Assembly: GCA_001823925.1 (NCBI GenBank)
Contig: MHWB01000008.1
Location: forward strand, 1-49,594
Reading direction: 5' to 3'
Length of the DNA stretch: 49,594 nt
Origin: Candidatus Zambryskibacteria bacterium RIFCSPLOWO2_01_FULL_39_39
Lineage (GTDB): Bacteria; Patescibacteriota; Minisyncoccia; Phycocordibacterales; WO2-35-19
Every line of letters starts with the position of its first letter. The stretch's first letter is position 1. The notes beneath the pieces are model-generated. The model was not told where the DNA came from, made no database searches, and saw only the letters and a list, made by a program, of their open reading frames with translations. Of the stretch, positions 1 through 49,594 are shown one piece after another. The translations under genes and the position numbers were made by a program.

Positions 1-1518
1 GATATAACCAGAGTTATTCGTAATATAGATGACTCGTTTGATGGGATTATTGGAAGCTTACCCAACGATCTTTCTCCGGCAGATTATAAAATGGTTCAGA
101 TTAGTATTTCCTGCAATTCGTGTAAAAACCCGTTGGATTTTTCAGCTGTTTCTAATATTTCTCCCAAAAATCTTGAAACAGCTTCAACCAATGGAGCTTT
201 ATTTATAAAAGTATTTAATGCCAATGGTGATCCGCTACCTCTCGCCAATGTTCATATAGAAAATGCTTCTCTGGGAGTTGACATCAACGAGACTACAGAT
301 AACGATGGTCTTTTGGCCATAGTGGATGCTCCTCCGGCTCAAAATTCTTACAAGATAACGGTAAGTAAAAATGGATTTACCACCGACAGGACTTACGCTA
401 CTACTACTTATCCAAACCCCCTGAAGCCAGAGGCCACTGTGCTTTTACAGCAAGTGACCCAGATATCTTTCGTTATTGATCGGGTTAGCGATATTAGTTT
501 GCGGACAATTACCAATACCTGTTTGCCGGTTCCAGATGTGCCGTTTGCCATAAGTGGCACAAAATTGGTTGCTACCGCTCCAGATGTTTATAAATGGTCA
601 CTATCAAACCCAAGTACCGATGCATTAGGAATCAAGAATATTGCAAATGTAGAGTGGGATGTTTACTCGTTTACCACCTCTCCAGGGTTTTATCTAGCTG
701 GCACCAATCCAATATCTCCTATTTCTATTCTGCCAAATTCTAGCCAAAATGTTGACTTAATAATGACCAATGATAGTCCGGCTTTTATTCTCGTAAATGT
801 AAAAGATGGTTCTACTGGCCTACCTATCTCTGGGGCCAGTGTCTCTATTGGTAGTCAAACTTTGGTGACAGATCAAGGGTATTTAAGGCAGACTGATTGG
901 TCGGGTGGCTCTGGTCAGCTGAACTTTACCGATGCATCTTCCTTCTTTTCTTCTGATGGTAATGTGGAAATAAATAATCCAGCGGGGGAATTAAAACTTT
1001 TAGAATCTTTGGGCAATTTTGTTCCAAGTGGTGAACTTACATCCTCAATTTTTGATACAGGCACCTCTTCTAATTGGAGTAGAGTAGATATTTTGCCCAC
1101 AGACCAACCCCCCCTTGCTGGTTTAAATTCTGTCAGATTTTTGATTGCCACATCAGAAGATAATACCGCTACCACAACTTGGGATTTTTTGGGCCCAGAT
1201 GGTACAGTTGGAAATTTTAGCAATAATTTTTATACTATTACAAACAACAACATTAATCCCATACACAACGGAGACAGGTATATAAGATACAAAATATTTC
1301 TAAGTACTATTGATGATTCCTTTTCGCCAAATGTTTCTGATTTTGTGATTTCTTTTTCTTCTTTTTGTATTCCTCCGGGTCAAGTTTTGTTTTCAAATTT
1401 GACTGAACCACAAGATTATACCTTGGAAGTGCAGGCAACAGGTTACACAACTCAAATTATTAATCCAGTTTCGGTAAATTCCAGTTGGGTTAATCAAGAT
1501 GTATCATTATCACCATAA
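1..1518 (+). CDS. Carboxypeptidase-regulatory-like domain surface protein, 5' partial (reading frame is open to base 1)
   Basis: ORF 91-1518; the in-frame sequence upstream of 91 has no stop. CarboxypepD_reg-like segments (ANVHIENASLGVDINETTDNDG; LPISGASVSIGSQ). Confidence 0.7.
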   Translation, partial: DITRVIRNIDDSFDGIIGSLPNDLSPADYKMVQISISCNSCKNPLDFSAVSNISPKNLETASTNGALFIKVFNANGDPLPLANVHIENASLGVDINETTDNDGLLAIVDAPPAQNSYKITVSKNGFTTDRTYATTTYPNPLKPEATVLLQQVTQISFVIDRVSDISLRTITNTCLPVPDVPFAISGTKLVATAPDVYKWSLSNPSTDALGIKNIANVEWDVYSFTTSPGFYLAGTNPISPISILPNSSQNVDLIMTNDSPAFILVNVKDGSTGLPISGASVSIGSQTLVTDQGYLRQTDWSGGSGQLNFTDASSFFSSDGNVEINNPAGELKLLESLGNFVPSGELTSSIFDTGTSSNWSRVDILPTDQPPLAGLNSVRFLIATSEDNTATTTWDFLGPDGTVGNFSNNFYTITNNNINPIHNGDRYIRYKIFLSTIDDSFSPNVSDFVISFSSFCIPPGQVLFSNLTEPQDYTLEVQATGYTTQIINPVSVNSSWVNQDVSLSP

Positions 1519-2126
1519 TGAGAATTTTTAACGAAAAAGCTTTTAGTTTAGTTGAGATCGTGGTAGCAGTTGCCATTGCGTCTGCCATATTTATTACAGT
1601 TTTTAATTTTGGTAATAGTATTTTTTCTTTTAATTCAAATGCCCAAAAGAATCTAAGTGCTCAGACAGACGCTAGGCGGGTACTCAAAAACATAGTCAAA
1701 GAACTTAGAAGCGCTTCTCCTTCTAGCTTAGGTTCGTATCCGATCACTTTGGCTGGTACTTCCACCATCACATTTTTTGCAAATATTGATACTGATGCTT
1801 ATAAAGAACAAATAAGGTATTTTCTTTCTGGCCCAGAATTAAAAAGGGGAGTAATAAAGCCTTCTGACTCACCACTTACTTATAATCCAGCAAATGAACA
1901 AGTGATTACTTTGATTCGAGCTATAAACAATGAAACTACACCAATATTTGAATACTTTGATTCTAGCTACGCCGGTACCAGTACTTCCTTGGTACAACCG
2001 GTTCAAATCACCCAAATAAGATTAGTTCGTGTTACCTTAAAAATAGAAGAAGACCCAAACAAATCTTTAGGTCCTCTTATTGTTGAAAGTCAGGTATTTT
2101 TACGTAATCTCAAAGATAATTTATAA
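1518..2126 (+). CDS. Prepilin-type N-terminal methylation-motif protein (pseudopilin-like)
   Basis: N-terminus KAFSLVEIVVAVAIASAIFITVFNF; overlaps neighbouring ORFs (operon). Confidence 0.8.
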   Translation: MRIFNEKAFSLVEIVVAVAIASAIFITVFNFGNSIFSFNSNAQKNLSAQTDARRVLKNIVKELRSASPSSLGSYPITLAGTSTITFFANIDTDAYKEQIRYFLSGPELKRGVIKPSDSPLTYNPANEQVITLIRAINNETTPIFEYFDSSYAGTSTSLVQPVQITQIRLVRVTLKIEEDPNKSLGPLIVESQVFLRNLKDNL

Positions 2127-3604
2127 TGAAAAATTTAAATTTAAAAAACAAAGGTGGACTTTTGGTGCCGATCATCATATTTTCTTCCGTTGCTTTGGTG
2201 GTTATTGGAAGTATTATTAAATGGACTCAAATAACCATAGAAGCAAATAGACAGCTCATAACGAGAGAAAAGGCCATCCAACTTGCCGAATCTGGCATTG
2301 ATTATTACAGGTGGCATCTGGCCCATAGCCAAAGTGATTATCAAGATGGTACTGGGCTCCCCGGTCCATACGTCCACGAAGTAAGAGACAAAGATGGAAA
2401 TGTTGTGGGTGAGTTTGTTTTAGATATTACTCCGCCGATCATTGGTTCCACCAAGGTGAGGATTGAATCTACTGGTACTCTGGCAAGCTCTACTATCTCA
2501 AGAAAAATTAGAGTAGAGATGGCCATACCATCGCTCGCAAAATATGCCGTAGCCGCCAATGATGTGATGCGTTTTGGCGAAGGAACAGAAGTCTTTGGTC
2601 CAGTTCACTCAAATCAGGGTATTCATTTTGACGGTTTGGCTCACAACATTATCACTAGCTCGCTTGCTTTATATAATGATCCCGATCATGAAAACAATGA
2701 TGAATTTGGTGTGCATACCCATGTAAATATCCCACCAGATTCTGGTATTAATGAAAATTTTCGTCCACTTGAAGCCTCACCAAACTCAGTTATGTCACGT
2801 ACGGATGTTTTTGAAGTGGGAAGACAATTCCCGGTGCCAGTTATTGATTTTGTAGGCTTGACAGGAAATTTGGCAAATATAAAATCAGATGCCCAAGCAA
2901 ATGGTCACTATTTCGCAGCATCTGGATCTCAGGGGTATCATTTAGTTTTGAAAACAGATGATACTTTTGATGTTTATGTTGTTAATAATCTTGAGCCAAC
3001 TCCTAATGGTTGTACCCTTGTGATCGGACAACAAGGGTGGGGGACTTGGAGTATTCGTTCAGTTGGGGGGGAAGTTTTCTTAGGTAATTACGGGTTTCCT
3101 TCAAATGGTCTTATCTTTGTGGAAGATAATGTTTGGGTTAATGGACAGATAAATGGAGCAAGACTTACGATAGCCGCTGGCCGTTTTCCAGATAATCCAG
3201 CTCAAAGAAAATCAATAACTGTCAACAATGATCTTTTATACACCAATTACGACGGTACCGACGTTCTGGCTCTTGTTGCCCAAAACAACATCAATGCTGG
3301 TTTGGTTAGTGAAAATGACTTGCGTATTGATGCTGCGATGATTGCTCAAAATGGTCGCGTTGGGAGATACTACTACAGGCCACCTACGGGTGGAAATGAT
3401 AGATGTTCTCCATATCACTTACGAAACGAAATTACTCTCTACGGCATGATCGCCACTTATCAGAGATATGGTTTCTCTTATAATGATGGTACCGGTTATC
3501 AAATAAGGAATATAATTTATGATGCAAACTTACTATATAGCCCACCCCCGTCTTTCCCCCTAACTTCTGACCAATATGAGATTCTTTCTTGGGAGGAAAT
3601 TTGA
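2126..3604 (+). CDS. PilX-like / pilus-assembly-associated hypothetical protein
   Basis: N-terminal TM segment followed by AIQLAESGIDYYRWHL; overlaps the upstream pseudopilin gene. Confidence 0.55.
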   Translation: MKNLNLKNKGGLLVPIIIFSSVALVVIGSIIKWTQITIEANRQLITREKAIQLAESGIDYYRWHLAHSQSDYQDGTGLPGPYVHEVRDKDGNVVGEFVLDITPPIIGSTKVRIESTGTLASSTISRKIRVEMAIPSLAKYAVAANDVMRFGEGTEVFGPVHSNQGIHFDGLAHNIITSSLALYNDPDHENNDEFGVHTHVNIPPDSGINENFRPLEASPNSVMSRTDVFEVGRQFPVPVIDFVGLTGNLANIKSDAQANGHYFAASGSQGYHLVLKTDDTFDVYVVNNLEPTPNGCTLVIGQQGWGTWSIRSVGGEVFLGNYGFPSNGLIFVEDNVWVNGQINGARLTIAAGRFPDNPAQRKSITVNNDLLYTNYDGTDVLALVAQNNINAGLVSENDLRIDAAMIAQNGRVGRYYYRPPTGGNDRCSPYHLRNEITLYGMIATYQRYGFSYNDGTGYQIRNIIYDANLLYSPPPSFPLTSDQYEILSWEEI

Positions 3605-3618
3605 GGTATAATGGAAGC

Positions 3619-4389
3619 ATGAAAAAGCGTAATATAGTTGTGGCTAATTGGAAAATGAACCCGGAGATGTTAGACATAGCTAAAGAAATATTTAATAATA
3701 CTAGGCTGACGGCAAAGAGTTTGAAAAATACAGACGTTTGTTTATGTCCACCTTTTCCATTTCTACATCCACTCTTAAAATTAAATTATCCAAAAAATAT
3801 GTTTTTGGGCGTTCAAAATATTTCAAGTGAAATAAAAGGTGCTTTTACCGGAGAGGTAAGCGCTTATATGGTAAAAAGCTTGGGAGCAAGCTTTTCTATT
3901 ATTGGCCATTCTGAAAGAAGGGCGATGGGGGAGAGCAATGAAATGATCAGAAAAAAAATGCAGACTGCATTTGATGCAGATTTAACACCCATACTCTGTG
4001 TAGGAGAAAAAGAAAGAGATAAAGATGGCAATCATTTGGAATTTATAAAAAATCAAATAAAAGAGTCTCTCTTTGGTCTGCAAAAAAAATATTTGGTCGG
4101 CATTACGATTGCCTACGAGCCCATTTGGGCGATTGGTAAATCATACCTCGATGCCATGAGCCCTACCGATATTCATGAGACAGTTTTATTTATTAAAAAA
4201 ATTATAGGTGAACTTTTCGGTAGAGATATTGCTTTGGGATCAAAAATTCTTTACGGGGCCTCTGTTGAAGCGGAAAATGTTTCCGAAATTGTCCGTATCG
4301 GCAATGTTGACGGCTTCCTCGTCGGCCACGCTTCTCTCGTCCCCAAACAATTTTCAGCCATCTTAAAAGCCACAGATATGAAAAGATAA
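3619..4389 (+). CDS. tpiA: Triose-phosphate isomerase
   Basis: MKKRNIVVANWKMNP, IIGHSERR, AYEPIWAIG, GASVEAENVSEI; start trimmed from the listed ORF. Confidence 0.95.
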   Translation: MKKRNIVVANWKMNPEMLDIAKEIFNNTRLTAKSLKNTDVCLCPPFPFLHPLLKLNYPKNMFLGVQNISSEIKGAFTGEVSAYMVKSLGASFSIIGHSERRAMGESNEMIRKKMQTAFDADLTPILCVGEKERDKDGNHLEFIKNQIKESLFGLQKKYLVGITIAYEPIWAIGKSYLDAMSPTDIHETVLFIKKIIGELFGRDIALGSKILYGASVEAENVSEIVRIGNVDGFLVGHASLVPKQFSAILKATDMKR

Positions 4390-4424
4390 CCTATTCCTCA
4401 ATTTTTATTTTATATTGATTTTCA

Positions 4425-4462
4425 ATACACACATCCTAGACGGTCGTCAGTAATCTGTGTAT
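4425..4462 (-). repeat. 38-nt palindromic element, copy A (inverted relative to copies B and C)
   Basis: rc = ATACACAGATTACTGACGACCGTCTAGGATGTGTGTAT; matches copies at 15137-15174 and 15774-15811. Confidence 0.8.
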
Positions 4463-4548
4463 GGAGGAAAAATAAAAATTAGAAACAGGATCGGATTAAA
4501 CTCGAGTCGGTAAAAATGGAGGAATCTGATAAGATAAAATAATATAAA

Positions 4549-4860
4549 ATGAAAGTATCCTATTTACCCAAGGTCACAAAATTTATAGAATCTCTGAGCA
4601 ACGATTTAGTAGACAAAATTGTTTCTTTGGTTGATGTTTTAGAAGAAAAGAATGGTTTACTCAACACTCTTAATTCAAAAAGTTTTGGCAAGGGGCTCTT
4701 TGAATTAAGACTGGTTGGTTCCGTTAACATAAGAGTATTTTATTGTTTTCATAAAGATACGATCTATTTGTTACATGGAATAATCAAGAAAACCCGAAAG
4801 ACACCAAAAAGAGAAATAGAATTTGCTAGAAAAATAAAAAAGGTAGTTGAACAATTATAA
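4549..4860 (+). CDS. Phage-derived Gp49-like / HigB-type toxin
   Basis: SKSFGKGLFELRLVGSVNIRVFYCF...LLHGIIKKTRKTPKREIEFA motif; followed by an HTH antitoxin. Confidence 0.8.
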   Translation: MKVSYLPKVTKFIESLSNDLVDKIVSLVDVLEEKNGLLNTLNSKSFGKGLFELRLVGSVNIRVFYCFHKDTIYLLHGIIKKTRKTPKREIEFARKIKKVVEQL

Positions 4861-4882
4861 CACGTATGTTATCATAGATTTT

Positions 4883-5176
4883 ATGGAAAACACATATAAA
4901 AAAATAAAACTAATTTCTCACGAAGATTTCAAAAAAAAGCTTTTAAAAAAGCCATCTTTTCGTAAATATTATGAAGAAACAAGTTTTGAAAGAGAAATTT
5001 TTAAAGCAATAATAAGGGCAAGAGCCCAAAAAAACCTTACTCAAAGAGAATTAGCGGAAAAAATTGGTGTTAAACAATCAGCTTTGGCACGCTTTGAATC
5101 CGGCAGGACCAACCCCACCCTCGGTTTTCTCAAAAAAGTAGTTTCTGGTTTGGGTTTGAGTGTGACGGTTAAATAA
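4883..5176 (+). CDS. HigA-like XRE-family antitoxin
   Basis: KNLTQRELAEKIGVKQSALARFESGRTNPTLGFLKKV HTH. Confidence 0.85.
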   Translation: MENTYKKIKLISHEDFKKKLLKKPSFRKYYEETSFEREIFKAIIRARAQKNLTQRELAEKIGVKQSALARFESGRTNPTLGFLKKVVSGLGLSVTVK

Positions 5177-5298
5177 AGCATGATGAATCCCGTAGTAGAA
5201 AATGGCATAGGAAAGTTTTTGCATTTAGATTAGAAATGTTATATTCAGTAAGTAGATTATTAATATTTAATATATAAAAATGGCACTTTCCAAAAACA

Positions 5299-6360
5299 AT
5301 GCCATTTTTCACTAACGGGATGAAATCAATTGAAGATGCGGATATAGTAGAGGGGACAATTGTTTTGGTGAGGACAGACTGGAATGTCCCCGTCGGATAC
5401 TCCGAGGGGAATCCCGAGCGTAGTCTAAGAGTGCTCGATACTTCCAGAATAGAAGTGACTTTGCCAACCATAAATTTTGCTCTTAACAAGGGAGCCAAGG
5501 TAATAGTAATGAGTCATTTTGGTGACGGCACAGATTCGCTTGAAATTGTTGTAAAAGAAGCGGCAAATTTTTTCCCAAATACGCAATTGAAGTTTGTGCG
5601 GGATCCTTGGAACACTTCGTCGGAAGATGGGAAAAAAGTTTTAGAAAATTTGAAAAATGGGGAAGTGGCTGTCTTTGAAAATTTAAGATTTTGGGCGGAA
5701 AAGGAAAATGATGAAATTTTTGTAAAACAACTCGCGGAATTTGCTGATATTTATATAAATGAAGCATTCTCCACTTCACACCGAGCGCATGCCTCTATTG
5801 TCGGAATACCAAAGTTTTTACCACATTTTGCCGGATTTCATTTTTTGGAAGAATTTAAAAAATTAGGAGAAGCTTTTAATCCAGAACACCCATTTCTTTT
5901 TATATTAGGTGGGGTGAAGTTTGAAACCAAACTTCCTTTGGTAGAAAAGTTTTTAAATATTGCAGATGAGATTTTTATAGGCGGTGCTTTGGCCGTTAAG
6001 GCCAAGGCTCTGCCACTTGCTCTCAATCCCAAAATAATTTTTCCTGTTGGTGACATTGCTTTGCTTGATGCAAATACTGAAACCCTGGAGATGTTGGGTG
6101 AAAAAATAAAAAAAGCTAAATTTGTTTTATGGAATGGGCCTTTGGGAAATTATGAGGTGGGTTATAAAGAGGGCACCCTCACTCTCGCCAGAGTGTTAGC
6201 CGACTCTTATGCTAAAGTAATAGTTGGTGGAGGGGATACAGAAAATGTGATAGATGAGTTAAATATGAAAGATAAGTTTTACTTTATTTCTCTCGCTGGT
6301 GGCGCGATGCTCGACTTCCTTGCAAACGGAACCCTTCCCGGAATTGAAGCCTTGAAATAA
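5299..6360 (+). CDS. pgk: Phosphoglycerate kinase
   Basis: VRTDWNVPV, AVFENLRFW, INEAFSTSHRAHAS, LGGVKFETKL, WNGPLGNYE; start may be at 5320 (MKSIEDADI). Confidence 0.95.
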   Translation: MPFFTNGMKSIEDADIVEGTIVLVRTDWNVPVGYSEGNPERSLRVLDTSRIEVTLPTINFALNKGAKVIVMSHFGDGTDSLEIVVKEAANFFPNTQLKFVRDPWNTSSEDGKKVLENLKNGEVAVFENLRFWAEKENDEIFVKQLAEFADIYINEAFSTSHRAHASIVGIPKFLPHFAGFHFLEEFKKLGEAFNPEHPFLFILGGVKFETKLPLVEKFLNIADEIFIGGALAVKAKALPLALNPKIIFPVGDIALLDANTETLEMLGEKIKKAKFVLWNGPLGNYEVGYKEGTLTLARVLADSYAKVIVGGGDTENVIDELNMKDKFYFISLAGGAMLDFLANGTLPGIEALK

Positions 6361-6427
6361 AAAACAAAAATACTGTTCCAAGAGCCTTAACCTTGTTGAC
6401 CTAACGCAAGAATAGTATTTTTGTTTT
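6361..6427. terminator. Candidate bidirectional terminator between pgk and the HIT gene
   Basis: AAAACAAAAATACT ... AGTATTTTTGTTTT inverted repeat with flanking A/T runs between convergent genes. Confidence 0.55.
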
Positions 6428-6435
6428 TTTATTTA

Positions 6436-6789
6436 CTATAAATTCTCTATAATTTTGTTTCTATTTCCTTCAAAATCTTTGAGGTTGCCTTTGATGGCGG
6501 GGTAGACCCAAATATGAGCGTGTTCTACGTCTTCGCCGACCACTTTTGATAAAATCCATTGGGTTTTAAAGGCCCTTTTTTGAGCTAGAGCGACTTTCTT
6601 TACCACTTCAAAATAGTTTCCGGCGTTTGGAACGTCCCAAACCCACCTGTAATGTTTCTTGGGTATTATTTGGGAGTGGCCCGGAGATTGAGGATTAATA
6701 TCAAGAAAAGCTATAAAATCATCATCCTCATAAATAATGTGGGCCGGGATTTCTTTGTTTGCTATTTTACAAAAAATACAGTTATCCAT
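6436..6789 (-). CDS. HIT family protein
   Basis: [44 protein letters not shown] ... EHAHIWVYP. Confidence 0.9.
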
Positions 6790-6812
6790 TGTCCTATGAT
6801 ATCATCTTTTTT

Positions 6813-8570
6813 ATGTCCAAGAAATACTCTATAAGGGGAAAAATCTCAAAGAAAGCGGAGGAAGAATTAAGTGGTCAAAATGTCTTAACTGCCCAACTTC
6901 TATATAACAGGGGTATAAAAACCAAAAAAGAGGCCGAAATCTTCCTTGCGCCTGACTTTGTAAATCATTTGCATGACCCATTTCTTTTGCCTGATATGAA
7001 AAAAGCGGTGGACAGGATTTTATTGGCAATTCTAAATAACGAGAGAGTGGGTATTTGGAGCGATTATGATGCGGACGGTATTCCCGGGGGAGCTCTGCTC
7101 CACGATTTTTTTAAACTTGTCGGTTTTAATAATTTTATAAATTATATTCCAGACAGACACATTGAAGGCTATGGTCTTAATAGCGAAGGGCTTGAAGAGT
7201 TAGCTAAAGACAAGGTTAAACTTTTGATCAGTGTTGATTGTGGTATTAGAGATCACAAAGAAATTTTGCATGCCAAAAAACTTGGAATGGAAGTAATTAT
7301 AACCGATCACCACGAGCAGTCCGATGGATTACCTAAGGCGTATGCGGTAATCAATCCAAAAAGGAAAGATTCAAAATATCCGGAGCAAATACTTTGTGGT
7401 ACTGGAGTTATTTGGAAACTGATTGAGGCTCTACTTCAAACAAAAAGAGATTTTATAAAAGATGGCCAACCTTTCGAATTGCCTCAAGGCAAAGAAAAAT
7501 GGCTTCTGGACTTGGTGGGACTTGCCACTTTGTCGGACATGGTGCCACTTACTGGAGAAAATAGAGTGCTCGCCCACTTCGGCCTTTCAGTTTTGAGAAA
7601 AAGCAGGAGACCTGGTTTGCAAAGACTTTTGTCTAACTTAAAAATAAATAAAGACAATATTACCGAAGATGATATCTCGTTTATGGTTACTCCTCGGATC
7701 AATGCCGCTTCTCGGATGGGTCATCCGCGGGATGCGTTTAAACTTTTGACCGTTTTGGATTTAACAGAGGCAGATATTTGCGCCAAACATTTAGATAATA
7801 TAAATAATGAAAGAAAGGGTGTGGTTGCTAGCATGGTCAAAGAAGCCAATAAAAAAATAAAAGAAAAATTTGAAAATGAGGGAGAAAAGCAACTCATTGT
7901 TTTGGGCAACCCAGACTGGAAGCCTAGTCTTTTGGGACTTGTTGCCAATTCAATTGCAGACGAATATAACAGGCCAGTGTTTCTTTGGGGTCGCGCATCT
8001 ACCGAAGTTTCTACAAGCGGAGTCGGAGATGTGTTTAAGGGATCCTGTCGGTCAGATGGCACCACCAATTTGGTGAGTCTCATGGAGAGAGCCAAGGATT
8101 CTTTTATTGAATTTGGGGGACATAAATTATCTGGCGGATTTTCGGTTTTGTTTGAAAAAATCCACACCCTTGAAGATGCTCTGGTAGAAGCCTCAACACA
8201 TATTGTAAATGGTGATTTAGAGATTTTAGTTGATGCCGAATTAAAACTAGAAAATATTACAGAAAAATCTGTAAACGAAATTTTAAAATTAGCGCCTTTT
8301 GGGGTCGGCAACGAAAAGCCGCTGTTTATCTTTAGAGATATTTTGCCAGAAAAAATAAATAGATTTGGCAAAGCTAAAGAACATCTTTCTATAAATTTAC
8401 GTGATGGCTCGTCTAGCATCAGAGCTATTTCATTTTTTGCCTCACCTGATCAATTTGGCGACGCCCTGAAAGAAGGTATCAAAACCAATCTGGTAGCCAG
8501 TGTTGAAAAATCAGATTTTGGTGGTCGCCGAGAGATTCGCCTACGCATCGTGGATTTCTTTATATGCTAA
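6813..8570 (+). CDS. recJ: Single-stranded-DNA-specific exonuclease RecJ
   Basis: SDYDADGIPGGALLHDF, SVDCGI, ITDHHEQ, FGGHKLSGGF; DHH/DHHA1 architecture. Confidence 0.93.
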   Translation: MSKKYSIRGKISKKAEEELSGQNVLTAQLLYNRGIKTKKEAEIFLAPDFVNHLHDPFLLPDMKKAVDRILLAILNNERVGIWSDYDADGIPGGALLHDFFKLVGFNNFINYIPDRHIEGYGLNSEGLEELAKDKVKLLISVDCGIRDHKEILHAKKLGMEVIITDHHEQSDGLPKAYAVINPKRKDSKYPEQILCGTGVIWKLIEALLQTKRDFIKDGQPFELPQGKEKWLLDLVGLATLSDMVPLTGENRVLAHFGLSVLRKSRRPGLQRLLSNLKINKDNITEDDISFMVTPRINAASRMGHPRDAFKLLTVLDLTEADICAKHLDNINNERKGVVASMVKEANKKIKEKFENEGEKQLIVLGNPDWKPSLLGLVANSIADEYNRPVFLWGRASTEVSTSGVGDVFKGSCRSDGTTNLVSLMERAKDSFIEFGGHKLSGGFSVLFEKIHTLEDALVEASTHIVNGDLEILVDAELKLENITEKSVNEILKLAPFGVGNEKPLFIFRDILPEKINRFGKAKEHLSINLRDGSSSIRAISFFASPDQFGDALKEGIKTNLVASVEKSDFGGRREIRLRIVDFFIC

Positions 8571-8579
8571 AATAGTTTC

Positions 8580-9125
8580 ATGAGAAAAAATTTGGCTATA
8601 GTGCCGACAGAAATTATTGAAAGAAAGATATATTTAGTGAGAGGTACTAAAGTAATGTTTGATAGTGATTTGGCAAAGCTCTACGAAATAGAAACCAAGT
8701 TTTTTAACAGAGCCGTAAAGCGTAACAAAGATCGTTTTCCTGTTGATTTTATGTTTCAACTTACAGAAAAAGAATCACAAAACTTGAGGTTCCAAATTGG
8801 CACCTCAAGTTCTGGGTATGGGGGTAGAAGATATTTCCCATATGTTTTTACTGAACATGGTGTCGCCATGCTCTCCTCGGTGTTAAATAGCAAAAGGGCA
8901 GTTCAGATAAATATTGCAATTGTAAAAGCTTTCATAAAACTTCGCGAACTTTTGGCTACCCATAAAGATTTAATTTTGGAAATTGATAAAATAAAAAGAG
9001 AACAAAAAGGTCAAAATAAAAAAATCCAATCAATAATTAGTATCATTAATCAAATGCTCAATCCTCCGGTTAACGAAAATAAAGAACCAATGGGTTTTAG
9101 AGATAGAAGTAAAGGCAAGAAATAA
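8580..9125 (+). CDS. ORF6N-domain protein
   Basis: IYLVRGTKVMFDSDLAKLYEIETKFFNRAVKRNKDRFPVDFMFQLTEKE...FTEHGVAMLSSVL. Confidence 0.85.
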   Translation: MRKNLAIVPTEIIERKIYLVRGTKVMFDSDLAKLYEIETKFFNRAVKRNKDRFPVDFMFQLTEKESQNLRFQIGTSSSGYGGRRYFPYVFTEHGVAMLSSVLNSKRAVQINIAIVKAFIKLRELLATHKDLILEIDKIKREQKGQNKKIQSIISIINQMLNPPVNENKEPMGFRDRSKGKK

Positions 9126-9129
9126 TTTT

Positions 9130-9675
9130 ATGAATAAAATAATTATTTATACAGATGGGTCGTCTAGGGGTAATCCTGGGCCGGGAGGATGGGGGGCAAT
9201 AATAATAAGTAATAAGAATCTAGAATCTAGAATCTGGGTAAAAGAGATGGGGGGAAGGGAAGAGGGGACGACAAATAATAGAATGGAAATGATGGCGGCG
9301 ATTGTGGCACTTCAAAATATCCCAGAAAGAAATGGGGTAGAAATTTATTCTGATTCAGAATATTTAATAAATGGGATTACTGTTTGGATCAAAAATTGGC
9401 AAAAAAATAATTGGCGGACCAAAGATAAAAGAGAAGTTTTAAATAAAGATCTGTGGCAAAAACTTTTGGTGGAGACAGAAAAAAGAAGTGTGGAATGGAA
9501 AAAGGTTTTAGGTCACTCTGGTCACGAATTTAATGATAGGTGTGATGAGATCGCCACAAGTTTTGCTGATAGGGAAAATATAAAGCTTTATAACGGTTCC
9601 AGAGATGGTTATAAGTTTCATAACGACCTCACCCCTTACCCCTCTCCTAGAATAGGAGAGGGGAACCATAGTTAA
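9130..9675 (+). CDS. rnhA: Ribonuclease HI with repeat-derived C-terminal extension
   Basis: IIYTDGSSRGNPGPGGWGAI, NNRMEMMAAI, SDSEYLINGI, GHSGHEFNDRCDEIA; tail LTPYPSPRIGEGNHS lies in a hairpin repeat. Confidence 0.93.
   Translation: MNKIIIYTDGSSRGNPGPGGWGAIIISNKNLESRIWVKEMGGREEGTTNNRMEMMAAIVALQNIPERNGVEIYSDSEYLINGITVWIKNWQKNNWRTKDKREVLNKDLWQKLLVETEKRSVEWKKVLGHSGHEFNDRCDEIATSFADRENIKLYNGSRDGYKFHNDLTPYPSPRIGEGNHS
9627..9665. repeat. CCCCTCTCC-type palindromic repeat, copy 1 (within rnhA 3' end)
   Basis: CCTCACCCCTTACCCCTCTCCTAGAATAGGAGAGGGGAA. Confidence 0.7.
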
Positions 9676-9705
9676 TAATTTAGCAATTCTTGTGTTTTTT
9701 CTTTT

Positions 9706-9754
9706 TTCCCTCCCCTGAACAAGGGGAGGGTCACGCGGGGCGAGGGGTGGGGTT
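9706..9754. repeat. CCCCTCTCC-type palindromic repeat, copy 2 (opposite orientation)
   Basis: CCCTCCCCTGAACAAGGGGAGGGTCACGCGGGGCGAGGGGTGGGGTTT. Confidence 0.65.
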
Positions 9755-9763
9755 TTAAGAAGT

Positions 9764-11284
9764 ATGATATATCAATTTGTCGTTTCATTTATTTTAGGAA
9801 TAGTTTTTGAATCTGTTTTGGGTGGTGGATGGAGTGTTGGAGTTTTGGTATTTCTGATTTCTTTAGTTTTGTTTTTTTATTTTAAAAAAGAGGATGCCTT
9901 TCTTGGAAAAATTATTTTTATAATTGGTATTGCTTTTTCTCTGGGAATTTTAAGAATGACTTTTGTAGACGTTTCTCCTGATCCACACCTTTCTAAATTT
10001 GTCGGAGAAAAAATTTCTTTCGAAGCGACTATCTCCGAAGAGGCTGATGTGAGGGATGATTCAACACGTTACACAGTTTCCGTGAGTCAAAATTCTTTTT
10101 CTGATGACACCCACTCAAAGAATTTTGACTCTCAGATTTTATTAGTTGCCAATCGCTTCCCCGAATTTAAATATGGAGACAAAATAAAAGTTTCTGGCAA
10201 ATTACAACTGCCTGAAAACTTCGATTCGGGAAACGGCACAGAATTTGACTATATTTCATACTTATCAAAAGACAAAATCCACTTTTTAATTTATCGCCCT
10301 GAAATTAAAAAATTAGAAAGTAATCCATCAATAAATTCAGGGCAAGCAGTTATCTCTTCTTTGTATGCTCTAAAAAATATTTTTATTAAAAATATTTCTG
10401 CCATAGTGCCGGAACCAAACTCGTCACTTTTAAGCGGAGTTATTTTTGGCACCAAACAATCTTTGGGGCAAGAGTTACTCCAAGACTTTAGAAAAGTTGG
10501 ACTTGTTCATATCGTAGTTCTTTCCGGTTACAATATAACCATTATTGCTATTGGCATTTTCTATTTAACTTCTTTTTTAAACAGAAGAAAATTAAGTTTT
10601 ATATTAAGTGCCATTTTTATAATTTTATTTGCCATGATGGTTGGTTTGGGGGCTACGGTTATTCGCGCTTGTATTATGGCTATAATCGCCTTACTTGCCA
10701 GATTTTTAGGGAGACCCGCGGACGCTTTGCGCTGGCTTTTTATAGCTGGACTCCTTATGCTCATTTGGAATCCTTTAATTCTCTTTTCAGACCCATCTTT
10801 CCAGCTCTCTTTTATGGCTACATTGGGTTTGATATTATTTTCTCCGCATATCTTTTACTTCATATCAAAAAGTAAATTCAGTAAATTTATACCAATAAAA
10901 TTTGGCTTTCGAGAAATTGTCGCAAGTACTTTAGCTGTCCAGTTTTTTGTCCTCCCCTTGCTTGTTAAGATGTCAGGTTTTATTTCCTTGATTTCTTTTG
11001 TGGTTAATCCACTTATTTTGCCACTAGTACCATGGGTGATGGCTCTAGGGGCTCTAACTGGCACTTTGGGAATCATTCCCTCTGTTCTTGGTCAAATTTT
11101 ATCTTGGCCGTTTGGTATCCTCTCATACCTTCTCACTCAAATAATGATTACCACTGTAGAACTCTCTGCTCGCATTCCTCTCGCCACTCTCCAGACTGGT
11201 AGCATTCCTTTTTCAATAATTTTTATCTGGTACCTAGCTTATGGTTTTTTGTTTATGAAGTTAAAGAAAAATTTTCCTCAATAA
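9764..11284 (+). CDS. comEC: ComEC/Rec2-family DNA-uptake channel (competence domain, no MBL domain)
   Basis: VSGKLQLPENFDSGNGTEFDYISYLSKDKI, SGVIFGTKQSL, LVHIVVLSGYNITIIAIG, multiple TM helices. Confidence 0.85.
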   Translation: MIYQFVVSFILGIVFESVLGGGWSVGVLVFLISLVLFFYFKKEDAFLGKIIFIIGIAFSLGILRMTFVDVSPDPHLSKFVGEKISFEATISEEADVRDDSTRYTVSVSQNSFSDDTHSKNFDSQILLVANRFPEFKYGDKIKVSGKLQLPENFDSGNGTEFDYISYLSKDKIHFLIYRPEIKKLESNPSINSGQAVISSLYALKNIFIKNISAIVPEPNSSLLSGVIFGTKQSLGQELLQDFRKVGLVHIVVLSGYNITIIAIGIFYLTSFLNRRKLSFILSAIFIILFAMMVGLGATVIRACIMAIIALLARFLGRPADALRWLFIAGLLMLIWNPLILFSDPSFQLSFMATLGLILFSPHIFYFISKSKFSKFIPIKFGFREIVASTLAVQFFVLPLLVKMSGFISLISFVVNPLILPLVPWVMALGALTGTLGIIPSVLGQILSWPFGILSYLLTQIMITTVELSARIPLATLQTGSIPFSIIFIWYLAYGFLFMKLKKNFPQ

Positions 11285-11846
11285 CTTGCCAGTTTAAATT
11301 TTCAAAAAAGTCTTCAATATAATTCTTTTTTCCAGAAGGTTGGTAGTCTGCGATGAATGAATGCTCCCACATATCAAGTCCGAGTAAGAGGGCGCAGTCT
11401 TGCAGTTGTCCTAAGTGTTGCTCATCAACCCATGCATTAAGTAACCTTTTTTCTTTTTTATCATAGTAGAGCATTGCCCAGCCTATGCCACGAGTGAGTG
11501 CAATTGCTTTAAATTTATTTAACCATGCCTCAAAAGATCCAAAATCATTTTCTATTTGTTTCTTAAGCTCACTTGTTTCTTCCAAATCTTTTACTCCACC
11601 TGAAAGAGATTCAAAATAAACTTCATGATTTCTCATACCATTGTATTCAAAACCAAATCTTCTTTGGACTTCTCCTAAGGCATAAGCATTTTTCTCTGAA
11701 TCTACCATCATCTCTTCTATTTTTTCTAAAATTAAATTACTGTGCTTTACATACCCAGCATAGAGCTTTAAATGCTCTTCTATATTTTTTTCTGAAATAC
11801 CTTTTAATTTTCCTATATTAAACTTTTTTTCTTCAAATTGCTTCAT
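11253..11846 (-). CDS. Superoxide dismutase (Fe/Mn family)
   Basis: GIGWAMLYYDKKEKRLLNAWVDEQHLG ... LGLDMWEHSFIADYQ metal-binding motif. Confidence 0.85.
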   Translation of the reverse strand: MKQFEEKKFNIGKLKGISEKNIEEHLKLYAGYVKHSNLILEKIEEMMVDSEKNAYALGEVQRRFGFEYNGMRNHEVYFESLSGGVKDLEETSELKKQIENDFGSFEAWLNKFKAIALTRGIGWAMLYYDKKEKRLLNAWVDEQHLGQLQDCALLLGLDMWEHSFIADYQPSGKKNYIEDFFENLNWQVIEENFSLTS

Positions 11847-11892
11847 ATTTTTATATTAGTTAATAGTCATCCATTATTATATCATTTAAATA

Positions 11893-12789
11893 ATGAGAAC
11901 TCGTAAATTAAAATTGGTCGCCATGATTGTTTTGTTGTTTTTGGCCATTTTTTCTTTTTATGTCGCTTTCCGTGAAGAAAGAAAGGGTATTTTAACTGTC
12001 GCTTTCTTAAATATTGGTCAAGGGGACGCTATATTTATTGAGGCACCAAGTGGCAATCAAATACTTATCGATGGGGGGCCGGGCAAATCAATACTTCGGG
12101 AATTATCAAAAGTAATGCCATTTTATGATCGTTCTGTTGATGTGGTCTTAGCAACACACGCAGACCAAGATCATGTTGGTGGGTTGCCAGATGTTTTTAA
12201 AAAATACAAAGTGAGTCTTTTTCTGGAAACGGGAGTAGCTGGACCCTCTTCGTCATATGAAGAGTTGGAGAAAATAGTTAATAATGATAAGGCTGATATC
12301 AAAAAGATAATAGCAAAAAGAGGAATGATGGTTGATTTGGGAGATGGGGCTGTTTTGCAAATTTTTTTTCCAGATAGAGATCCGAGCGGAATGGAGACAA
12401 ACACCTCTTCTATTGTTACCAGATTAGTTTATGGAGAAAATGAGTTTCTCCTTACTGGTGATTCGCCTAAAGCGATTGAACAATATTTAGTCTCTTTAGG
12501 GAGTCAAGGACGTTCCTTGACAGATGCCCCAAAAGGAACGCCCTTGACTCTCCAAAGCGATGTATTAAAAGCAGGGCACCATGGTTCAAAAACTTCTAGT
12601 TCGGATAATTTTGTAAGAGCTGTTAACCCAGAGTATGTAGTTATCTCTGCAGGGAAGGATAATAGATATGGTCACCCGCACCAAGAGGTGGTAGACCTCT
12701 TTAATAAACTAAACATAAAAATCCTCCGCACCGATACAGAAGGCAGAATTGTTTTTAAGAGCGATGGGGTGGATTTGGAAGTTAAATAA
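11893..12789 (+). CDS. ComEC-like metallo-beta-lactamase-fold protein
   Basis: LNIGQGDAIFIEAPSGNQILIDGGPG, THADQDHVGGLPDV, LLTGDSPK, KAGHHGSKTSSS. Confidence 0.88.
   Translation: MRTRKLKLVAMIVLLFLAIFSFYVAFREERKGILTVAFLNIGQGDAIFIEAPSGNQILIDGGPGKSILRELSKVMPFYDRSVDVVLATHADQDHVGGLPDVFKKYKVSLFLETGVAGPSSSYEELEKIVNNDKADIKKIIAKRGMMVDLGDGAVLQIFFPDRDPSGMETNTSSIVTRLVYGENEFLLTGDSPKAIEQYLVSLGSQGRSLTDAPKGTPLTLQSDVLKAGHHGSKTSSSDNFVRAVNPEYVVISAGKDNRYGHPHQEVVDLFNKLNIKILRTDTEGRIVFKSDGVDLEVK
12501..12550. repeat. In-frame palindromic insertion within the MBL protein gene
   Basis: GAGTCAAGGACGTTCCTT ... AAGGAACGCCCTTGACTC, 17/18 bp stem; encodes SQGRSLTDAPKGTPLT. Confidence 0.75.
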
Positions 12790-13024
12790 CCCCGGCTTTT
12801 TTCAAAGTGGCGTAGGCGCCGTTTTTTTGGATAGTTTTGATGGCTTTGGTGGAAAGGGTGAGATTAAAAGATTTGTTAAGTTCTGGCACAAAGACTTTCT
12901 TTTTCTGTAAATTAGCAAACTTCCTTGAGTTACCACAAGGGTTGAATTGGGTAGCGCGGGTCCTGTTTGAATAGGATCCGCTTACTTGTGATGATTTTCC
13001 TGTTACTGCACAACTTTTTGCCAT
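12782..13024 (-). CDS. rpmB: 50S ribosomal protein L28
   Basis: MAKSCAVTGKSSQVSGSYSNRTRATQFNPCGNSRKFANLQKKKVFVPELNKSFNLTLSTKAIKTI. Confidence 0.85.
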   Translation of the reverse strand: MAKSCAVTGKSSQVSGSYSNRTRATQFNPCGNSRKFANLQKKKVFVPELNKSFNLTLSTKAIKTIQKNGAYATLKKAGVI

Positions 13025-13069
13025 AGTGATAAGTATGCTAACATAAAGATCTAATAGGCGCAAATCAGT

Positions 13070-13699
13070 ATGGATTTCTTATTTATAATTATCATTTTAA
13101 TAATGTCGGTGGTAGTGCATGAAGTCTCACACGGCTACGCAGCTTTGGCTTTGGGTGATTCTACCGCCAAATATGAAGGTCGTCTGACCCTTAATCCGCT
13201 ATCTCACCTTGACCCCATGGGTTCAGTTGTCGTTCCTTTGCTTGGATATTTTGCTGGAGGTTTTATTATCGGTTGGGCTAAGCCGGTACCATTTAATCCT
13301 TATAATTTGAGACCAGAGAAATGGGGCATGCCTGTGCGAGCGGGCGAAGCGATAGTGGCGATAGCGGGCCCCCTTTCAAATGTTTCTTTGGCAATTATCT
13401 TTGGACTCATTATAAGATTGATGTCTGGATATGGACTCATGAACCCAGCATTTTTAAGTTTGGCCAGCTTTGTAGTTATGATAAATATCACTTTGGCCAT
13501 ATTTAATCTCATACCTATCCCGCCCCTTGATGGCTCTAAAATACTTTTTGCGCTTCTGCCTTACAAGTGGCAAGGCGTAAGAGAGTCTTTTGAAAAATTT
13601 GGTCTTATTTTTATCATCATATTTATTTTTTTTCTCTGGCAGGTAATGAGTCCTCTAGTGAGCTTTTTGTTTACCCTGCTCACGGGATTTCCCATCTAA
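13070..13699 (+). CDS. Site-2-protease-like M50 metallopeptidase
   Basis: VVHEVSHGYAALALGDSTAKYEGRLTLNPLSHLDPMG; NLIPIPPLDGSKI. Confidence 0.92.
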   Translation: MDFLFIIIILIMSVVVHEVSHGYAALALGDSTAKYEGRLTLNPLSHLDPMGSVVVPLLGYFAGGFIIGWAKPVPFNPYNLRPEKWGMPVRAGEAIVAIAGPLSNVSLAIIFGLIIRLMSGYGLMNPAFLSLASFVVMINITLAIFNLIPIPPLDGSKILFALLPYKWQGVRESFEKFGLIFIIIFIFFLWQVMSPLVSFLFTLLTGFPI

Positions 13700-13756
13700 C
13701 TTGCAAATTTCCTTGCTTTATATTAGATTAGTATTGTCCGCGAAAGCGGATTTTAT

Positions 13757-14173
13757 ATGCCGACTATAAACCAACTCATAAAGAAAAAAAGAAAATCTCT
13801 ACACGCCAAATCAAAGGCGGTAGCTTTGGCGCGCGGTTTCAATAGTATTAAAAACAGACCAATCTACTATCCGTCACCTTTTAAGAGGGGGGTTTGTGTC
13901 AAAGTGACAACCAAAACACCAAGGAAACCCAACTCAGCTATTAGAAAGATCGCCAGAGTTCGCTTGACCAATGGCATGGAAGTAACCGCTTATATACCGG
14001 GTATTGGACACAATCTGCAAGAACATTCAGTGGTAATGCTTCGTGGCGGAAGAGTAAAGGATATTGGGGTGCGCTATACCATAGTGAGAGGACGTCTGGA
14101 CGCTCAAGGGGTAGATAAAAGGAGGACTTCTAGATCAAGTTATGGTGTTAAAAGACCCAAAGATAACAAATAA
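13757..14173 (+). CDS. rpsL: 30S ribosomal protein S12
   Basis: [46 protein letters not shown]. Confidence 0.97.
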
Positions 14174-14180
14174 TAAATAA

Positions 14181-14225
14181 CTCACCCCTAACCCCTCTCT
14201 TACTTTAAGAGAGGGGGGGGGAAGG
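14181..14225. repeat. CCCCTCTCC-type palindromic repeat, copy 3
   Basis: CTCACCCCTAACCCCTCTCTTACTTTAAGAGAGGGGGGGG. Confidence 0.7.
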
Positions 14226-14243
14226 AAAAAAACAAACAAAAAT

Positions 14244-14714
14244 ATGAGAGGCGCAGTTAAAAACAGAAATATAGCAGGGCCGGATATAATTTTTAATTCT
14301 CAAAAAGTAGAGAAGTTTATTAACTATGTGATGCAAGAAGGTAAAAAAAATACCGCCCGAAAAATAGTTTATACAGCTTTTGATTTAATCAAGGAAAAAG
14401 CTAAAGTAGAAAATCCGATGGAAGTTTTTGATACCGCTTTGAAAAATGCTGGGCCTACTATGGAGGTGCGTTCTCGCAGGGTTGGGGGCGCTAATTATCA
14501 GGTGCCAAGAGAGGTGAGGCCGGAGAGACGAACCTATCTTTCAATGAAATGGATAATAGACGCTGCAAAGAATAAAAAAGGCAAACCTATGGCCGAAAAA
14601 CTTTCTGAAGAAATAATAATGGCTTCTAAAAACGAAGGCGAGGCTATTAAAAAACGCGAAAACGTCCACAAAATGGCCGAGGCCAACAAAGCTTTTGCCC
14701 ATTTTGCTTGGTAA
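14244..14714 (+). CDS. rpsG: 30S ribosomal protein S7
   Basis: ALKNAGPTMEVRSRRVGGANYQVPREVRPERR; C-terminus KMAEANKAFAHFAW. Confidence 0.97.
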   Translation: MRGAVKNRNIAGPDIIFNSQKVEKFINYVMQEGKKNTARKIVYTAFDLIKEKAKVENPMEVFDTALKNAGPTMEVRSRRVGGANYQVPREVRPERRTYLSMKWIIDAAKNKKGKPMAEKLSEEIIMASKNEGEAIKKRENVHKMAEANKAFAHFAW

Positions 14715-14767
14715 TCTATTGAATTAAACATTGAAAGGGTGTAGTACCCTTAAACGGAGGGCAAGTA

Positions 14768-15037
14768 ATGGATAAAACCATTGGCGAATTTCGTAGTCTG
14801 GCTAGTTGGTTCATCACCCACAACAGTCTTCATGGCTTTAATGAGGATTTCTGTAATAGGGTGGATGAGAAATACAGAGCATTGTTAGAAGAAATCGCTT
14901 TTCAATTCATGATTGATGTCAACAAATTTGGGCAATTGGGAGACGCTGACGTACTTACTACTGCTCGAGCCATCTCATTATTCGAAGAGTTCAAGGATTT
15001 GATTGGTGGGGCAAAAAAAGCTTGGGAAAGAATGTAA
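14768..15037 (+). CDS. Small hypothetical protein
   Basis: 89 aa ORF with upstream GGAGGGCAAGTAATG; followed by a terminator hairpin. Confidence 0.6.
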   Translation: MDKTIGEFRSLASWFITHNSLHGFNEDFCNRVDEKYRALLEEIAFQFMIDVNKFGQLGDADVLTTARAISLFEEFKDLIGGAKKAWERM

Positions 15038-15044
15038 GCCGTGG

Positions 15045-15069
15045 AACAAAAAGCCTCGGCTTTTTGTTT
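15045..15069 (+). terminator. Rho-independent terminator
   Basis: AACAAAAAGCC TC GGCTTTTTGTTTG. Confidence 0.7.
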
Positions 15070-15136
15070 GCATAAAAATTGATTTTTTCAATCCATTTCC
15101 TCTCCCCAAACTTCATAAATTTTTTACTTTTTAACA

Positions 15137-15174
15137 ATACACAGATTACTGACGACCGTCATTCATTTGTGTAT
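15137..15174 (+). repeat. 38-nt palindromic element, copy B (16 nt before the PaaX-like gene)
   Basis: ATACACAGATTACTGACGACCGTCATTCATTTGTGTAT. Confidence 0.85.
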
Positions 15175-15189
15175 TATAATAAGGGCAAG

Positions 15190-15753
15190 ATGAATTTGGA
15201 GAAAAAGGTTAAAAAGGCAAATATACAAAAAGTTATTTTGGAAATAGTAAAACTGGCTGGAATTATTGGTATTGGAATGATTGCCCCAAATGTTTTGGTG
15301 GCTATGAAAAAAATGGGTTTCATTGTACACCCAAGGCAAATTGAATCAATAAAAAGATCCAGAGATGTTCTTATTGAAAGAGGTTTACTTGAAAACAAAA
15401 ATGGGCAACTGAAAATAACACAAGGAGGAAAAAGATATTTGTTCAGATACTTGTCTCTGGGGGATAATAGGAAATTAAATAAAAATAAAAAATGGGATGG
15501 AAAATGGCGAGTACTTATTTTTGATATTCCTGAAAGTAGGAGATTTGACAGAACAAATATTCGTCAAGCTCTCATCTCAATCGGGTTTATGAGATTGCAA
15601 GACAGTGTCTGGGTTTATCCATATAGTTGTGAAAATATAATATCTCTTTTAAAAACTGAAACCGAAACAGAGGAGAATGTCTTATATATGATTGTAGAAG
15701 CATTGGAAAATGACGAAGAAGTAAAAAAATACTTTGGACTTAATAAAAAATAG
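15190..15753 (+). CDS. PaaX-like / Cas2-fold regulator-type protein
   Basis: N-terminal wHTH-like region then WDGKWRVLIFDIPESRRFDRTNIRQALISIGFMRLQDSVWVYPYSCE (PaaX C-terminal Cas2-like motif). Confidence 0.75.
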   Translation: MNLEKKVKKANIQKVILEIVKLAGIIGIGMIAPNVLVAMKKMGFIVHPRQIESIKRSRDVLIERGLLENKNGQLKITQGGKRYLFRYLSLGDNRKLNKNKKWDGKWRVLIFDIPESRRFDRTNIRQALISIGFMRLQDSVWVYPYSCENIISLLKTETETEENVLYMIVEALENDEEVKKYFGLNKK

Positions 15754-15773
15754 ATATTATTTAATTTTTGGAT

Positions 15774-15811
15774 ATACACAGATTATAGACGACCGTCAGT
15801 AATGTGTGTAA
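15774..15811 (+). repeat. 38-nt palindromic element, copy C (just after the PaaX-like gene)
   Basis: ATACACAGATTATAGACGACCGTCAGTAATGTGTGTAA. Confidence 0.85.
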
Positions 15812-15834
15812 GTGATATCTATATAAAATCTACA

Positions 15835-15879
15835 AAAATGGCCGAAGCCAACAAGGCCTTTGCTCACTTCGCTTGGTAA
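15835..15879 (+). pseudogene. Duplicated 3' end of rpsG (last 14 codons plus stop)
   Basis: AAAATGGCCGAAGCCAACAAGGCCTTTGCTCACTTCGCTTGGTAA = K M A E A N K A F A H F A W stop; differs from the rpsG 3' end only at synonymous positions. Confidence 0.85.
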
Positions 15880-15889
15880 TTTTTATACA

Positions 15890-16061
15890 AAAATAAAGCC
15901 ACCAGTATGCATACCAGTGGCTAGCTCTTTCCCGTACCTTAGAACCAGTTTGAACCCCAACATCTAGGGTTTGTGGACACTTGTGGCGTCCAATGTTACA
16001 GGTCCATCGTTTCAACTCGCTCACCCAAAACGAGTTCCCAGCCTTTGGATCCGAGGGAGCT
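15890..16061 (-). ncRNA. Candidate ~170-nt structured small RNA with own promoter and terminator
   Basis: Minus strand: TTGACA-16 nt-TAGTAT promoter (16095-16068); hairpins AACTCG/CGAGTT, TGGAC/GTCCA, AACCC/GGGTT; 5'-3' closing pairing TAGCTC/GAGCTA; terminator AGCCACTGGTATGCATACTGGTGGCT + TTATTTTT. Confidence 0.6.
15897..15922 (-). terminator. Terminator of the minus-strand ncRNA candidate
   Basis: 26-nt near-palindrome followed (minus strand) by TTATTTTTG. Confidence 0.7.
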
Positions 16062-16067
16062 AATGAC

Positions 16068-16095
16068 ATACTACCCCCATCCAATCTCTTGTCAA
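16068..16095 (-). promoter_or_regulatory. Sigma70-type promoter of the ncRNA candidate
   Basis: -35 TTGACA (16095-16090), 16-nt spacer, -10 TAGTAT (16073-16068). Confidence 0.6.
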
Positions 16096-16147
16096 GAGTT
16101 ATCCACTTTTTGCAATTTATAAGAGAGTTGGTGTATATTTCTGAATT

Positions 16148-16181
16148 TTACAAAAAAAGAAGCTCCGAAATCTCGGAGCTC
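16148..16181 (-). terminator. Terminator for the minus-strand small ORF
   Basis: Minus strand AGCTCCGA GATT TCGGAGCT TCTTTTTTT. Confidence 0.8.
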
Positions 16182-16203
16182 AATACTTGGTGTTGTGGCG
16201 GGA

Positions 16204-16512
16204 TTATTTCTTCCGCCGCTCAATTTCCTTCTGGAGCAATTGAATTTCTCTCCGGTAGTCCGTTCCGCCATCATCATCTCCTGTTTCTGCATCTGTCAAT
16301 CTTTGGGCCGCACGAAGTTTTGCTAGATCCTCTGCCAGTTCCCATGGTGTCCACGTGGACAAATCATTACCATACATTTTTCCAAGGATAACATAAGCAG
16401 TATTGTGGGTGCGGTGGAATTCTCCGAGGGTGACGAAAATCTTCATTTCGGGGGTTAAAGCGTTTGGGTCAAATGGTCCCATAAAGTTCTCCTTCTGGTT
16501 TGAATCTAACAT
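16204..16512 (-). CDS. Small hypothetical protein
   Basis: ORF directly followed by a strong terminator on the same strand; internal start (MGPFDPNALTPEMK) is plausible. Confidence 0.6.
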   Translation of the reverse strand: MLDSNQKENFMGPFDPNALTPEMKIFVTLGEFHRTHNTAYVILGKMYGNDLSTWTPWELAEDLAKLRAAQRLTDAETGDDDGGTDYRREIQLLQKEIERRKK

Positions 16513-16646
16513 CTGGGGGTCTATTTTGCAATTTATTATATATTAGTGTATATTTTGAATGTTCCTAAGGGGATTTTTTATTTGCTTCGCCAAGCCGAAG
16601 CCCTTCAAATATTTCAGGGCGAAGGCTGGTCTAATTTATAATTTAC

Positions 16647-18800
16647 ATGAATCGCGATTATCCATTAGAGAGAGTTAGAAATTTTGGGATTATAGCCCAC
16701 ATTGATGCTGGCAAGACTACTGTCTCCGAGTGCATTTTGTATTACACTGGTAGCCAACACAAAATAGGTGAGGTGCACGAAGGAGAGACTACTACCGACT
16801 GGATGGAACAGGAGCGTGAGCGCGGCATTACTATTACCGCCGCCGCCATCACTTGTTTTTGGGCGCCAACATATTTGAGTGTGGAAGAGCGAAAAAACAA
16901 AGATAACAAATGTCGTTTTAATATTATAGATACTCCGGGACACATTGATTTCACGGTAGAAGTGAAAAGATCAATGCGGGTGTTGGACGCGGCAGTTTGT
17001 GTATTTGATGGAGTGGCTGGGGTAGAACCACAATCAGAAACCAACTGGCGATATGCCGAAGAGGCGCAAGTACCCAGACTTTGTTTTATAAACAAGTTGG
17101 ATCGAACTGGCGCTAACTTTGAAAAATCTTACCAATCTATTTTAAGTAGGCTTTCTAAAAAAGCGGTGCGTATGCAGATACCAATAGGTGAAGAAGACAA
17201 GCACGAAGGTGAGATTGATTTACTAAAAATGAAGGCCTATAAATTTGAAGGTCAGCTTGGTGGGGATGTAATAGAAGGAGAAATACCAGAAAATCTAAAA
17301 GCAGACGCTTTAAAATACCGAGCTGAACTTGTAGAAAGAATTGTAGAAAATGATGAAGAGATGATGAATAAATATTTGGCTGGTGAAGAAATTGCTGTAG
17401 CCGATTTGAAAAAGATTTTGCGTCAGGCCGTTATTGCCAACAAAATATTTCCTGTTTTTTGCGGTTCAGCCTTAAAAAACAAAGGAGTTCAACTGGTTTT
17501 GGATGCGGTGGTTGATTTTCTTCCCTCACCTTTGGATATGCCAGCCATCAAGGGTATTGATCCAAGAAGTGGCGAAGAGATAGAGAGACATCCGGATGAT
17601 AAAGAGCCTTTTTCGGCCCTCGCCTTCAAACTTCAAGCCGACCCATTTGTGGGACAACTCACGTTCTTTAGGGTTTATTCGGGGACCATTGAATCTGGCT
17701 CCTATATTTATAATGCAACCACTGGAGACAAAGAAAGATTGGGTCGTATTGTGAGGCTCCAAGCTGACCAGAGAGAAGAAGTTAAAAAAGTATTTGCCGG
17801 AGAAATCGCTGCTGCCGTTGGTCTTAAAAGTGCCAAAACCTCTCACACTTTTTGTGACGAAAACAATCCTATTATTCTAGAAGAGATTATATTTCCAGAA
17901 CCAGTTATCTCTTTGCGGATAGAACCAAAAACTAAAGTAGACCAAGAGAAAATGGGTATGGCCTTAAAAAGACTTTCAGATGAAGATCCGACTTTCCGCA
18001 TCAAGGGGGATTCTGAGACGGGCGAGACCGTGATTTCTGGTATGGGCGAGCTCCATTTGGATATTATTGTAGATAGGATGAAGAGGGAATTTGGCGTAGA
18101 AGCCAATGTTGGTGCTCCGCAAGTGGCTTATAAAGAAACTATCACTGGCACTGCTGAAGCGGAAACCAAATACATCAAACAAACTGGAGGTAAAGGTCAA
18201 TACGGTCACGTCAAGCTAAACATTAAACCTTTGGAACCAGAAGTGGAAAATAAAAAGAAACAAAAAAATATTCACAGAAGTGAAGATTTTGAATTTATTG
18301 ATTCTATCAAGGGTGGTGTTATCCCTGCCGAATTTATCCCAGCGGTTGAAAAGGGGGTGAAAGAAGCAATGGAGCGAGGCATTGTAGCGGGCTACAAAAT
18401 GGTCAATGTCTCTTGTGAGCTTACTTTTGGTTCTTACCATGATGTTGACTCATCTGAAATCGCTTACAAGATTGCCGCCTCCCAAGCTTTCCAGGAAGCC
18501 GCTAAAAAAGCAAGGCCAGTTATTCTGGAGCCAATTATGAAAGTGGAAGTGGTTGTCCCTGAAAAATTTATGGGTGATATTACTGGACACCTATCTTCCA
18601 AGCGAGGACTAATAGAGGGTATGGATGATCGTGCTGGTCTCAAGGTAGTCAAAGCCAAGGTGCCCCTCTCTGAACTTTTTGGTTATGTTACCACTCTCCG
18701 CTCAATGACTGAAGGCCGTGGCTCCGCCAACATTGAATTTGACCACTATGCCATTGTGCCTCCAAACGTGGCCCTCTCTATTGTTGAGTCAAGGAAGTAA
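16647..18800 (+). CDS. fusA: Elongation factor G
   Basis: NFGIIAHIDAGKTTVSECILYYTG, DTPGHIDFTVEV, NKLDRTGANF, domain IV/V motifs. Confidence 0.97.
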   Translation: MNRDYPLERVRNFGIIAHIDAGKTTVSECILYYTGSQHKIGEVHEGETTTDWMEQERERGITITAAAITCFWAPTYLSVEERKNKDNKCRFNIIDTPGHIDFTVEVKRSMRVLDAAVCVFDGVAGVEPQSETNWRYAEEAQVPRLCFINKLDRTGANFEKSYQSILSRLSKKAVRMQIPIGEEDKHEGEIDLLKMKAYKFEGQLGGDVIEGEIPENLKADALKYRAELVERIVENDEEMMNKYLAGEEIAVADLKKILRQAVIANKIFPVFCGSALKNKGVQLVLDAVVDFLPSPLDMPAIKGIDPRSGEEIERHPDDKEPFSALAFKLQADPFVGQLTFFRVYSGTIESGSYIYNATTGDKERLGRIVRLQADQREEVKKVFAGEIAAAVGLKSAKTSHTFCDENNPIILEEIIFPEPVISLRIEPKTKVDQEKMGMALKRLSDEDPTFRIKGDSETGETVISGMGELHLDIIVDRMKREFGVEANVGAPQVAYKETITGTAEAETKYIKQTGGKGQYGHVKLNIKPLEPEVENKKKQKNIHRSEDFEFIDSIKGGVIPAEFIPAVEKGVKEAMERGIVAGYKMVNVSCELTFGSYHDVDSSEIAYKIAASQAFQEAAKKARPVILEPIMKVEVVVPEKFMGDITGHLSSKRGLIEGMDDRAGLKVVKAKVPLSELFGYVTTLRSMTEGRGSANIEFDHYAIVPPNVALSIVESRK

Positions 18801-18859
18801 ATTTTAATTTCTAAAATATTAAATTTGATTATAGAAAGAAGATTTGCTATAATCGTTTC

Positions 18860-19066
18860 ATGTCAAGTATGACTTTTAAAATAAAACAAGCTGAACCTAA
18901 GTCAAAAAATGTAACTATTAGTTTTGATGCACAGAAATTTGAAAGAATCGCAGGCAATTTTGGTTTTTTTAATCAAGATTTTTTAGAAAGTCTAAATAGA
19001 GCAGAGAAAGATATTAAAGCTGGTAGAGTTCAAAAAATAAAAAGTTTAGCTTTTCTTCGTAAATAA
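18860..19066 (+). CDS. Putative antitoxin
   Basis: 68 aa ORF ending 2 bp before a RelE/ParE-like ORF. Confidence 0.55.
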   Translation: MSSMTFKIKQAEPKSKNVTISFDAQKFERIAGNFGFFNQDFLESLNRAEKDIKAGRVQKIKSLAFLRK

Positions 19067-19067
19067 A

Positions 19068-19349
19068 ATGTTTGAAGTAGTTGTTACTCAAGAGTTTGTT
19101 AAAAGATATTCGCTTTTGCCCATAAGTATTCAGAAGAAAGCAGAGAAACAAGAAAAATTTTTTAGACAAAATCCTTTTTATCCATCGCTAAATACTGAAA
19201 AATTAGAGCCAAAAGGAAAACAACTTTGGAGTTTTAGAGTTGATAAGAGTTACAGAGTACTTTTTAGATTTGGTTTCAATAAGACAGTCATGTTTCTTAC
19301 AATAGGTCCCCATGATTGGATATATAAAATAGCTTTTAAATCTTTTTAA
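19068..19349 (+). CDS. RelE/ParE-like toxin
   Basis: LEPKGKQLWSFRVDKSYRVLFRFGFNKTVMFLTIGPHDWIYK. Confidence 0.75.
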   Translation: MFEVVVTQEFVKRYSLLPISIQKKAEKQEKFFRQNPFYPSLNTEKLEPKGKQLWSFRVDKSYRVLFRFGFNKTVMFLTIGPHDWIYKIAFKSF

Positions 19350-19353
19350 TAAT

Positions 19354-21510
19354 ATGAAATCCAAAAAATACGAGCTGGAGATTGGCGGGGAGAGACTTAT
19401 TGCAGAGTTTACAGATTTGGCTGAAAATGCGCACGGTTCGGTGATATTGCGACTAGGGGACACGGTAGTATTGGCTACCGCAGTTATGTCTAAAGGAGAA
19501 AAAGATTTGGAGTATTTTCCTCTCTCGGTTGAATACGAAGAAAGATTTTATGCCTCGGGGCAAATTTTAGGTTCCCGATTTGTGAGGAGAGAGGGCAGGC
19601 CTTCGGATGAAGCCATACTTTCTGGGCGCATTGTTGATAGGACTATCCGGCCTCTTTTTGACAGTGATTTGAGAAATGAAATCCAAGTGGTGGTGACAGT
19701 GCTCTCGCTTGATAAATACGACCCCGATGTTTTGGGGGTGATTGCTTCTTCGCTTGCTCTTGGTGTTTCCGACATTCCTTGGAATGGCCCAGTAAGCGCT
19801 GTGAGAATCGGTAAATTAAAAAACCTACCTGCGCAGGCAGGTAGCGAAGAATTTTTAGTAAACCCTTCTTACGAAATTAGAGAAGGGGGTGTTGAATTAG
19901 ATATGATGGCTTGTGGCAGAGACGGTACTATAAATATGATTGAGGTGGGGGCAAGCGAACTTCCAGAAGAGATACTCGTAAAAGCTTTGGAAAGGGCTAA
20001 GATTGAATTAGAAAAGTTACAAAAATTTCAAGAAAAAATAATAGGAGAGGTTGGTAAGAAAAAAATAGAAGTCAAGAAAACAGAAGTACCCAAAAATTTA
20101 GAAGAAGCTTTTAAAATACAAGTAATTTCAAAGTTGGCGAGCGTTTTGGGTGAGGCTGGCAAACATAAGATATACGCTTTAGAGGATGAATGGTTTAAAT
20201 ATTTAAATGAAAATATACCAGAAGCAGACCAGAGAATTGCTAAAAAACTTTTTCATGAAGCCATAAATGATTTTATTCACAAAATTTCTATTGACGACAA
20301 TAAACGTATAGATGGTAGAGGTTTTGATGAATTGCGAAATTTATTCGCTAAAGCCGGAGGTCTTTCTTCCGTGCTTCATGGCTCGGGCATCTTTTATAGA
20401 GGGGGGACACATATACTTTCGGCACTGACTCTGGGCGCCCCGGGAGACTCTCAGGTTATAGATGGTATGGAGAGTCATACTGACAAAAGATTTATGCATC
20501 ATTACAATTTCCCCCCATTTTCTTCTGGTGAGGTAGGGAGAATAGGGGTGACAAATAGAAGGATGGTTGGGCATGGTGCTCTAGCAGAAAAAGCTTTAAT
20601 CCCGGTAATCCCGAACAAAGACACTTTTCCCTACACAATTCGTATCGTATCTGAAGCGCTCTCATCAAACGGTTCCACCTCTATGGGTTCAGTCTGTGCT
20701 TCCACCTTGGCTCTTATGGATGCTGGGGTACCTATTTCTAAACCGGTGGCCGGTATTGCTTCAGGATTGATGATGTCCCTCGACCCCTTCGACAAAGCTC
20801 AGGATAAATCCGCTCGGGATAAAATTTTGTCATACAAAATTTTAACTGATATTCAAGGTCCAGAAGACGAGCATGGCGATATGGATTTTAAGGTTGCGGG
20901 CACAAGAGATGGGGTGACGGCGGTCCAAATGGACGTCAAGGTTGATGGTATCCCCATCTCCATTCTCAAAGAAGCGTTTGAAAAAGCTAAAGTGGCGAGA
21001 ATGAAAATTTTGGATGTGATGGAGGCTGAAATAAAGAGCCCCAGAAAAGAGTTGTCGCCCAAAGCGCCAAGAATTATTTCCATCAAAATCAAGCCAGAGC
21101 AGATTGGGATGGTTATTGGCACGGGCGGTAAAGTAATAAATGAAATAAAAGATTTGACCGGGGTGGAGATTGATATAGAAGAAGACGGCATGGTTTATAT
21201 AACCGGTGAAGGTGGAGGCGCCGAAAAAGCTAAAGCTTTAATCGAAGATATAGTTAAAGAATACAAAGAAGGGGATAGGGTCTTGGGGGAGGTGGTACGA
21301 GTGGCCGACTTTGGAGTCATCGTAAAGATTGGTCCAAAGAGCGATGGACTAGTTCATGTCTCCGAAATTGCTCCATTTAGAATAGAAAAAGTAGAAACAT
21401 ATATGAAGGTTGGTATGAAAGTGCCAGTGATGATAAAAGGTATAGATGACAAGGGACGACTCAAACTTTCTATCAAAGATGCTGACCCAAATTTTATTCA
21501 GAAGAAATAG
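19354..21510 (+). CDS. pnp: Polyribonucleotide nucleotidyltransferase
   Basis: RREGRPSDEAILSGRIVDRTIRPLF, SNGSTSMGSVCASTLALMDAGVPI, KH (IGMVIGTGGKVINEI) and S1 domains. Confidence 0.97.
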   Translation: MKSKKYELEIGGERLIAEFTDLAENAHGSVILRLGDTVVLATAVMSKGEKDLEYFPLSVEYEERFYASGQILGSRFVRREGRPSDEAILSGRIVDRTIRPLFDSDLRNEIQVVVTVLSLDKYDPDVLGVIASSLALGVSDIPWNGPVSAVRIGKLKNLPAQAGSEEFLVNPSYEIREGGVELDMMACGRDGTINMIEVGASELPEEILVKALERAKIELEKLQKFQEKIIGEVGKKKIEVKKTEVPKNLEEAFKIQVISKLASVLGEAGKHKIYALEDEWFKYLNENIPEADQRIAKKLFHEAINDFIHKISIDDNKRIDGRGFDELRNLFAKAGGLSSVLHGSGIFYRGGTHILSALTLGAPGDSQVIDGMESHTDKRFMHHYNFPPFSSGEVGRIGVTNRRMVGHGALAEKALIPVIPNKDTFPYTIRIVSEALSSNGSTSMGSVCASTLALMDAGVPISKPVAGIASGLMMSLDPFDKAQDKSARDKILSYKILTDIQGPEDEHGDMDFKVAGTRDGVTAVQMDVKVDGIPISILKEAFEKAKVARMKILDVMEAEIKSPRKELSPKAPRIISIKIKPEQIGMVIGTGGKVINEIKDLTGVEIDIEEDGMVYITGEGGGAEKAKALIEDIVKEYKEGDRVLGEVVRVADFGVIVKIGPKSDGLVHVSEIAPFRIEKVETYMKVGMKVPVMIKGIDDKGRLKLSIKDADPNFIQKK
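19825..19844. repeat. CCTGCGCAGG-type palindromic insertion in pnp
   Basis: CTACCTGCGCAGGCAGGTAG; encodes LPAQAG; same peptide in recG (44725-44744). Confidence 0.75.
20783..20820. repeat. CTTCGACAAAGCTCAGGATAA-type insertion in pnp
   Basis: Encodes PFDKAQDKSARDK; related sequence abuts the tRNA-Ile 3' end (43463-43480). Confidence 0.55.
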
Positions 21511-21548
21511 TTCCTTTTCTCAAATAGAATAAATAGTATAATATAAAT

Positions 21549-22532
21549 ATGAATCCAGAAGAAAAGGAAGATACCTCCAAAGATTTCGGAAAAGTAATTG
21601 ACGCTTTGCATAACAAGCAGAAGCTCTCTTCCTTGCGTACTTATCAGGGCGATATGGCCGAGTTTATAAAAGATAAAAATGAATCGGTGATTTCGGTCGC
21701 GGTTAAAGAAAAAGTTCGTGACGAAAGAAGAGAAGAACAGATAGAAAAAGTAGAAGAAAAAATAGATCTTTATCATCCAATCCAAACACCAACTTCAAAT
21801 AAAAAAGGTTTTCAAATAAATTTAACAATGATTTTTTTAAGTCTGCTACTCATCGTTGGTGGCTCGGTCGGCTTCTTTTATGCTTTTGAATTTATAAAAA
21901 ATGGCTCTCCACCCAAAACTGCTACTAAAGAAGAAATAATTCCTTATAACAATTTAATTACCCTAGCCAATGTAACAAATGTAAATTTGGGAGAAGAGTT
22001 TGGGAAACTTTCCTCTAGCGCCGGTATTAATATCGTAAAAATATCTGATGCAAATGGAGAGTCTTTCCAAAAAATTCAAGATTTCTTAAATTTTTTACAA
22101 ATATCGCCACCTTCTGAACTCGTCAGAACTTTGAGAGATGAGTATGCGCTTGGGGTAATTTCTCAAAATGAAGTTAATTCTTCTTTTATGGTGATAACCG
22201 TGGATGATTTTGGTAGAGCTTTTGCCGGTATGCTCGATTGGGAGAAAAGTTTAGAGAAAGATTTATTTTTTTTGAGTAGAGAATTGCCCAAGGAGCCTGA
22301 AGTGCAAACTGATCTTGAAGAACCAATCCAACCCACCCAACCATCTGAAACCATTTTTACATGGAAAGATGTGATTATTAAAAACAAAGACACGAGGGCT
22401 CTAGTAGATGAAGGCGGTAGAAGTATTATTGCATATACGTTTCTTGATAAAAACACCATTCTTATAACCGACAACACTTTGGTTATAGGAGATATTACCT
22501 CTGCCTACAATACTCGCTCAGTTGCTAGATAG
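21549..22532 (+). CDS. Hypothetical membrane protein
   Basis: Single TM segment (LTMIFLSLLLIVGGSVGFFYAF) with a long extracytoplasmic region. Confidence 0.6.
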   Translation: MNPEEKEDTSKDFGKVIDALHNKQKLSSLRTYQGDMAEFIKDKNESVISVAVKEKVRDERREEQIEKVEEKIDLYHPIQTPTSNKKGFQINLTMIFLSLLLIVGGSVGFFYAFEFIKNGSPPKTATKEEIIPYNNLITLANVTNVNLGEEFGKLSSSAGINIVKISDANGESFQKIQDFLNFLQISPPSELVRTLRDEYALGVISQNEVNSSFMVITVDDFGRAFAGMLDWEKSLEKDLFFLSRELPKEPEVQTDLEEPIQPTQPSETIFTWKDVIIKNKDTRALVDEGGRSIIAYTFLDKNTILITDNTLVIGDITSAYNTRSVAR

Positions 22533-22575
22533 TTTAATTTGGGAGAAGTAAATACCTATAAACTAATTAAATAAC

Positions 22576-22923
22576 ATGGAAGCAATAAATAATCCAGAAA
22601 GTTTTGAAATTTTTAAGAGTAGGGTTGCGGAAATTTTTAAAAATGAAGGGCTTTCTGAGGGTTTAAAATCTGAGATTGAAGATTGGATCAAGTTAGCATA
22701 TGAGAGGCATCATAAATATGGTAGCTCTGCAGAAGAAAGAATTTTAATTCAATTGCAAATGGCCCAAATATATGGATCTACAGAGCAATATGATAGCTCG
22801 TGGAAACTTTTATCTGAAGCGTGGGATTATGCAGATGGGATGAAAAATACTGAATTAGTCAAAGAAGCTGAAGATTTGATAGATTCTATACATGGAAGAA
22901 AAGACCAGAACGAGCTTTCATAA
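22576..22923 (+). CDS. Hypothetical protein
   Basis: 115 aa ORF in an otherwise unassigned gap. Confidence 0.5.
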   Translation: MEAINNPESFEIFKSRVAEIFKNEGLSEGLKSEIEDWIKLAYERHHKYGSSAEERILIQLQMAQIYGSTEQYDSSWKLLSEAWDYADGMKNTELVKEAEDLIDSIHGRKDQNELS

Positions 22924-22950
22924 ATTTACTATTTATGCTAAAATGGTGCC

Positions 22951-23316
22951 ATGAGAAAGGACATAGACACAAAATATTTTAAGAATAAATTGGCCGAAGA
23001 GCTTCTTTTGGTTGAAAAAGAGCTTAATGATATTGGCCGAAGAAATCCAGATAATAAAAATGATTGGGAAGCCGAGCCAACGGTGATGAATCAAGATAGC
23101 GCAGACGAAAATGAAACGGCTGATAATATAGAAGAATTTGAGAGTAATACGGCCGTCCTCAAAGAATTGGAAATAAGATACAACGATATAAAAGATGCTC
23201 TAGTGAAAATTGAAAAAGATGAGTATGGTTTTTGTGAAGTCTGTAAGGCTCCAATCGAAGAAGATCGCCTTATCGCCAACCAAGCCGCTCGCACCTGCAA
23301 AGAACATATGCAATAA
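22951..23316 (+). CDS. TraR/DksA-family zinc-finger protein
   Basis: YNDIKDALVKIEKDEYGFCEVCKAPIEEDRLIANQAARTCKEHM. Confidence 0.85.
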   Translation: MRKDIDTKYFKNKLAEELLLVEKELNDIGRRNPDNKNDWEAEPTVMNQDSADENETADNIEEFESNTAVLKELEIRYNDIKDALVKIEKDEYGFCEVCKAPIEEDRLIANQAARTCKEHMQ

Positions 23317-23414
23317 TGTTGCTAGTTTGAATTTATGGACAATAATAACTCTCAAAATTATAGATAAAATTCTTTCCACCTTTAAATTTACAAATTAACT
23401 AATCACTAAATAAA

Positions 23415-24512
23415 ATGAATAATCAAAATCTAGGCAGTCAAATACCGCCGGTAGAACCGCAAAATCAAGGTGTGCCGGTAGCTCAAAGCAACAAGAAGCT
23501 AACTACAGGCTTGAGCCTGTTAGTTACTGCGCTTTTAGTATTGGTAGGTTACTTATTATTTGGCAACAAAACTGTTGCTCCGGAAAAAGTAGAGGATAAC
23601 AAACAAACTAACGACCAAATTCAGCCAATAGAAAACCAAGTCGCCGGTTGGAAAACTTATAGTAATGCAAGAGCAAATTTTGAAGTTAGATATCCTAGTG
23701 AATTAGCAATCAAAGCTGGCAGATCTATCTCTGGAGGGGAAACAGTTCAGTTTAGTTCAGGAAAAAGCGAGGTTGCGGAAATTCTAGTCAATGTAGAGGG
23801 CGGAACATTGTCTGATGTATATTCTTCCTTAGAGAATGCCTTAGATGGCATGCGCGGCGTTAATAAATTTTCTTCCAACGTAAACCAAGAAGCTGGTACC
23901 ATCTCTGTCGGCGGAGTAATTGGTTATAAATTCCAAACGGTTATGGCGAATAATACAAATGAAATAGTAAGAGAAGATATTGTGTTTGGCAAGTACGGTC
24001 TTATATATATTATAACTTTCCAAGAACAAATTTCGGGTCAATCCAAGGAATTCCTATCTAGTTTTAAATTTACAACCCAAGCTGAAACCGCTAATTGGAA
24101 AACTTATAGTTTAAGTGGAACCAATACTAGCTTGCAGTTTAGTTATCCTGAAAGCATGGGTTTGGTAGAAAAAAATCAAAAAAAATTTCTCGATGGAAGT
24201 AATTTTAGTTTGGTTACTCTAGAGAATAATCAATTGCTTGTTTCGGTATTCGTTAATGACCCTGGCAGAGGACTCGGCGGGGAGTTAACCGTTAACAAAA
24301 AAATTCAGGTAGCAGGAATTGAAGCTAGCTATCAAGGTTTGGCGACTTCAGCAGAAATGGAACCCGATGTAAGTAAAAGGAAAAAAGGAGCCCTCATACA
24401 ATTTTTTAAAGATGGAGATGAATATGCAATACTCTTTTGGTATTCCGCATCAGGAATAGACCAAACCCAAGTAATCAATGAAATTCTGGCCAGTGTTAAA
24501 TTTACTCAGTAA
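23415..24512 (+). CDS. Hypothetical membrane-anchored protein with two related repeats
   Basis: N-terminal TM; two modules beginning GWKTYSNARANFEVRYPSEL / NWKTYSLSGTNTSLQFSYPESM. Confidence 0.6.
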   Translation: MNNQNLGSQIPPVEPQNQGVPVAQSNKKLTTGLSLLVTALLVLVGYLLFGNKTVAPEKVEDNKQTNDQIQPIENQVAGWKTYSNARANFEVRYPSELAIKAGRSISGGETVQFSSGKSEVAEILVNVEGGTLSDVYSSLENALDGMRGVNKFSSNVNQEAGTISVGGVIGYKFQTVMANNTNEIVREDIVFGKYGLIYIITFQEQISGQSKEFLSSFKFTTQAETANWKTYSLSGTNTSLQFSYPESMGLVEKNQKKFLDGSNFSLVTLENNQLLVSVFVNDPGRGLGGELTVNKKIQVAGIEASYQGLATSAEMEPDVSKRKKGALIQFFKDGDEYAILFWYSASGIDQTQVINEILASVKFTQ

Positions 24513-24518
24513 AAAATT

Positions 24519-24722
24519 ATGAAAAAAATAACAATTATTATCTCAATTATTGTTGCAAGTTATCTCGTATTAACCAGTATTCTAACTGCAACAGGAGTTT
24601 GTCCAAAATATAGAAATTTAATGCCTAGAATTGTTGGAACTGGTATAGAAAATATTAAAGGTCCAAATGATGCAAAACCTTGGCATATTTTGTTTTGTCC
24701 ATTTGCAGAAAAAGTTTATTAA
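24519..24722 (+). CDS. Small hypothetical membrane protein
   Basis: 67 aa, N-terminal TM, immediately downstream of the previous gene. Confidence 0.45.
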   Translation: MKKITIIISIIVASYLVLTSILTATGVCPKYRNLMPRIVGTGIENIKGPNDAKPWHILFCPFAEKVY

Positions 24723-24782
24723 ATTACCCCCTTTTCTTTTTAGTTTTTAAAAATTCTACTTGAGTAATTTCAGATTGTTCGA

Positions 24783-24986
24783 TTATTTAAAAAAGAATAC
24801 TTTATTTTGATTCAATTCTTCAATCCAGAGTTCCAAAGCCTCTCGGGCATATCTTTTAGCATCTTCAAAGGAATTACCGAAAGTAACGCACCCTGGAAAA
24901 TCCGGAAAAGAAACATTAAACCCTTTTTGTTCGTTAGGGGTAAAAATGGCATTATAAGATAATATCTTTTGGGATTTTTTATTCAT
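24783..24986 (-). CDS. HicB-like antitoxin-domain protein (no HicA adjacent)
   Basis: FNVSFPDFPGCVTFGNSFEDAKRYAREALELWIEE. Confidence 0.75.
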   Translation of the reverse strand: MNKKSQKILSYNAIFTPNEQKGFNVSFPDFPGCVTFGNSFEDAKRYAREALELWIEELNQNKVFFFK

Positions 24987-25008
24987 GAAAATATGATAAC
25001 ATGAATAT

Positions 25009-25929
25009 ATGTCCTACGCTAAAGTTCATAGCGCTCAAGCCTCTCTTTTGAAACCCTATATTGTTGACGTAGAAGCAGACCTCTCGCGAGGTCTTAATTC
25101 TTTTTCCATTGTAGGGCTAGGGGATAAAGCTGTTGATGAGGCCAAAGACAGGATAAGCGCTGCTGTCAAAAATAGCGGATTTGAATCTCCAAAGTCCAAA
25201 AATCATAAAGTAGTTATCTCCCTTGCTCCCGCAGAAGTCAAAAAAGAAGGCTCTGGGCTTGATGTGGCCATTGCTCTTTCATATCTTTTAGCAAGTGGCG
25301 ACATTATTTTCGATCCAAAAAATAAAATATTTTTAGGCGAGCTTTCACTTGACGGCTCTTTACGAGGAGTCAAAGGCGCTTTAGCTTTTGCGAGGAAAGC
25401 TAAAGAAAAAGGTTTTAAAGAAATATATTTACCTTTGCAAAATGCTCCGGAGGCTGCTTTGGTAGACGGCTTACTTATTTATGGCGCGGAAACTCTAATG
25501 GAAATAATAAATCATGTTTCTCGCGATACTGATATAAATCAAAAATTAAAACAAGAAAAAAAGAAAGAAATAAAAAATTTGCATAACATTTCTCTAGACC
25601 TCTCTGACATAAAAGGACAGGAGGGTGCTAAGAGAGCCTTGGAGATAGCGGCCGCCGGCGGACACAATATAGCCTTGTACGGCCCTCCGGGGACCGGCAA
25701 GACAATGCTGGCCAAAGCTCTTCCCGGGATACTTCCACCACTTTCTTTCGATGAAGTTTTGGAAGTAACAGAAATACATTCTATGGTCGGGGCTTTAAGT
25801 GATATTTTGCTTGCCGAGCGACCCTTCCGCTCGCCCCATCATACCGCTTCCCATGTCGCCATTATTGGCGGTGGCTCAAATCCAAGGCCGGGAGAAGTTA
25901 CTCTGGCCCACAAAGGAGTGCTTTTCTTA
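25009..25929 (+). pseudogene. comM: ComM/YifB Mg-chelatase-like ATPase, 5' part (interrupted)
   Basis: SYAKVHSAQ...VDVEADLSRGLNSFSIVGLGDKAVDEAKDRI; Walker A LYGPPGTGKTMLAKALPGILPPL; RSPHHTASHVAIIGGGSNPRPGEVTLAHKGVLFL then element sequence. Confidence 0.93.
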
Positions 25930-25950
25930 AATAATTATGCACTCTTGAAC
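25930..25950 (+). repeat. Left terminal arm of element (attL, element side)
   Basis: AATAATTATGCACTCTTGAAC; 18/21 identical to reverse complement of 36533-36553. Confidence 0.8.
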
Positions 25951-26146
25951 TAATGTTTATAAGGTTCATACTATTTCAAATAAAGATTCTGTAAGCCACT
26001 ATAGAATGTCCACACAATTAGTTGAAGTTTTTTGATTTTTTGCTATTATTATGATGACAATTTAATAGTCTTTGCGGTGCTGTAGAATCCGTCTATAAAT
26101 GATACTTAGGATTCGCTTTTCGCCTTCAAAGCATAGAGATTGAGTC

Positions 26147-26167
26147 TTATTTCCATTTTGGAAATAA
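26147..26167. other. Perfect hairpin in element leader region
   Basis: TTATTTCCA TTT TGGAAATAA. Confidence 0.6.
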
Positions 26168-26428
26168 CGCTTAGCCTTTGTGTAATGACGGCGATTTTTG
26201 TTTTCAAGAACGCCTCACAGCAGAAAAAGTATGAATGCCAAGAAATTGGATTCTACGGAAAAATCTGTCGGCACCTCAAAGACATACATACCAAAAGTAA
26301 GTGTGGATATTGAAGGGAAACTGCTTACAGAAAAAATGCGAGAAAAATTAGGAAAAAGAATTTTTCTTGTGTTGACTAATTCCTTAGAAACAAATGTGAA
26401 GATGTAACGAGAATTAAAAATAAAATAT

Positions 26429-26860
26429 CCATTGCGGCCGAAACAAAAGCTCTGTCTTACCGCCGCAATGGGGATGGGGCTTTTGTTTCGCATAAGCCCC
26501 CAGAATTGGCAGACAATCCATTACAGTTCTTGCCAATTTGGACATAGAGATTCCGAGAAAAATGGCCACTGCCGAATGTGCGTAGTTTTCAAGATTACGG
26601 ACTGGGAGACCCCCTAAGCTGTAAGCCATCGCCAGTTTCTGCGTTCTGGTGTATTCAAAACGCAAACTGCATATGATATAGGAACCTGGGTATGCGGTTA
26701 AAGTATAGGTCTCACGACTACCAAATGTGCATAAATTTACTATGCGACCGTTCCGAAAAGGGGTGCTGGGCTGTGGCTTGCTCTAAATACGCCACCTTTA
26801 CGCCAAGGAGGACACCCAAAAATCGATGGCAAATCTCGGATAACTCTCCCATATGGGAGC
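26429..26860. ncRNA. Candidate large structured non-coding RNA (or structured DNA) region
   Basis: Interleaved stems 26429-26438/26462-26471 (10 bp) and 26439-26450/26479-26490 (12 bp); hairpins 26504-26511/26531-26538, 26633-26645/26659-26669, 26773-26777/26791-26795, 26846-26850/26855-26859; visibly more GC-rich than surroundings; no convincing ORF. Confidence 0.5.
26803..26822 (+). repeat. Direct repeat copy 1 CCAAGGAGGACACCCAAAAA
   Basis: 19/20 identical to 26953-26972. Confidence 0.75.
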
Positions 26861-26952
26861 TTAGCTCGATGAAATCGGGGTAACTACAGCTATATCCAAA
26901 TTTGTGAGGGTTAGACATTAAAAGAGGTTAGCGACTCAAACATCATAAAAAT

Positions 26953-26972
26953 CCAAGGAGGACACTCAAAAA
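26953..26972 (+). repeat. Direct repeat copy 2 CCAAGGAGGACACTCAAAAA
   Basis: 19/20 identical to 26803-26822. Confidence 0.75.
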
Positions 26973-27102
26973 AAGTAAGGACGCTAAGCAAATATAATGA
27001 TGAGCGACAAACATCAAGATTTGATTAAGATTAATATTCAAATAATTTGAGTCGCGAAAGCATCTTTTTGTCTAAAAAATTATTAGTAACAATTTTAACA
27101 AG

Positions 27103-27588
27103 ATGAATAAAATAAAACCTAAAAAAGAATTGGGCGAAAAATTAACGGAGTTATTGACTTCAATGGAAGACCATACCCACTTAGCTCTTATTCAGTCTTT
27201 TGATTCAACCTATCAATTGCTGGCCAAAGAATTTTGCAGTCAAATGATAAGAGAATATGGTTGCCAAACAAGTCTGGAAAAGTCATTGGTTGAAGTAATT
27301 GCCAATTCATACATAAGAACAATAGAAACTTCCAAAAGATTAAACAACTGCCTAAACGCAAACAGATATATTGATGATGCATCAACAAGATACTTAGCCA
27401 TGTTAAGCAAGCAAATAGACAGGAGTAATCGCCAATTTTTGAGCGGAATCATTGCTCTTAAACAACTGATGTCTCCCGCTGTTGAAGTTAATGTAAAGAC
27501 AAAAAACGCCTTTATTGCTCAAAATCAACAAATAAATAGCGATTATAAACCTAAGCCGACAAAAAATGAAAACAATGAGTCCAAATGA
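27103..27588 (+). CDS. Hypothetical protein of element
   Basis: 161 aa helical ORF; C-terminal EVNVKTKNAFIAQNQQINSD. Confidence 0.65.
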   Translation: MNKIKPKKELGEKLTELLTSMEDHTHLALIQSFDSTYQLLAKEFCSQMIREYGCQTSLEKSLVEVIANSYIRTIETSKRLNNCLNANRYIDDASTRYLAMLSKQIDRSNRQFLSGIIALKQLMSPAVEVNVKTKNAFIAQNQQINSDYKPKPTKNENNESK

Positions 27589-27901
27589 TTTAGGAAAAAA
27601 ATTTATTGTGGAAGAATGCCAAAAGTTAAAAATTGGAGACTGTTTGAAGAATTTCAAACTTAGCTTCAAAGAAACCGTCTTGAAGTCTGAATTAGATGTT
27701 TTTAAGCAATCTGTTGAACTAACCACTACAAAAACAGGGTTTAACGGCATTCGCTTTTGGTTCAAATGTCCACTATGCTTAAAAGGGATAGGGGTGCTAT
27801 TTGTTCATCCGTTGGACGGCAGAATTGGTTGCAGAGAATGCCTTAATCTTGAATATAGGAAAAGGAGATATAAGGGTATGGCTGAGTGCGATTTATTATA
27901 A
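27566..27901 (+). CDS. Zinc-ribbon hypothetical protein
   Basis: GFNGIRFWFKCPLCLKGIGVLFVHPLDGRIGCRECLNLEYRKRRY (CxxC...CxxC); overlaps the previous ORF. Confidence 0.65.
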   Translation: MKTMSPNDLGKKFIVEECQKLKIGDCLKNFKLSFKETVLKSELDVFKQSVELTTTKTGFNGIRFWFKCPLCLKGIGVLFVHPLDGRIGCRECLNLEYRKRRYKGMAECDLL

Positions 27902-27947
27902 GCATCCTCGTGAAATGTTTCAGATTTTTTAATATAATCCTATGTAA

Positions 27948-28730
27948 ATGACAATTTTACCTAATAAAATCTCTTGGGCTATTCTGGGAATTATAGTGAC
28001 CATTTTCTCCCTTGTCTTGGTTTTGCAACCAAATGACAGTTACACGGGTAATGAAAGTGTCATTACCAAAGAAGTTGCCGATGTTTCCCAAACAATTCAA
28101 GAAACAGAAGCTATTAAGGAAGTGAGTGCTTTATATCCAGTTATAAAGATAACTGATGGGGATACAATTGATGTCAGCATAGATGGTCAAAAACAAACCA
28201 TACGACTCATCGGACTAAATACTCCAGAAACTGTTGACCCCCGCAAACCCGTAGAGTGTTTTGGAAAGGAAGCTTCAAACAAAGCCAAAGAACTATTGAC
28301 TGGAAAGAGAGTGGTGATTGAGAAAGACGATAGTCAAGGAACTTACGACAAATATCAAAGACTGCTTGCCTATGTGTTTTTGGAAGACGGAACAAATTTT
28401 AATAAATGGATGATAGAGAATGGCTATGGCTACGAATATACATATAATTTGCCATACAAGTATCAAAAAGAATTTAAGATGGCTCAAGAGCAAGCAAAAG
28501 CACAAGGAAAAGGCTTATGGGCTGATAACGCTTGCCAAAAAGAAACCGAGACCACTGTTGTCCCAACAGAAAGCACCAAATATATTTGCACATACGATGC
28601 TTATAATTGTGGTGATTTCTCAACTCACAATGAGGCACAGTCAGTTTACGAGGCTTGTGGAGGAGTAAATAACGATATCCATAAGTTAGACCGAGACAAA
28701 GATGGATTAGCCTGCGAAACTTTACCTTAA
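27948..28730 (+). CDS. Membrane-anchored thermonuclease (SNase) with Excalibur-type C-terminus
   Basis: ITDGDTIDVSIDGQKQTIRLIGLNTPETVDPRKPVECFGKEAS; C-terminal YNCGDFSTHNEAQSVYEACGG...HKLDRDKDGLACETLP. Confidence 0.9.
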   Translation: MTILPNKISWAILGIIVTIFSLVLVLQPNDSYTGNESVITKEVADVSQTIQETEAIKEVSALYPVIKITDGDTIDVSIDGQKQTIRLIGLNTPETVDPRKPVECFGKEASNKAKELLTGKRVVIEKDDSQGTYDKYQRLLAYVFLEDGTNFNKWMIENGYGYEYTYNLPYKYQKEFKMAQEQAKAQGKGLWADNACQKETETTVVPTESTKYICTYDAYNCGDFSTHNEAQSVYEACGGVNNDIHKLDRDKDGLACETLP

Positions 28731-28757
28731 AGATTCTCTAATCCTTATAGAATCTCT

Positions 28758-29105
28758 TTACAATCCAGCTTCTGAACAATCCACTTTTTCAATTGCTTTC
28801 CATTGTTGATAGCTCATTTCATTTTTTTCTTGTAGGTAAGCCGCTGAAACCATTCCAGCCTGGACACATATCTGTATTTTATCCCCTTGGCGTTTAGCTA
28901 TTTCATATTGTTGAACTGCGTCTGCCGAAACCTGTTTATAAATATCATCCAGCTCTCTTTTAGATTGTTTTTCTAATCCACCACCAAAGAGATACCACAC
29001 AGCACCTATTAATAAAACTAATCCTACTGCTACACTAGCCGCCGAATTATTTCCTTTTTCTTCATTATCATTTTCGTCCCCATTTGATAGTCTGAATGAT
29101 TTCAT
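28758..29105 (-). CDS. Small hypothetical membrane protein
   Basis: TM segment SAASVAVGLVLLIGAVWYLFGGG. Confidence 0.5.
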   Translation of the reverse strand: MKSFRLSNGDENDNEEKGNNSAASVAVGLVLLIGAVWYLFGGGLEKQSKRELDDIYKQVSADAVQQYEIAKRQGDKIQICVQAGMVSAAYLQEKNEMSYQQWKAIEKVDCSEAGL

Positions 29106-29125
29106 ATTTATAGAATTACTAATGA

Positions 29126-29947
29126 TTAATTATAAGCATCCATTATGTCATCCTCATTCCTGTCATAGAAACAACTCGGCTTATAGTCGTGCCAACAGTA
29201 TTGATATTGTGTGCCACGACCATAATTTGAGGGATTTATTGAATTCGGCTTTCCCCGTAAATAAACGAGCATATCATAAGTCATACCAATCCATATTTTT
29301 CTATCAGCTAAGGCTTCACATTCTTTCTCGCTCCATTCAGGATGAGACTTGCATATTATTCCTGCTGGGGTTGCATAGTATGCTTGTAGTTCTGCTTCAG
29401 CCTCGGCTTTTACTCTGGCCTCTGCTTCTTTTGCTAATCTTTCTTCTTCCTCTTTTTGGGCTATTTCATCTAGCGTGAATATTCTTTTCACAGATATGTT
29501 GGTGCTTACCATTTTGTCTCCATTCTCTGCAACAATATTCAAAACATTATCTCCGTTTTTCAATGGTATTTCTCTAGCAAAATATCCGTTCTTATCAACT
29601 TCAATGGGTAGGTAATTTATTGTTAGTTTTGAATCTGAAGGATTTACATTTCCTTTTACCAAAACCCTATTCGCCTGTATTGAAAAATTATTTGCTGGCT
29701 CACTGATTGTAATTACTGGAGCCTTACCTCCATACATACTCATAGCACCCAACAAGATAAAAACGATTGAAACGATAGTTGAAGTAATGAGTTTTGTTTT
29801 TGCCGAAAACTTCTTATTCTTTTTATATAAATACCAAATGATTATGGCTGGAATTGCCAGATACCAAGCCGCGATTACAACCACTGGCAGAATTGCATAA
29901 CCTATAATTTTGAAAATCTTAGACGAGCTTTTTGGTGCATTTTCCAT
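29126..29947 (-). CDS. Hypothetical membrane protein with Ig-like segment
   Basis: Two TM helices, then ITISEPANNFSIQANRVLVKGNVNPSDSKLTINYLPIEVDKNGYFAREIPLKNGDNVLNIVAENG. Confidence 0.65.
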   Translation of the reverse strand: MENAPKSSSKIFKIIGYAILPVVVIAAWYLAIPAIIIWYLYKKNKKFSAKTKLITSTIVSIVFILLGAMSMYGGKAPVITISEPANNFSIQANRVLVKGNVNPSDSKLTINYLPIEVDKNGYFAREIPLKNGDNVLNIVAENGDKMVSTNISVKRIFTLDEIAQKEEEERLAKEAEARVKAEAEAELQAYYATPAGIICKSHPEWSEKECEALADRKIWIGMTYDMLVYLRGKPNSINPSNYGRGTQYQYCWHDYKPSCFYDRNEDDIMDAYN

Positions 29948-29969
29948 ACATCTAAATTAGTTGTTAATT

Positions 29970-30091
29970 TGATGGCGGAAAACACAAAGCCCGCCACCAG
30001 GAAGGCACCTTTCGGTTACCTCTACCAGAGTTTCCCCTGGTAACGCTACCAACGCCCTGATGACGGGTTTTCTATGTTGGTAGCGATTTTA
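29970..30091 (-). promoter_or_regulatory. Structured leader candidate upstream of the 29126-29947 gene
   Basis: Minus strand: CGCTACCAAC...GTTGGTAGCG, TACCAG..CTGGTA, GGTAACC GAAA GGTGCC, GGTGGCGG..CCGCCATC hairpins in series. Confidence 0.5.
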
Positions 30092-30316
30092 GACCATGCC
30101 TCCTAGTTTGAAGCCAAAAGGGTTAGGTCTCTCTGCTTATTCAATTGTGAATTGATTATATATCAAATAGAGCCAAAAATATAGGCTAAACAATAAACGC
30201 GTAAAATCGCGTATAACAGTTTGAAATGCTCAAGAGCATATTTGGTATATATTTCGTAATTGAAACGCAGGCACGCTTGTATACTGCGAAATAGAGCTAT
30301 AAAAAACTAAATTCAC

Positions 30317-31471
30317 TTATATAAAACTATTTTCTCTAAAATTTTCCAGAATTGATTTTGCTATCGCATTAGATAAAAATGTTGGCACAGCATTACCAAC
30401 TTGTAAATTTCTATCTCCTCTTGACCCATAAAATTGGTAATCATCTGGAAAACATTGAATTCTTGCGCCTTCCCTTGTTGTTAAAGGTCTTGGGGCTTTA
30501 GGGTGAATACAACGAGACGATGATGGTGTGCTTAAGTTGCGAGTAATTGTTGTTGATGGTCTGTTCCACCAAAGGCGACAGTATGTATTCTTGAAACCAG
30601 AAGTGGGTCTTAAATCTTCAGGTAAATCTTCTGGGGTTCCGCCATCAGGTAATAATTCCATTATTTTTACTAACTTTTCATTATTTTTTGGCGAGCTATG
30701 GTCCATTAATCTTACTGATGCATTCTGTCGCATTAATTTTTGGAATTCATTTTTTGGTTCTGAAGCATATTCAAAACTTTCTTCGTTTGTTTTTATAAAA
30801 GGTAAATCACTTATAGCTTCTTCAAGAGTTAAATACGGTTTTAATTTTGCATCAAATAAATCAAGGACTTCTTCTGGATTGTAATGAGTGCTTTTTGGAT
30901 ATTTGAAATCTACCTTAAGTTTTGAACCAATGATTATAACCCTCTCCCTAATTTGTGGTGCACCATAGTCGGCGGCATTTAACAGCTTGTATTGCACCTT
31001 ATATCCGAGTGATTCAAAAAGGGAAATTATTGTTGTTAATAACTCACCACCCTGCATTGATAAAAGCCCCTTCACATTTTCAAAAAGAAATAATTTAGGA
31101 CTAAATTCTTTTAGGACTCTAAAGTATTCTTGAAAAAGTTTTCCTCTCGGGTCATCAATTAATCTTTTCCCAACAGTTGAATACGCCTGACAAGGAGGTC
31201 CTCCAACAATAATGTCTATCTCATCCGCTTTAATATTTAAGTCTTTTTCAATTTTTTCTGCCCCGAAATTTTTTATATCCTCTGCATAGACCTTTACTGC
31301 CGGATGATTTAGAGAATATGCTTCTGCCATATTTTTTAGTATTTCATTTGCGGCTACAATTTCAAAACCATCATTATGTGCAAAACCATAACTTAATCCA
31401 CCGACTCCAGAAAACAAATCAATTACTTTTAATTTCTTACTCTTAATCATAAAATAAAGACTACTAATCAA
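30317..31471 (-). CDS. C5-cytosine DNA methyltransferase
   Basis: VIDLFSGVGGLSYGF, IIVGGPPCQAYSTVGKR, LFLFENVKGLLS, QVGNAVP. Confidence 0.95.
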   Translation of the reverse strand: MISSLYFMIKSKKLKVIDLFSGVGGLSYGFAHNDGFEIVAANEILKNMAEAYSLNHPAVKVYAEDIKNFGAEKIEKDLNIKADEIDIIVGGPPCQAYSTVGKRLIDDPRGKLFQEYFRVLKEFSPKLFLFENVKGLLSMQGGELLTTIISLFESLGYKVQYKLLNAADYGAPQIRERVIIIGSKLKVDFKYPKSTHYNPEEVLDLFDAKLKPYLTLEEAISDLPFIKTNEESFEYASEPKNEFQKLMRQNASVRLMDHSSPKNNEKLVKIMELLPDGGTPEDLPEDLRPTSGFKNTYCRLWWNRPSTTITRNLSTPSSSRCIHPKAPRPLTTREGARIQCFPDDYQFYGSRGDRNLQVGNAVPTFLSNAIAKSILENFRENSFI

Positions 31472-32255
31472 AATTAATTTCTTTATATTTTATTGGATTT
31501 TCTGTAATTTTCCAAATAAAATAATTTTGGTCAATATTAAAAACAGTTTGACCTTCCATTTGTTGTCTTGTAATCCAGTTTACGCTGTCATCTTCTATTT
31601 CATCCAATTTAATAAAAGCAACCTGACCATTATATAAATCAAAATGAACAGCTAAAGTGTGGGTGCTTAAATCACGAAAAACTCTTTTTGCTTCTAAAAC
31701 CTTATGTTGTTTTATATCATTAATACCTGTAAAACCAGATTGCATTTCAATTCTCACTTTTTCTTTTCCATTCAATCTAATTTCCAAATCTGCCTTGGGT
31801 GTTCTCTTAAAAATCTCAATGTTTCTTAAGTCATCATCGCCGATTAAATCTATGTTTGAAGTATCAACTTCGAAAACTAATCCAAGTGCTTTCAAAAAAT
31901 AATTTGATAAAACATATCCTCTCATCCAAGAGTAATAAACTTGTTCTGGTCGTCTACCTTGATTATTCAAGATAGGTAAAATATTGCTTTCCTTCATAAT
32001 CTCAAAAGTGCGGTCTACATATTCTTTTTTGAAAGCAACAGGGTCATCCAGTTTTATTTCTTGTGCGACAACATCGTTTATTTTATCAATAATTTTATAA
32101 AGTCTTTCGTTCAAAAGTTTGATGTAATTTAGGTCAACTGCTGGTGTAATATCTTTTGCACCAAAGAAATTTTTAACATCTGCTTGATTAGAAAAGCCTA
32201 ATTTTTGTCTATATTGGCGAAAATATTCGGCTGTGATTGTAATTTGTCTGGGCAT
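31464..32255 (-). CDS. Putative type II restriction endonuclease partner
   Basis: Overlaps the MTase start by 8 bp; PD-(D/E)XK-like ADLEIRLNGKEKVRIEMQSG. Confidence 0.65.
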   Translation of the reverse strand: MPRQITITAEYFRQYRQKLGFSNQADVKNFFGAKDITPAVDLNYIKLLNERLYKIIDKINDVVAQEIKLDDPVAFKKEYVDRTFEIMKESNILPILNNQGRRPEQVYYSWMRGYVLSNYFLKALGLVFEVDTSNIDLIGDDDLRNIEIFKRTPKADLEIRLNGKEKVRIEMQSGFTGINDIKQHKVLEAKRVFRDLSTHTLAVHFDLYNGQVAFIKLDEIEDDSVNWITRQQMEGQTVFNIDQNYFIWKITENPIKYKEINFD

Positions 32256-32401
32256 ATTATTTTGTTTTTACTCTTTTTAATAAATTTACTAATTCAGTTT
32301 TATGTTTTAACCAAAAAACTGGTAAAAATAAGGATTTTCTGATACATTATACATTATTTTAATAAGTTTTGCGATTATATTCGCATTAAAAAAGCGTGCA
32401 A

Positions 32402-33574
32402 ATGGGAGTGCAATATCAAAAAATCGGCAGAAATGATAAATGTCCTTGTGGTAGTAATAAAAAATATAAAAAATGTTGTTTATTAAGAAATGAGATAGAT
32501 AAACAGGAAATCATTAAAGAAATGATGGCAGTTTTAGAGAGACAAAAAAAAGAAAAAGAAGGACTCGCAGAAAGGGGTATATTGATAAACTATGTAAAAC
32601 CAACAACTTTTAATAATCCCAGAGTTAATAAACCATTAAAATATTGGGCTATCGGCAGTAAAGTTTTGACTCACGGTTTAGAGCACGAGACATTCCACGA
32701 ATTCATAATTAGATATTTCAGGAATAAGTTAGGAGAAGACTGGTTTGAAGAACAATCAAAACAGGAAGGTAAGCATTTCATATACCAATGTTTTGAAAAA
32801 TATGAAGAGTGGTGCAGGAAAAATGCCACAAAGGAAAGAATGGTTGATGAGCACACTTGGGTAGCTACGACAGATGGGTGGGCAAGCACTTTGGTAACTT
32901 TAGCTTTTGATGTTTGTTCGCTTGAGAACACACTCCAGCTTCCCGAGCACCTTATATTAAGACTTAAGAATAAAGGAGAATATCAAGGTGCTCATTATGA
33001 AATATCCGTAGCGGCACTTTTCGCAAGGCTCGGTTGCTCAATAAATTTTTTGGACAAAGAAAAACTATCAAATCCACATTGTGAATTTATTGCGACCCAT
33101 AACGAAACTGGTGTGTCCATATCAGTTGAAGCAAAGAGCAGACATAGGGCTGGCGTTAAACATATGCCTGGCTCAACAGAGGAAAGACAACTTTTAAGAG
33201 GTGATGTGACAAGGCTCTTAAATAAAGCTCTGGAACAAAATCCTGGAGATAGACCTTTTATGATTTTTATTGATGTAAATACACCTTTAACTCCCGCTAT
33301 TCCTATGCAAAATAAACAATGGTTCATAGATGTGCAAAATATGATGTCAAAATACAAGACCCCAACACCAGAAAATCCAGACAATTATACTGCAATATTT
33401 TTCACAAATTTTTCTTCTCACTATCTCAAAGAAAAAGATTCAGACCCAAATGAATATTTAACTGTTATACCTTTGTATAAAAAGCACCCTTTGCCCAGTG
33501 AAACCTTTGGAAATATATTGATAAAAGCTGTGGCAAATTATGGATTTATTCCTAACATTGTGGAGGATAAATAA
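32402..33574 (+). CDS. SEC-C zinc-binding protein with PD-(D/E)XK-like region
   Basis: IGRNDKCPCGSNKKYKKCC SEC-C motif; YEISVAALFARLGCSINFLDKEK...CEFIATHNETGVSISVEAKSR nuclease-like region. Confidence 0.7.
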   Translation: MGVQYQKIGRNDKCPCGSNKKYKKCCLLRNEIDKQEIIKEMMAVLERQKKEKEGLAERGILINYVKPTTFNNPRVNKPLKYWAIGSKVLTHGLEHETFHEFIIRYFRNKLGEDWFEEQSKQEGKHFIYQCFEKYEEWCRKNATKERMVDEHTWVATTDGWASTLVTLAFDVCSLENTLQLPEHLILRLKNKGEYQGAHYEISVAALFARLGCSINFLDKEKLSNPHCEFIATHNETGVSISVEAKSRHRAGVKHMPGSTEERQLLRGDVTRLLNKALEQNPGDRPFMIFIDVNTPLTPAIPMQNKQWFIDVQNMMSKYKTPTPENPDNYTAIFFTNFSSHYLKEKDSDPNEYLTVIPLYKKHPLPSETFGNILIKAVANYGFIPNIVEDK

Positions 33575-33648
33575 CTACTTTCATCTTTGCCTTGCACTTT
33601 TTCATAAAGACATTAAAAATTATTTTATTAATAGCTAATAATAAAGTA

Positions 33649-34587
33649 ATGAAAAATGAAGTAGAAAAAGTATCAGATTTATTTTTGGATAAAAATCTAA
33701 TAGAAGATATATTTGAACATATAGATGTTAAAGAACAAACAAAAAAGGAATACTGCTATTTTGTTAGAAATTTTATTGTTTTTATGCAAAATAAACTCTT
33801 TAATGAAAATAGTTTTCTTGAGTTCAAAAAATACTTATCTGAACGGACAAATTTATCTGTGGCAACAAAAAATAAATATTTAACTTCTGCAAGAATTTTT
33901 CTCAAAGAATTAAATCGTCGTCGTATTATACCCATAGACATAACGCATAATATAAAATCATTTTCCCAGAGTAAGAAGCATAAACGAGAGGGAATGAGTG
34001 AAAAAGAAATTGCCTTACTTACAAAAAAAGTAAGGCAATTTTCTAACAAAGAAAACAATATACGGATAAAAGCTATCCTGTGCCTGCTAACCCTCCAAGG
34101 ACTAAGGCAATGCGAGATAGTTAGATTGGATGTTGAAGATTTGGATTTGGTCAATAATCTAATTTTTGTTAGAGGGAAAGGTGAAGATGATAAGGAACCT
34201 ATAAATTTGCACCCAGAAACAAGTATTGTGCTTTCGGAATATGTCAAAAAGTGCAGGATTGCAGATGGGGCGGTCTTTACCAGTTGGAGTAATAATAATA
34301 AGGGCAATAGAATAAGTGTCGCATCTCTTAGGCAAATAATTAGAGAGTTACTGCAAAAGTTAGAAATTATAAAACCAGTGCATGGCTTTAGGCATTACTT
34401 CACCACCAAGCTAATAAATACATATAAAGGAGACTTGCTTGAGGTTGCTAGATATACAAGACACAAAAGCATAGAGATGCTTCAGGTTTATAATGATAAT
34501 ATTAAGCTGAAAGCAGATTTGCCGAGATACTATCGAGCCTTTGAAGGTGTGAGTTTTGAAAGGAAAACAGACTTGAGCCCTTTATAA
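33649..34587 (+). CDS. Tyrosine recombinase/integrase
   Basis: SAM-like N-terminal domain, LQGLRQCEIVRLDVEDLD, HGFRHYFTTKLINTYKGDLLEVARYTRHKSIEMLQVYND. Confidence 0.92.
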   Translation: MKNEVEKVSDLFLDKNLIEDIFEHIDVKEQTKKEYCYFVRNFIVFMQNKLFNENSFLEFKKYLSERTNLSVATKNKYLTSARIFLKELNRRRIIPIDITHNIKSFSQSKKHKREGMSEKEIALLTKKVRQFSNKENNIRIKAILCLLTLQGLRQCEIVRLDVEDLDLVNNLIFVRGKGEDDKEPINLHPETSIVLSEYVKKCRIADGAVFTSWSNNNKGNRISVASLRQIIRELLQKLEIIKPVHGFRHYFTTKLINTYKGDLLEVARYTRHKSIEMLQVYNDNIKLKADLPRYYRAFEGVSFERKTDLSPL

Positions 34588-34641
34588 ATATAATTATAAA
34601 GGGTTGAGAAATTTCCCAATAAATGTTCAAGAAAATGTATT

Positions 34642-36207
34642 ATGGAAAATGAAAAACCAATTTATAAATGCAGAATTTACATAAGAGTATCAACCGTTGG
34701 TCAGGCTGATAAAATTAAAGGTTCTTTGCCTAAGCAGTTAAAATTATGTAGAGAAGTAATAAAAGAAAGGAATTGGGTTGAGGATGGAGATAATGTATAC
34801 ACTGATGTAGAAAGCGGTAGAGACACAGAAAATAGAGAAGCATTGCTCCAGGCACTGGAGGACGCAAAGTCAAAAAGCTACAATCTTTTAGTAATTTATC
34901 ATTTTGATAGGTTGGCACGCAGTATGGGGGATTGCCTTAACTTGGTGCAGAGAGATTTTTTGAATAAAGGAGTTCAGGTCTACTCCTATACGCAAAGACC
35001 AGAACTTGACCCGCCAGATAAAATTATCCGCTATAACAGCAAAAGGCTCTTGAGCCTTGTTTTCTCAGCCTATTCATCAGAACAGGAAATTATAAATACC
35101 AGAGATAGATATTGGACAGGGATGGAAAAGAAATGGGAACGGGGGGAACTGCCACACCCAAAAACTCCTCCATATGGGTATCGTTCAAAAGCAAAAATAC
35201 ACAAACTCGGCGATAATGCAGTTAGGGTAGAGTGGCAAATAAAGATACACGAACCAGAGGCGAAAGTTGTGAGGAGAATATTTAATGATTACTTAAAAGG
35301 CAAATCATATCGTCTTATTGCAAGAGAGCTTACTGATGACAACATTCCAACTCCAAGAGGAAAAAAGTGGTGGAATTACAGCACAGTGCAAATTATTTTA
35401 GAAAATCCAGTTTATGCTGGCAGAACTCGGTGGCAATGGAAGTTATCTCCAGAGCCAAAGAGGCAAAAGAAGCAACCTAAAGATAAGTGGAGAGTTAAGA
35501 AAGGTAACCACCCATATATCATAAAACCACAGAATTTTGATTCAGTTCAGGAACTAATAAAGACTAAAAGCAGGCTACCTGGAAGATTTTCCCAAGGTAA
35601 ATTACTACTAGCTGGTCTAATAAAGTGCAAACATTGTGGTAAAAATATGTGGTCTACAGCAGAAACAAAAACGGCTCAAGCGTATTATGTTTGTCAGACT
35701 TGGCACCAATTTAGAAAGTGTGTTTCTAATTTTGTAAGTGTAAAAGAAATTGACGAAATAGTAGTAAACGACCTGTTAAAAAACATAAATGATGAAGATA
35801 AGTTTGTTCGTATGTTCCAAAAAAATCAAAACCAAAAGGATGAGGCACCTGATGCGATAGAACTTAAACAAAAGATAGTTGAAAAGTTAAATCAAGAAAA
35901 AAAGAACGTTTGGAAAGCCATTAGACAAGGAATGTCAGCAAAGGAAGGAAAGCAGTCAGTAAAAGACATAGAAGAAGAACTAAAGCCAGTTTTGAAAGAG
36001 ATTGAAATAATGAAAAAAGAAAAATTGAATAAAGATTTGGTGGTAAATACAATGAAAGATATTCAGAATATTTCCGATGTTAAAAAATATTATGAAGAAA
36101 ACAAACCCCTACTTCGGACTTATCTTTTCAGATTGTTAAATTTTGTTGAAGCAACGAAGATTGATAGAGGAAAGCATAACTATAGAATAAGCTATAGAAA
36201 ATTCTAA
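34642..36207 (+). CDS. Large serine recombinase
   Basis: CRIYIRVSTVGQADKIKGSLPKQ, VIYHFDRLARS, PPYGYRSK, zinc-ribbon LIKCKHCGKNMW...YYVCQTWHQFRKC. Confidence 0.95.
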   Translation: MENEKPIYKCRIYIRVSTVGQADKIKGSLPKQLKLCREVIKERNWVEDGDNVYTDVESGRDTENREALLQALEDAKSKSYNLLVIYHFDRLARSMGDCLNLVQRDFLNKGVQVYSYTQRPELDPPDKIIRYNSKRLLSLVFSAYSSEQEIINTRDRYWTGMEKKWERGELPHPKTPPYGYRSKAKIHKLGDNAVRVEWQIKIHEPEAKVVRRIFNDYLKGKSYRLIARELTDDNIPTPRGKKWWNYSTVQIILENPVYAGRTRWQWKLSPEPKRQKKQPKDKWRVKKGNHPYIIKPQNFDSVQELIKTKSRLPGRFSQGKLLLAGLIKCKHCGKNMWSTAETKTAQAYYVCQTWHQFRKCVSNFVSVKEIDEIVVNDLLKNINDEDKFVRMFQKNQNQKDEAPDAIELKQKIVEKLNQEKKNVWKAIRQGMSAKEGKQSVKDIEEELKPVLKEIEIMKKEKLNKDLVVNTMKDIQNISDVKKYYEENKPLLRTYLFRLLNFVEATKIDRGKHNYRISYRKF

Positions 36208-36435
36208 CTAACGCATATAGGCAGAGAAACTAACCATTTTATGTTTTTTCCCATATCTTTTGGCAACAATCCCCATCCCTTTATTCAACAAATTCAATGG
36301 CGCTTTTGACATCTCTACCGCTTGCGAATATGAAATATCACCAACTTTCATCAGACTTTTTATTTCGTCTAATCTATACTTAGATAGGCGAGCTTCTCTA
36401 AGAATATTCTTGACCAACGACCTTTTTTGTTTCAT
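36208..36435 (-). CDS. Small basic hypothetical protein (possible accessory factor)
   Basis: 75 aa ORF convergent with and abutting the serine recombinase, just inside attR. Confidence 0.4.
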   Translation of the reverse strand: MKQKRSLVKNILREARLSKYRLDEIKSLMKVGDISYSQAVEMSKAPLNLLNKGMGIVAKRYGKKHKMVSFSAYMR

Positions 36436-36532
36436 ATATTTAATATAATTTCAAAAAGGCCAAAATCAAGGCTATTTTTTAGTTTTTTGATACAGGTGTG
36501 GACAATATTGGTTAAAAACCCTTATTTTTAAG

Positions 36533-36553
36533 GTTCAAGAGCATATAATTATT
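36533..36553 (+). repeat. Right terminal arm of element (attR, element side)
   Basis: GTTCAAGAGCATATAATTATT. Confidence 0.8.
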
Positions 36554-36557
36554 GCTA

Positions 36558-37175
36558 GATGAGTTTCCAGAATTTGAAAATAAGGCAATTGAGTCTTTGC
36601 GTGAGCCTTTGGAAGAAAGATCGGTTTCTGTCTCTCGAGCTCGGGGTACTGTTAAATTTCCGGCACATTTTATACTTGTGGCGGCCATGAACCCTTGCCC
36701 TTGTGGCAACTTCGGTATTAAAGGCAAACCCTGCACTTGTGCACCCCTTCAAATTGAGAGATACAAAAGAAAAATCTCGGGGCCCATAGTCGATCGTATT
36801 GATATTTGGACTGAAGTTTCTAAAGTAGATCATGAAAAACTCACAGAAAAAGCAGAACAAAGCGAAAGCATTCCCGCCAGAGAAAGGATAATAAAGGCAA
36901 GAGGATTGCAGGCAAAAAGGTTTAGAGACGCTGGAAGAAAAATCAGCACCAATTCTGAAATGAGCGCCCGCGATATCTCTACAGTTCTGAAAATATCAGA
37001 TGAAGTCAAAGAAATTTTAAACAAATCTGCTCGCACCTTGGACCTCTCGGCTCGTTCTTATCATAAAATAATAAAACTAGCTCGGACTATAGCCGATCTA
37101 GAATCTTCCCTTGAAATTTCTCCTTCCCATATTTTGGAAGCCATCTCTTATCGCCCAAAACAAGCACAGTATTAG
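36558..37175 (+). pseudogene. comM: ComM/YifB Mg-chelatase-like ATPase, 3' part (interrupted)
   Basis: DEFPEFENKAIESLREPLEERSVSVSRARGTVKFPAHFILVAAMNPCPCG...GPIVDRIDIW; continuous with 25009-25929. Confidence 0.93.
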
Positions 37176-37268
37176 GTAATTTGTTCGAAACATATCACCT
37201 GATAATACTTAAAAAGATATCCACATCAAAATATTGACATTCTGATATATATAGAATAATATATTTGT

Positions 37269-38360
37269 ATGGTCACTCGTCATAATAACCCAAAAAGATT
37301 ATCAAAAGAAGGTCCAAAATTGGACTACAATTATTTTGCTTCGGAATTAGCTGATGCGGAGTATGCTCTAGGTTTATTAGAAGGATCTCAAAAGAAGCTT
37401 CAAAATTCTGAATTGCTTATATCGCCACTTACGGCTAAAGAGGCGGCAGTAAGCTCAAAAATTGAAGGAACCCAGAGTACAGTTTCTGATGTTTTTCTTC
37501 ATGAAGCTGTTGGTGCAACTAGATATCCCGATATTGCAGAGGTGGCAAATTACAGAACAGCAATGCAATTTGCCATAAAAGAACTAAAAGATAAAAAAAT
37601 TCTTTCTAAACATCTTATTCGTTCAATGCATAAAATGTTATTAGACAATACTAGACACAGAGGATTACTCGGGACTTTTCGAACTGGAGATGTTTGGATT
37701 GCAAAAAAAATTGGAGACCCGATTGAAAAAGCTATCTATGTTCCACCAGAAGCACATTTTGTTGATGAATACATTGATGATTTATTGGAATATTTAAAAA
37801 ATGGGACAGAATGCACTTTAATAAAAGCGGGTGTTGTCCACTATCAATTTGAAGCAATTCATCCCTTTGAAGACGGAAATGGGCGCATTGGACGTTTGAT
37901 GATTCCCTTAGTTTTACATCACAACAATAGATTATCCAAGCCAATTCTTTACATAAGCGGATATATGGAAGCTAATAGAGATGAATATATAGAAGTACTT
38001 CATTCTGTAGATGAAAGTGGAAGAATGGAACCGTGGTTAAAATTTTTCTTAAAGTCTGTGGCGGCACAGTTGAGAGAAACACAAGAATTAGTAAGTGGTA
38101 TTTATATGCTCTATGATTCTATAAAAACACGCTTCGATACCAGTAAATCCCCTTATCTGGTTGGTTTTCTTGATTTTATATTTAGGTCCCCATTTTTTAC
38201 GGTTCCTATGGTATTAGATGAAACTAAAATTTCTTCTAATTTAACTGCAAAAAGATTAATAAAAACTTTTGTAGAAGCAAAGTACCTTGTCGAAATTCCG
38301 GAGAGATTTCATAGAGCAAAAGTATATAGGTTTAAGCCTTTACTTGATTTATTGAAATAA
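37269..38360 (+). CDS. Fic-family protein
   Basis: HPFEDGNGRIGRLMIPL Fic motif; N-terminal SSKIEGTQSTVSDVF. Confidence 0.92.
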   Translation: MVTRHNNPKRLSKEGPKLDYNYFASELADAEYALGLLEGSQKKLQNSELLISPLTAKEAAVSSKIEGTQSTVSDVFLHEAVGATRYPDIAEVANYRTAMQFAIKELKDKKILSKHLIRSMHKMLLDNTRHRGLLGTFRTGDVWIAKKIGDPIEKAIYVPPEAHFVDEYIDDLLEYLKNGTECTLIKAGVVHYQFEAIHPFEDGNGRIGRLMIPLVLHHNNRLSKPILYISGYMEANRDEYIEVLHSVDESGRMEPWLKFFLKSVAAQLRETQELVSGIYMLYDSIKTRFDTSKSPYLVGFLDFIFRSPFFTVPMVLDETKISSNLTAKRLIKTFVEAKYLVEIPERFHRAKVYRFKPLLDLLK

Positions 38361-39239
38361 ATGAAAAATGTTTATTTAGTTATTTTTGTTGCAGTTATAT
38401 TACTTGGTGTATTTTTTTCATACCAAAAAAGAGAGATAAAAATTTTGTTTGTTGGTGATATGTTTTTTGATAGATATATAAGGCAGGTGGGCGAGAGCAA
38501 GGGAGAAGATTTTATTTTTTATTGTATTAGTAATTTTTTGAAAGACTCAAGTTTGGTGGTGGGAAATTTGGAAGGTCCGATTACAGATAGCCCTTCGGTG
38601 AGCCAAGGGACAGTGGTAGGAAGTCCGGAAAATTATGTATTTACATTTCCGCCCAGCACCGCCAAACTTTTGGCGCGTAATAATATAAAAATCGTAAATT
38701 TAGGAAATAATCATATAAACAACTTTGGAGGGTGGGGAGTATCTTCAACTAAAAAATATTTGGCCGAAGCTGGAATTAAATACTTTGGCCAACCCCGCGA
38801 AGCTCGTAGCGATAGCGAAGATGTGAAGTGGGGCAACATTTCTTTCATTTCCTATAACGAGTTCGGTGGAGATTCTAAAGAAAAGGTGGCTCAAAAAATT
38901 AAAGAAGAAAAAGAAAGTGGGCAAATGGTTTTTGTTTATGCTCATTGGGGAGATGAATACGCGGAAGTCCCGCTACGAGTTAAAAATGTAGCCAAACTTT
39001 TTGCCAAAAGTGGCGCAGATTTTATTATTGGTTCGCATCCCCACGTTATTTTACCTTCACAAAAAGTGAGTGATACCATTGTTTATTATTCTCTAGGCAA
39101 CTTTATATTTGATCAATATTGGAACAAAGAAGTTTCTACCGGCTTGGTCTTGGAATTAAATATAAAAGGTAAAGAAATAAATGTTATTGAACACAAAGTC
39201 TCTTTAAACCGAGACGGAAGAACGTGCTTGGTAAATTGA
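38361..39239 (+). CDS. CapA-like poly-gamma-glutamate/capsule biosynthesis-type protein
   Basis: ILFVGDMFFDRYIRQ, VGNLEGPITDS, NLGNNHINNFG, FVYAHWGDEY, GSHPHVILP. Confidence 0.88.
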   Translation: MKNVYLVIFVAVILLGVFFSYQKREIKILFVGDMFFDRYIRQVGESKGEDFIFYCISNFLKDSSLVVGNLEGPITDSPSVSQGTVVGSPENYVFTFPPSTAKLLARNNIKIVNLGNNHINNFGGWGVSSTKKYLAEAGIKYFGQPREARSDSEDVKWGNISFISYNEFGGDSKEKVAQKIKEEKESGQMVFVYAHWGDEYAEVPLRVKNVAKLFAKSGADFIIGSHPHVILPSQKVSDTIVYYSLGNFIFDQYWNKEVSTGLVLELNIKGKEINVIEHKVSLNRDGRTCLVN

Positions 39240-39294
39240 CTGAAAAGACTACCATTTAAATACAAAAAATCAAAGTTGAGAATCACTATTAAAC

Positions 39295-39333
39295 AAAAAC
39301 AACCCCGCCCATAATTCTGGCGGAGTTGTTTTG
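39295..39333. terminator. Terminator hairpin between convergent genes
   Basis: AACAACCCCGCC...GGCGGAGTTGTTTTG. Confidence 0.6.
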
Positions 39334-39348
39334 TGACATTGAGATTTA

Positions 39349-39639
39349 CTATCTGTCGGCAAGTTGAGATCGTAAGATGAAAACATGTTTTTCTAAAAGA
39401 CCGATGAGCTGGGTTTGTAGATTCTTGAGCCTTTGCTCCATTACAATCCTCCACTCCATTTGCAGAATTGCAACTTTTTTGTTGAGCAACACAATTAATT
39501 CTTTCTGGAGGGTGTTTAATTGCATCTCAAGAGTGGTTGTATTTTGTGTATTGACTTGGGCGTAGATTTTACCTGAAGGCAAAACTAAAACCGAGAACAC
39601 CAACGTAATTACCAAGAATGTACCAATAAGATTTTTCAT
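39349..39639 (-). CDS. Small secreted coiled-coil hypothetical protein
   Basis: Signal-like N-terminus MKNLIGTFLVITLVFSVLVLPSG. Confidence 0.55.
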   Translation of the reverse strand: MKNLIGTFLVITLVFSVLVLPSGKIYAQVNTQNTTTLEMQLNTLQKELIVLLNKKVAILQMEWRIVMEQRLKNLQTQLIGLLEKHVFILRSQLADR

Positions 39640-39840
39640 AAGCCTGTTTATTTTAATGTGCTTATAAAACCGACCCTACTTTATTGTAAGACGTATGATT
39701 CTGGTATTTCTTTCAGACAAAATATACCGCTTGACCGTGAAATTTTTGGAGTTTTGTGGGTGAGTAACACGAAGAGAGAGATAAATGTTATTACTACACA
39801 CTCAAACTGAAATGTGCTAGATTATGGGCGGAGGTGAGCC

Positions 39841-40260
39841 GTGCAAAATTTAACGACTACAGAAGGGGTTGTGAGAACTGACCCTAGACAAGTGGAAATT
39901 TTGAAGAATGCGGGTTTTGTTCATGTCACGGGGCTTGTTGTGAGAAACAAGTTTGGTGGACAATGGATTCTTAGACCTGCCAATGAGCATCTGAGGGGGT
40001 ACTTTGGATTTTGCTTGGGGAGTGCTCTTTTAGTGGCTGTGACAGAAGTTGGTGAATGGTGGATAAGTTCGGCGGACCATCACGATGTTACAGGGAAAGC
40101 CCTGAAGACAGTATGTCCTAAGGGGCGACATACTGAAATCAATCAAGAGATGAGTTTTATCGAAGGCACGTTTTTTGTACCGTATGCCTTATTGAAGAGG
40201 GTGTATGATCCGTACTGTCGCCCATATGCATCCGAAAACAAGAGCAGTTCTGAGGTGTAG
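39841..40260 (+). CDS. Hypothetical protein (GTG start)
   Basis: SD GGAGGTGA upstream of GTG; terminator downstream. Confidence 0.6.
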   Translation: MQNLTTTEGVVRTDPRQVEILKNAGFVHVTGLVVRNKFGGQWILRPANEHLRGYFGFCLGSALLVAVTEVGEWWISSADHHDVTGKALKTVCPKGRHTEINQEMSFIEGTFFVPYALLKRVYDPYCRPYASENKSSSEV

Positions 40261-40293
40261 TCGGCCACCACGCTGCACTCCGTCTGATGACAT

Positions 40294-40322
40294 GCCGCCC
40301 GGCTTTCGTTGGGCGGCTTTTT
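40294..40322 (+). terminator. Rho-independent terminator
   Basis: GCCGCCC GGCTTTCGTT GGGCGGC TTTTT. Confidence 0.85.
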
Positions 40323-40358
40323 ATTTACCGTTACATTTAAATATTAAATTTTGCGAAG

Positions 40359-40787
40359 TGGTGGAGATGCCGATATTGAAACCGGATGCAAACAAGTTTT
40401 GATAATGCTTCTACGCGATGTATTCAACTTTATTCTGTCTTGCGACAGAAATTTGATATTTGTTCTATAAAGTTAACGAAACAAACAAATATCTAGTTTC
40501 TTATTTCAAATATAGAGCGAAACACTTTCTATATTCTAAGCCCGATTTATTACAATCATTCTTTTCTCCGGACGAAAAAAAGATGACCGTCGCTTAGGCG
40601 AACTTAATAAAATTAAGTTCTGACATAAGCGAAAGCAAAGTCATTGACTCCAAAATATGGAGAAACAACAGCTTTTGCTTGTGCAACAATGTTTTTAGCA
40701 TTTATGCTTTCCAAACTTTTAAAGAGTTTTTGGAGCTCTACCGCGCGCATTGTCAAAGAATCTCATTTGTCTAAACCTGTCATCCCC
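40359..40787 (-). ncRNA. ssrA: tmRNA
   Basis: Minus strand 5' GGGGATGACAGGTTTAGACA... and 3' ...GTAGAAGCA...CATCTCCACCA (7-bp acceptor GGGGATG/CATCTCC, encoded CCA); tag-like ORF ending at TAA in hairpin AACTTAATTTTATTAAGTT; directly downstream of smpB on the same strand. Confidence 0.78.
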
Positions 40788-40788
40788 G

Positions 40789-40930
40789 TTCTAGAATCTA
40801 GAGTCTGGAATCTAGAGTCCAGGACGGGAACTTTTGGATATTTATTTTTTCATTTTACGTCCACCAGCTTGTTTCCAGATTCTGGTTCCTGGATTCTAGC
40901 TTCTGGTTTCTCTCCTCACCTCTCTCTCCG
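40789..40930. repeat. Degenerate TCTAGAATCTAGA / TCCAGATTCTGG repeat cluster
   Basis: TTCTAGAATCTAGAGTCTGGAATCTAGAGTCC and TTCCAGATTCTGGTTCCTGGATTCTAGCTTCTGG; related AATCTAGAATCTAGAATC in rnhA. Confidence 0.55.
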
Positions 40931-41336
40931 TATCTCTCTTTTTAATACTCTCGCGTTTGTCGTATTTTTTCTTGCCACGAACCATGGCGATTTCTAATTT
41001 GAGCTTTCTACCCTTATTATACACCGAAATTGGTATAATTGTCAATCCTTTCTGTGACTCCTCTTTTGAAAGACGTTCTATTTCCTTTTTTGTTACAAGC
41101 AGGCGGCGATTTCGCAAGGGATTGTAACCATTGGGGGTGTTCCCCGACTGGTAAGGGGGGATTTGCATATTGATGACATAAGCCTCGCTGCCCCTTATGG
41201 TGATATGGCCCCCCTCCAAAGAGCCTTGCCCTTTTTTGAGAGATTTAACCTCAAAACCAAGCAATTCTATGCCGGCCTCGATTTTTTCAAGGATTTCGTA
41301 ATTAAAATATGCTTTTTTGTTCTGTATCAGGGGCAT
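40896..41336 (-). CDS. smpB: SsrA-binding protein
   Basis: NKKAYFNYEILEKIEAGIELLGFEVKSLKKGQGSLEGGHITIRGSEAYVINMQIPPYQ. Confidence 0.95.
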   Translation of the reverse strand: MPLIQNKKAYFNYEILEKIEAGIELLGFEVKSLKKGQGSLEGGHITIRGSEAYVINMQIPPYQSGNTPNGYNPLRNRRLLVTKKEIERLSKEESQKGLTIIPISVYNKGRKLKLEIAMVRGKKKYDKRESIKKRDTEREVRRETRS

Positions 41337-41443
41337 TTATAGTGAGTTTACTTGTACTGAGGGATTCGAAGTATTAAACCCATATTTCATATAATATCAT
41401 TTTCGTGCTATTATTGCTCCGTTACTTCGGTAACTCAAAAATT

Positions 41444-43360
41444 ATGGCAAAGCAAAACAAAAAAAATGACCCTAAAAAAGTTTTTTTGGACAAAATTCCA
41501 AATGGAGCAATGAAGAGTTCTTTTTTTGGTAATTTTGCAATTAGTATTTTGATTTTGTTTTTTGTAATCTCTATTTATTCTTTAGTTTCTAATAATAAAA
41601 ACAAAGAGAAGATAAGCATTTCCGAACTGGCAAAATCGGTGCAAGGGGGTGTAATTAAAGAAATTTCAGTCAAAAACGGAGTGATTGAAGCCGTATTTAA
41701 AGACGAAACGATTAAGACTTCAAAAAAAGAAGATAGTTCAAGTATTGCCGAAACTCTTGCTAGTTATGGAGTTACCACCGAAGATCTTAGTAAAATAAAG
41801 GTAAGTGTAAATCAGGATGGCGGGTTTTTCTACTGGCTCTTAAATCTTTCGCCAATATTATTCCCCATTCTTTTCATTGCTGTTTTTATTTGGCTTATGA
41901 CTCGTCAGATAAAAGGGGCGGGGATGCAAGCATTTTCGTTTGGTCAATCAAGAGCAAGGCTCACAGCTCCAGATGATACTAAACAAAAAGTAACATTTAA
42001 AGACGTGGCTGGATGTAAAGAAGCCAAAGAAGAGCTATCGGAAATTGTAGATTTTCTTAAAAATCCTAAAAAGTTTTTTGAAATTGGTGCCAGGATCCCC
42101 AAGGGAATACTCCTCATGGGCGCTCCCGGGACTGGTAAAACGCTTTTGGCTAGGGCGGTGGCCGGTGAAGCAAATGTCGCCTTCTTTTCTATTTCTGGCT
42201 CTGAATTTGTAGAAATGTTTGTTGGGGTAGGAGCTTCTAGAGTTAGAGATCTTTTTAATGTTGCCAAAAAAGCGGCGCCCGCCATTATCTTTATGGATGA
42301 GATTGATGCCGTGGGTAGAGTGCGTGGTGGAGGTATGGGTGGTGGCAATGATGAAAGAGAACAAACTTTGAACCAGATTTTAGTTGAAATGGATGGTTTT
42401 GAACCGGCTGAAAAGGTGGTGGTAATGGCGGCTACCAATCGGCCAGATGTTTTAGACCCCGCCTTACTTCGTCCGGGAAGGTTTGACAGGAGGGTTACTA
42501 TTGATTTACCAGATAGAGCCGACAGAGAAGAAATTTTAAAAATTCACTCAAAAGAAAAACCGTTTGCCGAAGATGTAAACTTGGCCGTTGTAGCTGAGAG
42601 GACGCCTGGGTTTTCTGGGGCTGATTTATACTCACTTATGAATGAGGCGGCAATCTTGGCCGCCAGAGAAAACAGGACTAAGGTGGCTCAATTTGATTTG
42701 GTGCGTTCTATTGAAAAGGTGATGCTTGGTCCAGAAAGACGTAGCCACATCTTGTCCAAAAAAGAAAAAGAAATCACCGCTTATCATGAAGCTGGGCACG
42801 CATTGGTCGCAAGTGTCTTGCCATATGCCGATCCGGTACACAAAATTTCTATAATTTCTCGTGGTCGGGCTGCAGGATACACCTTGAAACTTCCGATTGA
42901 AGATAGAAAGCTCCAGTCTAAAAATGAATTTTTAGATGATATTGCAATGTCTCTAGGTGGTTATGTTACGGAACAAGTGGTTTTTGGAGATTTGACTACG
43001 GGCCCATCAAATGATTTGCAGGTTTCTACCGCCTTAGCTCGAGATATGGTGACCAAGTATGGTATGTCAGAAAATCTGGGACCTATAGCCCTTGAAGGTG
43101 CGGGAGGTAAAGCGCTTTTTGGCAGGGGAGTAAATGAAAAAGAATATTCAGAAGAAGTGGGCTCTTTGATAGACAAAGAAGTTTCCAAAATAATGAAAGA
43201 CGCACATGAAAAAGCCTTGAAAATTATTACCGAAAACAGAGCGCTCCTTGATATTATTGCCAAAAGGCTCGTAGAAACAGAATCAATTGAACGCGACGAA
43301 TTTGAAAATATTTTGATCTCAAACGGTATCCAACCCAAGAAAAAAGAAATTTTGGTCTAA
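41444..43360 (+). CDS. ftsH: ATP-dependent zinc metalloprotease FtsH
   Basis: [46 protein letters not shown]. Confidence 0.97.
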
Positions 43361-43389
43361 TTATTTTTTTGTGTTATATTTTGAGCTAT

Positions 43390-43462
43390 GCGCGGTTAGC
43401 TCAGTTGGTAGAGCAGACGACTTATACTCGTCCTGTCGGGGGTTCGAATCCCTCACCGCGCA
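43390..43462 (+). tRNA. tRNA-Ile (anticodon UAU)
   Basis: GCGCGGT...GACGA CTTATAC TCGTC...GGGGGTTCGAATCCCTCACCGCGCA cloverleaf. Confidence 0.92.
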
Positions 43463-44532
43463 CTTCGATAAGCTCAGTGTAAACTATTTTACTCCATATG
43501 TACTGCCATTTTTTGGATTAAATATTTGGCGAGGAGGGGGTACTTTTTTAATTCAAAATCTTCTTCAATGAGGAGACGAGCTTCTAGACGAGCCGCTTCT
43601 ACCATTTTGATATTTTTGAGCGCTTCCATTGCCAAGTCGGAGACACCCCACTGCTTCCCGCCGGCCAAGTCGCCCGTGCCCCTTTGCTTTAAATCAGCCT
43701 CGGCTAATTCAAAGCCATTTTTGGCGGTGGTAAAAGATTTTAAACGGGCAATGGTTTTGTTCCCGCCTTCGCCAAAGCTTCGGCGTGGCAAGTCAGCAAA
43801 AACAAAACAATAAGGTTTGTAAGAACTTCTTAAAACTCTACCTCGAAGCTGGTGCAGTTGGGCCATGCCAAATCTTTCAGCATTTTCAATGATGATAACG
43901 GTGGCATTTGGCACGTTGACCCCTACTTCTACGACCGAAGTTGCTACCAAAATATCAATTTTGCCGTCTTTAAAATTTCTCATAACATTTTCTTTTTCTG
44001 CTGGTTTTAATTTTCCCGTAATAGCCCCCACTTTGAATTCTGGAAAAACCTTTCCTTGAAGTCTTGCGGTTTCTGATGTGACAGATCTGGTGTTGATAGC
44101 ATTTTCCTTGTCCGGATCTGGGTCATTTATGCGAGGACAAATAACAAATACTTGTCGGCCAGTTTTTAATTCTGCTCTTACTCTTTCATAAATTTCTTCT
44201 CTTTCGTGTGGTAAAACTATTTTTGTTTCTGGTATCTGCCTTCCCGGAGGCAGTTCATCGAGGATAGAGAGATCCAAATCTCCAAATATGGTGAGAGCCA
44301 AGGTGCGCGGTATTGGGGTAGCGGTCATAGATAAAAGATGTGGTGCGATGTCGTGCTTCTTGCGGAGATCTTTCCTTTGTTTTACACCAAAGCGATGTTG
44401 CTCGTCTATGATTATGAGGGCCAAATTTTTGAAGCTGACAGTTTTTTGAATGAGAGAGTGGGTACCGATGAGGATCGGTATCTCTCCGTTTGCTACCCAT
44501 TTCAAAAGTTGAGGTTTTGATATCTTAGTCCA

Positions 44533-44583
44533 AGCCAAGGTCGGACCTTTGGGACTGGGGCAGTTTAAGGTCCGACCTTGGCT
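44533..44583. repeat. In-frame palindromic insertion within recG
   Basis: AGCCAAGGTCGGACCTT ... AAGGTCCGACCTTGGCT, perfect 17-bp stem. Confidence 0.8.
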
Positions 44584-44724
44584 TATTTTTGAGGGAAATT
44601 TTTTGGCACCACTGCTTGTAAGTAGACCAATTTGAAGTTTGTATTTAGAAAAATATTCTATAAAAGATTCAAAATGTTGCTCAGCCAAAATTTCGGTTGG
44701 TGCCATATAGGCTACTTGTAAATT

Positions 44725-44744
44725 GCCCGCCTGCGCAGGTAGGC
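44725..44744. repeat. CCTGCGCAGG-type palindromic insertion in recG
   Basis: GCCCGCCTGCGCAGGTAGGC; encodes LPAQAG as in pnp. Confidence 0.7.
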
Positions 44745-45739
44745 CAGACTTTTTATCGAGAGGCAGGGTGGAAACTGTGGCAAAGCTTGCGGTTGCAGCA
44801 ACTGCTGTTTTACCACTACCTACGTCCCCCTCTAAGAGTCGTGACATCGGATGGCCTGTTTTAAAATCATTAAGGATTGCTTTGATGGACTCGTTTTGGG
44901 CAGAAGTGAGAGGGAAGGGGAAAGTTTTTACAAAGTTTAAAATCTCTTCTTTCTTTTTTGATATGGTGAAAGAATTTTCTTTCTGGGCGATATATTTTTC
45001 TTTTTGTCTGTCGAGCTGAATAAAAATATTTCTTCAAAGGCAAATCTTTTTCGAGCTACTTCGGCGTCCTCTTTTTTTCTGGGGGCATGTATCCAAATAA
45101 GAGAAGTCTTAAGAGAAGGCAAATTATATTTTTTTAAAATCTCGGGAGGGATGTGGTCTTCTATATTTTCTAAAACATTGCTCCTAAATATTTTTTGTAA
45201 AAAATGATAAATCCAATTTGAAGAAATACCTCGACTTTCTGGATAAACAGGGGAGAGGCTGTGCCCGTCTTCTCCGGGGAACAGTGAGTCGCTCGCCCCT
45301 TCTGGGACTTCGGACACCTTTTCTATTTTTGGATTTGAAAAATAAAGTTCTGAAATTTTCGTCTCGTTAGTGCTTGGTATCTTTGTTCGCCTTTGGCTCA
45401 CCCGACCCTCAACTCGTACTAAATCACCTTCAAAAAACATTTTAGCGATATATGGTTGAGAAAACCAAATAATTTTTATTTTCCCGGTAGAGTCCTCCAC
45501 TTCGGCAGTTCCAATAGGGACGTGGGATTTAAAAGTTTTGGCTGTTTTTAAATTTGATATTTTGCCAAAAATTACCACATCTTCTCCTGCAATTAAAAAT
45601 TCAGTAGCTTTGATGCGACCAGCCTCCCCATATCTAACGGGGAAATGTCTCAATAAATCTGCTACTTTTTTGAGACGCATTTTAGAGAGCGCTTTTTTTT
45701 GAAAAGGTGATAGTCTTTGGATTGATTCAAGGGGAGTGT

Positions 45740-45994
45740 CTATTCTAATTGTATTGTTGGACATTGTTTTCCTCCTTCGCATAAATCTTCGGCGGGACAA
45801 AGAAATTCGCAATTGGGCCCCGTGCGACCAACATAAGATCCATCTGGGCAAAGTTTGGCGTCCATGGTGCAGGCTACCGGCTCTGTTTGGTTTGGATTGG
45901 TGTACTTTATTGGGTCTGGATTGTAAATATAAAGCAAGCCACCAAGAATAAAGACGACGATGGTAAATATGATGATTAAAATTCTGTTATTCAT
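45740..45994 (-). CDS. Small secreted Cys-rich hypothetical protein
   Basis: N-terminal TM MNNRILIIIFTIVVFILGGLLYIY; Cys-rich C-terminus; overlaps the recG start. Confidence 0.6.
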   Translation of the reverse strand: MNNRILIIIFTIVVFILGGLLYIYNPDPIKYTNPNQTEPVACTMDAKLCPDGSYVGRTGPNCEFLCPAEDLCEGGKQCPTIQLE

Positions 45995-45998
45995 CTCG

Positions 45999-46463
45999 CT
46001 ATTCTACGGTTACCATACCGACCGCAGAAGAATTTAAGTGGTTGTGATAACCCCATGATCCAATTTTGTCAAAAACAAAAGTATATGATTTCTTTCCCTT
46101 TTCTGCGCTTTTGTATTGATCAAATTCTGGGTAGATGGTGTGTGATGGATGGGGGTCTGAAGCGACAGACATACCACCATTACTTTCGTTTATAAATGTT
46201 ACCGAGTCACCCTTTTTAACCGTGATAGTTTTTGGTGAAAATACACTTCCATTGTAAGTTACTGTCACTACGCTTTCACTCACTGTGCCCGTCTCCATTT
46301 TGGTTCCGTCTGGGACCGGTACACCGTTTACTTGCGGACCAGCCTCATTTGCACCAGAAGTGGTCTCTTTGTTATCTATCACCGGAGCGTTGCTTTTGCC
46401 AAAAAATAAGAAGAACCCTCCAATAATAACTATAATAATTGCGATAACTATGAGTGTTTTGTT
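45999..46463 (-). CDS. Cupredoxin-like protein
   Basis: VVTVTYNGSVFSPKTITVKKGDSVTFINESNGGMSVASDPHPSHTIYPEFD...GSWGYHNHLNSSAVGMVTVE. Confidence 0.8.
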   Translation of the reverse strand, partial: NKTLIVIAIIIVIIGGFFLFFGKSNAPVIDNKETTSGANEAGPQVNGVPVPDGTKMETGTVSESVVTVTYNGSVFSPKTITVKKGDSVTFINESNGGMSVASDPHPSHTIYPEFDQYKSAEKGKKSYTFVFDKIGSWGYHNHLNSSAVGMVTVE

Positions 46464-46528
46464 CATAATATTTTTTAAAATAAATTGATAATTTCGTGTC
46501 CCAAGCTTATCTTTTAATTGTACAAAAA

Positions 46529-47398
46529 TCAATGACTTAATGATTGAGCAATCTTTTTAAAGGTCCCAGTACCTGATGTTGATTCTACTAGGGTGGCGAG
46601 CTCCTTAACTTCTCCTGTCATAGCAGCTCTTGCAAATATATTGAATACCTCTTCTCTCGAAGAAAAGCTATCTTTTTTCTTCTCGTATATCTTATCGATA
46701 AGTTCATTAAATTTTTTTCTTACTTCTGCATATGCAAAATCTTTCATGGTTATTTCAAGAGAAGGAATTTGTCCAGCTTCGATTTCCTTAACACGAATAG
46801 CGGCAACATCGGGATTAGAAAATTTTTCTCTAGCCTTTAATATATTCTTATATTCGTTCTCCAACGGTGGGATATCTTGTAGTTGAGGATAAAATCGCTT
46901 GGTCAACTCTTCTGTTACGGCTTCGTCTATGTCGTTGAAATAAGTTGATCTGGTGGATGGGGTAGCGACATTTTTTTGTCGCACTGCCAGCCCGGTTCTA
47001 TGAGAAACGAAGCCGTCATTATATTTTTCATCGATTTGAACTGCGTTAAACGCTAAAAAATGAATGAGTTCGTGAGAGATCACTTGTGCAAACTGTAAAG
47101 GGCTTTTTATTGTCCAACCCAAAACAACCACAATCTGTTTATCTTGTTCATAAAATGCACTTGTATTTACATCCCCACCTTCAAGATGTCTAATTAAATC
47201 ATCTGACATTTTTGATTTATCTAGTATATGAACATGTGTTTCTCTGATATCTAGAGGTTTTGCTCCGTATTGGGATAAAAACACATTCAGCTTTTCTATT
47301 ATCGCCCCAATAATCTCTTTTTCTTCATTTGTCTTTTCTCTTTCCGAATCCTCATATCGTCTTTCTGCCAAAAACTTCTCTTCCAGTTTTTTAACCAC
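46529..47398 (-). CDS. Putative zinc metallopeptidase-like protein (HExxH), 5' end uncertain
   Basis: QFAQVISHELIHFLAFNAV; the frame stays open upstream of the GTG at 47398 with a signal-like hydrophobic segment but no standard start seen. Confidence 0.55.
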   Translation of the reverse strand: MVKKLEEKFLAERRYEDSEREKTNEEKEIIGAIIEKLNVFLSQYGAKPLDIRETHVHILDKSKMSDDLIRHLEGGDVNTSAFYEQDKQIVVVLGWTIKSPLQFAQVISHELIHFLAFNAVQIDEKYNDGFVSHRTGLAVRQKNVATPSTRSTYFNDIDEAVTEELTKRFYPQLQDIPPLENEYKNILKAREKFSNPDVAAIRVKEIEAGQIPSLEITMKDFAYAEVRKKFNELIDKIYEKKKDSFSSREEVFNIFARAAMTGEVKELATLVESTSGTGTFKKIAQSLSH

Positions 47399-47777
47399 TT
47401 CCTCCCGTTGCTCTGGAGTGCCGCCAACTATTTTATCTACTGATGATATGCGCTCCGGATTTATAGTAGTAAGGTTAATGGCTAATATCGCTATTATAAC
47501 CCAAAAAACAAAACTTTACCTTTTAATTTTTTCTAGTATCCGCCCAAAACGAGAGCACTCCTAAGGCCAAAAAGAGCCCGGCTTCCAACCAATTTTGTTT
47601 TTGAAAAGACTCAATTAAGGCAATTCCAAAAAAGAGCATAAATATCGCCAAGTTTGTATTTGTAAATTTTATATTTTTCATGTTTTATATTATAGCATTT
47701 TTTCTCCACCTTAATTTTTTGAAACTTTGATAAAAGCTCAATTTCATGCAAGAATAATCAGACAAGTATATAAAAAT

Positions 47778-47865
47778 GGAAGGTTGCCGGAGCGGTTAAC
47801 GGAACGGTTTGCTAAACCGTGGCCCCCTTTAAAGGGGCCCGTGGGTTCGAATCCCACACCTTCCG
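47778..47865 (+). tRNA. tRNA-Ser (anticodon GCU)
   Basis: GGAAGGT...GGTTTGCTAAACC, long variable arm GGCCCCCTTTAAAGGGGCC, GTGGGTTCGAATCCCACACCTTCC. Confidence 0.93.
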
Positions 47866-47982
47866 CAAATTTTCGAAAAGGGTTTCTGAACCAAAAATAT
47901 GGTCGGCACGAAGCGCCGTCTGTTCTGCATTCCCCCCAAAAAATTCTGAATCTGAAAGGGTTTTCCACGCTCCGCGTGGCTC
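47863..47982 (+). repeat. 120-bp inverted repeat, left copy
   Basis: CCGCAAATTTTCGAAAAGGG...CACGCTCCGCGTGGCTC; 119/120 to reverse complement of 49384-49503. Confidence 0.9.
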
Positions 47983-49362
47983 AAAAAGTACGGTTCGAGC
48001 TTCCAAAATAAAGTTCGAACCGACTTTTTTGAACAAATGAGTATTTTCCTCATTTGTTCGGTCGTTTGCCAATTCCATATTGTATTTCAAAAACTTTTCG
48101 GTAAGTTCGAACCGATTATTCGCTTTTTGCTCAAAAGCCAATAATTTCTCTTTGAGAAGCTGTTTGGAGGCAACCAGAGCGTTCTTTGCATCACGATATT
48201 CTTCGAGCGAAAGTGCGCTCTCCAAATAGGCGTTCATCAGCTTCTCTATTTTGGTTTCCAAAAGAGAAATTTCGGCTTTTATAGAGTCTGCAAAAAGCGT
48301 ACTCGATTGGATTTCGGATGATTGGTCTTTTCTGTTCTCCGCAATCATCCAAGAAAGCCAATCGAGTGGCAAAGAAACTTTTTTGATTTCCTCTTGGATT
48401 TGAGAAGTGATGAGCTCCTCACGGGCATACTTCTGCTCACAAGGATTTTTTCGTTTGGTACACCGCAAATAGTTATGACCTTTCTGTGTTTCGGTGGTAA
48501 TGAAGCAACCACATTCTCCGCAACGGAAAAATCCTCTGTACAAAAATGGTTTCAAACCTTTGGAATGCGGTTTAGATTTTCGGCTCATCACTTCTTGAAC
48601 TGTATCAAAAAGTTTCTTTGAAATAATCGGTTCGTGCTTTCCCTCAAAAATCTCTCCGTTGTATAACATCAAACCCGTGTAGATAGGATTTTTGAGAAGT
48701 TTTTGATAATTCGACACCGCAAGTTCCTTTCCGCTTTTTCGTTTCAATCCAAGTCCGTTAAATTTGTTACGAAGCTCCCGCAAAGTGAAGTTTCCTGTGG
48801 AATATGCCTCAAATGTCTTTTTGATAAGGGGAGCAATATCTACATCAACCACAATTCTTCCATCCTCGTTTCTATATCCCAACGGAGACATTTGAGGCCA
48901 TATACCGTCCTTCACTTTGTTATTCTTCCCACGCTTGATATTCTCACCGAGGTTATCAACGTAATACTTGGATTGCGAAAAAGCAATTGAAAGCATGAAC
49001 TTGCCTTGCGGTGTCGGATCAAACCAAAAAGTTGGAAATTTCATCTCGCTAATCACACCAGTATCAACGAGATAAATCACCTTTCCTCCATCAACACTAT
49101 TTCTCGCAAGTCTATCGGGGTGCCACGCCAAAATACCAGACGCCTCGCCTTTCTCCATTCGCTCCATCATTTCGTTAAACAAAGGACGGCCTGGTATTTT
49201 GGCGGTCTGCTTTTCGACAAAGACATCTACCACTTCAAGTTGTTCTTTCAGCGCGAGTTCCTTTAATTCACTCAACTGGTCTGCAATACTACGAACTTGC
49301 CTGTCTTTGTCGTCAGTGGACTTGCGAGTATAGATGAAAAACTTTTTGGTTTGATTATTCAT
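47866..49362 (-). CDS. Serine recombinase (resolvase/invertase N-terminus, Recombinase domain, zinc ribbon); C-terminus runs into the inverted repeat
   Basis: KFFIYTRKSTDDKDRQVRSIADQ, ILAWHPDRLARNS, PLGYRNEDGRIVVD, GFFRCGECGCFITTETQKGHNYLRCTKRKNPC; the listed ORF reads on to 47812 antisense to tRNA-Ser. Confidence 0.92.
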
Positions 49363-49383
49363 AGAATTGTATTGGCAAACGAC

Positions 49384-49503
49384 GAGCCACGCGGAGCGTG
49401 GAAAACCCTTTCAGATTCAGAATTTTTTGGGGGGAATGCAGAACAGACGGCGCTTCGCGCCGACCATATTTTTGGTTCAGAAACCCTTTTCGAAAATTTG
49501 CGG
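49384..49503 (-). repeat. 120-bp inverted repeat, right copy
   Basis: GAGCCACGCGGAGCGTGG...CGAAAATTTGCGG. Confidence 0.9.
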
Positions 49504-49594
49504 TGTTTATTGGACAAAGTTCGAATGTATTTTGAGTTAAATCCTGATTCAGACTAAATGCGCCTCGGACATGCTCGCGGACTCGCGTGTGCAA

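Follow-up and report, generated by a model that had tools for sequence, protein, structure and literature searches.

A candidate large structured RNA with a predicted two-state hairpin at one end of a Patescibacteria integrative element

The window analyzed here, 49,594 nucleotides of contig MHWB01000008.1 from Candidatus Zambryskibacteria bacterium RIFCSPLOWO2_01_FULL_39_39, carries a 10.6-kb serine-recombinase integrative element inserted in yifB/comM, the two halves of which lie at 25009-25953 and 36552-37175. The attachment arms, GTTCAAGAGCATATAATTATT and AATAATTATGCACTCTTGAAC, form an inverted repeat (25930-25950/36533-36553), and the left element end (25928-25950) comprises the putative core TA at 25928-25929 together with AATAATTATGCACTCTTGAAC as the left attP half-site. 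Rejoining at TA (25928 and 36556) restores yifB in frame (VLF-L-DEFPEF), and we infer from the sequence that this TA is the recombination core. The cargo includes a large serine recombinase, a tyrosine recombinase, a cytosine methyltransferase, a staphylococcal-nuclease-type protein and a LOOT RNA. At one end of the element lies ~1.1 kb of gene-free DNA (25954-27102), and the candidate RNA described here lies ~30 bp inside the left element end.

The gene-free DNA is followed on the + strand by ORF1 (27103-27588), a small protein that homologue comparison shows to be common to the element family and that is here missing 50-65 residues present at the N terminus in its homologues. ORF1 and ORF2 (27103-27901) form a conserved pair with no Pfam family above cut-off; ORF2 is zinc-ribbon-like, is 37-57% identical to its relatives and bears CPxC and CRxC motifs. 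Seven genomes belonging to the order and one viral contig contain relatives of ORF1/ORF2, and in all of these the position upstream of ORF1 is occupied by another protein gene, with no such RNA region. In the element of the window this upstream gene is absent and the RNA region stands in its place. LOOT RNA (RF03000) is present in most of the relative stretches, whose elements share ORF1, ORF2 and a serine recombinase; its sites are 30002-30129 (- strand) in the window, L021 13003-13122, L024 3074-3192, L025 4144-4262, L026 10207-10325, L046 13502-13623 and L057 4155-4284, one viral contig included, with L046 brought in through its recombinase alone. LOOT RNA seems to be a hallmark of the element family and offers a clue to what the family does.

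Does the stretch upstream of ORF1 encode a protein? Neither the six ORFs of 25954-27102 nor any of its six read-through frames gave a credible Pfam match beyond chance, and none of the proteins from eleven related or comparable loci aligned to it before ORF1. These results bear out an earlier sequence-only reading of this DNA, which had seen no convincing gene here. They also dispose of a decayed gene, a possibility that the same reading had wanted checked: the read-through frames have no Pfam match, and there is no similarity to related-element proteins. Its remark that the stretch is richer in GC than its surroundings is likewise correct (~0.44 versus 0.33-0.37 nearby), and GC differs between the 5' domain and the middle domain defined below.

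The whole predicted structured RNA (25960-27097, + strand) is closed by an outer helix, 25960-25973/27084-27097, and the minimum free energy of 25960-27102 on the + strand is -322.4 kcal/mol. With 24 shuffles for each sequence, z is -7.0 on the + strand and -3.4 on the - strand, while three same-length controls range from 0.1 to -2.0; here and throughout, the fold evidence is the thermodynamics of one sequence. A scan of the window from 20 to 38 kb placed its most extreme 120-nt segment at 26120 on the + strand (z -6.3). The sequence-only reading had located a hairpin-rich candidate RNA at 26429-26860. Stems are indeed present there, but the interval is too small, as the strongest structure lies at 25987-26332 and the predicted fold extends over ~25960-27097; around that interval, 26429-26960 reaches a z of only -2.2 on the + strand and -1.8 on the - strand. 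A sequence at 25945-25974 (+ strand), TTGAAC-18-TACTAT, is a possible weak promoter of the RNA, matching 8 of 12 consensus bases and falling below the scan threshold, from which the RNA would start at ~25981. The promoter/terminator scan revealed no intrinsic terminator, including between the RNA and ORF1.

The 5' domain (25987-26332, + strand) consists of nested long-range helices around a long hairpin at 26120-26194. The outer helices, TTCTGTAAGC/GCTTACAGAA and AATGTCCACAC/GTGTGGATATT, are nested within one another with 10 and 11 bp (25987-25996/26323-26332 and 26005-26015/26301-26311), the inner helices are GTCTTTG/CAAAGAC and GGTGCTG/CGGCACC, and all four have a mean pair probability of at least 0.97. 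Two nested long-range helices of at least 10 bp were obtained in 6 of 1500 shuffles. The z of the domain is -7.8 to -7.9, compared with -6.9 for the tmRNA in the same window. The 5' domain is also partly palindromic as DNA, and the covariance model built from it gives 46.7 bits when run against the reverse strand of the domain. Is the symmetry then a property of the DNA or of a transcript? The predicted fold contains 17 G-U pairs on the + strand versus 4 on the - strand, and such pairs are not favoured by a DNA-level palindrome. Moreover, the strand energy gap of -28.6 was reached in none of 300 shuffles (mean -7.6, sd 5.0). The energy gap and the G-U excess together argue for a + strand RNA and against a DNA palindrome. 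Between the 5' and middle domains lies a 15-bp hairpin (26335-26373, + strand) with a mean pair probability of 0.97.

The middle domain (26381-26910, + strand; z -2.9) holds the interval to which attention was originally drawn, and all of the stems listed in the sequence-only reading were found at their positions: CCATTGCGGC/GCCGCAATGG (26429-26438/26462-26471), CGAAACAAAAGC/GCTTTTGTTTCG (26439-26450/26479-26490), AATTGGCA/TGCCAATT (26504-26511/26531-26538), CAGTTT..GCGTT/AACGC.AAACTG (26633-26645/26659-26669), GTGGC/GCCAC (26773-26777/26791-26795), CTCCC/GGGAG (26846-26850/26855-26859) and the pair GAGACC/GGTCTC (26606-26611/26708-26713). GTGGC/GCCAC, while present in the sequence, is displaced in the predicted fold, which prefers GTAAGCCAT/GTGGCTTGC (26621-26629/26773-26781); this helix and 26552-26558/26834-26840 have pair probabilities of at least 0.97. 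The two longest stems on that list are both present but mutually exclusive, since their arms alternate in the order A, B, A', B' without any linker separating A from B, and they cannot coexist. Among 2000 shuffles of 26400-26960, inverted repeats confined to 70 nt reached 10 bp in 44 cases and 12 bp in 2. The resulting bistable element (26424-26510, + strand) has two exclusive predicted folds. The first pairs 26428-26438/26462-26472 and 26476-26482/26494-26500, at -33.1 kcal/mol; the second is a long helix from 26439-26450/26479-26490, extended by G-U-rich pairs, at -31.3 kcal/mol (z -4.7). Shuffles matched the energy of the first in 19 of 2000 cases, that of the second in 1 of 2000, and both in 0 of 2000.

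The 3' domain (26911-27075, + strand) is formed by TTAGACA/TGTCTAA, AAAAGA/TCTTTT and GCGACTCAAA/TTTGAGTCGC, with a closing stem that spans 165 nt; its z is -3.9, its pair probabilities are 0.93-0.95 and it contains an inverted repeat. The 3' arm of this fold ends at 27075, and the best-extended ORF1 homology starts at 27076. A 20-nt motif, CCAAGGAGGACAC(C/T)CAAAAA, occurs in two + strand copies 150 nt apart, namely CCAAGGAGGACACCCAAAAA, which includes AAGGAGG, at 26803-26822 and CCAAGGAGGACACTCAAAAA at 26953-26972, and with up to 3 mismatches these are its only copies in the genome. The repeat was rejected as a family tag, its 11 matches among genome contigs being scattered and single, none with a second copy.

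To our knowledge, structured RNAs of very large size have been described from bacteria in only a few cases. Does the candidate belong to one of these, or to another described family? Comparison with the 4227 families of Rfam yielded nothing at gathering thresholds, and permissive filters up to E = 10, applied to 25900-27150, returned chance-level matches only; the sequence-only reading had likewise recognized none of GOLLD, ROOL or HEARO. Among GOLLD RNAs, many are longer than 800 nt and reside on phages and prophages (PMC12286853). Phages and prophages also carry ROOL, a large ornate RNA of unknown function that often lies close to tRNAs, and both RNAs build RNA-only cages whose purpose is unknown (PMC12286853). 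The candidate resembles GOLLD in being large, highly structured, noncoding and located on mobile DNA, and resembles ROOL as a large ornate RNA of mobile DNA. However, it has no match to the GOLLD covariance model up to E = 10 and none to that of ROOL, the element end lacks a tRNA cluster, and the element has no nearby tRNA, the tRNAs of the window at 43390 and 47778 both lying outside it. For HEARO/omega-RNA there was no Rfam match, and neither IscB nor TnpB is present among the ten element proteins scanned. A group I intron (RF00028), with GAGACC/GGTCTC as P7, would share the long RNA with long-range pairs, and the host genome has introns of this family, but it is ruled out by the lack of any RF00028 match even at E = 10, and domain V and related models of group II introns are not among the matches up to E = 10. 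LOOT RNA is structured too and occurs in this element and its relatives; it is, however, 121 nt long and lies elsewhere, and its model has no match to the candidate region. By the tests run, the candidate falls outside GOLLD, ROOL, HEARO and the group I/II introns.

No homologue was found by BLASTN in 197 related genomes, by BLAST against phages and plasmids, with the 5' domain covariance model in 397 and 380 genomes, with the middle domain model in 297 genomes, by pattern scans, or in the elements of relatives and viral contigs. The genome covariance searches used stricter Infernal filters, single-sequence models and overlapping genome sets, for which reason distant relatives could be missed. 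A match of the 5' domain model in genome G216 (18 bits, 43 nt) was judged to be chance, as was the single viral contig match to the TTCTGTAAGC pattern. That TTCTGTAAGC forms the terminal repeats of a MITE or transposon was also rejected, since the genome contains it only as the pair of arms of this single copy. With the recombinase as bait, the nearest relatives were only 27-30% identical, and a search of viral contigs with the LOOT pattern gave nothing. The candidate RNA may be an orphan, and because no relative was found its predicted structure rests on a single sequence.

Strong structure is present at other sites as well. Positions 48001-48400, within a second large serine recombinase gene (47812-49362, - strand) whose 3' end overlaps tRNA-Ser, have a z of -10.4/-10.1 on the two strands and are thus near-symmetric. 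In L046, a same-family genome, 12301-12600 has a z of about -9 on both strands and lies in and beside an intergenic gap near its serine recombinase and LOOT RNA. Both sites equal or exceed the 5' domain in z but, unlike it, are strand-symmetric. Within the tyrosine recombinase gene of the element, 33920-34120 has a z of -4.5 to -5.9 on both strands and contains the hairpin AATTGCCTTAC/GTAAGGCAATT. The sites at 48001-48400 and in L046 demonstrate that these genomes are subject to some process that makes palindromic DNA.

What kind of molecule would the candidate be? We consider it probable that the + strand structured RNA is real. The best single reading of the predicted fold, which we believe and doubt in equal measure, is a discrete, self-contained large RNA that would work like the ornate RNAs of mobile elements. 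We hypothesize that one RNA of ~1.1 kb would run left to right from inside the left element end to just before ORF1, with its compact 5' domain followed by the middle domain, which bears the two-state hairpin, and then by the 3' domain with its closing stem of 165-nt span. Such a self-folding ornate RNA of the element would have its structure itself as its product; it may be oligomeric, or may bind host factors such as ribosomes via two AAGGAGG-bearing stretches, and the two-state hairpin would act as a conformational switch. The absence of a gene, the stability of the + strand fold, its strand bias, its bistability and its position at the element end are computed, while transcription as a single unit and all function of the RNA are what we infer. 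That the RNA would represent an undescribed class of giant ornate RNA, ~1.1 kb long, belonging to a Patescibacteria-type integrative element and possessing a built-in two-state switch, is a tentative proposal toward which we lean slightly to the side of doubt. An undescribed structured RNA, as first suggested for this DNA, is upheld in part: there is no Rfam match beyond chance, no decayed ORF was found, and the + strand fold goes far beyond shuffles, with a G-U strand bias; a conserved family or a discrete transcript would be a further step.

The main alternative hypothesis is that the region is a long structured 5' leader of an ORF1-ORF2 operon, in which the hairpin and the outer helix would control read-through or translation of ORF1. 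The same strand, the place directly upstream of ORF1, an outer helix (27084-27097) that ends 5 nt before the ORF1 ATG, a gap to ORF1 without a terminator and the bistable hairpin would all suit such a role. However, the region is far longer than usual leaders, its two-state hairpin lies 600 nt upstream of the start, and the ORF1-ORF2 pairs of the seven genomic relatives and the viral contig exist without it; we regard a leader as unlikely. Less likely again are DNA-level palindromes or mutational quasi-palindromes without an RNA role, which could, for example, arise by template switching or act as protein-binding or origin sites near the attachment end. Such an origin is consistent with the strong symmetric structures at other places in the window and in relatives, some of them within genes, and with the scoring of the 5' domain on both strands, but the marked + strand preference and G-U excess of the candidate stand against the near-symmetry at 48001-48400. 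Finally, the 5' domain (25987-26332) could be a compact RNA unrelated to a separate, weakly structured remnant (26381-26910), given a z of -8 for the former versus -2.9 for the latter and their difference in GC. The whole-region z of -7.0 and the outer helices that join both parts speak against this division, as does the fact that neither part has a homologue that would separate them, and we consider it very improbable.

If the reading as a self-contained large RNA is correct, an unrelated large RNA carried by a mobile element in a bacterium with a minimal genome would point to repeated origin of such RNAs on mobile DNA, and the candidate RNA would be a new testable scaffold. Elsewhere in the host genome, whose small size (0.8 Mb) and group I introns fit a Patescibacteria-type bacterium, contig C4 (87067-89851; L006, L007, L009 and L010) contains several group I intron matches within ~3 kb, one of them above the curated cut-off, that adjoin the 23S and 5S rRNA genes.
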